Assembly (NCBI RefSeq): GCF_043290135.1 | Contig: NW_027464588.1 | Span: 7,291,501-7,355,500 of the forward strand | From: Rhipicephalus microplus | Lineage: Eukaryota; Arthropoda; Arachnida; Ixodida; Ixodidae | Direction of reading: 5' to 3' | Length of the DNA stretch: 64,000 nucleotides | Shown here: piece after piece, positions 1 to 64,000 of the stretch | Position numbering within the stretch: position 1 is the stretch's first letter | How the letters are laid out: each line of letters opens with the position of its first letter | Notes under the pieces: model-generated | What the model was told of the DNA's origin: nothing | Database searches by the model: none | Seen by the model: only the letters and a program-made list of their open reading frames with translations | Position numbers and translations under genes: made by a program

Positions 1-1803
1 CTCGTGCTGCTCGACGTGAGAAGTGCGTTTGACTGTTTGCCCCACGCATCGATTTTGGACGCACTTCGTGACCTCGGTGTGTGCGGGCGGATGTTTGACT
101 ACCTGGAGAGCTTCTTGGGCGACCGCACTCTTCGCGTTCGTGTTGGCTCCACAATCAGCGGTCCCCACTCCGTCACCGCAGGCGTACCCCAGGGCAGCAT
201 ATTGAGCCCTTTTCTGTTCAATCTGGCTCTGGCCAAGCTGCCCGACTACATCCCGTGCAACACGGCGTGTGAAGTGCATGTAGCGATTTACGCCGATGAC
301 ATTGCGCTGTTTGCCTGCGGCCCCGGTCGCCACCGGGCAGCCCTTCTCGAGTCCCTCCAGGTGGCCATCGACGCGGTTGACGCATTCCTGAACGGGGTTG
401 GACTGGCGCTCGCCGCCTCCAAGACGGAGGCACTGCTCATCCACCCGCGAGCGTCGACACGCCGCTCCACGCCTCGGCTCTCACTCCGGGGCCTCCCCAT
501 CGAGTGGAGCACGAAGGTGCGCTACTTGGGGGTGACCATAGACCACCGGCTCAGCTGGCGACCGGCCGTCAACGATCTGCGGACGAGCAACCGCAAGGTA
601 CTCGGCGCCGCACGCAGTCTCCTCGCGCGAGGTCACGGCTGCACCCCTGCCCTTGCCCTGCGAGTCTACAACGCAGTCGCATCGGCACGCGTGATCTACA
701 CTGCAGCAGTGGCTTCGTTGAGTGTTTGCCAGCTAGCTGCCTTGGACGCGGACCATCGCAACGCCGTGCGGGAGTACTACGGACTTCCCCAAACCTCCCA
801 GGTGGGCCCCACGCTCGCCGAAGCGGGGGAAACTCCCATCTCCCTGCGGGTGACCCAGCGGACACTAAATCATGTACTGCGGCTGAAAACCACAAGGCAG
901 GGGCAGCTCCTTGTGAACAAGCTATATGCTCTACCTCACTCATCCATGGGGCAGCGGGCGAGTGAGCTCTTGACGGTTGTGCCAGACATGCAGTACCCCA
1001 GCTGGCTGGCTATCCCACCCTACCGCCACACCCCTCTGGTGATCACCAAGACCATTGGCGGCATCAAAGCGAAGGCGCGCACCCCGCTGTCAGCGATGCA
1101 GCAGGAGTGCTCCGCCCTCCTTCACGAACAGCTGAACGGCCGGCTGCTTGTTTACGTCGACGGGTCAGTGCTTCGCGACGGCTCCGCGGCCGCCGCCTGC
1201 GTTGTGCCATCAGTCGGCGCGGTTCTCAAGTGCCGCCTCCCCTCCCTCGCCTCCTCCACTGTGGCGGAACTCGCCGCTATAAATTTGGCAGCCGATTTCC
1301 TGAGTGAGCGGGCACCCATGAGCGCTGCAGCCATCATCTGCGACTCCCGGGCGGCCTTGGCCGCGATCTCGCGCGAGGAAGACGGCAGCCTCCTTGCGCA
1401 GAGAGTTGCCCGGAAGCTACACGCCGTGCAGCAAACGGGCTGCGACCTTTCGCTGCACTGGGTGCCTTCGCACATCGGAATACCCGGCAACGAGGCGGCC
1501 GACTGTGCCGCGAGGGATGCGCACGACCCCGACACCGGCGTCACCAACTTCGTGTGCTCCGCGGATGCCGGCCGTCTCCTCACCGCCCGCTACGTGCGCG
1601 AGCGTCATCCCGACCCTCGCGTAGCAGCTGGAAAGCCACCGCGGTGGCTCCCTCTCAAGGGACTCCCAAGACGAGACCGCGGTTTCCTTCTCCGTCTCCG
1701 CACCGGAGACAACTACACCGCCGAGCGAAAACATCGGCACTCCGGGCGTGGCAGTCCATACTGCATGGACTGCGGCGACCTGGAGACTCTGGACCACCTT
1801 TAG
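1..1803 (+). CDS. LINE ORF2 C-terminal part: RT plus RNase H, partial
   Basis: The reading frame is open from the first base of the window to a TAG at 1801. RT motifs are visible: AFD about residue 9 of the visible part, GVPQGS at about residue 61, and an intact YADD box at codons around 289-300. The RNase H domain (about 1150-1510) keeps D in YVDGS, E in TVAELAA, D in CDSRAA and D in NEAAD, so both catalytic sites look complete. The last residues start a C-x2-C zinc-knuckle-like motif. After the TAG the same frame stays open from 1804 to the next stop at 1984 and supplies the rest of that motif and the tail. The copy therefore appears to be broken here by one nonsense codon. The enzyme would copy its own RNA into the genome at a nick. 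Confidence 0.85.
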   Translation, partial: LVLLDVRSAFDCLPHASILDALRDLGVCGRMFDYLESFLGDRTLRVRVGSTISGPHSVTAGVPQGSILSPFLFNLALAKLPDYIPCNTACEVHVAIYADDIALFACGPGRHRAALLESLQVAIDAVDAFLNGVGLALAASKTEALLIHPRASTRRSTPRLSLRGLPIEWSTKVRYLGVTIDHRLSWRPAVNDLRTSNRKVLGAARSLLARGHGCTPALALRVYNAVASARVIYTAAVASLSVCQLAALDADHRNAVREYYGLPQTSQVGPTLAEAGETPISLRVTQRTLNHVLRLKTTRQGQLLVNKLYALPHSSMGQRASELLTVVPDMQYPSWLAIPPYRHTPLVITKTIGGIKAKARTPLSAMQQECSALLHEQLNGRLLVYVDGSVLRDGSAAAACVVPSVGAVLKCRLPSLASSTVAELAAINLAADFLSERAPMSAAAIICDSRAALAAISREEDGSLLAQRVARKLHAVQQTGCDLSLHWVPSHIGIPGNEAADCAARDAHDPDTGVTNFVCSADAGRLLTARYVRERHPDPRVAAGKPPRWLPLKGLPRRDRGFLLRLRTGDNYTAERKHRHSGRGSPYCMDCGDLETLDHL

Positions 1804-2180
1804 CTTCATTGCCCGGCTGGTGACGCGAGCAGACAGGTGATGCTCGCAACGTACGGAGCTCTCGGCCTGCCTCGGACAACAACTGAGCACCTCTTGTTCC
1901 CGAACAGTGGCCGCGCGCATATCAAGCGTGCCCTTTCAGCGCTGCTCGACTTTGTAGACGGAAGCGGACTGCGTGAGCGAATTTAGAGAATTCGCGCCCC
2001 GTGATTTTGGTAGACGATCTGTGCGTCCCCCCCTTCCTTTGCTCGCTCTCTCCTTTCTCTTTCCTCTCTTCGCTCAAGTCTATTATCCCCCATTCCCCTT
2101 CCCATGTGAACCACTGCTGAGGTGTCGCACTTAGCTGCAGACAGTTGCGGGGTTCACTTTTCTTTTCTTTTCCGATTTTA
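1..2180 (+). mobile_element. I-group LINE, 3' part (continues beyond window start)
   Basis: Non-LTR retrotransposon whose 5' half lies outside the window. It contains the catalytic part of the reverse transcriptase, an RNase H domain, a terminal zinc-knuckle-like motif and a pyrimidine-rich 3' UTR (about 1987-2180). RT followed by RNase H is the layout of the I group. It is GC-rich compared with the surrounding AT-rich DNA. The 3' boundary is approximate because I see no clear tail or target duplication. Confidence 0.85.
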
Positions 2181-2197
2181 ATAACCACTTCCCCCAG

Positions 2198-2311
2198 GCT
2201 GCTCGCAAGATTGTTCTGACAGCACTGTCCGAGGCACTGAACAAGCTTCACAAGATCCTCCAGAAGATGTCTCTGCCAACAGCTCCACGCCTGAGTGCCC
2301 TAGAGAAATTG
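2198..2311 (+). CDS. Candidate host exon A (114 bp, phase 1-1)
   Basis: The segment is preceded by a pyrimidine tract ending CCCCCAG (2191-2197) and followed by GTGACT (2312). Read from its second codon position it is open and encodes a polar, serine/acid-rich linker containing SQDPPEDVSANSS. Its length is a multiple of three and both borders are phase 1. The phase matches the start of the candidate exon at 2840, with a Ruka-like SINE inside the intron between them. A second frame is also open, so coding is not proven. The product is unknown; I only note that polar linkers of this kind follow DNA-binding domains in many zinc-finger and THAP proteins. Confidence 0.4.
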
Positions 2312-2379
2312 GTGACTTTGCTTTTATTGCAGCTGTTTTTAATGTGCTATTTTATGTTTAGGACATTCTGACGAAACTA

Positions 2380-2595
2380 ATTGATTGATTGATATGTGGG
2401 GTTTAACGTCCCAGAACCACTATATGATTATGAGAGACGCCGTAGTGGAGGGTTCCGGAAATTTAGACCACCTGGGGTTCTTTAACGTGCACCCAAATCT
2501 GAGCACACGGGCCTACAACATTTCCGCCTCCATCGAAAATGCAGCCGCCGCAGCCGGGATTCGAACCCGCGCCCTGCGGGTCAGCAGCCGAGTAC
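2380..2595 (-). mobile_element. Ruka-like tRNA-derived SINE, head-truncated
   Basis: The minus strand reads as the SINE body: box B at about 2559-2569, the conserved tail with AACCCCAGGTGG, and an ATCAAT-type end at 2380. The box A end of the tRNA-like head is missing. The copy is bounded by a perfect 16-bp direct repeat (2364-2379 and 2596-2611, CATTCTGACGAAACTA), which is a target-site duplication. It lies in the presumed intron between the candidate exons at 2198 and 2840. Confidence 0.92.
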
Positions 2596-2839
2596 CATTC
2601 TGACGAAACTATCCTCAAAAGGACACTACGTGTGCACTTACAAAATGTAAGAGTGGGCTCTCAGTGATTTTCATTTTTTTTTCTGCATTGTCAACATTGT
2701 GAATGGTTTGTTTTTAGGTAGTGGAATCGAAAACTTTGCACCACAGAAAGTTGTGCACTTTGGGCCTGAAAGAGCGAGGAAAGTGCTCGTATGGGATTAG
2801 TTGTTCTTTGCTTTTACATCCATTTTTTGTTTATTGCAG

Positions 2840-3081
2840 TGCGTTCCTGTGCGCCAGCGACAATGTCTCCATCAATGAAGTACAAGCAAACCATAAAACA
2901 TCTGCAGGCCAAAGTAGCAGCACAGCGGACCCACCAGTATTTCGCAATGCTCAAAGCGTACCACGTCCCCAGCAAACTTTTTGGGAATCTCACTGTGCCA
3001 TCAGAAGCAGCTTTTGCATACGTACAACAACTTGAATCTCACTTTCTTGCCATGATTGAGGCCACTGCACATCACCTGAAA
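2840..3081 (+). CDS. Candidate host exon B (242 bp, starts in phase 1)
   Basis: A strong acceptor (TTTATTGCAG, 2830-2839) precedes and a donor (GTGAGC, 3082) follows an open frame. It encodes about 80 residues with a basic heptad-like stretch (MKYKQTIKHLQAKVAAQ) and a conserved-looking block around KLFGNLTVPSEAAFAYVQQL. The first base completes a codon begun at the end of the exon at 2198-2311, so the two join in phase. Composition and phase agreement argue for a real gene, but I do not recognise the family. A lysine-rich coiled coil of this kind is reminiscent of the region after a THAP domain, which is only a guess. Confidence 0.45.
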
Positions 3082-3111
3082 GTGAGCGATGTTTTTTATC
3101 ACCATCTGTGA

Positions 3112-5609
3112 AGTGTTGGCGATTTTTATTTCTGCTCTGCTGGGTGTCGCGCGAAGTTTCTGAAAATGTTTTGCCGGGTTTGTTTATTTTGGCATGTGCG
3201 TTTTGTGAACCGAAACTTAGATAGGGTTAGATTCTAGTCTTCAATCTCAGGCATACAGCTTGACAAGTTCAAAGGTTAGCAATTAGTGGCGGGTTTACAC
3301 TAAAGTATTCGAGTTGAGCCAAATCCTGCAATAGCTTTGTTATGTTATTACTTCGTTACAGCAGACTTCATTATGGTCTTATATGCTTATATTAAGTTCA
3401 ACTGGACTAACCACTCCTTCGTTGCATACATTGTTTAGGTTACCCGCTATGAGGAGTAGGGACACTTTGTATTCGCTCGAAGTGATTTGCATAACCTAAA
3501 AAGAATGTTGGGTATCGTGTCTGTATTTTTGTAGCAAATGCGGGCGAACTGTACACTTTACTGTAGGTCGCTTGGTCACTGTGTATGCTTTATCTCTCCA
3601 GCTCAAGTAATATATCAATAACAAAACCGCTTGTTGGAATGTCTTCGAGCGGGTAAGGAACACAGTATGAAGTGGGCGCGGTTCACGTTATCACGCTTTT
3701 CGTATTTTAGCTTCTTATCAACCTCCTCATCTCCCCCATCAAAATTTTCGAAAGAATACCCAAACTTGTAGCGTTTGATGGGGCTGCGGACGCTGCCATT
3801 TTATTTTTATATAGCTTGTGAGTGATAACGTACGATGTAGAGCCTTTGTGAAAAATAATGAGCCAAAGTGGTTTCCTTCTGCTATTTATTAGCCCTGTAA
3901 TACCACTCTCGTAGCACCAATTAAGGTCCACAATTCTGGATAAGTGAGGACTACAATCTATTTTAGCTCGCAAGCGTCACAGCAACACCCAGACGCAAAT
4001 CGCTTGGGGTCTTAAGTTTTTGATGAAGGCGACGCATAAGAAGAGCCACGAGACCTGCCAGTGTTGTAGCATAAATTTTGCTTTCACGTAGTGAGCAAGC
4101 TGCAAAGCCCTACCTTTCTGAGGACAAGCAGGCATCAAGTCTGCTTTTTTTCATTTTGGACTAGCTGTTCTTAAGCACAGCCAGCACATTGCACCTTTGC
4201 CTTTCTGCTATATTGTGTCGTGTGGTTTCTGTGCGCTCTTTTTTTCTATGCATTATTTCGGTTAACCCCAGGCGTGATTCGCGACTTCATTGCTGTGTAT
4301 ATGTCAATTCTTCCTTCGTCATCAGCATTGTGCACTGTGTTTTTGCCATAGATCCTTACTTACCCACTGGCCCGGTGTGTCATACTTCACCAGCTTCTCG
4401 GCTTCTGCCCACTTTAGCGATGTGTGCGTTGTCTGTGTTCTCTCTTTATTTGTTACTATTTATTTGTAAGACGAGATGCATTTGTTGTCTACCTTTGTCA
4501 TAATGTGCTTTTTATACTCTCAGGCTCTATTTTGCCTTTGAATAAAACATTGCGGATACTCTGTCTCTTTGACTGATATATACATTGATCAATTGTTCCA
4601 AAAGAAAAACACAAGCGCGATGAATAAAACCGTAGTGAATTATCATTACCTGTATCTCTATTCATTATACCTTAATCGAAATAAAAATTACGTCACGACC
4701 AATTCACACGAACCACTGAACAAAACAAAACAGGGAATCGCTAAATCAAGACGACCTACAAAAACTATCCATTTGGGCGATGAAAATTGGTCTGAAATTA
4801 TGAACTTTCGTCATAGCCAAACGTCGGTTACGCAAAGTAATTCGAAATTTGCGCCAGTGAAACCAAAACAGGAAGCGCACGCCACTTACTCTGACAAACC
4901 ACCAGGTGTGCTAGGGTCGATTGGGTCGCTGGGGTCTACGGGAGTGTCCACTCTTAACCTTTTTTTTTATTTTTACACGCTCAAAGGTTGTGTAACTATG
5001 CTAAAGTACATGGTTCGAACTGAGTGCCTTTGTGTTGCTTTCGTACCATGTTATCCCACCTGTTTGCGCTTTAATATTTTGCCGTTTATTCATATTGGGT
5101 TCTTTTTAGCCACCCTTTATTCTCCTATTTTTCATATTAAGTTATTGCGCACTGAAAACTTCATTACCCACTGTTTATAAAAATGGGTTTAATCGTGAGA
5201 AAAACGTTACTTGTAAGACGGGAAAACGAGAAACAAATATACGCCGTTCCACAGTATCACAAGGCGCATGTTTTCCTAAAAGAGTCCTTACAGATTCTTA
5301 GTGCGGGCAGCATGTTGACTGTGCAGGTTGGTTCGTGAGCGTTTTCTGCGCTTTCATAGCGGTGAATGCAAGGCCGATTGGAATAAGCATCTAAATACGA
5401 ACTGCGTGACGCCAACAAGAGTGTGGTGCATTGAGTAATATAGGTACTTTAGTAGAACTTATTGCCCAGCAAAATATCTGAGATATCGAATTTTCGTTTT
5501 ATTTTCACTGACGCCGTGGCACTTGTACTATTACTCTAACTTGAAACGACGGCCTTCATGATAGGTCCTCTCTGTTATGTTATCACCCTTTCGTTTATTC
5601 GTTCGTTGG
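3112..5609. other. No recognisable gene
   Basis: AT-rich sequence. An open frame of 203 codons at 4569-5180 (+) is low in complexity and matches nothing I know. A polyadenylation-like AATAAA lies at 4541. The stretch 4189-4560 could be the 3' UTR of a decayed retroelement, but I cannot assign it. Confidence 0.4.
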
Positions 5610-5841
5610 TTGGCCTTTCTATGCCTGGCACAACGCACCATGGGAGATCGGTCATGAAAAGAATGTTATACCTTACCTTTAAACAACATTGCTTTACCAG
5701 TCAAATACACTTTAGTTAGAAAGCATTGGCCTTTCTAAGCCTGGAACAACGCATCATGGGAGATCGGTAATGAAACGAACGGTATACCTTATCTTTAAAC
5801 AACATTGCTTTAACAGTCGAATAAATTTTAGTTAGAAAGCA
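5610..5841. repeat. Tandem duplication, 2 x 116 bp
   Basis: Units 5610-5725 and 5726-5841 both start TTGGCCTTTCTA and end AGTTAGAAAGCA and differ at roughly a dozen positions. No coding potential is seen in either. Confidence 0.9.
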
Positions 5842-6480
5842 CACTTTGCATATAGTATTGTGGCAGACATTATTTCCCAATTTCGGCGCACAACTAGGGT
5901 CATTAACTAGTAGTGGTGACCTCCTTGAAAATGAGGAAGTAGTTGTAACACTAGCGTGGCTCAGGGCTTCAGCCACACGAACGCCTTTGATGATGTTTGA
6001 AGTTACCTTAATAAATTAAAAATTCGCCTCTAAATGACAGGTCATATATGTATTCTTATAACATAAATTATCAGAATCCAAAAATAATTTTCGTTTTGGG
6101 GGATAATGCGGTAACCTATATTCAAAATAAAAACAATACCTTCTGGTTGAAATTGTGAAAAAATTGATCGAGTATTTTTGCAGAGTACGTACTGTCCTCT
6201 TTGGATACAATAATATATTTCACTTCAAAGACCTCAAAATTTATATAACTACTTCTCCTATAATCCTCAGTGGGTGTGAGTGATGATTGACGCATTGTAA
6301 TCATTTCAAACGGTGATGAAATAATAATAAACCACTGTTTTCTTAAACCGTGTTTATGAGTACATAAGTGACTAATGTTTGTGCAGGTAACGGGCTCGTG
6401 TTATGCAACACCTTCATACTTTTATACAAGGAATGCGGCTATTCCAGTCTACATTTTTAGCGGCTTTTAGGTGACCGTGA
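5842..6480. other. No recognisable feature
   Basis: AT-rich sequence without splice-bounded open frames or recognisable repeats. Confidence 0.4.
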
Positions 6481-6539
6481 ACACAAAGCCAGTGCCATTA
6501 TTCAGGCACTCCAACGAAGCTACCAGCCACCGCTGCGAG

Positions 6540-8240
6540 AACTAAACGTGAACGTCCGGGCACTCAGTCCTTTAGCCTACTTTGTTTAACTTGGCTTTGA
6601 CTAAACTCCCTTCCTTATTAGAATAGATTCTCAATATCTCGCATGCCGTCTCTGCCGATGATATTACTATTTGGGCAACGAAAGTATAAGACGGAACCAT
6701 TTAGGACGCCCACCAGGAAGCTGCATATGTTATTTAGGACTATGCTTCGGCTTGCAGCCTTAAGTGGTCAGTGGAGAAGTCGTAGTTGTTAGTGGTACAC
6801 AAGCGGTGCCACAAGACGGCTGATTCTCCTTACAGTTCACTTTGATTTGATGGCCGTATGATCTTCCAGGTGCTTCAACTTCGTGTTATAGCCTCTACGT
6901 TCAGTATGATGGCAAAGCGTCGCATACTACACCTTATGGCTCAACAGATAACTCAAATTACACACATGATCCACCGCAACTGGAATCGCAGGAGAAGACT
7001 CTGTGAGAAGAATGTTCTCCGCTCAGTACAAGCACTCATTGTCGGCTCCCATATCAGCTTCCCTATCATAATCTAACACTAGCTCAAACCAAAGAAGTTG
7101 TACATCCCTTCACTGTCAGCTGTGAAGACGGCTCTCGGCTCGTCTCGACACATATCTACGCAACGCTTCCTTCAACTCAGTGTGCCAAACATCGTAACCG
7201 AACGGCTCGAAGCCCAGCACAATAGTCAGCTCTAACGGTTCAGGCAGACTCGTCAGGGCTGCGCCATAATGCCTCGTCCGAGCTACCCTATTTCCGCAAC
7301 ACCCACACAATTACCGCAACATAAACTTGCCGCTACTCTTCATACTCTCATGAAAGTGGCTTCGATTCCGCGCATCTAGAATCCCGTGCGCCACGCCAGT
7401 AGTCGACGTGGCCGAGGTCAAGCCTTGAGACGCGTTTTTTGTGATGGTACCGCAGATTTACAACTGCTCTGCATCTGCACTGATGCAGCACGCTACCCAA
7501 AGAATCCAGTCATGTGTTTAGCCATCTTAGATGACACAGACGCTATCGTAGTGTCTGCCACACTATGCACTACGAACAGTAGTTCAACAGAAGCAGGAGG
7601 TCTCAGTCTAGTCACTGTTCACGCTAAGATATTGTCACATGACTCTCCTGTTACTATAGTGACATAGGCTGCTTACCGCGACTTCAGTCAAGGACTTATG
7701 GCTGCACACACACACACACAGAGTCTTTCTCTCTCGCCATCGCCCCGTCGCGGTGGTCTAGTGGCTAAGGTCCTCGGCTGCTCACCCACAGGTCGCGGGA
7801 TCGAATCGCGGCTGCGGCGGCTGCATTTCCGATGGAGGCAGGAATGTTGTAGGCCCATGTGCTCGCATTTGGGTGCGCGTTAAATAACCCCAGATGGTCG
7901 AAATTTCCGGAGTCCTTCACTATGGTGTCTCTCATATTCATATGGTGGTTTTGGGACGTTGAACCTCACATATCAATCAATCAAATCTGTCTCGCCATCC
8001 GCATTACGCCCGATGCGTATCGTCTGGACTCCTGGGCACGCCTCTCTTCATGATAATGAACGCGTTCTTGTGGTTGCCCGAGGTTTCACCTGCCGGGCAC
8101 CACTGGAAGAGCTGTCCAACTCAGATAATGCTCAAACACAGCTACTAGACTAAAACAGGACGCTGGATTACTATGAACAGCGCCCTTATCCATATCCTCA
8201 ATACTCACTTAACACAGCAAAATACCGCACCCCTCATCGT
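6540..8240 (+). pseudogene. Decayed I-group LINE ORF2 (RT thumb plus RNase H), split by a SINE
   Basis: Scattered frames spell out a typical tick I-group polyprotein. The RT box appears as SADDITIW near 6650 and is followed by thumb-like sequence (LRSVQALIVGSHISFP, about 7015-7065). An RNase H start with TDAARYP and SSTEA lies near 7480-7600. Beyond the SINE at 7742-7985 come RNase H motifs WTPGHAS and NER (about 8020-8070) and a C-terminal segment to about 8240. Many stops and frameshifts make it non-functional. The first catalytic Asp and the Glu of RNase H remain; the third acidic motif is unclear. Confidence 0.75.
7742..7985 (+). mobile_element. Ruka-like tRNA-derived SINE, full length
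   Basis: It starts with a tRNA-like head containing box A (TGGTCTAGTGG, about 7755) and a box B-like GGATCGAATCG, then the conserved body, and ends CAATCAATCAAA. Flanks 7728-7741 and 7986-7999 match at 13 of 14 bases, giving a target-site duplication. It is inserted in the RNase H region of the older LINE remnant, so it is younger than that LINE. The body is more diverged than the copies at 26729 and 33287. Confidence 0.9.
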
Positions 8241-8242
8241 CG

Positions 8243-9225
8243 GTGACAGCCGAGCTAGCAGCGATTGATGTCGCCCTTCAGTACGTACAAGAAGGTTTAC
8301 CAGCATCGAAGGTTGTCTTCCTCATCGACTTTCGTGGTGCCCTTAGCAGACTCACCAGCAAGGAGACTAACAGCCGTATTCTGAGCCACATCATTGTATT
8401 CATTATTAATATTCTGTCACGTTGGGTATGCCTAGCTGCACAGTGGTTACCTTCGCACGTGGGTATCGCGGGCAATGAAGAAGCGGATCGCCTTGCTTCG
8501 TCATGCAACCATGATGACTGTGACTGTCCGAGAATTCTATGGACGATGGACAACGCTCGTATGCTATTACGCCGATACCTTCTAAAGCAGCACCCAGACT
8601 AGCGTGTGGCAAATGGATCGTTCCCTCCCCGTGTTCGTGGCCATGGCTTGTCTCGTAGTTCCTGAGCGCTGTTGTGCAAACTCAGAGTGGGCTCTGTGCT
8701 GGTGCGTGAACGATTACACCGTCAAGGGCCTGTGGACAGCCCGTTGTGCGCAGCTTGTGGCTCCTGCGAAACACTTGAGCATCTATCCTGTCCCACACTT
8801 TCTACGCAGCGGTCTTTGCTGAATAAGGAATATAAATTCCTAGGACTGAAGTGCGCGACCCTAGACAACTAAGTCTTACGGAGTAGTAGTGCTTTCTGAC
8901 GCGACCAGGCCCACCGAGCTCTCCTTACATTTATGAACCAAATGGACCTGGCTACCCGTTCACAGACAGTCTTTTTTTTATTCTTTTTTATTATTTTTAT
9001 TTCTTTTTACTCACACTTGTCAAAGTCTACGTCATTTTTTTTCTCTCTTCCTCATCTTCTTTTCCTTTCTCCTTTCTAATCTTTGTTTCCTCTGTTTCTT
9101 CCCTTCCCTCGAAAGAGTGTGCAGGCGTTGTGCCCCTCTAGGTGGCAGACGCCAGCTTGCTCTCTCTCTCTTTCCTCTGTGTCCTTGTGTATCCGTGTAT
9201 GCAAATCACGTAATAATAAAAAAAA
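8243..9225 (+). pseudogene. Second LINE remnant: RNase H, zinc knuckle and 3' tail
   Basis: It begins abruptly inside an RNase H domain (TAELAAIDVAL), continues through IDFRGAL and VPSHVGIAGNEEADRLA, and after stops reaches a C-terminal motif CAACGSCETLEHL (about 8740). It abuts the end of the preceding LINE remnant at about 8240 and belongs to a different I-group lineage. The T- and pyrimidine-rich 8950-9200 and the AATAATAAAAAAA at 9212-9225 look like its 3' UTR and tail. The motif residue before the second catalytic Asp is changed (IDF instead of SDS). Confidence 0.7.
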
Positions 9226-9499
9226 TGTGAGGAAGAATTTTTCTTTCTTCAAAGTTTGGCGACCTGACCATCACGGGCCTGACCGACGTGCGTGGCCACC
9301 CCGCTGCCATTCCTGCCATCAAGACTTCGGTTGAAGCCTCTGGACACTGCCGTCCATTACGCTCTGTGGGTGTTGCTGGCCCAGGAGAGTAATGATGGAT
9401 TTATCGAATGCGTAAGGCTAGCTACGCCGCATCTGCACATAATCGGCCATTGGCATGTAAAAATTCAAGAAAAATGACTGTACAAAGGTACAAAAATGC

Positions 9500-10230
9500 A
9501 AGTCGAAGGTGAAGTAGAGAAAGATTGGAAGAATGTAAATAAATGCGTGACGGTGAACTACGTTTGATGAAACATTATATTTGGTGCAGTCGATGACAGG
9601 TTCCCGAAGATGCGGAAAATCTTCTACCTCACACAGCGGGACGGCCACCCGCTTATTGCAGGGTACGAACTGTACGGCGAGAACTGTTGTGCGCCAGAAG
9701 CGATGACGACAACAAGCCGAATCGAGTCTATCGCCACCAGTGCCCGACAGCCAATCAGTGGCGTCATCACCAGAAGTTCTGTAAAAGAATATTATACCAC
9801 ACGCAGAGTTAGAAACTTGAAAAAAAACTTCAAGAGAAAATGTCGAGCCATTCCGACGCGATCGCCAATACGACAATGTTGTCGAACGTGCTTATTCAGT
9901 TTACTATGTTGCGAAAAATAGAGCTGCGGCAGACACAAGCACTCTTAACGATGCTAACATCATCTAAAATTAGTCATATAACATTGAACCCAGACACTTT
10001 TGATGGTAGTTCAAGTGTGGATTATGTGTTGAAAGCATTCGAGTGTGCATGCGAGCAGAATCTCTGGTAGAGATTGCGACAAAATACGAAGTATGTTGGC
10101 ATGCCTTTCTTGTTGGCATACCAGAAATATGTTGGCATGAACAATGACGGTTTAGCTTGCAGTTTGCTGAACACAAACACGATGCATGGTGATTGATGGA
10201 AGAACAGCTTTGTCAGTGCGTTCTAAAAAA
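9500..10230 (+). mobile_element. Ty3/gypsy fragment: LTR end, primer site, gag start
   Basis: A primer-binding-site-like TGGTGCAGTCGATGACAGG (9582-9600) follows an AT-rich LTR-like end. The open frame from 9840 encodes NPDTFDGSSSV and FECACEQN, the signature of gypsy gag proteins, and is cut by TAG at 10068. Gag-like residues (KYVGM) continue in the same frame to about 10190. The rest of the element is absent. In life Gag would form the particle that packages the element's RNA. Confidence 0.6.
9582..9600 (+). promoter_or_regulatory. tRNA primer-binding site of a gypsy element
   Basis: This TGG-initial 19-mer directly follows an LTR-like end and lies about 240 bp before the gag-like frame. 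That is the expected position and form of a minus-strand primer site. Confidence 0.5.
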
Positions 10231-10268
10231 GTGCAGTTCTAAAAAAGTGCAGTTTTAAAAAAAGTACA
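10219..10268. repeat. Short tandem repeat, about 3 x 16 bp
   Basis: The unit GTTCTAAAAAAGTGCA is repeated three times with a decayed last copy. Confidence 0.85.
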
Positions 10269-11210
10269 GCCCAGTGGGCATGCGGGGAGCCAACAAAGAG
10301 GACAGGTGGTGTTGATGATTCGTCTCGTTGCTTGGTGGAAACCATAGTGAAAACGTGACTTCACGCGCAAGTCTTCGATGATTACTGGCTGCATCTGTCC
10401 ACGAAAGTGGTATGGCTTCTTCTCATGTTCCTTCAAGAGCTGCCCACACGGCAGTATTGACCTGTTCATTTCGTATGACGCCGCAGTGACTTCCTAGCCA
10501 CTGAAACGTCACATGATGCCCCTTCTCGTGTGAAGTGTAGAGAAGGCACCGAACTTCAAAAACAAGCTGTTCGTACGGCCCGCGAAGCAGTGCTGAGAGC
10601 ACAGATTGTAGAGCAGCCTTTGAGTCGCTGAAAATTGACCATTGTTGCTGTGGTTCCTGATTGACCACACAAAGTGCAGTGCGCAAATCAGCTAGTTCCG
10701 CTCCTGTAGATGTCGTGGAGTGGTCAGTCCTAAAGCTGATGGTAACACCTCTTGCTGGGACAACTACTGCACCTGACGAACACTGGTGGTTCGTGGAGCT
10801 ATCGATATATATATATGTACACTGTCTGAATATTTCTCGTGCGAAAGAAGAAGAGACCATTATTTATGCACGGGCGATGAAAGCTCAGATTTTAATTGGA
10901 TCCCTGGTAGACTAAGATGCAGTGTGGGTAGAATAAGGCACCAAGGGGGTATCGATACTTTAAATATGCAGGAGTGAAGCCCGAGGGTATCATGTGAATG
11001 TTTTTCATTGAACTGTATGTGATTTTTCATCCATTTCTGCATTGACCCTTGTAGGGTTAACCCTATTAATAGGCAAACGAGGGTGATGAGTTTCTGTTCC
11101 AGTTGCCATCTGCGTCTCTTGTTTAAGACAGTCGAGCAGCAGGTGACACACATCCTCGTCACCTTGGGCGCACGAACATAAATGTTTAGAATGGTGTAGG
11201 CTGAATACAA
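10250..11210 (-). pseudogene. Decayed LINE RNase H region, minus strand
   Basis: The minus-strand frame 10860-10423 contains a complete-length RNase H domain: IDSST, GAELADL, FSDSKAAL and WLGSHCGVIRNEQVN. The last catalytic Asp is replaced by Asn. Sequence continuing to about 10260 in another frame matches the region after RNase H in I-group LINEs. Upstream sequence to about 11200 is consistent with the RT-RNase H connection but is badly decayed. It is a dead fragment. Confidence 0.7.
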
Positions 11211-11677
11211 AGTAAGTCCTTTGTGTGAGCAGTTGCTAGTCTTAGCCGATGTATGAGAGTCGCAAATATAGTGTTTTAACCTGTACTAATAGTGCACAAC
11301 ACAAGCATCGAGCATTCCACCTGTATTGAAGTACGTCGACAGAGTTGAAAATGCGACCGCTGACCCGCGGTCTTTGCTCCAGCGTGGCTTACAGGAACAC
11401 ATATTTGAGGAAGCATAGAGTTTTTATTCTTTAAATTTTATATGTGTTTATATGAGATGGTGTGGGAGGGGGGTGAAATGTTTTTACGCATGGCTGTCAA
11501 TGCATGCTCCTAAATTCATTCACCAGTATGTGGAATGAAAATGTTTTATCACTTTATTATCCAGATGCTCAGATTTATTGATTTTTATAGACGCTATCAC
11601 TGACGGCTTCCATATAAACTGCGCGGAAATTAGTAACACAATTTCAACTTTCCGACTCCTATTTTTTCAAATATAGT
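11211..11677. other. No recognisable feature
   Basis: AT-rich stretch between a LINE remnant and a solo LTR; nothing identified. Confidence 0.4.
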
Positions 11678-12870
11678 TGTCACACCTGTCCCGTTAATTA
11701 GGGAGGCGATCGCCGGGCTAATTCCAAGAGCCGAAGTATCGGCCCCCCGAACCGCACCACGAAAGCGTGGACAATTTAGAAGTGGTCCTTATTGGTGCGC
11801 CAGCGGACGCCGGCTGTGGCCCAAAGAACAAGTCAGAGCCGAGAGTTGATAAACAAACAAATTATATTCTCAATAATGGCAGATCGAAAATAATACACAA
11901 AAATGCACACTCCACACTAGTTACATACAATATGTCACCAATCAAACCAATCAATCAACGTACTACACAATACAATCAGCCACACTTGAAACAACGGACA
12001 CGCACTACAATGCAGTCACATGCATTGAACAACCAAGACACTTAAGGACTAAAGCGATAGAAAACCTATTCAGTCCAAAGTCCTTGGAACAAAAGTCTGA
12101 ATGATACTCGTCCGAGAATCACTCACTCAAAGTCCAGCGTTGTTGTCGTTCCGCAGCTCTCTGAAGTTTCTCTTCCAGGAAACCTCGCCGGAGTTTCTCT
12201 TCCAGGAAAACTCCCGTCTTCAATAGGCCACTCTCCAAGCTTCAAACTTCTTCGCCGGAAATCCGTCGGCTTCACACACGCAGCTGTTGCCCGCGTCTTC
12301 GCTCGATAGCGGTAAACCCACGCTCTTGCCTGTAGCTCGAGCCGTCCCTACGGACCAAAAACTTCGCCGACTACACGGCGGAATTCCTACGCGCTCCGGC
12401 GTTAACTTCCGTCACCTCCTGTTCTGTCACTACGGGCAGAACCTTCGCCGACTCCACGGCGGAATTCCTACGCGCTCCGGCGTTAACTTCCGTCACCTCC
12501 TGCTTTCTCGTCTCGGCCGCTCGATTAAATACCTTCCGCGCCGCTTTCCAGAAATTTCTCGTCCTTTCGTCGGCGCGATACGCAGCGAAGGCTGGGAAGA
12601 GGGCGAGACGGTTGGAATGCCCTCTCCGGCGGGTGAGTCAACTCGGTATGACCACGCCTCCTTTGTTCTAGAAAGATCGCGGCCTTACTGGGCCGCCGAT
12701 GTGGGGTGAGGAGGTTCGTCTGCGAAGCCGTGCTTCTGCGGGGAGAGCGCGCGCCCGGGAGCCTTGGATGTTTGCTTTCTTTTTTTTTTCTTTTTACCTC
12801 GCGGCGTTTCCACCGCCCGTTGTCGCAAGGATTTGGCGGCGCGCTCTTTTTTAGCACTCGTTTTGTGACA
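11678..12870 (-). mobile_element. Solo LTR (minus orientation), 1.19 kb
   Basis: It is bounded by TGTCACA at 11678 and TTTGTGACA at 12862-12870, which are inverted terminal sequences. The flanks carry a perfect 5-bp duplication ATAGT (11673-11677 and 12871-12875). Its sequence is homologous, in inverse orientation, to the LTR at 22545-23799, including the stretch around GTCAGAGCCGAGAGTTGAT. No internal retroelement coding sequence is attached, so this is a solo LTR left by LTR-LTR recombination. Long open frames inside are fortuitous. Confidence 0.9.
12361..12522. repeat. Minisatellite in the solo LTR, 2 x 81 bp
   Basis: Two tandem units share CGGCGGAATTCCTACGCGCT and CGTTAACTTCCGTCACCTCC. 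The other LTR copy has its own tandem duplication with a different period (119 bp). Confidence 0.85.
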
Positions 12871-13119
12871 ATAGTCTCATGAAGTTACAAATTTGATAGA
12901 AGACATAATGCCACTGATCGCGTTCACCAATAATACGTAATGATTTGCAGGAAAATAAACACTAGAAGCTAATCGATGAAACACAATTAGCAACAAATAT
13001 ACCAAAAATATCTATATGGCACCCGCGCGGTCTACAATTCACTATAACAATCATAAATTCTAAAAAAAGAAAAAAAAACGTGGCGAGCGCAGTGAATATA
13101 GGTACACTTTAAAACCTAA

Positions 13120-13560
13120 AAATATAACAGCATATCCACGGGGTCAAGGATGATGTGTGGGCGAAGCTACGGAGGGAATCATCTGTAAACCGGAAATCCT
13201 CCATGTAATTCGCCGAGTCGATCATTATTTAGAGACGTGGGGAAGCTGTGTGTGTATGCCGTGCCGCATGGGCCCCCCGCTCTCGTACGGCAGGATCTTG
13301 GTAGCGAACGAATTTTGTTATAACGCTCCCCATAGCCTACGTCGCCGCACTAAATCGAACGATTGCCTTCCACCAATGACAGGCGTCATATTAGACGTCA
13401 TTTCAACTATAACATCTCGCATCTTTCATTATCAACTACAGGTACCGCCATCTAGTGAACAATCCAAGTGCTGTCATGTAGTTTTTTACGTGCCCTCCGA
13501 GATTGTGGGTGCGTGGCGTTGTTCTCTCCGGCCGTTCCAATTACCGCACTGCCCAGCAAA
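13120..13560 (+). repeat. Diverged member of a CATATCCACGG-type repeat family
   Basis: It begins with GCATATCCACGGGGT and GGCGAAGC, matching the start of the larger repeats at 17605 and (inverted) 28615. Near 13447 it contains ACCGCCATCTAGTGAACAAT, which corresponds to ACCGCCATCCAGGGGATATT of the 17605 copy. The middle lacks the minisatellite. The nature of the family is not known to me; it is probably non-autonomous. Confidence 0.5.
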
Positions 13561-13664
13561 ACCAGCGAATCTCGCCTCACGTGCCCGGCTACTGCTAGAG
13601 GGCGCGTTTAATGGGGGTTCCCCGAGTAGCGGAGACAACGGCAGAAAGCAGAGCGTGCGAGATG

Positions 13665-14060
13665 TCAGCGTGCGCATCTTTTCTTTTTCTCGCGTGTGAG
13701 CAAAAAATTAACACCAACAAATTTTTTGGCTGCACTGAGGGCAAGTATTTTTTCTGTTGCTGCTTTTATTTTGGTCAAATCGGCGACTAAAAGCATGGCA
13801 GCTGCTGAATTTTTCTTGTATAGATCATTGTAAGGAAGCATTGTTTCGCCTGTGACAGAAGCATTCTTGCACTTGTCCGTTCTGGAGACGCTTATATAAG
13901 CGAAATCTGGGCTAATTATTGTTATTGAATTACCTTGCCTTCCTATCGTTTGTGGTGTACACGTATCCTGAAGGAGAACGGCCACCAGCGTGGGTCCAGT
14001 CTTAGCGAGCCGCAGGGCACGCGTTAACCGTCGCCGTGGCGAGAACACGATATTGCTCAA
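13665..14060 (-). CDS. Unrecognised 131-codon open frame
   Basis: The minus-strand frame encodes a balanced, protein-like sequence with hydrophobic and charged alternation (for example LLVADLTKIKAATEKILALS) and a basic C-terminus. It lies just beyond a GC-rich LTR-like block on the same strand, so it could be the start of an unidentified retroelement gene, or chance. I see no known domain. Confidence 0.2.
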   Translation of the reverse strand: MSNIVFSPRRRLTRALRLAKTGPTLVAVLLQDTCTPQTIGRQGNSITIISPDFAYISVSRTDKCKNASVTGETMLPYNDLYKKNSAAAMLLVADLTKIKAATEKILALSAAKKFVGVNFLLTREKKKRCAR

Positions 14061-14678
14061 AGTCGCAACACTTTATTGTGGCAACACCAAACGCAGTACA
14101 GCCCGTTACAAAAAGGCGCGGCGGGACAGCAAGTAGGCTTATACACGCCACGGGCACAAAGTACTACACAGGGTGCCACGAGCACGTCTCCGCGGTAAAG
14201 GTGATCCACGGAGACACCGGGACCAAGGCCCGGTTGCTCGAGCGAGTGCAAAGGCGCTCGCGTTGGCTTCGAAGGGAGACGGGTCGGCGTAGCTAGGCCA
14301 CGCACTAGAACACCGTATCACCCCTCGGCCGTGCGTACGCAGCGGGGCAACAAAAGGTGAGCGTTCGCCTCGGGCGCGAGGCGCCGTCAGCGAAGTCCGA
14401 CGAGCCCCTAACAACGGGAGTCGACGGACGGAAAACATTGTGTGCTCACCGTTTGCTGTCCCGGAGAGTACTGCCTGCCCCTGACGCAGCGCGCGAAAAC
14501 CTCGAGGCTCCCCGCGCGGCGCCACAGTCAACATCCGCTACCGGGTGAGGGAGTTAAAAGCCACCCCGCCCTTTCCAGCGCGGCAGACAGCAAAGCAGGG
14601 CAGACATGTCGGGACATGAGAACGGCATAAAAGGCGGGAAAGCCCGCGCAAAGGCAGCGGGCCAGCCTCACTCTGACA
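14037..14678 (-). mobile_element. GC-rich LTR-like block, minus orientation
   Basis: On the minus strand the block runs from TGTCAGAG to TCTCGCCA (TG...CA). It contains GTGTATAAGC and, about 75 bases further, CCACAATAAAGTG, so a TATA-like box precedes a polyadenylation-like signal as in an LTR. GC content is far above the flanks. I find no target duplication and no second copy, so an old promoter or CpG-rich region remains possible. Confidence 0.35.
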
Positions 14679-15714
14679 CTTTAAAGGTCGTATTACTATT
14701 TTATTGCGTACAGATATTTATCAGGTGGTCTACCGAATTCCACCTATGCTCTACATAATAAGGTGCCGTTATTGTGCCGTATATTATTGTGATAACTAAT
14801 TTTGCCGAAATATTGTGAAAAGCTACGTTAGCCGACCTACATTTACTCCCCACGTCCTTCACAATGAAAATGCTTGAGTTATCATCGTTCCGTTTTTTTG
14901 TCATCTGTCCTTTAAGTTTTGGTAGCACAACGTCATTATCAGTATCGTATTCATTTACAGTAATCTCGACTGCATTCAAATCAAAGGAACGCATATGTGG
15001 GCGAATGGCGTCTTTCAGAAAACCAAGTATTCGTCGAGATAGACTACTGAAGAATAAAAAAGTATCAATTGTCACTGCTACGCAACGCGCAGCGTTTCAT
15101 ACCAGATACATAAAACTCGGAACGCGTGCGGCGTTCTTCTGCAACAAGCGAAACACCTCGATGTTCGTTTTTACATTCCCCGACATATCCACTGAACACC
15201 GTAGAACTCGCAGTGCAAATGGCCGACCATAAATGACCAAAGCGCTTCTGTAACCAGCCCGAGATCGTCGCAGAGCCGGTGACGTTCAGTCTAGACGTAA
15301 TCTAGACCTCCTCCCTGTCACCTGCTTCTGCAGCTTCTTGGGAGGAAGTTGAAAAGAGAAACAGGGGAAGCCTCGCCGACGTGTGCGAAGCGTTGTACGC
15401 TTTGAGAGCGCGACTTTGGGCCAGACTTGACGGCGCCGGCACGTTTCGAGGAGAGAGCAAGACAGTTACTTATGCTGAGCGCCGAGTTTGGTCGGATCAG
15501 CGACCGTTTCTCTAGATTAGGTAGTATTTCTTACTGATGCACTCATGCTGCGGCGTTCGCGTGGTTACCTTGCGTGCATGCGTCGTTGGCCATCTGCATA
15601 GAGCAGAGACGATTTTGGAGTGCAAGTCAAAATGAATGTTTGATTCAATAGTAGCGATCTATTAATTAATCACCGACTGGTTACGGTTTACACAATTGAT
15701 ACTATGTCAATCCT
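14679..15714. other. No recognisable gene
   Basis: Open frames of 120-124 codons overlap on opposite strands at 14701-15232 without recognisable motifs. The section 15240-15560 is GC-rich with no assignable content. Confidence 0.35.
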
Positions 15715-15987
15715 TTAGTTTTTTTCTGTTAGAGAAAGTGACGTCAAGTCTTCCATGGTCATAAGGGTGGCAGCCCAAGCACGAAGGTGCTAGAAGAAGC
15801 GTGAAATGAAAGGCGAGGCAAGGAAAGCAAAGAGGACAACAGGAGCGCTGACTACCAACTGATTTTATTTTTCGCGGCACACATAATATATACAACAGGC
15901 AACCTTTAACAGCAAACGTGAGCAAAGTGACATATTCTGGGAACTTAAGTTGTCGGTAAAAAGAAAGAAGGCACAATAATAAAATGC

Positions 15988-17080
15988 CTAACCCCTATCT
16001 AAAAGCGCGATCTTTTTGTCATGCAAGGCCACCGAAGGCTGGCTCACGCATTTGTCACCACGTTTTCTAATATGATATGCCTCAGCTATTTCACGGGTTA
16101 ATTTGTCCACATGGCGTACCAGCGCCCTCCTGCCCGGAAATCGAGGCTGGCACCCGCAGCTTTTACAGTGCAAAACAAGGTTTGAACTTATTTCTTCGCA
16201 TAAATCATTCATTAGCTCCCCCTACCTTTTACCAATGCACCGCCCAGTTTGGCCCATATAACAACGACTGCACGTTAAAGGAAGCATGTAGACAACATCA
16301 ACTGCACGCTTTATAAATTTATTTATACAGTGTGCACTGCCCTCGTTACAATGTGTTTTACGGCGCATGTCCAACTTTTTGTAATGATTCCACCGAGGCA
16401 CTCCTTCGTCATTCTGCAAATCTGGTCTACTTTGAACGGGGCTGATAAAACTACACCCCCACCATATCTCGAACCTACCTATTTCGAACCATGAGATATA
16501 TTGTGGAAGTATGGATTGACCCCAACTCTTTTTAGCTCTTTTTTGTCCTGCCTTTTCTTGTTTTTGTTTGATTTTCTTCAGAAAAGTTTCGCACACTGAA
16601 GAAAAAACAGATTTTGGAAATATCTCTGACAGAAGTCTGTTATTCTTGATTGTTACACTATCAGCTATCTTCTGTAGGCAAGATTTAGATAAGCCAGCAC
16701 TTACAGCCGATGAAGCGATAGCTCTCTTGCCCAGTTTCGTGTGGCATGAAGCATAGCTTAACAAGGGTTTTACACTTTGCGGTCGGTATTCCCAGCATAC
16801 ATGATTTGAAAACAATGTATTATTACTATCTTAAAACCTCAACGATCCTTGTTGGGGAACTTCGCAAGTGAACTCTAGCCCGCCCCTATGTGTTTTAGAA
16901 AGCGCTCAATGCAAGTTCAGGCGGGTTTTTCTTATTCGTTACGGAAGGCTGCAGCAAAATTAAATAGTCGTCGACATATCTGAAGGCGGTTTGTACTAAA
17001 TCTACGAGCTTTTTTTTTGAGGATCGTGTCAATCTTGGCAAAAAAAATGTCACTCCGAACCGGGGCGACCCTTGACCCAA
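15988..17080 (-). pseudogene. Penelope-like polyprotein remnant
   Basis: The frames 17080-16895, 16815-16222 and 16212-15988 are successive pieces of one protein. The RT box YVDD is intact. The nuclease motifs are recognisable as VVYMLPL and YMGQTGR, and the C-terminal Cys/His block is CKSCGCQPRF. The pieces are in different frames and the RT N-terminal half is missing, so no functional enzyme can be made. Confidence 0.8.
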
Positions 17081-17193
17081 TCAGACTCCCTTACGTTGTC
17101 TATAAAGAGACCCGCCCCACGAAACAAAATTGGACCTTCGTGCTTGCGCTGCAACCCTTATTACCATGGAATTTAACCAACTAGCTCAAATGG

Positions 17194-17297
17194 TTGGTGC
17201 AGAAGATTGAGGCGCAAAAAACATATCGTGAAGCAGGAAGAGCAGAAGCTCTTCCTGCTTCACGATATGTTTTTTGCGCCTCAGACTTCTGCACCAA
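17194..17297. repeat. Near-perfect palindrome: 50-bp arms, 4-base loop
   Basis: Left arm 17194-17243 and right arm 17248-17297 pair throughout except one A/C mismatch (17206/17285) and one T.G wobble (17207/17284); the loop is AGAA. Both arms read as the same Penelope-like coding stretch, so this is an inverted duplication. RNA across it would fold into a 50-bp hairpin. Confidence 0.95.
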
Positions 17298-17604
17298 GTA
17301 TGCACCAACTAGCCTAAAAAACAAGTCCTTTTAGCCCAAATAGCCGTTCTACGCCACGTCTTGTTTCTTCCTTTCAACTTCAGGAAATTGTCATACTGAT
17401 GCGTGCCTTCCTGCACATCAAATGAAAAAAAAACTTGGACAGAACATGCCAGCATGCGCAGTGGCAGCGTCAATGGCACCGCCGACGCTTGATTTGCATC
17501 CTAGTGTGATTAGAAAATGCTACACATTTAAAAAAACAGACAACCCACTCCACAAGCGAAATCAAAATGCCGCATTCTGCGCTCACGGGTTGCATGTAAA
17601 TAAA

Positions 17605-18290
17605 AATGGCAGCATATCCACCGAGTGAATGATGGAGAGTGGGACGAAGCATTCATCCGTCCATTCGTTCTTGCTTCCGTCCATCCATGCGTGCGTCTGT
17701 GTGGCCGCCCATGTGTCCATCCGCCCGTCCGTGCGTGCGTCTGCTCGTGCGTCCGCACGTTCATCTGTGGGTATGTTCCTTCTTTTGTCCATGCATCCGC
17801 CCCTTGCGTCCATCCGTGCGTCTACCCGTCCGTACAGGCATCCGTGCAGCCATCCGTGCATCCGTCCATGCATCTGTCTGTGTGTCCGTTGTTCCACCTA
17901 TTCAACACTCCAAGTACCACCATCTCTCATCTTTTCAGCATATATTCCTCATTTAAAAGCACCGCCATCCAGGGGATATTCCAAAGACTGAATGAGAGGA
18001 GGCACACGCACACTTTCTTACGGCTTGCGCTTCGTGTCTACTTCCCACCTTTAACCATCTCGAGTTCATGGTATATACTTGTTCACTGCATTCATGGCAC
18101 TGCGGCCCAACGCTCGCTAAACTTTTCTAAAACCTAGGAGCCTAGGAGGTTACGCCCAGCGAATATAACGTAGCAACCCTTTCTTGTCAGATAGTGCTCA
18201 ATGTACATTCCAATGGCTGCTAGGGGGGGACTGAGAGACAGGAGAATTCGGCTTTTAGTTAAGGCGCACGCTGCGAATTTTTTATTGTTC
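17605..18290 (+). repeat. Minisatellite-bearing repeat, about 0.7 kb, plus copy
   Basis: It starts GGCAGCATATCCACCGAGTG, continues with a minisatellite (17640-17895), then unique sequence with ACCGCCATCCAGGGG and GGTATATACTTGTTCACTG, and ends near CGCACGCTGCGAATTTTTTA. The copy at 27946-28615 is collinear in inverse orientation. No coding domains are seen; long open frames in the minisatellite are composition artefacts. I cannot assign it to a transposon class. Confidence 0.85.
17640..17895. repeat. Minisatellite of CCGTCCATGCGTGCGTC-like units
   Basis: Irregular tandem units of about 16-30 bp built on CCRTCCRTGCRTCYGT. They yield open frames in all three plus frames and on the minus strand, which reflects repeat composition rather than coding. 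Confidence 0.9.
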
Positions 18291-18544
18291 TACAATGCAG
18301 AGAAGAAATGTCTCACCGGCACCTTCTTGGAGGTCAAAATGTAAGACTGCTTACACACTGCGATTGCTACTACTACTACGAGGGACGAACGGGTGCCCCT
18401 ATAAGGAGCTTCGGCGTTCCAGTCTTCAACGCGGTCAGCGTTCTGGCGGCGTTGCTGCCGGGTGTCCACTCGCGACTTTGCCAGCCAGTTTTTTTGAGGC
18501 CTGTTCCCATCCATCGTCGTCAGCCCCTGCCGGGACCAGCGAGG

Positions 18545-19492
18545 ATGGCGTCAAGGCCTGCGGCGCTCCCCCTCAAGGAGCACTGCTTCAACTCCACCGT
18601 CCCGGAGGAAACGGCATCTCTTGACGAGATCATCGATGGCCTCGAAGACGTCATGGGGAAGGAAGGGGTGCTGTTCCTGCAACACCTCGGAGGTTCGAAG
18701 TTCCTAGTGGCGGATCGGTTGGCTGCACAAGCAACCAAGTTGGTGGTAAACCAAGGATTCAAGTTACAAGGTCACAAGGTACAAGTTGAAGCAGTCGGGG
18801 CGCACAGCGTACAAGTCAGTGTGTTCCGCCTTCCGCCGTACGTGTCAGATGACGCAGTTATTTCAACTCTTCAGCCATACAGAAAAATGAAGGGTATCAC
18901 ATTTGTTATCTTGCAAAGGCATCAATGAACGTGCACTGGTACCCGCATCGTCCAAATCGAGGTGGCCAAGCCCGCCCCTAACTTCCTACCAATTCAAGGT
19001 CACCGCATGATGCTCGAGTATCGCGGTATGCGCAGATTGTGCGCAGGGTGCAGCAGAAAAGGTCATGTTGCGGCTACTTGCACAACACCCTTCTGTCAAC
19101 GACGTGGCACCTTCGGCCATACATCTGAGGATTGTGTGTCCAAGTGTAAGCGCTGTATTGGGGATCACGCGACGAAAGATTGCTTCTGTCCCAAGTCATA
19201 CGCAGACACAGAGCACCTCACAGCGCAGAGACACAGCGCAGAGCACCTCACAGTCAATGAAAAATTGCCAGAACTTGGAGAGTCTGCTTCGAAGAGAACA
19301 ACCCAAATTGGAACCTCCAGACACATGGAAGTTTTGCAACGCAAACCAAGCCACGGCAACAGAAGATTCCAGATTATTAGTATGAAGACAGCGCAACCGA
19401 CACAGAATTTCATGACGCCAGGACAGAAGATGCCAGCGGCGTTGATGCCGCGTCGCCATGCACAACGAGTGACAACCACGGTTCTGCGCTGA
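18545..19492 (+). pseudogene. Tx1-type LINE ORF1 (zinc-knuckle RNA-binding protein)
   Basis: The frame from ATG 18545 has a single TGA at 18926 and then continues in the same frame to 19490. The N-terminal part (VLFLQHLGGSKFLV, LPPYVSDDAV) is an RRM-like nucleic-acid-binding region. The C-terminal half has CCHC knuckles: CAGCSRKGHVAATC and CKRCIGDHATKDC. A lysine/serine-rich tail appears to continue to about 19800 after further frame changes. ORF1 proteins of this type coat the element RNA. One nonsense codon breaks the main domain. Confidence 0.75.
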
Positions 19493-19800
19493 ATGGGGAC
19501 ACCGCAGCGTTGTGATCTCCGACAACGTCGTCAGAGGAGCCCAGCAACGCTGTGAAGCGCCGAGTGCGTCTGCTACGTCTTCTTCAGAGGAACTCAAGGC
19601 CACAGAAAACGAAAAATCCTCGAACGCATCACCGCTGGAGGAAGCGCCTCAAGCATTTCGGGGCGCTGGCAAAACGGGAAAATTGCTCCGACCTTTGGAG
19701 CCAACAAGTGCAAGTGACGAGCTCCATGAACGGCCACTGGTGGGCCTGGAACGTAGCGTGAAGAAGACGCCCATGAAAAATGTAAAGAACACGTCTTGAA

Positions 19801-20560
19801 AAAAACCTAAAACGCCTCGCACACACACTGTACAGGCCCAAGAAGAAACGTCTGACAAGAGATCTAGACATCGTAGGAATCGGTCACCATCACGAAATTG
19901 AAAGAGTGACAGATGAAAGAGTGAAGTCTCACGATCGGTATCTTTGTCTCCTGAAAATACGTGTTCTCCCGACAAGTTTTCTAGAGTCACAGACTCTCAG
20001 CGTCGCACCAAGCCTGGTAGTTCAAGCAGTGGAAGTGATGTCACCACATCCGGAACATCCGAAAAGCCCCGAGTGGATTCGCCAAATCGAGATCAATCAC
20101 CTGAAGCGGGTGAGGACTCGATGGTTTTTTTTTTCAATTTGTGCTGCACACATCCATTCTTTCCGCTTCCTGTTGCCTGTACCGTTGCTATGCTTGCTTC
20201 CCAGCCGTACAACCACTATGCAGTTGTTGTCTCAGATGCATGCAAACTGTTTAGTATTTCATATGTTACTGTCATTCACAATGGAACCTTCATGTGCCAA
20301 TTTGTGAGTGCTATGTTATGGCGGCTATGCCCTGTTATAGTAATTTATTCATGCGAGTTACGTTGCATGCTGCGTGTTGGGGTTGCTTACTGGTTCCATT
20401 CTATCTATGCGCGTGAGTAAATCTTAGCGGCAGTCCTTCGAGTGTCATCACGTTGACTACATGTACTGCCACTTGACAAAGGAGAGGCCGTGCCATCCCC
20501 TTACACACCACTGTTAAAAAAAGAAAAAAAACAATTGTTTCGTTTCCCCCAAAATCTATT
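19801..20560. other. LINE inter-ORF region
   Basis: Sequence between decayed ORF1 and ORF2 with a serine-rich frame at 19944-20100 and otherwise no recognisable content. Confidence 0.4.
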
Positions 20561-22544
20561 TTAAATGGATAGGCTATCTTTCATAGCTTTCAATGTTCGT
20601 GGATTCAAAGATCTTGTAAAACAACAGGAGATAATGAACCTTGTGCGCTTGCTCGGGTCGACGTTCTTTTCTGCAAGAGACCAACTATCGAACACGGCAA
20701 GACGTCATGGCCTTCCATGCTAGATTTTAGGTTGAAGCCTTCTTCTTCTTAACGCAGACGAAGTCGCGTGGCACCGGTGTCGTGTTTCTCATTCCGAGGC
20801 TCAGGCGGGGTGCACATTGCCTCTTCGATGAAGAAGGCCATGTTATTGCGGTGGACATGTGGATAAACGACCAGAAAATCCGATTCACCAACTTTTACGC
20901 GCCCGTGGACAAGTCTCTTGCCAATGACTTTTTTAGAGCTGCCAGGTCATTCCTTCTAAATTCAGCACCGTGCGTGTTGTGTGGTGTTTTCAACTGAGTG
21001 TTGGACTCATTTTGAGATGTCCGAGGCCCTAGTTAAGGACAAAGCACATATCATTCGAAAGAGTTGCAGAAGTTGCAGAAAATATATAGAGTTGAAGCTT
21101 GTCGATGCATGGGCAACGCTTCACGGAAACACCTTTGGAGCCACGCGCGTTCAGGGTACTTCTCAGAGCAGGATTGACAGAGTCTATATCCCAAAAGAGC
21201 TCGTTACAAGTTTAGAGACATGCGATGTCATTTCTTTAGCGGCTGGGCAACGCAAGCTCAGTGACCACATGCCAGTGCTGTTCACTTTGAAGTCCTAGCT
21301 AGAAAGTCATTGCTCAAAGTTGTACCGAATGGATTCATCAATTTTAAATGATGAAGTTTCGGTACCTGAAATGCTCACGATTATCCATGCATCTTTGGAA
21401 GACACACTGCAAATAACGCCGACAGCATGGGATCTCTTGAAGGCCAGATGGCGAGTGATTGCACGGGAGGCCGGGAAAATGCGCCATGCACGTCTAACAT
21501 CACAAATGAATAAAACATTGAGGCGTATTCAAATCTTTGAGCGCGCAGGTAATGTAACAGGCGCAATTAAAAAGTACAATGGGGCCAAAAAGGCTAAATA
21601 CGACCTGTTGTTAAGGACAAGGTCCAGGCCTTTTAAACGCGGAGAGGAACTGCACCTGCCTACGGATAAACTTGGTAACTTGGCATACGCACAGCGAGTA
21701 GGGGTAAGAAAACGCCAGCCCAGTATTTTCGCCGCAGCACGGACAGAGTGTTGGAGCATCGTCACAGATATCAAATCAAACAAGAAGGTCTTTAGGGCAC
21801 ATTTTGAAAGGCTCTGCTCTGCAGATCATCGCTCCCAAGATGGCAACCAGCATCAAAGAATCGCAGACTTTTGTGAAGGCTTGCCCACGCTGTGTCCTGA
21901 GGCGTCTGATATGTTCTGCGCTGAGGCGACGAAAGATGAAGTTTGGCAAGCCTTGAGGAAAATGAACCCTAACACGGCTCCAGGTCGAGACCGAATACTG
22001 ACGGGGTTTTATATAACTTTCTTCGACGTCCTAGGCGACTCACTTACTGACATGGTTAACGGGTTCATTGTCAATGGGCAAAAGCCGAGGTCTTTCAGTG
22101 AGGGTCGTGTAGTCTTACTGCCAAAAGAGGGCATGGATCCTGACGATCCACGGTCATAAAGGCCGATTACCCTCCTTAACACGGACTACAAACTTGTAGC
22201 TATGATCCCTGGCTTCAGGCTAAAACCTTTTCGGCCCGATAAAGTCTCACCCACGGAAACGTGTGCAGTGCCGAGTAAGTCAATTTTGCAAACACTTACT
22301 CTGATAAGAGATTTGTTCTACTATGCCAACGCCAAAAGCGTTACCGGTGCTTTCATGTCATTGGATCAAGCTAAGGCCTTCAACAGGGTAGAACATGACT
22401 ACCTCTACTGCGTACTTAAAATGTTTGGTTTGCCTGAGCAGTACGTTCGCTGAATAAAGCTTTTATACACCAACATGACCAGCCGACTTCGCATCAACGG
22501 CGTGGAGACAGCAATCTTTCCAGTGACAAGAGGTGTTCGCCAGG

Positions 22545-23799
22545 TGTCACAAACGAGCCCTCCGAAAAAAGCGCGCGCCACTGAATTCTAGTGACAGTAA
22601 CCATATCAAGCGTAGAGAGGCGCCTCAAGGTCAACGATAAAGAAAAAAAACGAGCATCCAAAGACTCCCTAAGTGCGCCGTTCCTCCTCCTTTCCAATGC
22701 GTAGTTTGCTGACTAACCACCTCACATCGTCGACCGAGCAAGCCCTTGAAGGTTCTCGAGGGTAAGGGGCGTGGTGATTCAGAGTTGCGTAATGTATCGC
22801 GGACGGCCCTCAAAAGGTCTCGCGCTTCTCCAGCCTTCGCTGCGCATCGCGCCGACGGAAATGATGAGAATTTTCTGGAATCTAGCGCGAAGGGTATTTA
22901 ATCGAGCTGCAGAGATGAGAGATCAGGAGAAGAAGGGATTTCACGCCAGTGTGCGTTGGGTGTTTCCGCCGTGTCTGTCGGCGAAGACTTTTGTCCTCAG
23001 TGACAAAGGAGGAGAAGAAGAAAGGTCGCGCCCGTGTGCGCAGGCAGAAGACAAAAGTTTTGCGCAAGTGTGCGTAGGGTCTTTCCGCCGTGTGGCCGAA
23101 GGCTTTTGTTCTCAGTGACAAAGGAGGATAACTAGAGGATTTCCACCTGAGGGGTGAAGACTCGTGCTACAGGCAGAAGTGTGTGTCTACCACCAGTGAG
23201 TGAAGACGCGTAGCAACAGCTGTGTGTGGGAAGCCGACGTGTTACCGGCGAAGAAGCTCGGTGCTTGAAGAGCAGCCAATTGAAGACGCGAGGTTTCCTG
23301 GAAGAGCAACCTCGGGCGCAGTGTAATGACAACAGCGCTGAACTTTGAGTGTGTGATTCTCGGAAGAGTATCATCCAGACGTTTGTTTCAAGGACTTCTG
23401 ACTGAATAGGTTTTCAAACTCTTTAGTCTTTAAGTGTCTTGGTTGTTCGATGCGTGCGACTGCAATGTAGTGCGCATTGTTGTTTGTGTCCGTTCTTTCG
23501 AGTGTGGCTGATTGTACTGTGTAGTACTTTGTTTGATTGGTGACATATTGTATTCAACTATTGCCGAGTGTGCATATTTTTGTGTAGATTTCATCTGACA
23601 TAATTTAGAATATAATTTTACTTTGTTTATCAACTCTCGGCTCTGACTTGTTCTTTGGGCCACAGCCGGCCTTCGCTGGCGCGCCAAATAGAACCACTTC
23701 TACATTGTCCATGCTTTCGTGGTGCAGTTTGGGGGGCCGATATTTCGGTCCTTCGAATTAGCCTGGCAATCACCTCCCTAATTAATATACTTTGTGACA
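22545..23799 (+). mobile_element. Solo LTR (plus orientation), 1.25 kb
   Basis: It starts TGTCACAAA and ends TTTGTGACA, and has a perfect 5-bp target duplication CCAGG (22540-22544 and 23800-23804). It is inserted inside the RT coding sequence of the Tx1-type LINE, between the two halves of a conserved RT motif. It is the inverse-orientation relative of the LTR at 11678-12870. A TATA-like GGGTATTTAATCG at about 22893 is shared by both copies and is the likely promoter. No internal element sequence remains. Confidence 0.93.
22947..23127. repeat. Tandem duplication in the solo LTR, period 119 bp
   Basis: Two copies of a block containing GTGTGCG...TTTCCGCCGTGT and CTCAGTGACAAAGGAGGA start near 22949 and 23068. 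It occupies a region corresponding to the other LTR's 81-bp repeats but has a different unit. Confidence 0.75.
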
Positions 23800-24090
23800 C
23801 CAGGGATGCCCAATTGCAACGGTGCTCTTTGTTCTTTCCATAGATCCTCTCCTTAGAAAAGTGGCAAAGTGCCCTAGTGATCAGGGCTTTCCATTGACAG
23901 GTCTGCAGTAAGCATCACGCTTATGTGGGTGACATCTCTGTGTTCGTGTGAAACCAAGCCAGTTACGGCGCTTTCTTGAAGCTGTTCGAAGAATATGCCA
24001 GTTTATCAGGTGCTTTCCTGAATGAGGGGAAAAGCAAACCCCTTCGTTTCGGTGTATTTTACGGCATTTTGCCGGCTGGTATTCATTACG

Positions 24091-24240
24091 TGCGGTGGTG
24101 GGGTAGTGGATAGAGCATCAGCTTCGCATGCAAAACGTCCGTGGTTCAAATCCCGGTGCCGCCCAGCTCCCAACCGGATTTCAAAAAAATCCTCTTGGTG
24201 ATGGAACTGCATTAAAAGGCCTGGGGTGCGGCCTCACCGG
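24091..24240 (+). repeat. tRNA-derived head (not Ruka) before an RTE LINE
   Basis: A tRNA-like segment with a near-consensus box A (TGGGGTAGTGG) and a perfect box B (GGTTCAAATCC, about 24145). It lacks the Ruka body. It leads straight into sequence preceding the RTE LINE, so it may be a separate SINE or the 5' region of that LINE. It is not a functional tRNA gene because the acceptor and anticodon stems do not pair well. Confidence 0.6.
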
Positions 24241-24456
24241 TAACCAATGCCGCTAACGCACTCCCTCACCAGAGAAGGATTGACCACCCTGGCGCAGTAT
24301 CTGGCCACTACCTACCACATGCATACGTCAATTAACTCACGGCCCTCAGAAACCAGCAGCAGCGAAGCAACTGATCACAGCGGCGGTCAGATCTGCAACT
24401 AGGCAGAGGGTGCATAGAATCTCTAGATCCGGACAGGCCACCATTGGAACCTGAAC

Positions 24457-27376
24457 TTGTCAACGTTTAACGCTAGAACCTTATCTAGTGAGGGAAGTCT
24501 AGCTGTACTATTCGAGGAGCTAGAGGGTGTTCAATGCGATATCATAGGCCTCAGTGAGGTTAGGAGGACATATGAGGCATATACGGTGCTACAGAATGGG
24601 CACATTCTTTGCTATCGGGACTTGGCTGACAGAAGAGAACTGGGAGTGGGGTTCCTAAACCACAGGAATATAGCTGGCAACATAGAGTAATACTACAGCA
24701 TTAATGAAAGGGTGGTAGGTATTGTAATTAAACTGAATAAGAGATACAAGTTGAAAGTGGTATTGGCTTACGCACCCACATCCAGCTATGATGCCACTTC
24801 AGTTGAAAGCTTCTATGAAGACGTGGAATCGGCAATGAGTAAGGTAAAAACGCAGTATACTATACAGATGGGAGACTTTAATGAAAAGGTAGCGAAGAGG
24901 CAGGCTGGACACCAGGCACTAGGAGATTATGGTATCGGTTCTAGGAACGCCAGAGAAAAGCTTCTAGTATATTTCGAAGAACGCAATAATTTACGGATTT
25001 TGAATACCTTCTACCGAAAACAAGAAAACCGCAAGTGGACATAGAGAAGCCCTAATGGCGAAAAAAAGAACGAAATAGACTTTATAATGAGTGCACACCA
25101 AGGCATTGTGCAGGATGTGGAAGTCTTCGGCAAGGTACAACGCAGTGACCATAGAATAGTGCGGTCTCGAATCTACCTAGACTTGAAGAAGCAACTACAG
25201 AAACTGATACGCAAGAAGCCAATCAATGAGCTAGCACTGAGAGGGAAAGTACAGGAATTCGGAGTGTCACTGCAGAACAGGTACTCTGCTCTTAGCGAGG
25301 AAACCAACCTTAGCGTAGATACAATGAATGATAATCTGAGGAGTATCATTATGGAGTGTGCAGTGGAAGTTGCAGGCAGGGTAGTTAAACAGGATACTAG
25401 CAAGCTATCCCAGGAAACAAAGAATCTCATTAATAGGCGTACGCTATGCGATGCAAGAAAGTATAACATAGAGAGAATTGAGCAGGCTCTGAAAAACGGA
25501 GGAAGCGTCAAAGCAGTAAAGAGGAAACTTGGGATAGGCGAAAATCGAATGTATGCACTAGGGACAAAGAAGGCAAAAAAACTACCTATATGAATAGGAT
25601 CGTTAAAATGGCGGAGGAGTTTTACAGAGATCTGTACAGTAGCCGGGACAACCACGACCTGAACACTATAAGAACTTGCAGTGATCCAGACGACACCCCA
25701 CCAGTAATGATAGAAGAAGTCGGAAAAGCTTTGGAGAGCGTGCAAAGACGCAAAGCTGCTGGTGAGAATCAGGTAATATCAGATCTGCTGAAAGAGAGAG
25801 GACAGATTGTGTTAGAAAAACTAGCCACCCTGTTTACGAGGTGTCTCCTGACGGGAAGATACCGGAGTCTTGGAAGAATGCTAACATCATCTTAATACAT
25901 AAGAAAGGAGGTGACAAAGACTTGAAGAATTACAGGATGATCAGGTTGCTCTCTTTAGTATACAAGCTACTTACAAAAGCCATTGCTAACAGAGTAAAGA
26001 AAACAGTAGATGTCAATCAACCAAAGGAACGAGCAGGATTTCGAACGGGCTACTGAACAATCGATCACATTCAAAATATCAATCAGGTAATACAGAATTG
26101 CTCAGAATATAAACAACCACTATACATTGCCTTGATAGATTACGAGAAGGCGTTTGATTCAGTAGATATATCGGCCGTCATGTAAACACTGCGGAATCAG
26201 GGCGTCGATGAAGTATATATAAACACCCTGGAAGAAATCTACAGAGGATTAACTGCAACCATAGTGCTCCATAAACTTAGCAATAGAATACCAATCAAGA
26301 AGGGTGTAAGGCAGGGGGACGCCATCTCTCCAATGCTATTTACCGCATGCTTACAGGAGGTTTTCCGAAGTCTAGATTGGGAACAGTTAGGGACAAGAGT
26401 TATTGGAGAGTACCATAGTAATCTGCGCTTCGCTGATGACATTGCATTGCTGAGTAACTCAGGGGACGAATTGCATCTCATGATAATGAATTTAGAGAAG
26501 GAGAGCAGAAAGGTGGGTCTTAAAATTAATCTACAGAAAACGAAAGTAATGTACAACAACCTCGGGAGAGAGCAGCGCTTCGAGATAGGTAATACAGCAC
26601 ATCAAGTTACAAAAGACTATGTCTATTTAGGGCAGGTGATAACCATGGAGCCGAACCACGAGATAGAAGTGGAAGAATATGAATGGGGTGGAGCACATTT
26701 GGCAAGCACTCTCAAATTATGACACGTATTGATTGATATGTGGGGTTTAACGTCCCAAAACCACTATATGAATATGAGACACGCCGTAGTGGAGGGCTCC
26801 GGAAATTTAAACCACCTGGGGTTCTTTAACGTGCACCCAAATCTGAGCACACGGGCCTACAACATTTCCGCCTCCATCGAAATCGCAGCCGCCGCAGCCG
26901 GGATTCGAACCCGCGCCCTGCGGGTCAGCAGTCGAGTACCTTAGCCACTAGACCACCGCGGCGGGGCAATTATGACACGTAGTTTGCCACTATCCCTTAA
27001 GAGGAAGGTATATAACAGCTGTATCTTGCCGGTACTTAGATGCGGAGCCGAAACCTGGAGACCTGCAAAGAGGGTACAGCTTATATTGATGACGACGCAG
27101 CGAGCAATGGAAAGAAAAATGGTAGGTGTAACCTTAAGAGACAGAAAGAGAGCAGAGTGGATTAGGAATTAAACGGGGGTTAAGGATATCATAGTTGAAA
27201 TCAAGAAGAGAAAATGGACATGGGCCGGGCAGGTAGTGCGTAGACAGGATAACTGCTGGTCATTATGGGTAACTAAATGGATTCCAAGGGAAGGCAAGCG
27301 AGTTAAGGTGAGACAGAAGGTTAGGTGGGCAGATGAGATTAAGAAGTTTGCGGGTATGAAACGGCTGCAGCGAGCA
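24457..27376 (+). pseudogene. RTE-type ORF2: AP endonuclease plus RT remnant
   Basis: Endonuclease motifs are FNART, IGLSEVRR, YAPTSS, MGDFNEK (the usual Ala is Glu) and KVQRSDHR, with TAA at 24688 and TAG at 25042. The linker ends at 25593. RT pieces follow in shifting frames: KAAGENQVISDLL, ILIHKKGGDKDLKNYR, LIDYEKAFDSV, KGVRQGDAISPMLF, an intact LRFADDIALLS, and a thumb with LPVLRCGAETW beyond the SINE. At least four nonsense codons and several frameshifts are visible. Confidence 0.85.
26729..26967 (-). mobile_element. Ruka-like SINE, full length, inside the RTE LINE
   Basis: The minus strand reads from the tRNA-like head (box A at about 26948, box B GGATTCGAACC complement at about 26900) to a TCAATCAAT end. 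A perfect 14-bp duplication AATTATGACACGTA lies at 26715-26728 and 26968-26981. It is very similar to the copies at 2380 and 33287, so it is comparatively young. Confidence 0.95.
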
Positions 27377-27390
27377 CAGGACCAAGTTGA

Positions 27391-27945
27391 CAGTTCATCT
27401 TGGCCGGAGCTTTCTAGCTCATGCAACGTCTCAAATCTATGCGTCCTTCCGACGCCTCCTAGGAAAACTAAGCGTGGAACGTCACTCTGAGCACTTAATC
27501 TTGGAGGCCATGCTTCTTGCCTTGTGTTCCGACCGACCGCCTTATGAGACCGCTCGTCTCCGTACCGCTCAGTCACGTGACATCACCGTACCACTCTGTC
27601 ACGTGACATCATGGCTGCTCAGAGGCAACTGTGAGAGCATTGCTGTCTTTTCAGGGGGCAGCTGTTAGAGACGCTTGCCTTCGTACTCAAAGACGAGAGT
27701 AAAACCGGAGGGTATACAGCAGTGCGTTCGCGGCTCACATTCCAGGCATAATTTTCTGAAGAGGTGTTGGTTCTTCCCGTACGGCACATTTCTAATTGGG
27801 CAACTTCAGTATTTTTAAATGTCTTAAGGAAGCACGAGGTGGCGACCTTAAACCAATCGTTGACCTCATTTTCACAGAAGTGGTTGAGCATTTTTTCGTA
27901 TTTTTTCACCCGAAAAGCGAAAGAATAATTGTGCGTTGATGGGCA
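27391..27945. other. Unassigned stretch with two TCACGTGA palindromes
   Basis: No gene recognised. The only notable motifs are two GTCACGTGAC palindromes (see separate entry). Confidence 0.4.
27572..27607. promoter_or_regulatory. Two GTCACGTGAC palindromes, 26 bp apart
   Basis: Identical 10-bp palindromes at 27572-27581 and 27598-27607 lie in a 26-bp direct repeat. The sequence equals the consensus E-box bound by TFEB/MITF/USF-type bHLH-zip factors (CLEAR motif). No promoter or gene is identified next to them, so function is not established. Confidence 0.35.
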
Positions 27946-28615
27946 ATAAAACATTCGCAGCGTGCGCGCTAACTAAAAGCCGAATTTTCCTGTCTCTGAT
28001 TCCCCATTAGCAGCCATTGGCATGTACATTGAGCACTATCTGACAAGAAAGGGTTGATACGTTACACTCGCTCGGCGTAACCTTCTTGGTTTTACAAACG
28101 TTTAGCGAGCGTTGGGCCGCAGTGCCATGAGTATACAGTGAACTAGTATATACCATGAACTCGAGGTGGATAAAGGTGGGAAGTAGACACGAAGCGCAAG
28201 CCGTAAAAAAGTGTGCGTGTGCCAACTCTCGTTCGTTTAGTCCTTGGAATGTCCGCTGAATGGCGGTGCTTCTATTTGGAAAATATATGATGAAAAAATG
28301 CGAGAAGGTGGTACTTGGTGTGTTGAATAGATGGGCGAACGGACAGACAGACAGATGCATGGATGGACGCACAGATGGCTGCACAGACGAATGAACGCAT
28401 GGACGGACGCAGGAGTGAATGCATGGACGAACGCAGGGATGGTCGCACAGATGGACGTGTGGACGCACGAACAGACACATGCACGGACGGGCGTATGGAC
28501 GCACAGACGGTCACACAGGCGGACGCATGGACGGATGGAAGCAAGAACGAATGAACGGATGGATGCTTCGCCCCACTATCCATCATTCACTCCATGGATA
28601 TGCAGCCATTTTTTC
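27946..28615 (-). repeat. Minisatellite-bearing repeat, minus copy
   Basis: Collinear in inverse orientation with 17605-18290. On the minus strand it starts GGCTGCATATCCATGGAGTG, carries the minisatellite (about 28335-28570), then ACCGCCATTCAGCGGACATT, GGTATATACTAGTTCACTG and ACGCTGCGAATGTTTTATTG. Overlapping long open frames on both strands are repeat artefacts. Confidence 0.85.
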
Positions 28616-29760
28616 GTTCTAGTAACACCTGCCGGAAACTGCCCACAAGCACTCGCGCAGTCTCAGGTGTGGGTCCTTCACCACGCTGTTTTGTTTCTTT
28701 CCATAGACCTAATAATGTTCGTAAACAGGGCTAGGCTCCGGCGACATACTGAGCAGCTTGTGACGTCGTGCTACAAACGCCTCAGAATGTCACCAAGCTG
28801 CAAAGCTGGATCGGAGTTCAGAGGCAGCTTTGTAGCTGCTGCGTCATGCAGTAGTGTTGTGATCATGGCAAGCATCAAGCTGGGCGGAGCATACGCGTCG
28901 AGGCTTCACTACAAATGCCTCAATATGTCGACGGTGTTTACAGCTCTTTACAAACATGGGATAGGTTTATATGAGAACCCACTTGAATCTATAAAAAAAA
29001 GCCGCAGAATCAGCCCGGTGCTCAGGAATTCCTTTAAAGGGGGAAGTGTGTCGAGAAAAGGGGCGGTATTTTGTAAGCGTTCTGCCATGGGTGGTATGAA
29101 ACAGAGGGATGAAAGGTAGACACACGGATTAGTTGAGGGCATCCCGACAGTAAAGGCTTGAGAATAGCCACAGAATGTGCATAGAACGGTCCAGTTTCGT
29201 TCTATCACTAGAACGGATAAAAAACAATTTCTTAGATTACGTGAATTCTAGTGAAACGTAAGTGCTTGAACGCAGATAATCAATTTAGTCCTGTTTTGAG
29301 CCTGGCTTACTCCAATCTTGTGCTATACATGTCGAAAAACCCAGAACAACTCACTAAATTGTGACGGCAACGTACACTCAGAACATTTCCACAAATAAAT
29401 TCTTAAGGTCATCTTGGTCTGTAATCTCAAAATTTGAATGAAATGTCGGACAATAGTCATGTTGAGCTGTATAATTTGTATATGTCTTCATGCGTTGAAA
29501 GCATTTTCTATTGTCTCGGCTCGCCTGTTGGCTGTTTGCTCCCTTGCGTCCTTTTGTTCTGTCTTTCTAACGTTCTATATAGAATGCTTACAAAACAGCC
29601 CCCAAGGGAGGTGGGGTTTCGCTGAACTGAGAAGTGTAAACAAAAGACCTCTTGCGTCATAGTCGACCTGTAGGAGCTGATAGTGCGATCTTGATTAAAA
29701 GGACACTAAAGTCTAATAGAAATTTATGTCAGAGTGAAAGCTCAGTGTATAACAACATCT
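28616..29760. other. No recognisable gene
   Basis: An open frame enters from the minisatellite on the left and runs to 29119, but without recognisable domains. The rest is AT-rich and unassigned. Confidence 0.35.
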
Positions 29761-29774
29761 AAAACGACAATACA

Positions 29775-31971
29775 GCTACTATACTGAGGGGACGCGTGGT
29801 AGAAGAGGAGAACGAGGTTGGCACGAGCGGTGATCTGCCAGATCCCTGGACTCTCGCATCATACATCATCTCTTGCAAATAAAGACATCTCACCGTAACA
29901 ATATTGGTGGAAGGTGCGGGGTACATTGGAGCGATCCCAAGCGAATGATAACGGACGCGCTATCTCAAGAACTACGCCAAAGCCGCAGGACGGCTGGTCT
30001 ATATCTGCTCATGCCAACCTCATTCTCCTCGTCTTCCACGCGTCCCCTCAGTATCGCAGCAATATTGATACAAGCCATCATTAACATCAACGAATGCGCC
30101 ATAACGCCGATGAAGATGACAATTAAACAAACGCTCCTGTGTGGTTGCCACTCCACCATCTTGGTTCAATGACACTGTGTACTTGTACTCCGTCTACAAT
30201 CAGTAAATATATTTCTACCCTCTGCCTACTCTCACCTCTTGACTTTTCGGTGAAGGTGCGGGTTGAGAGTAGACTTGTACGGCCGCCACTTTTCGGTCAT
30301 CACGGATCACTACGCCCTGTGCTGGTTGTCCTCCCTCAAGGATCCTTCTGGATGCCAGGGTCGTTGGGCTTTAAAGCTACAGAAATATAGCTTTCACGTG
30401 ACCTAGAGGTCTGGCCGAATGCACCAGGATGCCGACTGTCTATCTCGCCATCCCGTCGATCCCCCTGACCTGTCAGCGCACGATTCTGATGCTTGTGTCT
30501 TTGTCATTTCTGATTTCACGGACATACGTAGGGAACAACTCAGTGATGCCGATTTGCGGTCTATCATACGCCGTCTACCTTCTGACGCCTCCGATCCTTC
30601 CTTTGGCCTGTTCACGCTTCATGACGAAATTCTCTACCGGCGCCACACAAGCACCGAAGGCCCAGAACTTTTTCTGGTGGTTCCTAAAACCCTCCGTTCC
30701 ACTGTGCTCGAACAACTTCATGATGCGCCAACTGCTGGACATCTCAGAGCAGCCCGCACGTATCACCGCGTACGGCGTTGATTCTTCTGGTCCGCCTTTT
30801 ACCGCTCTAATGGCCGATACGTTGCATCTTGTGAGTATTGCCAGTGCCGCAAGCATCCTTCATTGGCACCACCAGGCCCACTTCAGCCTATCGACATTTC
30901 AACAGACCTGTTCTACCGCGTCGGCCTCGATCTCGTTGGATCATTTCCAACGTCTCTGAGTGAGATCAAGTGGGTAGTGGTGGCTACAGACTATGCGACA
31001 CGCTTTGCCATCACGCGAGGGCCACCAACAAGCTGTGCCGCTGATGTCGCGGTCTTTCTGCTTCATGACGTTATTCTCCACCATGGAGCACCGCATCAAC
31101 TGCTCACCAAACGTGGTCGTTCATTTCTCTCCAAGGTCGCGGACGACATTCTTCGCTCATGTTTCACACGTCATAAACTCACGATGGCCTACCAGCCGCT
31201 AACAATTGGACTCACTGAGTGCGTTAACCGCGCATTGACGACAAAGCTATTCATGTATGTCTCCGCAGATTGTCGTGATTGGGATGTCACTTTGCCTTAC
31301 GTGATGTATGCCTACAACTAGTCACGACATGACACCGCTGGCTATTTTCCATTCTATCTCTTGTACGGCCGTCACCCCACTTTGCTTTTTGACACTGTTC
31401 TGCCGTCGCATACTGATACTCCTACCGATTACGCTCGCGATGCAACAACTCGGGCTCGAGCGGCCAGACGGAGTGCCCGAGATCGCCTTTCTGCCTCGCA
31501 GCTCTCTCAAAAGGATCACTACGACAGCCGTTATAGGGCTGTCTCTTACTCCCCAGGATCATTGGTCTTGCTCTGGACTCCCTCTCGTCACATTGGCCTG
31601 TCCTCGAAGTTCCTCGCTCGCTACAACGGGCCTTACAAAGTTTTGTGCCAACTGACCGAGGTCACCTATGAGATCGCCCCCTTGGACACTCCATCGTCAT
31701 CTTCTCTGCCATCCACTGATATTGTACACGTCTCCCGCCTTAAGTTGTACTTCTCTGCGCAGGATTGCACTAATTCTTAAGCGCCGAGACGGCGCTTTCA
31801 CCGGCGGCGGCTATATTATACAAGTCATCATTAACATCTACGAATGCACCGCAAAGGCGATGAAGATGACGAATAAACAAAAGCTCGTGTGTACTTGCCA
31901 CTCCGTCATCTTCGTTCAAGGGCACTGTGTACTCCTTCTACAATCGGTAAATATATTTCTACCCTCTGCCT
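29775..31971 (+). mobile_element. Internally deleted Ty3/gypsy element with LTR remnants
   Basis: Direct repeats 30061-30227 and 31811-31971 (both with TCATTAACATC, CGATGAAGATGAC and AAATATATTTCTACCCTCTG) are parts of the two LTRs. Between them only the end of RNase H, the integrase and the C-terminal module remain, so gag, protease and RT are deleted. At 29905 a primer-site-like TTGGTGGAAGGTGCGGGGT follows an LTR-like AATAAA region, and part of that LTR is present inverted at 30008-30054. Confidence 0.75.
30271..31780 (+). pseudogene. Gypsy pol remnant: RNase H end, integrase, C-terminal module
   Basis: One frame runs through with three nonsense codons (TAG 30404, TGA 30779, TAG 31319) and no frameshift. 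It starts in RNase H ([24 protein letters not shown]). The integrase has a zinc-binding region ending CEYCQCRK and a first catalytic Asp in GLDLVGSF. The second motif is TKRGRSF, where the usual Asp is Lys, and the third Glu is in TECVNRAL. A GPY-type module follows (SKFLARYNGPYKV). The integrase would have inserted the cDNA; the lost Asp makes it inactive. Confidence 0.85.
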
Positions 31972-32684
31972 TCTCTTCCCCCGTGAAAATATTATCAACA
32001 ACAGTGCCATACTCAACCAGAAATTAGGTAAATGCACGAGAACAAAACCACCAGCGCTGCAGTAGGACATCTTCAAAATGATCCCGATGACACCAGATGG
32101 ACTGCCTACAATTAGTCACCAGTAATCGATCGAACTGCCCTAAATAAAGAACATTCTGTACATCAAGATTCGTTTCTGTTTGATTTATGAAAAAACAGAA
32201 CTGCCGGACGTTACTATGGGAAATGGTACGAATGGTTCGAAAATTCAATTTTCGCATGGTTACATGGAACAGGTGATGCCATCTAGCGGGGCGTAGTTTT
32301 TTTTTATTTATAGATACTGCTGGCTCTACTCGGGCCCATGCAGGAGTGAAGACAAAGAAGTACGTTGACAGAAATTCGACATACAACTTGACCATTCATC
32401 AGTGTTGCTTGACGTAAATTGAAAACGTACAGCACACATAACGGGAGGCGTAAATATGCTTACACAATCGCGTGTAAGCATACGATACGGTATGCATACG
32501 GTAAAAGAACACAATAATAATGTCTTCCATTTTTGAAATGACACCTTAACTAAAGCTCATATTAAAAAGGCGGAGAAAACACCTCTAATGACATAAACTT
32601 GATCGTCTCTTCAGGTAACATATTCCAATAAGAAATATTTCAAGAAAACAAAGAAAAGTTATGCAAATAAATGTGGCTAATCGG
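31972..32684. other. No recognisable feature
   Basis: Possibly the 3' UTR side of the minus-strand CR1/L2-like LINE that follows, but nothing identifiable. Confidence 0.35.
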
Positions 32685-33960
32685 CTAACCGTGATGAATT
32701 CTCGCTGTTTGTTTGAAAGGTTTTCGCCACATATTGAAGTCACCGTAGCAAAGCTGATAGAGGAATTTTAATCTAGATATGACCCGACGTTGCTCGAGTG
32801 TTTGGAGATTTGCCCTGTTACGTAAAGTGGTTACACTCGAGTGACGCGAATAAACAGAATAAATGAAGCGCAAAGCTAATTTTTGTACTCTTTCAATTTT
32901 ACGTATTAAGTATTGTTGGTAAGGGCTCCAAATGACATCTGCATACTCCAATGTAGGTCGTACTAGTGCCTTATAAGCGTTTAATTTCACAGCAGGAAGA
33001 GTACAGCGCAACTCTGTTTTCAAAAATACCCACTTTGTTAACCATGTCTCAATTGAGTGCAAAGCATTGTTTAACTTAATTTCGTCATCTCGGGTTTCAA
33101 TAGCTGTGTATACCACACAGTCGTCCGCAAATAATTTACTATGAATAGTGGTTCAACAGTAAGATAAATATCATTTATATACACTACAAAAAGTAGAGGG
33201 CCCAGTTCAGAGCCCTGCCTTGCGGGACTCCAGAGCACACATCCAACTCTTCAGAGATGCACTCGTTAGTGGCGACACACTGTGTTGCCCCGCCGTGGTG
33301 GTCTAGTGGCTAAGGTACTCGGCTACTGACCCGCAGGTCGCGGGTTCAAATCCCGGCTGCGGCGGCTGCATTTCCGATGGAGGCGGAAATGTTGTAGGCC
33401 CGTGTGCTCAGATTTGGGTGCACGTTAAAGAACCCCAGGTGGTCGAAATTTCCCGAGCCCTCCACTACGGCGTCTCTCATAACCATATGGTGGTTTTGGG
33501 ACGTTAAACCCCACATATTAATTAATTGACACACTGTGTTCTATTTCTTAAGTAACATACTACCCATACAACTACTTTTCGTTCAACGCCAATTGAGAGA
33601 AGTTTTGTAATCAGATCGGGATGGCGGACTACATCAAACGCCTTTGACAAATTTAGAAATATGGCGTCAGTTTGACCATTATTATTTATTGTACTAATTA
33701 AGTCATCAGTTATTTCAGATAGTTGGGTAACAGTTGACAAAGCAGATCTAAATACCTGCTGTTTGGAATAAAGCAAATTGCTATATTCGAGGTAAGCAAT
33801 GATGGCCATACAAATAACATGCTCGAAAAGTTTACAAGTACTCGTTAAGAAAACTGGTCTGTTGTTGCTAATTTCTAGAGAAGAGCCAGACTTATGGAGG
33901 GGAATAATTTTTGCCGAGCGCCAATCATCAGGAATGGTTGAAGTGCGTGGGAAATAACGT
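32685..33960 (-). pseudogene. CR1/L2-like LINE RT remnant, minus strand, split by a SINE
   Basis: Reading the minus strand: finger residues with IPDDWRSAKIIPLHKSG (about 33920), FLNLSKAFDVVRHPDL, then the SINE. Beyond it come CSGVPQ, an intact LFADDCVVY (about 33125) and a thumb with RPTLEYADVIWSPYQQY and IERVQKLALRF. The RT catalytic boxes survive but the frame is broken between the SINE and the FADD box, and the endonuclease is absent (5'-truncated). Confidence 0.8.
33287..33527 (+). mobile_element. Ruka-like SINE, full length
   Basis: It starts GCCCCGCCGTGGTGG and has perfect RNA polymerase III boxes: A (TGGTCTAGTGG, about 33298) and B (GGTTCAAATCC, about 33343). It ends ATTAATTAATT. A perfect 13-bp duplication GACACACTGTGTT lies at 33274-33286 and 33528-33540. 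It interrupts the minus-strand CR1/L2-like RT. With both boxes intact it is the copy most likely to be transcribable. Confidence 0.95.
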
Positions 33961-35418
33961 AACTTTGTTGCAGATATTTAGTTGAAACAAAAAATATTTA
34001 GTTGAAACAAAAGCGTTTGCAATCTCTAAGCCAATGACGGTAAATTGATCAATGGCCTTTGTTGCAGCTGTTGTTCCCGCTTCTTTCGGTATGCTTCTAC
34101 TAGCGCACTAAAGACGAGCAACGTTGTGCACGGCAACAGTGACGTAAGATTGTCCGGTCGGTTCGCTTCTTGAAGCGGGTAATTTGAAGTGTGCTAACCC
34201 GAGGTGGAGCACTAAAACGTGATGTTATTTCAAAATAGGCCCTTCCTTTCACGAAAGTAACACTGCGAGGTTTCTAGACCACCATTTCAACAATCAACGT
34301 CGACTTAATAGTTGCATTTAGTGTCCTTTTATGCTTAAGCTCTCCGAAAGAGTGGATGGTTATATACAATACACATGTCTAAATCGATTCGACTGACTAG
34401 CAGCTTCCTTTTCATTGGTGTGGAAAATTACTTGCGCACACCGTAGGAATAATTCCATATGTGAAGCTGCTTTCTCGATCCTGAAGCGACGCCTCACGTC
34501 AGCAAATGTTTCCTCATTTTGATTTTACAGCCCCTACTTACGATCCTAGCATCTCCACCACTTGTGAGACGACGTAAGGTATGACAAAACGATTGTTGTA
34601 AATACAGCACTGACGCGCGAACCAAACACCGAACATATCGCTAGAAAACACGATGGCGATTATTACAAATAATAGTATGCCCAAGGGAAGACGAACAATT
34701 GCACCGTAAACGCTTACGTTTGTTTCATTATTGTAGTCATAATAAACACACGAAAAACTTTATGCATTATATAGAGAACACTTTATATATGAAGTCAGAT
34801 ATACCCCTATTTTTGTACTGAGACTATATTAGAGGACCCCTGAACCACCTCTAAGAAAACAATAAACCAGCTTCGTATTATCTCACGTAGTTTATCTTTT
34901 TCGCGGCACAGTTCGCGACCTTGCAGTTTGATCACGTGACGTCAGGGCGAAATAAGCTCTCAATTGTTTAATATAGGTGACATATCTGCTGTGAATTGTT
35001 TCATACAAGGCTTTACGAAGCAGTGACATGGTCTTTTTTCTTTGTAATGTATGACTATCACGCGTGAAGAACTGATTTCACTTCGTGTTCTGCGTTTACG
35101 ACAGCACAAGCACAGGCAGTAGCGTGTGGCCGAGAGGCGCGAAATCATAACCGGCTAAACACTTAGTGCCAACTTTGCGCGTGTTTTACAAAAAATGAGT
35201 GGCGAAGAGAGGTAGCGCTTGTGGGTAGTGTAGTTAAGGCGAGAAAGACACTACTTTTTCGCCTTTGAACTTGCGGCGGTTAACAAGCCCTTCAATGATG
35301 CCCTCTAAATATAGTATAAAGTATTTAAAAATAAAGAAAATTCCTTGACAATGCAATGACAATTAGCACCGCCTAAAATATTACGTTATTTTATGATTTT
35401 TATAAAGTTGAAGTAAAA
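33961..35418. other. No recognisable gene
   Basis: AT-rich, no splice-bounded open frames that I trust. It directly precedes the CR1/L2-like LINE. Confidence 0.4.
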
Positions 35419-36105
35419 ATTGGAGCCGGCACGCTTGCCGACATGAAGCTCAAAACACTTCTGCTCTTGCAGGTTTTTGCGGTCTTTTGGACGGAAACTG
35501 CGCATCAGCCGTTCGGCGGGCATACGGTACACGTGTGTTCTGCCATCCCATCTGCGGATACATCACGCAAAGCGTCATCAGCTCGAGCATCTTCATCGCT
35601 GGACGAGGAGTGCTGTGATCCTTGTTGGGCCGCTTGCGTGAGCGATTACGACGGCGACAGTCGCTGCATGTGTGGAACATCATGTGACCCAGAACTGGCG
35701 TATATATTTGCGCGACACCTTGGCTGCGTGGGAATTGGAGCCGGCACGCTTGCCGACATGAAGCTCAAAACACTTCTGCTCTTGCAGGTTTTTGCGGTCT
35801 TTTGGACGGAAACTGCGCATCAGCCGTTCGGCGGGCATACGGTACACGTGTGTTCTGCCATCCCATCTGCGGATACATCACGCAAAGCGTCATCAGCTCG
35901 AGCATCTTCATCGCTGGACGAGGAGTGCTGTGATCCTTGTTGGGCCGCTTGCGTGAGCGATTACGACGGCGACAGTCGCTGCATGTGTGGAACATCATGT
36001 GACCCAGAACTGGCGTATATATTTGCGCGACACCTTGGCTGCGTGGGAATTGGAGCCGGCACGCTTGCCGACATGAAGCTCAAAACACTTCTGCTCTTGC
36101 AGGTT
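35419..36105 (+). repeat. LINE 5' monomers, 315 bp x 2.2
   Basis: Units 35419-35733 and 35734-36048 look identical base for base as far as I can read. A third unit runs 57 bp (36049-36105) until the sequence diverges after TTGCAGGTT. The period (315) is a multiple of three and the units keep one open frame joined to ORF1. Tandem 5' monomers act as promoters in mouse L1; whether they do so here is inference. Confidence 0.95.
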
Positions 36106-36987
36106 AGTGCTGTTCGTATGCTTGAAATTCCTAAAGCACTTTTAGCGTTGCCGGCTCCTCCCACAAAGGCATGTGTCGCGAGCACCACGGTGCGAGTGTG
36201 CACTGGAGTTAATGGGAAGCGTTTTCGCTTTATTGTGAACCGAGTGCTATATGTTGCTCTTCTTCTACTACTTTCTGGAGACATTGAGCTCAATCCTGGG
36301 CCTTTCGATAAAGGTGAAATGGATTATTTGAAGAAGTTGCAGGATACTATTATGAGTAAGTTAGAAAATATTGATACTAGGATAACTAACAGTGATACTA
36401 ACATAGCTGAAATAAAGAGCAAGCTAGAGATGACCGAGGGCCATATAGAAAGCGTCATGAAATTGGTACATGAGCAAGCCACTGTAATAAAGAATCTAAC
36501 TCATCAGATGCGAATTCTTCAAAAGAAAAATATCGACCTCGAAAACAGAAGCCGTAGAATGAACCTTGTGTTTTACGGGATAGACGATAATGACCAGCAT
36601 GAAACTTGGGAACAGTCTGAGGCCCTCGTTAAGGGCATCTGCACTGCCCAACTCGGATACGAACTGACATCAGTTCAAAGGGCACATCGCGTAGGTCGTT
36701 TTAATGAACGGAAAAAAAGGCCAATTATTGTGAACTTTTCATCTGATAAGGAAAAAGAGGTCGTCCTTAAAAAAGCCAAGAATTTGAAAGGTACACAGTA
36801 CAGCATTGAGCAGGATTATTCATTCGAAACGCGCACTGTACGAAAGAAGCTTTGGGAATATGGTAAAGCGAAAAGGGCGGATAAGAAAAACCTGGTTAAG
36901 CTAAAAGCCGATAAACTGATTATAAACGGCAGAGCATTTACTTGGGATGATGAAAAGGAAGAAGTCGTTGCCTTGTCTAAACGATGA
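35443..36987 (+). CDS. LINE ORF1: signal-peptide/Cys-rich repeats, 2A motif, coiled coil, RRM-like RNA-binding protein
   Basis: 514 codons. Residues 1-105 and 106-210 are the same unit: a signal-peptide-like start (MKLKTLLLLQVFAVF), a polar stretch and a cysteine-rich end (EECCDPCWAACVSDYDGD, RCMCGTSC). A third start (MKLKTLLLLQVSAV, residue 211) opens a shorter hydrophobic leader. A second hydrophobic run then precedes the 2A motif GDIELNPGP at residues 279-287. After it come a coiled coil (about 290-370) and an RRM-like domain plus C-terminal domain as in L1-type ORF1 proteins (NLVFYGIDDND, VQRAHRVGRF, RPIIVNFSS). Met codons at 35443, 35758 and 36073 are all possible starts, giving nested leaders. 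Known role of such proteins: binding LINE RNA and chaperoning it. The leader is unusual. Confidence 0.85.
   Translation: MKLKTLLLLQVFAVFWTETAHQPFGGHTVHVCSAIPSADTSRKASSARASSSLDEECCDPCWAACVSDYDGDSRCMCGTSCDPELAYIFARHLGCVGIGAGTLADMKLKTLLLLQVFAVFWTETAHQPFGGHTVHVCSAIPSADTSRKASSARASSSLDEECCDPCWAACVSDYDGDSRCMCGTSCDPELAYIFARHLGCVGIGAGTLADMKLKTLLLLQVSAVRMLEIPKALLALPAPPTKACVASTTVRVCTGVNGKRFRFIVNRVLYVALLLLLSGDIELNPGPFDKGEMDYLKKLQDTIMSKLENIDTRITNSDTNIAEIKSKLEMTEGHIESVMKLVHEQATVIKNLTHQMRILQKKNIDLENRSRRMNLVFYGIDDNDQHETWEQSEALVKGICTAQLGYELTSVQRAHRVGRFNERKKRPIIVNFSSDKEKEVVLKKAKNLKGTQYSIEQDYSFETRTVRKKLWEYGKAKRADKKNLVKLKADKLIINGRAFTWDDEKEEVVALSKR
36277..36303 (+). other. 2A ribosome-skipping motif (GDIELNPGP)
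   Basis: It matches the 2A consensus D-(V/I)-E-x-N-P-G-P exactly and follows a leucine-rich helix-prone stretch, as in functional 2A sequences. The ribosome would fail to form the Gly-Pro bond, releasing the leader and continuing with the RNA-binding part. 2A motifs are known at the N-termini of some non-LTR retrotransposon proteins. Confidence 0.85.
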
Positions 36988-39781
36988 CAGGAAAATTGTA
37001 CCATCTGCGTTCATCGTGATTTAATTATTGCAGTAGTGAATTGCCGAAGTGTAATAAACAAAATAGACGAATTCGCTGGCTTGCTTGATACCGTGGGGGC
37101 CGATGTCGTGTTCGGTACAGAATCTTGGCTCAACCCATCCATCTCTGATCATGAAGTGTTTCCTAACAATTATACTGCCTACCGTAAAGATAGGCCGAGT
37201 CATGGGGGTGGTGTTTTCTTGTTAGTTCACTCGTCCCTTTCATCCACTAATCTTGATATCGGTAATGACGCTGTCGAATCTTTCTGGAGTACTGTTACAG
37301 TCAGTAACAATTTTTCTTTTGTAGCTGGGACGTTTTATCGACCGCCCGCCGCGAACTCCAGTATTTTGCAATTATTAGGTGACATCGTTTCACAGGCGTC
37401 TGACCGTACGATATTATTAGCAGGTGATTTTAATTTACCCGATCTAAAATGGCGAAGTCACTCATGCGAGGTGCTGCATGCCAGCCGTAATAACCTAGAA
37501 ATGAAGAACATTGTTGACACTTTTGGGTTGATACAGTACGTTTTAGAACCCACAAGACTTAAGCATACCCTTGATCTTCTCTTTTGTAACTCCCCTAATT
37601 TAGTAAGTAACGTTGATATCATTCCAGGCATTAGTGACCATCAGGTTGTAGTAGCAGGTGTTACAACAAAAATTCAAAAAATCACGAAGAGTATCAGAAG
37701 AAAGTTGTTCTTTTTTGATAAAGGCGACTATCCGTCAATTTCCGCAAGGCTTCTTGATTATTTGCCTGTATTTGAATGCTTGGTAGAGGAACACAGTGTA
37801 GAGTATTTGTGGAACACATTTAAAAATAAGATACTCGAACTCTCAGAGCAGTACATACCAAGTATGGATTCGGCTAAGCTTAAGAAACGTAAAAAACCGT
37901 GGGTGACTTACAGTATCCTGAAACTAATTAAGAAACGAAGACGGGTATTCAAAAAATACAAAAAAATGAAAGGTAAAGTTCATTATAAGAAGCTACAGGA
38001 GCTAACACGTGAATATAAAGAAGAATCAGTAAATGCAAAGCAGCATTTTTTTAAACGATTGAATGAAAATATGAGTACAAATCCTAAACCTTTCTGGCAA
38101 TATCTAAAGGGATGTGGGTCTGATCCGGTTGGAATAAATGAACTTATTTTCGATGGACGCACTCTTTCCAATGATACGGATAAAGCCACGTGCCTAAATA
38201 ACTACTTCCAATCCATTTTTCTTCCTAAATCTGCATTGAGCTCACCCTTGCCAAGTAGCAGTGTTCCTCTCATGGAACCTCTTGAAATTAGTGTCAGCGG
38301 TATTGAGGCCTTGCTCAGGAATCTCGACGACAGTAAAGCTATCGGCCCTGACGGTGTCTCTCCAAGAGTTTTAAAACAGTGCGTTAACCCCATTTCGCTC
38401 TACCTTTACCTGATCTTTGAAAAATCACTAAGTACTGGCCAGTTGCCACAAGACTGGAAAGTGGCAAATGTAGTCCCGATCCACAAAGGAGGTCCTAAAA
38501 AAGACGTCACGAATTATAGACCTATTTCGCTTACCTCGATATCATGTAAAATCATTGAACATGTAATATATAAGGCTCTAATGAAGCATTTATTAGATTA
38601 CGATTTGTTAACAAAGACTCAACACGGTTTTCGTAAGGGCTTTTCCTGTACGACCCAGCTTCTCGAGTTCTACAACGATCTAGTATCTGAAATTGATCTA
38701 GGTGGGCAAACAGACTGCATCTTTTTAGACTTCAGTAAAGCTTTCGACACTGTTTCGCATCCTCTGCTCCTCGAAAAATTACGAATATTTAATATAGATG
38801 AAAGAATTTTTAATTGGATAGAGAATTACCTGTCACAACGCCGCCAATGTGTTGTCCTGAATGGTACTAAGTCGGAATTTCTAGAGGTCACGTCGGGCGT
38901 CCCCCAGGGATCTGTATTGGGGCCTCTGCTATTCATAATTTTTATAAATGACATTAACAAAGATATAAGCTCAAGTATACGGCTCTTTGCTGATGATTGC
39001 GTAGTCTACAGAAAAATTCAGAAAGAACATGATGTCCTTGAATTGCAGGCTGATCTTGCACGTATTCATCAATGGTGCCTTAAGTGGCAAATGAAGTTAA
39101 ACACAAATAAGTGCGTTCATGTGTGTTTTACAAAGAAGAAAAAAATATTTGATGCAAATTTTTGTCTAGGAGGAAATAAATTAGATAAAAAATACTCGTA
39201 CAAATATTTGGGTGTATTGCTGTCGCATGATTGTTCCTGGAATGCACATGTGGATTATGTGGTTTCCAAAGCCGCGATAGCGTTGAATTATATTCAAAGG
39301 AATTTGAGATGTGCAGATCCTAACCTTAGAAGCACGGCCTACCTCACTTGTATTCGTCCAATCTTGGAGTATGCCTGTACTCTTTGGGACCCAACACAAA
39401 CAGGTTTGATAAATAAATTAGAAAAAAATACAAAACAGAGCAGCCAGGTTTGTTTTGGGTCGGTACGGACAAAAGCAGAGTTGTACCGAAATGAAAAAGG
39501 AGTTAAACTGGGAGTTACTGTCGTCCCGTCGCAAAAAATTGCGTTTGAAGCTTTTATACCAGATATTTCATAAAAAAACGGGACTAGACAGCGACACTTA
39601 CTTAAAAAGACCAGATTACATATCTCAACGTACAGACCACATACACAAAATAAAGCCGTGCCGGGCCAGGACGAACCTGTATTCAAACTCGTTTTTTGTT
39701 AAAACTATTAACGAATGGAATTGTTTGACATCTGAGCAAGTGTGCAGTGTTAATGAAGATGTATTTTTTTCAACTTTGTAA
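36988..39781 (+). CDS. LINE ORF2: AP endonuclease plus reverse transcriptase (one frameshift)
   Basis: The frame is the same as ORF1 and opens directly after the UGA at 36985. No ATG lies before the endonuclease core; a GTG is at 37036. Endonuclease: VVNCRSVINKID, FGTESWL, GTFYRPP, AGDFNLPDLKW and GISDHQVV carry the expected Asn, Glu, Asp and His residues. RT: DDSKAIGPDGV, IHKGG, FSKAFDTV, SGVPQGSVLG and LFADDCVVY are intact. At 39421-39428 one extra base in an A run shifts the frame. The C-terminal part continues in the next frame to TAA 39779, and the original frame ends at 39573. Apart from this, all catalytic residues I can identify are present. Confidence 0.88.
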
Positions 39782-39859
39782 CCCCCCTGCTGTAACGCCT
39801 CTGGCAAAGCGGGGATATGTATGAATAAAGAATAAAGAAAGAAAAAAATAAAGTTGTAC

Positions 39860-40430
39860 AATTGTTTACTTTCATTGATGCTGCATCACCCTATGTCCCA
39901 TGGCACCCAACTGCACTTGAACTTCCCGCAATTTTTTCCGATTGAGTCGGGTTAACTTTGCTCCACATTCCAATGAAATAATATTTTCCCGCAACACCGC
40001 TATTGACGCCAACTGAAAAAAATAAACACATTACTAATTGTGCGTCACGGAGTTCATGCTGTTCTATGCAAGTAGGCAGAGACGTCAAACTCAGAGTGTT
40101 TCTTCCGAATTTTTTTCAGAAGAACAAGTGAAGTGATTTTGGCGTCAAGCCTTCCTTTTACGCACAAAAACCATGAACGAAGTTCTAAAATTTAGGTTTT
40201 TATTAACAACCTTTATGACATTTATTTTAAGCACAGCCAGAAAGCTTGTTAAATGGCTTACCTGTGCAAAACGTTTATGTAAATGCACTAAAATTTTCTT
40301 GCACCTCGCAAACTTTCGTATAAAATACACACGTATCTTTTGTCAAATTTTACCTACAAATACCCAACACCTTACAATAAATTGGACAAATAACAGGCCG
40401 TAGCTCTGAGGTTATTACAAACAAATACTT
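39860..40430. other. No recognisable feature
   Basis: AT-rich, unassigned. Confidence 0.4.
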
Positions 40431-40431
40431 A

Positions 40432-40915
40432 CCCCAGCCCGGTGATCCCACGCCTATGTTATCCTCATCTATACCCGACGGACGCGTGTAAAGCATGCGG
40501 GGAAAGGGCCACACTGCAGCACATGCTTTGGGAGTGGGCTGAAAAAGTTAACGTCACTGCTGCCGCTCACTTCACGACGCATGTCAGGCAGGGACGAAAT
40601 CCGAGGCCAATCGCTGCTGCCACCACCGCGCGAGAGCAGGGGCTGGCCTCCGCCGTGACTGCGGTCACTGTTGCTGATCGGCGGCATCAGCTTCGCTGCC
40701 GCTGGGAGGCGGCCCTCACCAGCGACGAGCTGGCCGACCAGCTTTGGGCCGTCTGGCAAGCTGAAGATACCGCCAGGGCGCAAGTACTTCGAGCGGTCAC
40801 CTGAGGTACTGCCATCATAATCAACCGAGAGTGGGAAGGGACAGGGGTTTATCCCCTCTTCCCCCACCTCGCCCGGTAAAACTGCCGCACTTTAAATAAA
40901 GTCCATTCATTCAAC
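40432..40915 (+). pseudogene. I-group LINE 3' end (C-terminal tail and 3' UTR)
   Basis: The frame from about 40442 to TGA 40802 encodes the tail that follows RNase H in tick I-group LINEs: YPTDACKACGERATLQHMLW, then an Ala-rich helix and SDELADQLWAVWQAED. The final Cys of the zinc-knuckle-like motif is Trp. The 3' UTR ends AATAAAGTCCATTCATTC at about 40912. It is a 5'-truncated insertion of about 480 bp with much higher GC than its flanks. Confidence 0.8.
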
Positions 40916-41293
40916 TACAAGCAAGAGTTGTGTCAGTTATAGCAACACAATAACTTGTATTTCCAAATGGTAAGTCTTACAACGTTCCTTGCATGGGACA
41001 TACTAAAACAGTTAAGAGTGTCCATAAATGGACGAAGACAATCGGTGAATCACGTGCTGTGCAGATATTGACGTGCAGACATGAAATGTGCGTACAAAAG
41101 TATTGTTTATTCTATCTTAATGAAATGTATCTGCACATAGACAACGTATATGCGATTGCTTTGACTTTATTCCTCGCTCTTGGTTCATTCGACACGCCTC
41201 TTATGAAATATAAACATGCATTGTATGGTAAAACTAGCGGCAGGCTATTTAGCCTATTATTTCGGCAAACATAGTGATGCTACGGGCATTCAC
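40916..41293. other. Unassigned; possible intron of the minus-strand exon candidate
   Basis: AT-rich with no repeats recognised. Confidence 0.35.
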
Positions 41294-41515
41294 CTTTCTT
41301 TGCCGATTGAAAGGTGTCTTCCGGGTCGAGTCTCTCAATTGCCAGGCTGAGGTGTGGTGCTCTGCTAGAAAAGTCAGCCAACTCGTGGGTGCCTGTATTA
41401 CCAGCCATTGACTTTGGCTTCTCTCCATCGTCGCTGGCGTTCAGGTTGACTCGGCCGAGCATTTGCCACAGGAGCTGCTCTTCTTCAGATGAGCCGGCAT
41501 GGTCGTACACGACAC
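41294..41515 (-). CDS. Candidate host exon, 222 bp, phase 1-1, minus strand
   Basis: On the minus strand an acceptor (TTGTTTTGTGCACAG, ending 41516) and a donor (GTGAAT, from 41293) bracket 222 bp that are open in the frame matching phase-1 introns at both ends. The 74 encoded residues are acidic and polar, include VVYDHAGSSEEEQLLWQMLG, and end APHLSLAIERLDPEDTFQSA. They have the composition of a real protein and no resemblance to transposon domains. GC is about 55 percent against AT-rich flanks. I do not recognise the protein; it is probably an internal exon of a host gene whose other exons lie outside the window. Confidence 0.5.
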
Positions 41516-42069
41516 CTGTGCACAAAACAATCATAATGATTGTTGGGGCTTCGCATTCAAAGATTACATTATTATCAGAAATGCCGTAGCGAAGAAATTC
41601 ATTGAATTTTGTCCATCTTGAATGCTTTACCATGCACATATATTGAAGTACAAAGACCTCTACCACTCCGCTCTCATCTGAACGTAGCCGCGATTGCTGG
41701 CGTTTCATCTCGCAACCTTCGCGTCAGCACTCAAACACCATAACCACAAGACTACCGAGGTGGATATGAACCGAATAACACTGAAGTTCTTTTGACCAGA
41801 AAAAAGAAGGAAGGAGGCTGCAAATAGTTAGTTTAAAAACAAATGATGAACATAATTTGCTTGGAATAAAAGCTCGACTGCCTGCTTAATAAAGTAGGCG
41901 ATCGCATCTTATATAATAACAGCGCAATGCAAAACTCAAAAAAAGAAAAACATTTTGGGGTGTTGCTCTTGCATTATGTATTCTCCAGGGCCCTATTCAT
42001 TTTAATGTAAGCAGAAAAGTTATTGCAATGAAAAAATGCTAGTTGATTTTTACAATATATAGACATAAA
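41516..42069. other. No recognisable feature
   Basis: AT-rich; nothing assigned before the truncated CR1-like LINE. Confidence 0.35.
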
Positions 42070-44320
42070 TAAAGGACAGGTCTTTGTCTTATTTGAGGTG
42101 TCAGGCTAAACTTAAATATTTTTCAACAGACCTGGGCTCCCTCCTAAAAACAAACCCAAAAAAATTCTGGCGTGAAATATCCCGCAATCGGAATGCTAAT
42201 CACATTACCTTACATGATGAGAATCACGAACCTCTTTCTAACAGCCAGTGTTGTTCTGCTTTTAACTCTTTTTTTGCCTCAATGTTTACTCGGGAAGATC
42301 AATCCAAATTACCTAACGTGCCCGATTATGATTACCAGTACATGAAACCTATCGAAATTACAGCTAAAGGTATAGAATGTCAGATAACTAAGCTGAAGCT
42401 GTCTAGCTCCACTGGGGCTGATAATATAAACTCAAAAGTACTAAAAAACACAATTTCCATTACCAGTAACATTCTGTGCAATATTTTTCAACAATCTTTA
42501 GAGTCCGGGCAGATACCTGACGACTGGAAAGTTGCAAAAGTTACCCCATTGTTCAAGTCTGGAGACCAACACCTTCCCCAAAATTACCGTCCAATCTCAC
42601 TTACATCAATTTGCTGCAAGCTATTAGAACACATTATCGCTTCGCACATTTAGGACCATCTTGAGTCTAACCAGTTCTTTTTCCGCAATCAACATGGGTT
42701 TAGGAAAGGTTGGTCATGCGAGACACAACTGCTAGAATTCACGAATGACCTTCACTCGAACATGAATAATAACCTCCAAATAGACTGCATTTTTCTTGAC
42801 TTTTCGAAAGCGTTTGACCGTGTGCCCCACTGCCGCCTAATCTCAAAGCTATCTGCTCTTCAATTAGACTCGCTAACCTTATCATGGGTTCGAAATTTTC
42901 TTTCTCTCCGGAAACAGTTCACTGTCATCAATAACGATTCGTCGTCAATATGCGATGTAACTTCCGGGGTGCCACAGGGCAGCGTGCTCGCCCCGCTGCT
43001 ATTTTTTATATTTATAAACGACTTGCCTGATGGCGGTACATCATTCATACGAATATTTGCCGATGACTGCATAATCTACCACCCTATCAAAAATGTTAAC
43101 GATCATTATGCACTACAGAAAAACCTTGATGTAATTATGAAATGGTGTGAGACGTGGCAAATGGTTCTAAACGCATCAAAATGCAAAACCATCTCATTTA
43201 GCCGTAAGCACGACCCCTCCATTTTTTCATACCGTATAAATAATGACCCCCTCTCGCATGTTTCCACATACAAGTATTTGGGCCTACACTTCACACAAAA
43301 TCTTTCATGGTCCTCTCACATCACTAACATTTGCGCAAATGCCTCGAGATCACTGGGATACCTACGCCGTAACTTACATTCCTCCCCCGCTAACGTCCGA
43401 AAACTAGCTTACAAAACTTTTGTTCGACCTCAACTTGAATTTGCCTCACCAATCTGGTCCCCCCACCAAAATTACTTAACCAACATGATCAAGGCAGTTC
43501 AAAATAGGGCAGTCCGATTCATTTCTCGTAATTATAATTTCTGCTGCAGCGTAACACAACTTAAAATGGATTATTCACTTCAATTATTATCCACTCGCCG
43601 CAACATTTCTCTTTTATGCCTCTTTCATAAATACGTCAATAGCACTAAAATGACCAGACTTCCAATTGAACGACCCTCCTATTTATCAACTAGACTACAC
43701 AACCGGCTTAGTTTCTCGCGCATGTACGGCAAAACGAACTCTTTTAACGCATCCGCTTTGCCTCGTGCCATCACGTTGTGGAATGATCTTCCCGATAACT
43801 TGGTATCTGACACTAACCCTGTTTCCTTCCGCAACAAATTGGTCTTACATTTTGGTTGAGAATTTCATGTTCACAGTTTCGTTCTTGTATGTACATGACA
43901 TTCATAATGCTGTGCAAAAAGTTTTTTTCTAATCCGCTTATTGTCCCCTTATTTTTTGTGCTTTATTTTTGTTTGCTTAGGACGAACTGTTTACACTTCC
44001 TATAAGTGCTTTCATGATTTTCCCAGTTTATTATACCACAATCTGTGCCATTTTACTTACACGTATTGTACACTTCCTAACTGCTGCGTGCCATGAACTG
44101 CATCTTTCTAGTTTTTTGGTAACGATGTATGTTGTCAATTTATACTTACTTATTTCTTGTTTATTTGTTACTCATGTCTTGAGCTTACGTTTTGGCACCT
44201 TTCGCCCTTTTACTTGTTGTACATGTCTTTGTTAGCCCCCCTTACTCAATGCCCTAACCAAGGGCCTGTAAGGTACCTGTAAATAAATAAAAAAAATAAA
44301 ATAAATAAAAATAAAATGTG
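42070..44320 (+). mobile_element. 5'-truncated CR1-like LINE
   Basis: It begins inside ORF2 between endonuclease and RT and runs through RT to a T-rich 3' UTR. That UTR contains CCTAACCAAGGGCCTGTAAG and a tail of irregular AAATA/AATAAA repeats (44280-44316). It is related to, but clearly distinct from, the element at 35419. Confidence 0.88.
42084..43859 (+). pseudogene. CR1-like RT with one nonsense codon
   Basis: A single frame from 42084 to TGA 43857 is interrupted only by TAG at 42651. Motifs: STGADNINSKVL, IPDDWKVAKVTPLFKSGD, RPISLTSICCKLLEH, HGFRKGWSCETQLLEF, LDFSKAFDRVPH, SGVPQGSVLAPLLFF, an intact IFADDCIIY, and a thumb ending in LPRAITLWNDLP near residue 570. The catalytic Asp residues are all present. 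Truncation of the endonuclease and the TAG make it inactive. The long C-terminal domain after RT is typical of tick CR1-like ORF2. Confidence 0.88.
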
Positions 44321-47300
44321 TTACGCACAATAAATTCCCATTTCTGCATCTCCTCGAGCTATTTTGAGTAATGAAAACGGGAAGGACTCATAAGAACGCT
44401 TTCATAATTTTGCAATAGTTTAGCTATTGCTTTGCGAAAGTTGTAGACTCCTCTCTGCTTACAGATGAACTACCTATTCTTTAACACAATTTAAACTTTC
44501 AGTTATTGCTTTGCGAGCTAGTTTTGTGCTTCCCGGTGACTTTGTACGATATGTCTTTTCTGGTTTTGTTGTATATACGCCTGAATGGAAGTAAATATGC
44601 CGTATGTGTTTGTGTCGATATTGTGGTAATTCACTTAACAAGCTGGAAAAACCTGTTAATTGTATTAGATTAACGGCCATCATGATTTCACTGCGTTGAA
44701 CAACAGTCGATGCAGGCCACGCTGATTTCTCGTGAATGTCCGGATGTAGTGGATAAAGCAAATGCGTAAACAGGTGGTTGGGTGCTGGTTCTGTCGTTTC
44801 GAGAAGTGGGCTCGTGTTCCTAATTATTCTTCAATCCTTGAAGAAAACATGGCAACTTGACCAAACGTCCGCACGAGCACACCAACCCTGTTTACGGATT
44901 TTTTCAAATATCAAGCTACATTCAAGTGAGTAGCGTGGCAGACTACATAATTAGCTACTGGTATTGCTCGCACTCGCATAGAAATTCAATCAAGAAGCTT
45001 CATTGGGTTACGGCTACAACGCCCCAACCATACTTGACAAAGCAAAGAACAACGTATCTTTCAGATTTTCGGCGCCAAATGAGAATATGAATGTATTTAA
45101 AACAGACGACACATGAATAAACATACCAGAAATTTGTAACCCATTGGTGCAGATATAGCAAAATATCCATAGCAAGACACTGTTGTTTGCGCCTCAAAAA
45201 AAGCGATGCAAAATCGAGAGCAAATGACACCTTAACAACTGTAACGTCAACTCTTTTACTGAAAAAGTGCATTTGACTACCAAAATACGAAGCTCCGAGT
45301 CAAAATGTTAGAGGTGACTAAAGAGAACACGTTATGGCTGCTTTTTTCTTGTCTCAAAAGGTTGAATTATGGAAATGTTTTCATTAAAAGCATACACAAG
45401 AATATGTTCTTTCAATGAGATTTTCATCAATGAAGACGTTTAGAGATTATGGCGTGTTCGAACATTATATACCGTTCTTTTTTCGTGCCATAAGGTTTTC
45501 TTTTTGTTTATGCGTGCAAGAAGCTCAAATCAAAGGCCATTCATGGATATGTTAGCCCGGTTTCTAGGATAGTGTTTTTAGTAGGTTTTATGTATGTGTT
45601 TCTTCTATGGCTTGCTAAGGGCAATAGTTTTTGCCTACTTTACGCTTATTTTACCCACTGTACAGTTTACCCTGTGTACGCGATCACGTGGCCAGACTTT
45701 TCGAAATATGTTTCGTCCCTTCTGCGATGCCGACATTGACCAAGCAGTGGTAGAATGGCCCCGCATACGGGTCCACAATTGGCCCAAATCAAAATTTATG
45801 CCAAAACTACCATCTAGTGGAAGAATAAACAGGATCGCCACAAAAATATTGAAGATAGACTTCCCCAGGCAGTGAACCGGCAAATGTAGTGACAATTTAC
45901 TCTTTCGACGTGCCAATGTAAGACTTTCTCTGTCGCCTAAAATGTTTACATTTCACACTCTGTGCCTCAGAGAGGATCGAGGCGTGGGTAGTATATCCGT
46001 TTGTTTGCCTGTTCCTCAGTTATATTTCAGCACTTGAAACATGGAGTAAATAAAGGACGCCTGACGGCTGCCCAGTCTTTGCTTTAGCTTTAGAACTCTC
46101 AGCCTAGCGGCAACACATGCTGCAGACCGCTTGCTAGAGCAAATACGCCGCCCCGTCTCAACTCGTTCTAGGAAAGCCTACAGGGTAATGTTGAAACATC
46201 GCAGCCATCATCGTGCCTCACGTGCTTCACTTGAAAGGAGTTGCAAAAAAAAGTGAACCCATCGGCTCGGGTTTTGGATTGAAATTCGTTTGTTATGGCT
46301 TGCGTGTTATGATTTACATTATGGTACTTTATTCAGTTTTTTTTCTTTTCAGTGTATCACTGAGGAAGCATTCGATAAATTTCGAACACACTTCCTTTAA
46401 AATACAGCATATCGCTACCAGCTGCCTACACGTATACTAGAAAGCATACAGTCAATTGTACATGCTTTTGTTTTAACATCCAATTTTTTTTATGAAAGCA
46501 CCGTGAGTCGAAAGAACTGAGGTGCGCAGATTGATTATTAGTATATACGGTTGGTCAACGTTAGTCATATGTTATTCGAAGCATGTCTTTCTTTGTTTTA
46601 GCTTTAGGCTATAAACGCGGCATGATCGATTTTGTTGCTCTATAGGCGAATAAAGGAATATTTTTTTCTGTTTTTCTCTTTAAAAGAAGCAATCATCGAA
46701 TAAAATTAGCTTAAAAAAGTTTTCACGATAGCCCTTAAAATAACATGGCTGTGTAAGTATTTAGAGATTCGTTCGTTTTCTGCAAGGATAGCCTATGCAG
46801 TATTTAGCACTTTGAACAGAAAAACCAATATTGGAAAACGTCGCTGAAGTATTCGTCGACGAAAAAATCAAGTTTCGCATTTAAAGCACACAGAAAGCAG
46901 TCCAAAATCCAACGAAAATCTTTCTCTTTCTCCATTCGTTGGGATTTTGTCAGTATCATTCTTCCTGCTTGAAGTTTGTGATATCGTTTTTTTAAAAAAC
47001 TTTCTAATTTTATTCGACATTGCTCTACATTTCGTATCTATTGTGTGACTATCTCTCCTTTGAATGTGGCTCTTAACATGTACCAATTAGCCTGCTTTTT
47101 CCGCCGAATTTATTATACAATTAACAAAACAAACAGGGATAGGTGCCCGTCCGAGTCTCTTTCGTCAGTTTTCAAGAATGTTTGCTGCAAATAGTTGATC
47201 GTTGGGTACCGACTAGCTCGAACACTCACTTTGTTATTAGACACGACAAAGTGTCCAAGCACCTAAAACCAACATCATTCTTTGCATCATTTCGCTGTGC

Positions 47301-47565
47301 TGACATTATGGCATGCTAAACGTTTCAGTGTTAGCGAAAACTTGAACGTAAATCTTCCCGTTGGCTAATATTTTATTAAGAAAAGACTAGTCAATGCAGT
47401 CAAGACAAATAGACAATAGTCAAAAGAAATAATAAAAAGTAGCCAAGCTACTTTCTTTCAATGGGTGAAGATGTGATTCCGCGTACAGGTAGCAATACCA
47501 GTGGCAGTCCAGTCGTGAATTATGCCCCAATAAAATATTTTGTAGCAATATTCCCCATAGTAAAT
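44321..47565. other. No recognisable gene or repeat
   Basis: 3.2 kb of AT-rich DNA. Open frames up to 95 codons at 44474-44761 (-), 45594-45916 (both strands) and 46213-46440 (+) show no motifs and no convincing splice sites. Confidence 0.35.
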
Positions 47566-47745
47566 AGAGCTTGGCTGCTGACCGGAAGGTCGCGAGTTCT
47601 ATGTTGGCCACAAGGGTCGCATTTTGAAGGAGGTGAAATGGTAGAGGCCCGCGTACTCTGCGGTGTAGTGCACGTTGGAGAACACCAGATGGCCAAAATT
47701 TCCATATTCCTCCACTACGGCACCTTTCATAATGATATCAAGAAT
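47566..47745 (+). repeat. Old diverged Ruka-like SINE
   Basis: It keeps the order of SINE landmarks: AGGTCGCGAGTTC (box B region), GAGGCCCGCGTACTC, GTGCACGTTGGAGAACACCA, ATGGCCAAAATTTCC and CTCCACTACGGCACC. These correspond to the younger copies but at much lower identity. No target duplication or box A is recognisable. Confidence 0.65.
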
Positions 47746-49051
47746 CTGAGAGGTTATTATACTACATATTATCATTCTGGCTCTCGTTTATACCATGATC
47801 TTGCAGCTTCATTAGCCCTGCCTTACCCTTCCATACATTCTTATTATCAGTATATACGAACTTTTGAAATATAAAACAAAGTCTCAAGTTTTCTGCAGCG
47901 TGTTTTAGTAGTTAGCAAAGATATAAAAAGGTGGACGTTTTGTTGCACAAAAATGCGTGACGGTGTAAATAGTCGTCAGGCGCCTTTAAACAAAATACAA
48001 ATCATACCTATCTAAAAGAAAAAAAAGTAAGGTATTCTAGACAAAATACATTAAAAAATGTAAGAAAAACACATACAGCAGTATAACCCAGTTCAAGGCA
48101 ACTAAAAGCAAAAGAATCATATATCTTTGCGAGCGGCAGCAACGAAATGAGGATTCAATACGTGATGACTGCATTGATATTATATTTGTGTTCTACTAGC
48201 CACTCTGAGGCAAAAAATGGAAATATAAAAGAGATTATGCTAATCATTTTGCACTCTTTGCCTGTGCCTGCCGGTATGAAATAAAGTGGCGGTATCGTTG
48301 ATCATCTCCCCCCTCTCCTCTTTGCTTCGTCTAGGTCTGGCGCTTCTCATTAAGCTACGGTGTCTTTAAGGCACAAGAAATAGAGCGAAGAGAGTACAAA
48401 ATATTGGAATTGGCATGCAAAAAGGCCAGGCCTGCACGAAACGTGCAGGTTTACAAGTAGATGCAAATGAACGTTTCGACTCTCCCAATTATCGCCGTAA
48501 TCCCTCATCAAGCAGGCTTAAGCGACGTATCAGTGATGTCAGCTTAAGATCAACGCCTATTTGTTGTTATAAGCAAGCAGTTGCGTGTTTGCTTTCCACA
48601 GCTGAATAATAGTGCCCTGTGATGACAAAGTTCTATTTATGGGCAGAGAAAAAGGTTTGTGGGTGTTGCAGTTTCACAGGCACAAACACTTCAACCTCAC
48701 AAGGGTAAAAAAAAAGGAAAGAGAGAGCTGTTATAACCCATGCTTTAAGGTTTTCTACCTCGGGAAGAGCAATGCAGCGTTAAACTTCACTTCTAAGCAA
48801 AAAACAGTAGAGTTTGCTGTTCTTAAATAAGGAAACACATGAGACTTCTGCGCATAGCCGTGTGGGTTATTAGAGTAAGCTTCAAACCATTGCAAGATGG
48901 CGTCATTGTACGTGTGGGATGTTGTTACAAGTCTTCATGCAATCCTGATAAAAAGGTTGTGCAGAGGGACACCATAGATATACTGTGTTATGTTTCAATC
49001 CGAAGCAAATACTCTTGTTGTGACTAATTGTGGCATTCCGAACGAAGACGC
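47746..49051. other. No recognisable feature
   Basis: AT-rich, unassigned. A pyrimidine tract followed by AG at 48308-48336 could be a splice acceptor but no convincing exon follows. Confidence 0.35.
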
Positions 49052-49220
49052 AGTATGTATGTATGTATGTATGTATGTATGTATGTATGTATGTATGTAT
49101 GTATGTATGTATGTATGTATGTATGTATGTATGTATGTATGTATGTATGTATGTATGTATGTATGTAGTATGTATGTATGTATGTATGTATAAATGAATG
49201 AATGAATGAATGAATGAATG
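49052..49220. repeat. Compound microsatellite (TATG)n then (GAAT)n
   Basis: About 34 TATG units with one interruption at 49166, followed by about six GAAT units. Long open frames on both strands here are artefacts. Confidence 0.98.
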
Positions 49221-52184
49221 TACATTGTTTACGTCTTATATACCGTAATTAACAGAAGTTTCTTGACAGTCACAATATGAAACAGTAAATGTTCAATTGT
49301 GACAACATGGGAAATTCAACAAAGTTACATTTTTGAGATTATACCTGGGGAGCGCAGAATCAGTGGTATTAATTCCCCATATAAGGTGGCTCGCACATGA
49401 CATGAAGAAATGCAAGCCGTCTCGATTCTGTTTTCAAGGATAGGCGTTGCATGTCATTTTCGGTGCCTGGACGTCGCCTCTGCCTAACTCTGTTAAACAG
49501 ACCTCCCGTAAGATGACGAGACTACATTCATGGCAACTCCGGCCTCTATATTGACGACGTCGAGGAAATTCTGCGCTTTTTTCTTGGCTTTGGTTATTGT
49601 TTTCTCCCACGAAGGCAGACTGTGCGGCGTGTAAAGTCTGTGGTGCAGCAGGAAATATCAACCATCTAATATGAAATATCCTTGACTTGCACTGATAGGC
49701 ATCACCTAGCAAGCAGGGTGTTAAAGCTACACCACACCAAGCTGATTAAAGATGAAACCTCGGCATTTCGAAGACTTAAAGGTAAAAAGTACACGCACGG
49801 TATCTTGCCACATTGAACCTAGCCGACTCTTCATGGATACTTGAGCCCGACGTATGACGTGCGATGCGCACTGGCACAAGAAGTCTCACGACGCCACGAA
49901 GATGGCAATTGCTATCCCGTAACGCCCACACACAGTGACTCCTCTCCAAAACGTGGGAGGCCAAGATTTCCAATGGAGTCCTCTACAGGCATTGAAATAC
50001 CACTCGTCGCCAGAAAAGTGGCCACGCCCAGAGGATTCCTGCAATAAGGGACCCTCCCAGCTAGGGTGACCCAGAACTCACGAGCTCGGAAGACTGTTTC
50101 GAGATATCAAACCTTCACTTTATAAAATCTTTTTCGCTCCTACAAAGTGCTTTGTCTCTGAGCAGTGGACTCTTTTGCTCACGAACACACCTAAAATAAC
50201 TCAAAATTGTACGCATTTCAAGGGTCATGTTTCATTGCTGTCCTAGTGTTTCATTACAAAACCTTGAATAGTCTGTGGCAGTCCAAGTGAAGAGGCATTC
50301 GTTGGTTACTTGGTGGTATTCAGCAACAATGTATTGTGTGATGTAATGGGTGATTTTGTTAATGTTGGTTGATATATCTGCCCTTTTCATTTCTTGAAAT
50401 GTCAGTCGTAAACTCAATCAACTGCTCTCTGAACTTACCATATTTTGTGTACATCAGACTGAATTAGACGATATGCAAGACGACGCCTCTCGCAAGGACT
50501 GTTTGTTGTCGGTTATTTCTTGATTGGAGAACAGAGAACAAGCAAGCAGTACATTACTGGCCAGCCTTCGCGCTTCGTTGCGCTGGTAATCTTCATTGTG
50601 CAACGTAAACCTAAAGGCCAATATATATATGACAAAACACTTGTCTTCAGCAGAACTGTTCTCAAAAGACATCCATCACAATCTGTTATTTACACATGTG
50701 CACTTGACATCTTCTACGGGAAGAAAATTCTGACGTAGTAGTTTGTGAACACTCAAACAAAGCATGACAACGCATGAAAAACCGTGAACATGCCATAAAT
50801 TTTTTCTCTACAAGGCAGCTAAATAAAGTTCAGTTAAATTGAAGCGGCGCCTAGACTTTTGCGCTGCGCCTTGTTTTTGGATCGATACCGCAACCCTTAT
50901 ACCCAGTGCTGTACTTACGACGCTTTCCAATGTTTAAAGATGCTAGAAAAGTTTAATGCATCCTGTATAGTTTTTAGTGTTTCTTTTTTTCGGAATGCAA
51001 TTATTCTGTATAGGATGTCACTTTCAGTCCTACTCTGTGACGCGAAATGTGGCAAACAGATATTGTATTTCGCAGTTCTCGTTTCTCTTGAATGCGATGT
51101 TTTCAAAACACTGTTACGAAGTGTTCGCTAAAGCCATACGGTGGGTACACCATCACCTTGAAATGGATATATTTTTAGGTGCAAGTTGTGGCCGTAAAAC
51201 ACCTGAAATATTTCTAAAGTTCAGCAAGCTCTATATTTTCGCGGGTGTCTCAGGCTCTTAGAATTCCACGTTCTGCGCACCTACGCCTTGGTTCAGCCTC
51301 TACAAATCTTGTTTTCCTAGTGCAGCAACGCCATCAAAAAGAACACGCGGAGGAAATCTGGTCGCTTCGGCTTAACAGCCAGCCTGTATTTTTAGTTCAT
51401 AACGGAGTACTGTAGCAGCTGTTGTAGACATCGCGAAAACGCGGAATCCTTTCATCGACCGTGTAAGACGCAGTACCGTGTCTGCGTAACAACACTGGTT
51501 CAGAACGAGATAGAATCCGCAAGCAATGCACCACAGCACCTTTTTCACACTCCGGAATGAACTTTCATTTCCGTAAGCTCTTTATTCACTTTCGGTATAC
51601 TTGTTGACGCCTACACAACTGTATACTTGTTGTGTAGGTGTCACGATTAAAATACGTAATTGTCGGAACACAGATCGGTTGAAATAAGGGTGGATCGCGT
51701 CGAAATATGTGCCTTAAAATCGTTACTTGTAGCGGTAATACTTGAGCTATTAGGTGCATAATTATAGTAGAAAATCTTTATTATTTTATGGCTGAAACAG
51801 TTGGTGCACACGAAAACATATGTAACATCGTTTTGTGCTTGTCTCTGTTGTTGCATGCTTAAAGCCTCGAAACAGTGAACTATTGTTCGTATTAAGAAAG
51901 CATATGCTTCCAGGTTTAGACCAGTAAAAGGTCACGCATGGCATACTATTTTTCGGTGTACGCTGTAGCATACCAGGCTCAGAATTTCGCAGTACTTACT
52001 GGCCTATGTATAAAGTTGCACAGCGAGCAGGTGTGATTTTTCTGTTGATATTTTCTATGATGATGATGTGTGCTACTGAGGACGAATTATTGCTGTACGT
52101 TAAGCTACTTCACCTTGGGTCTTTATCATGATCGCTCTTTTCATCAAAGTCCCTTTGTTTTCAAGTGGAAGTATGTGGCCTTGT
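49221..52184. other. No recognisable gene
   Basis: Unassigned. A 68-codon frame at 49841-50047 (+) contains an AT-hook-like PKRGRPR but has no supporting context. A small imperfect hairpin lies at 51606-51642 (14-bp arms, one mismatch). Confidence 0.3.
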
Positions 52185-52342
52185 TCAAGGGTAATGAACA
52201 TTGAAATGGGGATAATTTTGTTTTTATAAAACGCACCGCACACAGAGACCATAACAGCACTGTTTAAGGGTAATGGACATTGAAATGGGGATAATTTTGT
52301 TTCTAAAAAACGCACCGCACACAGAGAACGTAACAGCACTAC
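52185..52342. repeat. Tandem duplication, 2 x 79 bp
   Basis: Both units contain AAGGGTAATG, ATTGAAATGGGGATAATTTT and CGCACCGCACACAGAGA; period 79 bp with few differences. Confidence 0.9.
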
Positions 52343-53410
52343 TGGAAAACAATTTTCAAAAAAACAAACTGCCTCGGCGTGACATGAGTTGTCTCCATAA
52401 AAACACTTGTACACTTTCCACATCCTCTAATAAATGCTGTAGAGAATGCATCACCTAATGTGTCAGGTTGCATGCGCCAGTCTCGTAAGCATCTTTATTC
52501 TGTATTGGAAACGCATCAGCAAGCTATACTTTTGCTGAATTTGATGCAATTGTTAAAGTGTTTTTATTTAGTACTGCTGCTGATCTTCAGGCACGTTTTC
52601 ATGTTACGGAAATAAGACTCTCGACGTGCAGCTCCTCCCATTTTCCTGGCAGTGACGTTCATGGCGAAGATTGATTACCCGGCATTTCCAAAAGAAGTGA
52701 ACTTCGTGTTCGCATAAAAGCTAAATGCGGTCAATACTTACTCGTATATACTTACGTTGAGCTAAGTCTCAGACCAAGCCACAATTCGAATAACAATAAG
52801 AAAGACGGTGAGCACTTGAAACAGATATTTTTACATATGTGATGCTGCCCAGAAGTGTTTTTTTATTTTGTTTGTTTTTCACCAGCAGTTGTAGGCTTAG
52901 TATGGGCTCGATAAAAATGATTGTTTAAATGCATGCCACGCACCAACCACTTTTTTTTTGATAGACGCAAGGCAAAACTTAGGTATCGTCCACTTGCTCT
53001 CTTTTTCTTGAATAGACCTATGAGTCTTCACAAATATTGCATGACGTTTGCGTGCCTTCGATATGCTGCGGACAGCTGCCCATTTATCCTAATTTGTGAG
53101 GTTACTCAGCATTCCAAGCAAGGCGCACTCCACTGCCTCCACAGCAGCCATTTCTTAAATAACAACATGAACCGACTCGGTCGGCGTGCAGTATGAGTGT
53201 GTTCGGGCAATGCGCCACAGATCTGAATTCCGTGCTTGTGAGATATTGTCTACAGATAACACAAGCGATGCGAGGCATATGCAAAAAAATTACTAGCTAG
53301 ACAGAAAGCAATGGCGGGTTTTCTGTGACTAACTTAGCCACTGAAAACAGCTGCAAAGAGCACAAAGAATTTTTCCTAGCTCAAACGCCCCGCCAACCCA
53401 ACTTCATCCC
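52343..53410. other. No recognisable feature
   Basis: AT-rich, unassigned; lies upstream of a candidate transcription start at 53419. Confidence 0.35.
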
Positions 53411-53416
53411 GTCAGC

Positions 53417-53482
53417 TCAGTTGCTCTAACCTGTGAAGACAGTGTGTACGTCGTCGTGGTGGCGCTCCGCTCTCAGGTAAGT
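53417..53482 (+). promoter_or_regulatory. Candidate initiator, 5' UTR exon and strong splice donor
   Basis: TCAGTT at 53417-53422 matches the arthropod initiator (A+1 at 53419). It is followed 58 bases later by CAG/GTAAGT (junction 53476/53477), an ideal 5' splice site. There is no TATA box at -30. It pairs naturally with the acceptor at 54127. Confidence 0.35.
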
Positions 53483-53725
53483 ACAGTAGTGCCACGGCCA
53501 ATTTTGCTTTGTGCAGCACAACATGTTTAAACGACGATAAAATCACTTAAGCGGACGAACCATTTTTGATCGAGGAGTATCTTGAAGCTGTTTAATTGGT
53601 AAACAAGGCGTCATCTTTTAGTTCTGACTTGATCTTCATATCGATATGCTATCATTTGACATGGCTCACAAGACAACGAAACATCAAAAGACTTAACGGC
53701 ACGAGCGCTCGTGTGACGTTTTCTG

Positions 53726-54028
53726 TGCCACACTCACGGAAAAAAACTTTATTTCTGTGTGGTCGCAGATAACTAGCCTTCAATATTAGTTCAATAATGA
53801 GTGAGATAGATTAGTTTAATTGTGAGCATCAAGTAATCAACAAAACAGCGAGTTGGGTTCTCAGCTTTTTAGCTTTTTAAAAATGAAATTGGACCAACCA
53901 TTCTAACTCTCCCTTTTATTAGTACTTCTAGTTCAGAACGAAATAACCTACCTCAATCATTATTTAACTCGTATTGAAGGCCAACGATCTGCGACACACA
54001 GAAACAAAGTTTTTCCGTGCGTGTGGCA
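53726..54028. mobile_element. MITE-like element, about 303 bp
   Basis: Long terminal inverted repeats: 53726-53815 (TGCCACACTCACGGAAAAA...) and 53941-54028 (...TTTTTCCGTGCGTGTGGCA) match over about 85-90 bp with scattered differences. The centre is AT-rich and non-coding. No clear target duplication. It lies in the presumed intron of the candidate gene 53419-54298. Confidence 0.75.
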
Positions 54029-54127
54029 GGTAGTCATACTTAAACATGCAACACTTAACTACACCCCAGCACGGTTAAAGGTGATAAATTCTGATACAGG
54101 TGCCATTTTCTACTAATTCCTTTTCAG

Positions 54128-54375
54128 TAAATGCAACAAGATGCCCTATAAAGAGGCCCAACATGAACATCTATGACTTCTCTTTCATTTTTTTCCTCAG
54201 CGTTGTAACTACTCTAGCAGCAGAGAAGAATAAAAACTTCTTGCTTTCACCTATCTTGCTTTACAGCCGGCATGTGAAGTTGTTCGTAGTAAGAAGTGTA
54301 GGACCGATAATAAATCTAGTGAATTTTTTGGTTCTAACTCTTTTGTTTAGCACAATTTCATTTTATTTAGTATAA
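54128..54375 (+). CDS. Candidate first coding exon of a small secreted peptide
   Basis: An excellent acceptor (CTAATTCCTTTTCAG, ending 54127) precedes the exon. After two tiny upstream ORFs, ATG 54163 opens MNIYDFSFIFFLSVVTTLAA. This is a good signal peptide with a cleavage-like TLAA and is followed by the charged EKNKN. Such leaders are typical of small secreted tick proteins. The frame is open to TAA 54373 (70 codons), but a donor GTAAGA at 54299 may end the exon after about 45 residues. No cysteines are visible in the part after the leader, so the family cannot be named. Confidence 0.3.
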
Positions 54376-54949
54376 AATCTAACGAAATATATCATTCCGC
54401 TTCGCCGCATTGCTCCCCTTTCCGGTAATTCTAAGCAAGAGAGGCCTACTAAGAAAACCGGTGACGCGTTCGTTCACTTAGTGCGCTAAATTGATAGGCG
54501 CCTGCTAGCACGCCTAAATAGGACACACCACCAGCCCTTTTTAAGGCGCCTAGTGGGATTTCGCAGTACCCAGACTTCGTCCTACGTCTGAGGACTTTCT
54601 ACCACGATTAACGAGCGCTGCTTCTATGTACCCTCAGTGGCGTCTGGTCTATTAGCTGGCGCTAATGACTTGGTCGACGAGCCCGGTAAATACGTTTTTG
54701 GCCAGTGGTAACATTTTGCAGCATTATATTCCGCAATAAAACAAAATTGGAGTATAGTCAAATGCCTCCGAGATGTTTGTCTTTTTCTTTGAAAACCCGC
54801 CGCTCGCTTCTCAAAGGCCAAAAATGCATTTTGAAAGAACTGCGCGCAGCGGCCAAAACCACAGGACTTGAGCAACTTGAAAGACTGTGCGACAGTAACG
54901 TACTGCGTGCCAAAAACGTAGAAAGAAAAAAACATATACTTCGAGCCAT
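54376..54949. other. Unassigned; may include the upstream part of the gypsy element
   Basis: An 83-codon frame (54705-54956, +) with a basic, coiled-coil-like sequence directly precedes recognisable RT. It is not a known gypsy domain. Confidence 0.3.
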
Positions 54950-55858
54950 GAAATGAAATCCCGGTTAAGGCAAGAATTTCAGGGTTTCTGGACGCGGGCA
55001 TCATCAGACCATTCACATCGTCGTCTGCTTCAACAATTACGATCGTGCCTAAATAAGATGAATTACTTCACTTATGCGCGGATTGCAAGCTTATCAACCG
55101 CCAGACCGACCAGTTCCCGTTTCATATGCGAAAAATAGACGAAATCATCGATGAACCAGTGGATGCGACTAGTCCTCTATATTTGATTTGAGGAAAGGAT
55201 ACCGGTAAGTACGCTTGACGGAATACACGAAAAAGTTCACGGTGTTTGTTACACCATTTGACCTGTTCGAATACAACCGACTTCCGTTCGGGTGGAAGAA
55301 CTGCGGTACATTGTTTTGAGAATATGATGAACAGTGTACTCGGAGACTTTAATAGAAAGCTTTGTGATGTGTACGTTGACAATACCGTAGTGTATTCAAG
55401 GACAAGAGACGACCATATATCTTACTTTTCAGCAGTATTGCAAGCACTCAGTGATGCAAGACTAAAATCAGCGAAGAAAACTGAGTTCTTTTGTCAAACA
55501 GTGGTATTTTCAGACAGGCGCCAAACAGAGAGTAGATGACAAAACGAAGAGTACCAAAGAATAAAGCATGCAGCGAATTAGATCTGATGCGGAGCCCCAC
55601 GACGTTTCTTCAATTCCTGTGGTTATAGGACTTGCAGGGCACTTCCGAGCATTTGTAACAGACTAGGCCAAGAAGACCAATTGCCTCGTAACCTTGACAT
55701 AAAAAGGTGTTCCGTTCTTGCGGACGGATAAATGTGAAATTATCTTTGTAAAGCTAAAGGCCACCATTTCCTGTGACCCTGTATTGACGTTTCAGATTTT
55801 ACCTTAGTATTCAAACTCTAAATCGATGCTTCCCATCAAGGAACTGGGGCTGTTTTTA

Positions 55859-56303
55859 GATGCGGAAGCATCTTATACTCGCGCCTTGTAGTGCGCCGTC
55901 CGCACCGCTTCTCCTTCGAGAACATTCGACAGCTGACAGCGCATGCGCCATCGCGCCGTCGCCATCTGTGCCGCGCGCGCGCTTCTCCTTCGAGAACATT
56001 CGACAGCTGACAGCGCATGCGCCGTCGCGCCGCTGTATATATACTCAAGGTCGGCGCTCGCTCAGTTGCCACTCGTCGGTTGGTTTGTACGGCGCGTCGA
56101 CGTCCAAGGTCGCGGTGAAATGAATTCCAACGAATCCACAAACACAATGATCGACGTCCCTTCAACCAGCGCCGCCCTTTCGCATACGTGTGTACGTGTT
56201 CACTCATTTAACACCCCCTCCTACAACCACGTTAACCAATTTAGCCATCGACCCAAGTAAGTCGCACTTTAACACCCCGTTCACCAATTATATGCTCCGC
56301 ATC
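55859..56303 (+). mobile_element. Inverted-repeat-bounded insert carrying a heat-shock-type promoter
   Basis: It begins GATGCGGAAGCATCTTATA and ends TTATATGCTCCGCATC, short inverted ends that differ by a few bases. It interrupts gypsy pol exactly between GTGAVF and the following residues. Contents: a duplicated 53-bp block (55906-55958 and 55980-56032), a TATA box, an initiator, a 46-codon open frame (56120-56260) and a GTAAGT splice donor at 56257. GC-rich in an AT-rich setting. No target duplication was found, so the mechanism is unknown. Confidence 0.6.
55906..56069 (+). promoter_or_regulatory. Two heat-shock elements, palindromes, TATA box, initiator
   Basis: HSE1 (55914-55928) and HSE2 (55988-56002) each read TTCnnGAAnnTTC with perfect 5-bp spacing, the trimer binding site of heat-shock factor. 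Each is followed by GCGCATGCGC, an NRF-1-like palindrome. TATATATA (56036-56043) lies 28 bases before the A of TCAGT (56062-56066), the standard TATA-initiator distance. Together they form a textbook heat-inducible core promoter on the plus strand. Confidence 0.65.
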
Positions 56304-57727
56304 CTCCTCAGTGTTCCCCCGAGTGAAGCTGCGGGCAATTTTTTTTTTTACCAAAGAAATGACAAAGAGGATATGACTCGACAAGTACAAGGGATCAGAT
56401 ATTTTTTAGATACGTTTACCGAAACCCAAATTAATATTACATCAAAGAAAAAGAACTAGTGGTTGCTAAGGCCTTGAGTTATTTTAGAGCATACTTGAAA
56501 GGGAGATGTTTTATTTAAACTGTTCACCGACAGCCCGACCTTCACCTATCGGCGGCTTCTCGCACAGCCAAAGGGGAGAATTGCGCGTTAGATAAGCGAA
56601 ATTCAACAGCACAAGTTCGATGTAGCTCATCGTCCGGGACAAAGTCACCAAGATGCGGATGCAATATCCAGAACACACATTCCCCAAGACAAGACAGTTG
56701 AGCACGTAAACTTGGCAAGGCTGTGGGAAGGAACTACTGAATTGATATTTAGAAATGGAATAGTACATGTAGCTGATGCCGAAGTGGAAACCATTCTGAG
56801 GCTCTACTACAATAGCCCGAAATCTGGAGGGCACGATGAATTTCGAAGAACGTACAGGAAGCTAACTGCAAGGTTCACGTGGACGAACATGAAGGCGGGT
56901 ATTACATTAAAACGTGCCACGAATGCCGGGTCTTCAAAGAAAGTTTTGTCCACAATAAACGATAACGCCGAAACACTCTGAGGTACCTCTGGAGGTACTG
57001 CACCTCGACTTTGCCGAAATGAAGAAGGTAAGGACATGCTAAAAATGCAAGCATCTCTGGTTGTCAAGGAGTGCACGCGCCATGTTGCTGCTAAGGCAGG
57101 CAGAGAAGATACGAATGCAGTAATTTCATATCTCAAACGGGAAATCTTCAAAGACGTTAGATGGAAGCCGACAGATGGAAACAACGGAAAAGAGAAGTCC
57201 CCCTATTGAAACGTCGTCCAGCTTGTCTGAGGCAGCTCCACTGTTAACCCTGATTATCTCAAAGATGGTAATAAAATTCTTGCCGAGAACAGACCGGCTT
57301 TCCAAAGTCCTAAGCTTCGACAATGTGCAGAAAAGAAAAGGGCATAAAATTACGCTTTGCAGTCCAACATCAACCTGAAGACAAATTCTTGGCTTTCGGA
57401 AAATCAAGTTGGCTGCCCCCTGATATTGAGCAGGGTTTAGTGGACAATGTTTTCCTCCAAATACAACATATGGTGGCAGAGTGGAACCAACGATATAGCC
57501 CCCCGCAGGGGCGCCTGCGCAAGTAGGCGTTTGGTGTGTAGCGACACCACGGACCCGAGCTAACGGGAGGGGGGGTTTCGGCCCCCTCCCACGCCTAGCC
57601 GCACGTGGCTTTGCCGTGTTCGGGGAAAAGGGGATCCTGGGGGTTGAGCCGACGCTGGGTGATTGGACCTTTAAGGCCCCCAGGAAAAGGCAACATACCC
57701 CTTTGGCCCTGGCTTCACGTAGACAGG

Positions 57728-57765
57728 CACCCCCGGATTGACCCGCCTGGGTCAATCCGGGGGTG
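57728..57765. repeat. 17-bp perfect hairpin in the LINE 5' UTR
   Basis: Arms CACCCCCGGATTGACCC and GGGTCAATCCGGGGGTG pair perfectly around the loop GCCT. It lies 278 bp before the ORF1 ATG. Confidence 0.95.
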
Positions 57766-58042
57766 TTTGTCGGCAGTCGCCTTTTCCTGTCTCCCCCTCA
57801 CATCTTCGTCTTTTCTCTTACTTCAAATCTTTCCTGTCCTCTACTCTTTTCCATTGACTTCCGTGTTTCCTGGCGGCAAGGGTTAACCCTGTGTGGCTAT
57901 CCTACCTTGGATATGCCATATTCGTTTATAGTGGTGGTGTACAGCTGGCGTTGCAGGTCCTGTGCTTACAGACCCAGCAGCGTCCCCTTGTAGGACTCCA
58001 TGGTGGGTGACTGGCACCGCTGTGGAAAATAAACCTTTTCCA

Positions 58043-59155
58043 ATGGCTAGTTCCTTCCCCCCACTCCCTGATCGCCCTCAGAAAAGAGGGCGCACCGAAG
58101 AAGTATTCCAGTTTTTTGGTCACCAGAGAGTATCCTTTCCCCGATTCCACGTTATCCACGCTGACACACCCGGCAAACCAGTGAGAACAATTTCACCTTT
58201 TCTTGTTTCGAAGTCTTTGACAGAAATCTTTGGCCCAGGGTATAAAGCATCGAGAATGACAAGTGGTGACCTCCTGTTGGAGCTCCGCGACCAGAAACAG
58301 TATCAAAAATTGTCTAATCTAGTGAAATTTGGAGATAACAAATTAATAGCAACCCCACACCGAACCATGAACACCACCCGTGGCGTTGTTTCAGATGATG
58401 ACCTGTTACGGCTTACGGAGGCTGAACTCCTGGAGGGTTTCAGCGAACAGAATGTCATCAACGTGAAGTGAATTAGGATAAGGCGTGATGGAAAAGAAGT
58501 CCACACTAAGCACTTAATACTTACCTTCAATTCTAGTGTGCTGCCCGACTCCGTTGAGGCTGGGTATATCAAGCTTCGAGTGATGCCATATATACCAAAC
58601 CCTCTCCGATGTTTCAAATGCTAGCGGTTCAGCCACAGTTCACAGAACTGCCGAGGCCGCCTAATTTGCGCCAAATGCAGTGCTGAAAAACACACATCTG
58701 AAGCCTGTGAAAACTCTCTTCACTGTGCGAACTGTAATGGGGAGCATGCCGCATACTCACGGTCATGCCCATGCTGGAAAAAAGAAAAGTAAATTGTCAC
58801 AATTAAAGTAAAACCAAACATTTTCTTTAAGGAGGCACGAAGGCAGGTGTCCTACTTACAAGAAACCAGCTTTGCCGAAGTGGCGCGTCAGGGGGCAGCG
58901 CCACGACGGCCTCGGGCGGCTGCCTGGCACACGCGTAGTGAGCCGGCGGTGACGCCATCCGCACCCTCGGTGGTTGCAGCCAGTGCTGCTCCCCCATCGA
59001 AGAAGGACCCACCCATTTCCGGGCTGGGGGCCGCGAAGGCCTTCTCTTTAGAGGCGAGGGCCTCAAAACAACTGCAGCGCTCGCAAGCGCTTGTCCAGTG
59101 CCTCGCTAGAGGCAATGGACACAACTCCGAGCGCGAGGGCGCAGCAAGCGCCTAA
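58043..59155 (+). pseudogene. I-group LINE ORF1 (three CCHC knuckles), three in-frame stops
   Basis: ATG 58043 opens a frame that stays in register to 59153, interrupted only by TGA 58469, TAG 58622 and TAA 58790. The N-terminal half has ISPFLVSKSLTEIFGPGY and the VVSDDDLLRLTEAELLEGF region of I/Jockey-type ORF1. The C-terminal half has knuckles CFKC-x-RFSHSSQNC, CAKCSAEKHTSEAC and CANCNGEHAAYSRSC, followed by the conserved FKEARRQVSY and an Ala/Ser-rich tail. Such Gag-like proteins package LINE RNA. There is no frameshift. Confidence 0.85.
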
Positions 59156-59272
59156 GGATCGGCGCGACTCCGTCGACCGATCCAAAAAAGAAAAATCTCG
59201 TGTCGCGGCCCCTGAAAAGGGTCCGTGAGCTAATTTTCCATCCTTGAGCACACAGCACAAAACACATCTAAA

Positions 59273-62200
59273 ATGGACACGCAGATTTTACAGTGGAATG
59301 TGAGAGGACTTCTCCATAACCTCTATGTTATTAGAGAACTCCTTAATAAACATACTCCAAAGGTGCTGTGTGTTCAGAAAACACATCTCAAGTCCACACA
59401 AACAAACTTTCTAACGCAATATGCCATCTTTCGCAAAGACCTTGACGACGCTGCCGCCTCGTCGGGTGGTGTCACTATAATAGTTGATAAAGGTGTTGCC
59501 TGTAAGCAATTAATCCTCCGAACTTCTCTTGAGGCAGTTGCTGTCCGAACAGTGCTGTTCGGGAAGCTACTAACAATTACTTCTATTTACATTCCTCCGT
59601 GCTATCAACTTTCGAAGACAGAATTTCAAAGCTTCATTGATGAACTTCCTCCGCCATATATAGTCGTTAGTGATCTAAATGCACATAATCCTCTATGGGA
59701 CGACTCCCGTTTGGATGCACGAGGACGCCTAATAGAACACTTTCTGTTTTAGTCAGGTGCATGTTTACTTAACAAAAAAGAATCAACATATTATAGCACT
59801 ACAAACAACACATACTCTTCTATAGACCTGAGTATTGTCTCGAGTACACTAATTCATTATATGGAGTGGTTTTTTCTCAAGAACCCCTTTGGGAGTGACC
59901 ACTTCCCGATAATGTGGAAGCTAACTAAAGAAGATACATGCTTGCCTGACTTTCCTCGTTGGAACACCAAGTCAGCCAACTGGGAACTGTTCCGAGAAAA
60001 CCCATTTTCAGATGAAAAGGACATTGCTAGATGAGAAGGACATTGCAGCATCGTCATTTTAATATAGACGATGCTGTGGCATACCTAACAGATTTTATTA
60101 TTGACGGCGCAGTGAAATGTATTAAGCAAACTAACGGAATGACTAATAAGCGTCGCATCCCATGGTGGAATGACGATTGTTGGAAAGCACAAAATAGTCA
60201 AAATAATGCTTGGAGATTACTCCGAAGTTACCCAATGGCTGAAAACCTCGTCAATTTCAAACAGGTGCAGTCACAAGCTACAAGAACGCGTCGTCTTGCA
60301 AAGAAAGAAAGTTGGAATATGTACATCTCTGGTATCAATTCTTACACCGACGAAACAAAGGTTTGGAATAGGGTAAACAAGTTAATGGGTCGGGAGTCAC
60401 ACCCCCTACCATTGGTAAATAGCCTAGGTGAGCCTAGAGGAGCAGGCGGACTGCCTAGGCGAACACTTTGAATACATCTCAAGTGCATCAAACTATACAA
60501 AAACGTTCTTAAAATTCAAAGAACGCGAAGAGCGGCAGCCCCTTAAATGTAAACGTCTGTCCAGTGAGACTTACAACTGTCCATTTACATTGGCTGAACA
60601 TAAGGCATCTCTTGCGCGCTGCAACAAGTCGGCGCCAGGTGTCGATCGTATAACATACGAAATTGTCAAGTACCTTCACCCCGAAGCACTAAAACACTCC
60701 TAACTCTCTTTAATATCATGTGGGCAGCTGGGTATATTCTATTGTCCTGGAAAGAAGCTATAGTCATCCCAGTACTTAAACAAGGCAAAGATCCGTCCTT
60801 GGCTTCCTGCTACAGGCCAATAACGCTAACAAGCTGTCTATGCAAACTATATGACAAAATGATAAAGCGGCGCTTAATCCACTTTTTAGAAAGTAACAGT
60901 ATACTAGACCCCCTTCAGTGTGGTTTCAGAGAGGGGAGGTCGACAACAGACCACCTTGTTCGCATAGAGACATACATCAGAGATGCATTTATTCATAGGC
61001 AGTTTGTACTTTCAGTATTCCTAGACTTAGAGAAGGCGTACGACACCACATGGCGATTCGGGATTCTCCGCGATCTTGTCACCATGGGCATCTGTGGGAA
61101 CATGTTCAACACAATCAAAAGTTGTCTGTCTAACCGAACCTTTCGCGTAAAAGTGGGAAATGCTCTTTCTAGAACTTTTACCCAAGAGACTGGTGTTCCG
61201 CAAGGGGGCGTGCTTAGTTGCACACTCTTTCTTGTAAAAATGAACACCCTGCAGTCAGTCATTCCAAGTGCGATGTTTTATTCCGTGTATGTTGGTGATG
61301 TGCAGATGAGTTTCAAATCATGCAATATGTCTATCTGCAAACGACAAGTGCAGCTTGGAATGAATAAATTCTCTAAATGGGCGGACGAAAATGGTTCTAA
61401 AATAAACACGAAGAAAAGTACTTGCATACTTTTCTCCAACAAACGAGGGGTAATGCCTCTACCAAGTGTTACGATCAAGGGAGACCAACTCTCTGTGAGC
61501 AGTGAGCATAAATTCCTGGAACCACTTTATATTCTAAGCTGACGTTTATTTCCCATATTAAATATGTCAAAATGAAATGTTTGAAAGCGATGAACATCCT
61601 AAAACTCCTGTCACGTACAACATGGGGTAGTGATCTAAAGTGCCTCTTGGAGTTATACAAAAGCCTTGTCGGGTCGCGCCTTGATTAACGCCAAGTGCAT
61701 TAAAAATCCTAGACCCCGTTCACCATCTGGGTATCCGACTTGCAACCGCTGCTTTCAGGACATGTCCGATCCAGAGCCTCTATGTAGAGTCGAATCAGTG
61801 ATCACTTCACCTGCAGCGATCCTATAGCAGTTTCACATATTTTATAAAGGTACGCGCAAACATCAAGCATCCATCTTATTCAACTATAAACGATATGACC
61901 GCTGCCACCCTCTTCCATAATCGACCCACAGTGAGAAAGCCGTTCTCTTTGCATGTGAGAAACTTAAGTGAGGAAATGGGTGTTCCGCTGCTAGAACTTT
62001 GTCCTACGCCCACAGCGATACTTTTACTGCTATGGCAGTTGCAGCTTATACACTGTGACACCTCATTTGTCGAGATCACTAAACACGCACTATAAGCACA
62101 TATTAAAATGCATTTCCGAGAACTCCAGTCCAACTACTCATGGTTAGAGTTTTATACCGACGCTTCTAAGTCGCATGCAGGGGTGGCTTATGCAGCCGTC

Positions 62201-63009
62201 GGACCATCCTTCTCGGAATCCGGTGTGCTGCACCCTGAAAGAAGTATATTTACGGCTGAGGGTTATGCACTATTGTCGGCTGTGAAGCATATACGGAAAT
62301 CAGACATACAAAAATCTATTATATTTACAGACTCACTAAGCATCGTAAATGCATTAGGATCACCTTTAAGGTTAAGAAATTCGGTAATAATTGAGTTGTA
62401 TTCCGTCCTATGTACTGCGTACATGTCCAACCAGCATGTCACTATTTGCTGGGTACCTGGCCATAGAAGTATCGAGGGCAACGTGTTAGCTTACCGAATG
62501 GCCACGTCAATTATATTGCGGGCTATTAACCCTACTGCTACTGTCCCTGCAACAGACCGAAAACCCTTCCTACGTAAAAAACTGCGACTCCACTGGCAAC
62601 GATTGTGGGACACAGAAATAAATAATAAGCTTCACTTGATTAAGCCGCAGTTAGGTTACTTGCCCTCCGCTGCGAGAACACGGTGAACTGCTGTCCTATT
62701 CTGTCGCCTCAGAATAGGACACACTTCTCGTACCCATAACTTTCTGCTGACTGGCGATGAACCTCCTACTTGTAGTAGACGTGGCGAGAGGCTAACCGTC
62801 CTCCACGTCCTCTTGGAGTGTCCGGAAGCTGAAAGAGAAAGAAAGAAATATTTTCCTTTAGCATACCACTATCACCTTCCCTTACATCCGATTATGTTTC
62901 TCGGCGAAGAGCCGCTTTTTGATGCAAAATCAATTCTAAGCTTTTTAAAAGATGCAGTATTGAATGTTTTCAGTCCAACACTGAATGTTTTTAGCCCAAC
63001 AAGTTCATA
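59273..63009 (+). pseudogene. I-group LINE ORF2: AP endonuclease, RT, RNase H
   Basis: ATG 59273 starts the endonuclease (LQWNVRGLLHN, VLCVQKTHL, IYIPP, VVSDLNAHNPLW, FGSDHFPI). There is a TAG at 59750, and a 19-bp tandem duplication at about 60009-60046 shifts the frame. RT: SAPGVDRITYEIVK, RPITLTSCLCKLYDK, LDLEKAYDTTW, TGVPQGGVLS and YVGDVQ, where the usual YADD pair is changed and the enzyme is dead. RNase H (62108-62686): YTDASKSH, TAEGYAL, TDSLSIV, WVPGHRSIEGN, with the last Asp replaced by Tyr (VLAYRMA). The C-terminal tail (LECPEAERER) ends at 63009 after a short internal duplication NVFSPT. The changed endonuclease box (VQKTHL for the usual QETHL) is a further defect. Confidence 0.85.
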
Positions 63010-63364
63010 GCGCATTCTCTGTTCAGAGGATGCCGCTGTGATAGCAGCTTTCAATGAGCCGAGGCCTCCATGCTCTTTTTTAAGGGCTCTGTCGAGGCAC
63101 TGGTGCTCCATGCCAAGTTTTTATTTCACATACATATCACTTTTAAACCATTTTTATACCTCCATAGCACACAACATTTGTCATTGCCATAATTTTACTA
63201 TATGTATATTTTTACGCCCCTACAGCGACTGTTTTTCAGGCCCATTTACAGCCACGTCACATCTGTTTTATCCACACTGCACATCGCACAGTTCATTATC
63301 ATTGCTCTGGCGCTCATTGGCCATATCTGGCCCTTGCGCCAATAAACTCCACTAATCAATCAAT

Positions 63365-63601
63365 CAACGATATAGCCATACAATGAATAGAAGTTTTGAT
63401 AAGCGTCATCGATCAAAGATCCCTGATGTGCAGCCTGCAAGCATGGTCCTCTTGCGAAAAGGACATGACTCTAAGTCTCATGTTACTGGTCTCTACTTCC
63501 GCATCACGACCACGAAGCGACAAGGTGTACTGAACGCGGTATATTACCAGGGACCTCCGCGCAAGGTCGAAAAGGCATATCTATCAAACATATTGTTTTA
63601 A
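63365..63601 (+). pseudogene. Gypsy pol C-terminal end, resumed after the LINE
   Basis: From the second copy of the target duplication the gypsy frame resumes and encodes a basic tail (SFDKRHRSKIPDVQ, VLLRKGHDSKSH, YFRITTTKRQGV). It ends at TAA 63599. It is in frame with the part ending at 57500. The module binds the LTR-integrase complex in related elements. Confidence 0.75.
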
Positions 63602-63652
63602 GACTACATCGCACTGAAGAAGCAAGAGAGACAGACAGCGAGCAAGACGACG

Positions 63653-63761
63653 TGATCCTGGGATGTGGGGCACGCTCTTGCTTGCCATTTCGGATTACGC
63701 TTGGCGTCGTGCAAATATATTTCAACTATAAACTCGTTTCTCTGTGTGCCCACCCATAACA
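63653..63761 (+). mobile_element. Possible short gypsy LTR or LTR end
   Basis: It ends CCCATAACA directly before a primer site and contains a TATA-like AAATATATTTC at about 63714. The left end (TGATCC at 63653, after a purine-rich tract) is only a guess. No second copy is in the window to test it. Confidence 0.4.
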
Positions 63762-63764
63762 GTT

Positions 63765-63782
63765 TGGCGGAGGTGCTGGGTA
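63765..63782 (+). promoter_or_regulatory. Primer-binding site of a gypsy element
   Basis: TGGCGGAGGTGCTGGGTA starts three bases after the presumed LTR end and has the form of a tRNA primer site. A related TTGGTGGAAGGTGCGGGGT lies at 29908. Confidence 0.6.
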
Positions 63783-63864
63783 GCAAAGCACGTCGGAGCT
63801 TCGCAGCAGATGCCAAGTTGACGCTTATAACATATCTACCGACAGGAATGATGCGCCAACAGCC

Positions 63865-64000
63865 ATGCCCAACGCATCAACGGCGCCCACCTCACCTACG
63901 GTCATTGTGACCACTCCACCCCGCGATCCTTGCAACTTTTGGGACACTGACGGCGAAGACGTCGATGAGTGGCTCCAACTCTACAAGCTCGTTAGTGAAA
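63865..64000 (+). CDS. Gypsy gag, N-terminal part (runs off the window)
   Basis: ATG 63865 opens a frame with a Thr/Pro-rich start and the gag signature RDPCNFWDTDGEDVDEWLQL, open to the window edge. Gypsy gag proteins of ticks characteristically contain DxEDVxxWLxxYxxV. It is 83 bases downstream of the primer site, as expected for a first ORF. The frame is intact over the visible part, so this element may be younger than the pol remnant upstream. Confidence 0.75.
   Translation, partial: MPNASTAPTSPTVIVTTPPRDPCNFWDTDGEDVDEWLQLYKLVSE

Follow-up and report, generated by a model that had tools for sequence, protein, structure and literature searches.

A tick LINE, tentatively of CR1 type, with probable promoter repeats inside its ORF1 coding sequence, a signal-peptide-like leader and a predicted 2A split

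Background

Within a 64,000-nucleotide stretch of Rhipicephalus microplus DNA (termed here the window) lies a copy of a LINE, tentatively of CR1 type, that probably carries its promoter repeats inside the coding sequence of ORF1, keeping them in the ORF1 reading frame as a signal-peptide-like leader that a 2A motif would split from the RNA-binding protein. The overall architecture, the retention of the frame, the spacing of a TATA box, the 5' ends of insertions and the hydrophobic start of the leader are all read directly in the DNA, both in the window and in related elements from the same genome and from other hard ticks. Tandem promoter monomers are known from mouse L1, where they lie in the 5' UTR and are separated from ORF1 by a tether (PMC9022269).

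Results

Layout of the element

The LINE copy occupies 35418..39840 of the forward strand (as do all of its features given below), its 5' end being the start of the first monomer and its 3' end, which is approximate, the point where copies cease matching; a 9-bp sequence on either side, ATAAAGTTG, is a possible target duplication. The single tandem array found (35418-36105; period 315, 2.2 copies, 100% matches) consists of monomer 1 (35418..35732), a monomer 2 of identical sequence (35733..36047) and a third, partial repeat. Each monomer can be divided into an A part, which runs from the monomer start up to a CAG (at 35472 in monomer 1), and a B part, which is the remainder; with C denoting the body, the order of blocks is A-B-A-B-A-C, where the last A part (36048..36102) has its own ATG at 36073. 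The AUG is located in A, from which the reading frame enters either B, which completes the hydrophobic start, or C. In monomer 1 this ATG and the signal-peptide-like start that follows it, MKLKTLLLLQVFAVFWTETA, lie at 35443..35502 (as judged by hydropathy rather than by a trained predictor), with a second occurrence in monomer 2 at 35758-35817. ORF1 (35443-36987, 514 aa) is open through both monomers, the third leader and the 2A motif and, given also the perfectly matching array, an earlier note on this DNA was right to describe 315-bp tandem monomers in frame with ORF1.

The body leader, C (36103..36276), begins with the splice-donor-like GTTAGT and has a hydrophobic segment (~36226-36276) directly before the 2A motif GDIELNPGP (36277..36303), for which the predicted skip falls between G and P (36300/36301). 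The motif fits the form D[V/I]ExNPGP with its upstream context and is conserved in relatives. It is followed by the ORF1p core (36301..36984), for which structure prediction and structure search indicate a coiled coil and an L1-ORF1p-like RNA-binding fold; the order that the earlier note gave--third leader, exact 2A and then the RNA-binding part--is thereby confirmed. Confidence in the model of the post-2A part is good, and the solved structures that match it best are of human L1 ORF1p (PDB 2yko and others; best Foldseek E 3e-8, ~18% identity over the aligned part); as modelled, a coiled coil followed by an RRM and a C-terminal domain is the arrangement of an L1-type ORF1 protein. A Pfam search on ORF1 returned only matches below the curated cut-offs.

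ORF2 (37030..39573) contains a reverse transcriptase (RVT_1) domain. Among its 120 listed database matches, all 5 that carry a source name are bird proteins, from which, rather than from a tree, the LINE is read as belonging to the CR1 clade. This clade is marked by short AT-rich 3' repeats in place of a plain poly(A) tail; the 3' ends here are GAATAAAGAATAAAG-like in many copies and A-rich in others. The window's ORF2 is out of frame relative to most other copies, 33 of 37 aligned copies differing from it by a net indel; copies that have no such difference from one another exist.

Elsewhere in the window, a dispersed repeat of ~210-240 bp occurs in four copies, in both orientations and 88-96% alike (2384-2596, 7742-7981, 26728-26940 and 33287-33526), and is perhaps a short mobile element. 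An open frame at 42282-42653, with the motif NYRPISLTS, resembles a fragment of a different reverse transcriptase.

Copies of the window family

From the 3.26-Gb genome to which the window belongs, 40 copies of the window family were fetched. Three complete monomers occur in 5 of these, two in 26, one in 8 and none in 1--a distribution biased by the query, which itself held two monomers. The number thus varies between copies, as it does in promoter-monomer LINEs. Among the 39 copies that have the exact 2A stretch, ORF1 is 409, 514 or 619 aa long in 31 (counted from the first in-frame monomer ATG; in some of these an outer monomer is broken and ORF1 is read from an inner one) and is altered or broken in 8; the in-frame arrangement is therefore no accident of a single copy. 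A net frameshift is present in 3 of 75 units.

Three loci (L018 and L043/L044) represent one insertion within duplicated DNA, the copies being 99.7% alike over 4.4 kb and one unit apart, which implies that the number of units changes after insertion. (Two further sets of duplicates, L026/L027 and L035/L037, each count as one event. The flanks of L018, L043 and L044 match themselves at ~190-bp steps, in the manner of a satellite array.) The three ORF1 lengths, together with a duplicated insertion that differs by exactly one unit, bear out the earlier suggestion that 105-residue modules are gained and lost in frame. Nor, despite some decayed units, are the monomers of other copies generally out of frame or filled with stops.

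A second lineage and other hard ticks

A search of this genome with an Amblyomma protein (P0016) uncovered a further lineage, here called the second, from which 22 loci were fetched, families close to P0011, P0012, P0014 and P0018 being absent from this set. A 2A match is present in 20 of the 22, and in all 20 the tandem period (309, 312, 315, 318 or 321 bp) is a multiple of three. Open frames are favoured by the way in which these loci were found, through a search with a protein, as they are among the database proteins described below, which are necessarily open. Besides the window family, six families have the same plan and differ in period length: F1 (L049-L053, L063, L064, L066, L069), F2 (L059, L060), F3 (L054), F4 (L055, L068), F5 (L056, L058, L062, L070) and F6 (L057, L061). 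Of the 37 units tested, two of them from the window, 33 have no stop and 4 have one. The unit of L060 is 312 bp long, versus 315 bp in its relative L059, a change that preserves the frame; decay is seen in the first unit of L070, which is spaced 320 bp.

Among the 16 strongest matches to ORF1, all 10 named relatives are hard-tick proteins. A signal-like module followed by the last leader, the 2A and ORF1p is likewise seen in database proteins from Dermacentor, Haemaphysalis, Hyalomma, Amblyomma and Ixodes, apart from incomplete entries (P0006 and P0159 have no 2A; P0170 has neither 2A nor core). The families are related to one another, so that protein tests on them are not independent. One Ixodes scapularis entry (P0160) has a zinc-knuckle and a protease-like stretch ahead of a 2A and a similar ORF1 core; this gene model might reflect an insertion nested within another gene or an error of annotation.

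The monomer as a promoter repeat

In the window a TATATAT box lies 29 nt before the motif GGGAATTGG at each monomer boundary: the boxes are at 35701..35707 (monomer 1) and 36016..36022 (monomer 2), and the corresponding motifs, which are putative RNA starts, are at 35730..35738 (the boundary of monomers 1 and 2) and 36045..36053 (where monomer 2 meets the last A part). In the second lineage TATAA precedes the boundary motif GTGGGC by exactly 32 nt at all 40 internal junctions from 19 loci, and was found at none of 17 outer array starts within the preceding 45 nt. The codons expected over the TATA box, at the same distance from the boundary, are matched by pattern in 6 of 12 other tick proteins and go unmatched in the other 6.

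The 5' ends of insertions are informative in the same regard. In the window family (whose 5'-end counts include three groups of duplicated insertions) 29 of 40 copies begin exactly at the start of A; the remaining 11 start a few bases inside, carry mutations at this point or are truncated further along. The run of G at those 29 starts is four long in 15, three in 7 and zero to two in 7, versus three at internal junctions. Similarly, an extra G stands at the array start in 12 of the 16 second-lineage loci with a visible start, at a position that holds T or C at internal junctions. An extra 5' G is the expected trace of cap copying. That insertions begin at boundaries implies that the inserted RNAs did so too, carrying whole monomers and their AUGs, the AUG being 28 nt after the putative RNA start in the window and 50-53 nt after it in four second-lineage loci. 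Judged by these ends, RNA starts lie upstream of the third leader, in keeping with the earlier note's reading, against which the opposite outcome would have told.

The fixed distance between TATA box and putative RNA start, which the earlier note had missed, makes it very likely that the monomers are promoter repeats. A single stretch of DNA thus seems to serve as both promoter and coding exon.

The leader protein

The feature that, on sequence evidence, is common to the families is a hydrophobic, signal-peptide-like start, which the earlier note had described in the window and which is also found on the monomers of other tick families. Upon shuffling codons, the start is significantly hydrophobic (p < 0.05) in 3 of the 7 own-genome families, the others giving p of 0.051 to 0.16; T is raised at codon position 2 of the signal region in all 7. 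(In F4 another frame scores above the true frame in hydrophobicity.) Upon shuffling residues, p < 0.05 is obtained for 10 of 12 tick database proteins. The monomer contributes to this property: in the six second-lineage families the mean hydropathy of the best 12 residues is 1.52 to 2.50 when A continues into B, versus -0.16 to 0.54 when it continues into C, and in all 11 tick database proteins readable both ways the version without the monomer is the less hydrophobic. In the window family, A is hydrophobic even by itself (1.86, versus 2.16 with the monomer), so that loss of the monomer weakens the start only slightly.

The window and the six families have a second hydrophobic segment, which directly precedes the 2A, and an upstream signal can inhibit 2A in artificial polyproteins (PMC2978324). 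The leader might be translated in order to act locally, its hydrophobic segments tuning the 2A or anchoring the ribosome at the ER with nothing being secreted; this is improbable, in that the ~90 or more residues between the monomer signal and the 2A suggest separate roles for the two.

Protein-level constraint was assessed by comparing F1 with F2, for which pN/pS is 0.64 in frame (p 0.029), the two alternative frames giving 0.87 and 1.20. Single pairs give ratios of 0.43 to 0.63, and L059 versus L060 a dN/dS of 1.22. Taken alone, each sub-part of the monomer, the middle included, lacks significant constraint in the F1-F2 comparison. Among window-family monomers, shared changes comprise 6 nonsynonymous, 1 synonymous and 1 stop, and singletons 6, 9 and 1, respectively; selection within this family was rejected as a finding, the changes being too few and of mixed sign. 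The last third of the monomer holds the putative promoter sequence, which may explain the protein likeness there, part of which falls over the TATA box. From these patterns we conclude that frame and hydrophobic start have been maintained and that the remainder of the module is almost unconstrained.

This weak constraint, the strength of the promoter-like anatomy and the overlap of protein likeness with the TATA box are what might be expected of mouse-L1-style promoter monomers that are open by chance, with ORF1 translated from the last AUG or by a bypass and the likeness to a signal being incidental. Such a coincidence is nevertheless decidedly improbable: periods change in steps of three across the six families and the window family, the AUG of each monomer lies close to the putative RNA start, the hydrophobic start recurs in distant tick families, and pN/pS is lowest in the true frame.

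The earlier note had also emphasized a Cys-rich block and the export of a small Cys-rich peptide. The block is real in the window copy, where, as in the window family generally, it follows the signal-like start; its Cys pattern, however, differs between families and is not shared with the others, so it was rejected as a conserved core. Accordingly, it is very unlikely that each monomer yields a secreted Cys-rich peptide with a conserved function of its own, and an exported peptide is not supported as the conserved point of the system, given this unshared pattern, a monomer middle with no significant constraint and an AlphaFold model of the leader in which residues 1-267 have pLDDT < 50.

Lastly, the CAG that ends A is the point at which both A|B and A|C diverge (the match extending by a further GTT in the window and F1), and a donor-like CAG|GT[TC][AG]GT spans A|C (36103-36108 in the window), though not A|B, in the window and all six families; three database gene models (P0006, P0159 and P0170) leave exactly at this CAG. 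It is highly improbable that A is for this reason a first exon whose donor-like site either is spliced downstream, giving an alternative product, or once made the A-B junction, inasmuch as the site has a pyrimidine at +3 (which is unusual for a splice donor), the gene models are perhaps ab initio predictions, the families are related by descent, and the obvious acceptor-like site before the window's ORF2, as judged by eye, would bring in an in-frame stop--for which reason splicing of the last A part into ORF2 was rejected.

Discussion

Proposed explanation

The reading preferred here, that of promoter repeats kept in frame within ORF1, probably operates as follows. A TATA promoter near the end of each monomer would direct a capped transcript from the next monomer boundary; each monomer would supply an AUG shortly after this RNA start; and each, being uninterrupted in the ORF1 frame, forms a module headed by a signal-peptide-like stretch. 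Whichever monomer starts the transcript, its AUG would then enter a single open frame, so that promoter repeats could be gained or lost without the loss of ORF1. With AUGs so close to the cap, any repeat outside the frame would prevent translation of ORF1, and the array must therefore stay open. From the sequence we infer that the promoters are active and that the monomers are translated. Skipping at the 2A would split the leader, whatever its length, from the RNA-binding protein, and the leader would most likely enter the ER, to be discarded or released, with whatever role a released peptide might have. A copy with n monomers would tend to yield RNAs with fewer, the repeats presumably being regained by recombination or during reverse transcription.

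A transcript from the last repeat would encode a leader that lacks the monomer's part of the signal, so that the choice of start site could alter how ORF1p is made. Leader choice of this kind is possible; that it amounts to a switch--between an ER-directed, signal-bearing polyprotein, from which every repeat would release one module, and a product lacking the monomer signal, the RNA-binding protein being freed by the 2A in either case--is a tentative and rather unlikely extension.

Relation to known systems

As modelled, the element resembles human L1 in that the part after the 2A combines a coiled coil with the RNA-binding fold of human L1 ORF1p; human L1 ORF1p is not known to have such a leader. 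As in mouse L1, the 5' end is built of tandem units that serve (here, are predicted to serve) as promoters and that vary in number between copies; unlike the mouse monomers, which lie in the 5' UTR (PMC9022269), those described here are open, are in the ORF1 frame and bear an AUG and a signal-like start.

2A motifs, too, are known in non-LTR retrotransposons, and one 2A-like signal sequence can give a protein two destinations, as in the sea urchin NLR proteins, where it directs both secretion and cytosolic release (PMC4981915). The tick element shares with these retrotransposons a D[V/I]ExNPGP motif placed ahead of a LINE-encoded protein and an N-terminal hydrophobic stretch linked with the 2A. 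As portrayed there, however, the 2A-like signal sequence is one short stretch that is itself the 2A, whereas the tick element has ~105-residue modules in tandem ahead of a separate 2A leader, and these modules appear to double as promoters. A retroelement has also been proposed to give rise to a peptide that leaves the cell, namely ROPIP1 of Blumeria (PMC6022598); unlike the tick LINE, this is a non-autonomous fungal element with a single peptide, and neither a promoter repeat nor a 2A is mentioned in the pertinent passages of that account.

The literature searched (mostly at the level of titles and abstracts, and not including the main 2A-LINE paper, Odon 2013) yielded no promoter monomers that are in frame, coding and signal-bearing; promoter monomers and 2A-bearing LINEs are each already known.

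Conclusions

In the work consulted here (mouse L1, PMC9022269), the promoter repeats of LINEs are non-coding; in the tick element a single piece of DNA appears to supply promoter, start codon and protein leader. An internal promoter could in this way be multiplied while ORF1 stays intact, the frame having been kept in several tick lineages. If the choice of start site does act as a switch, then promoter copy number would set both the dose and the location of the leader. Moreover, because the 2A is linked to a signal-like leader that is gained or lost one copy at a time, these elements offer a natural test of whether the output of a 2A is set by the targeting of its leader.
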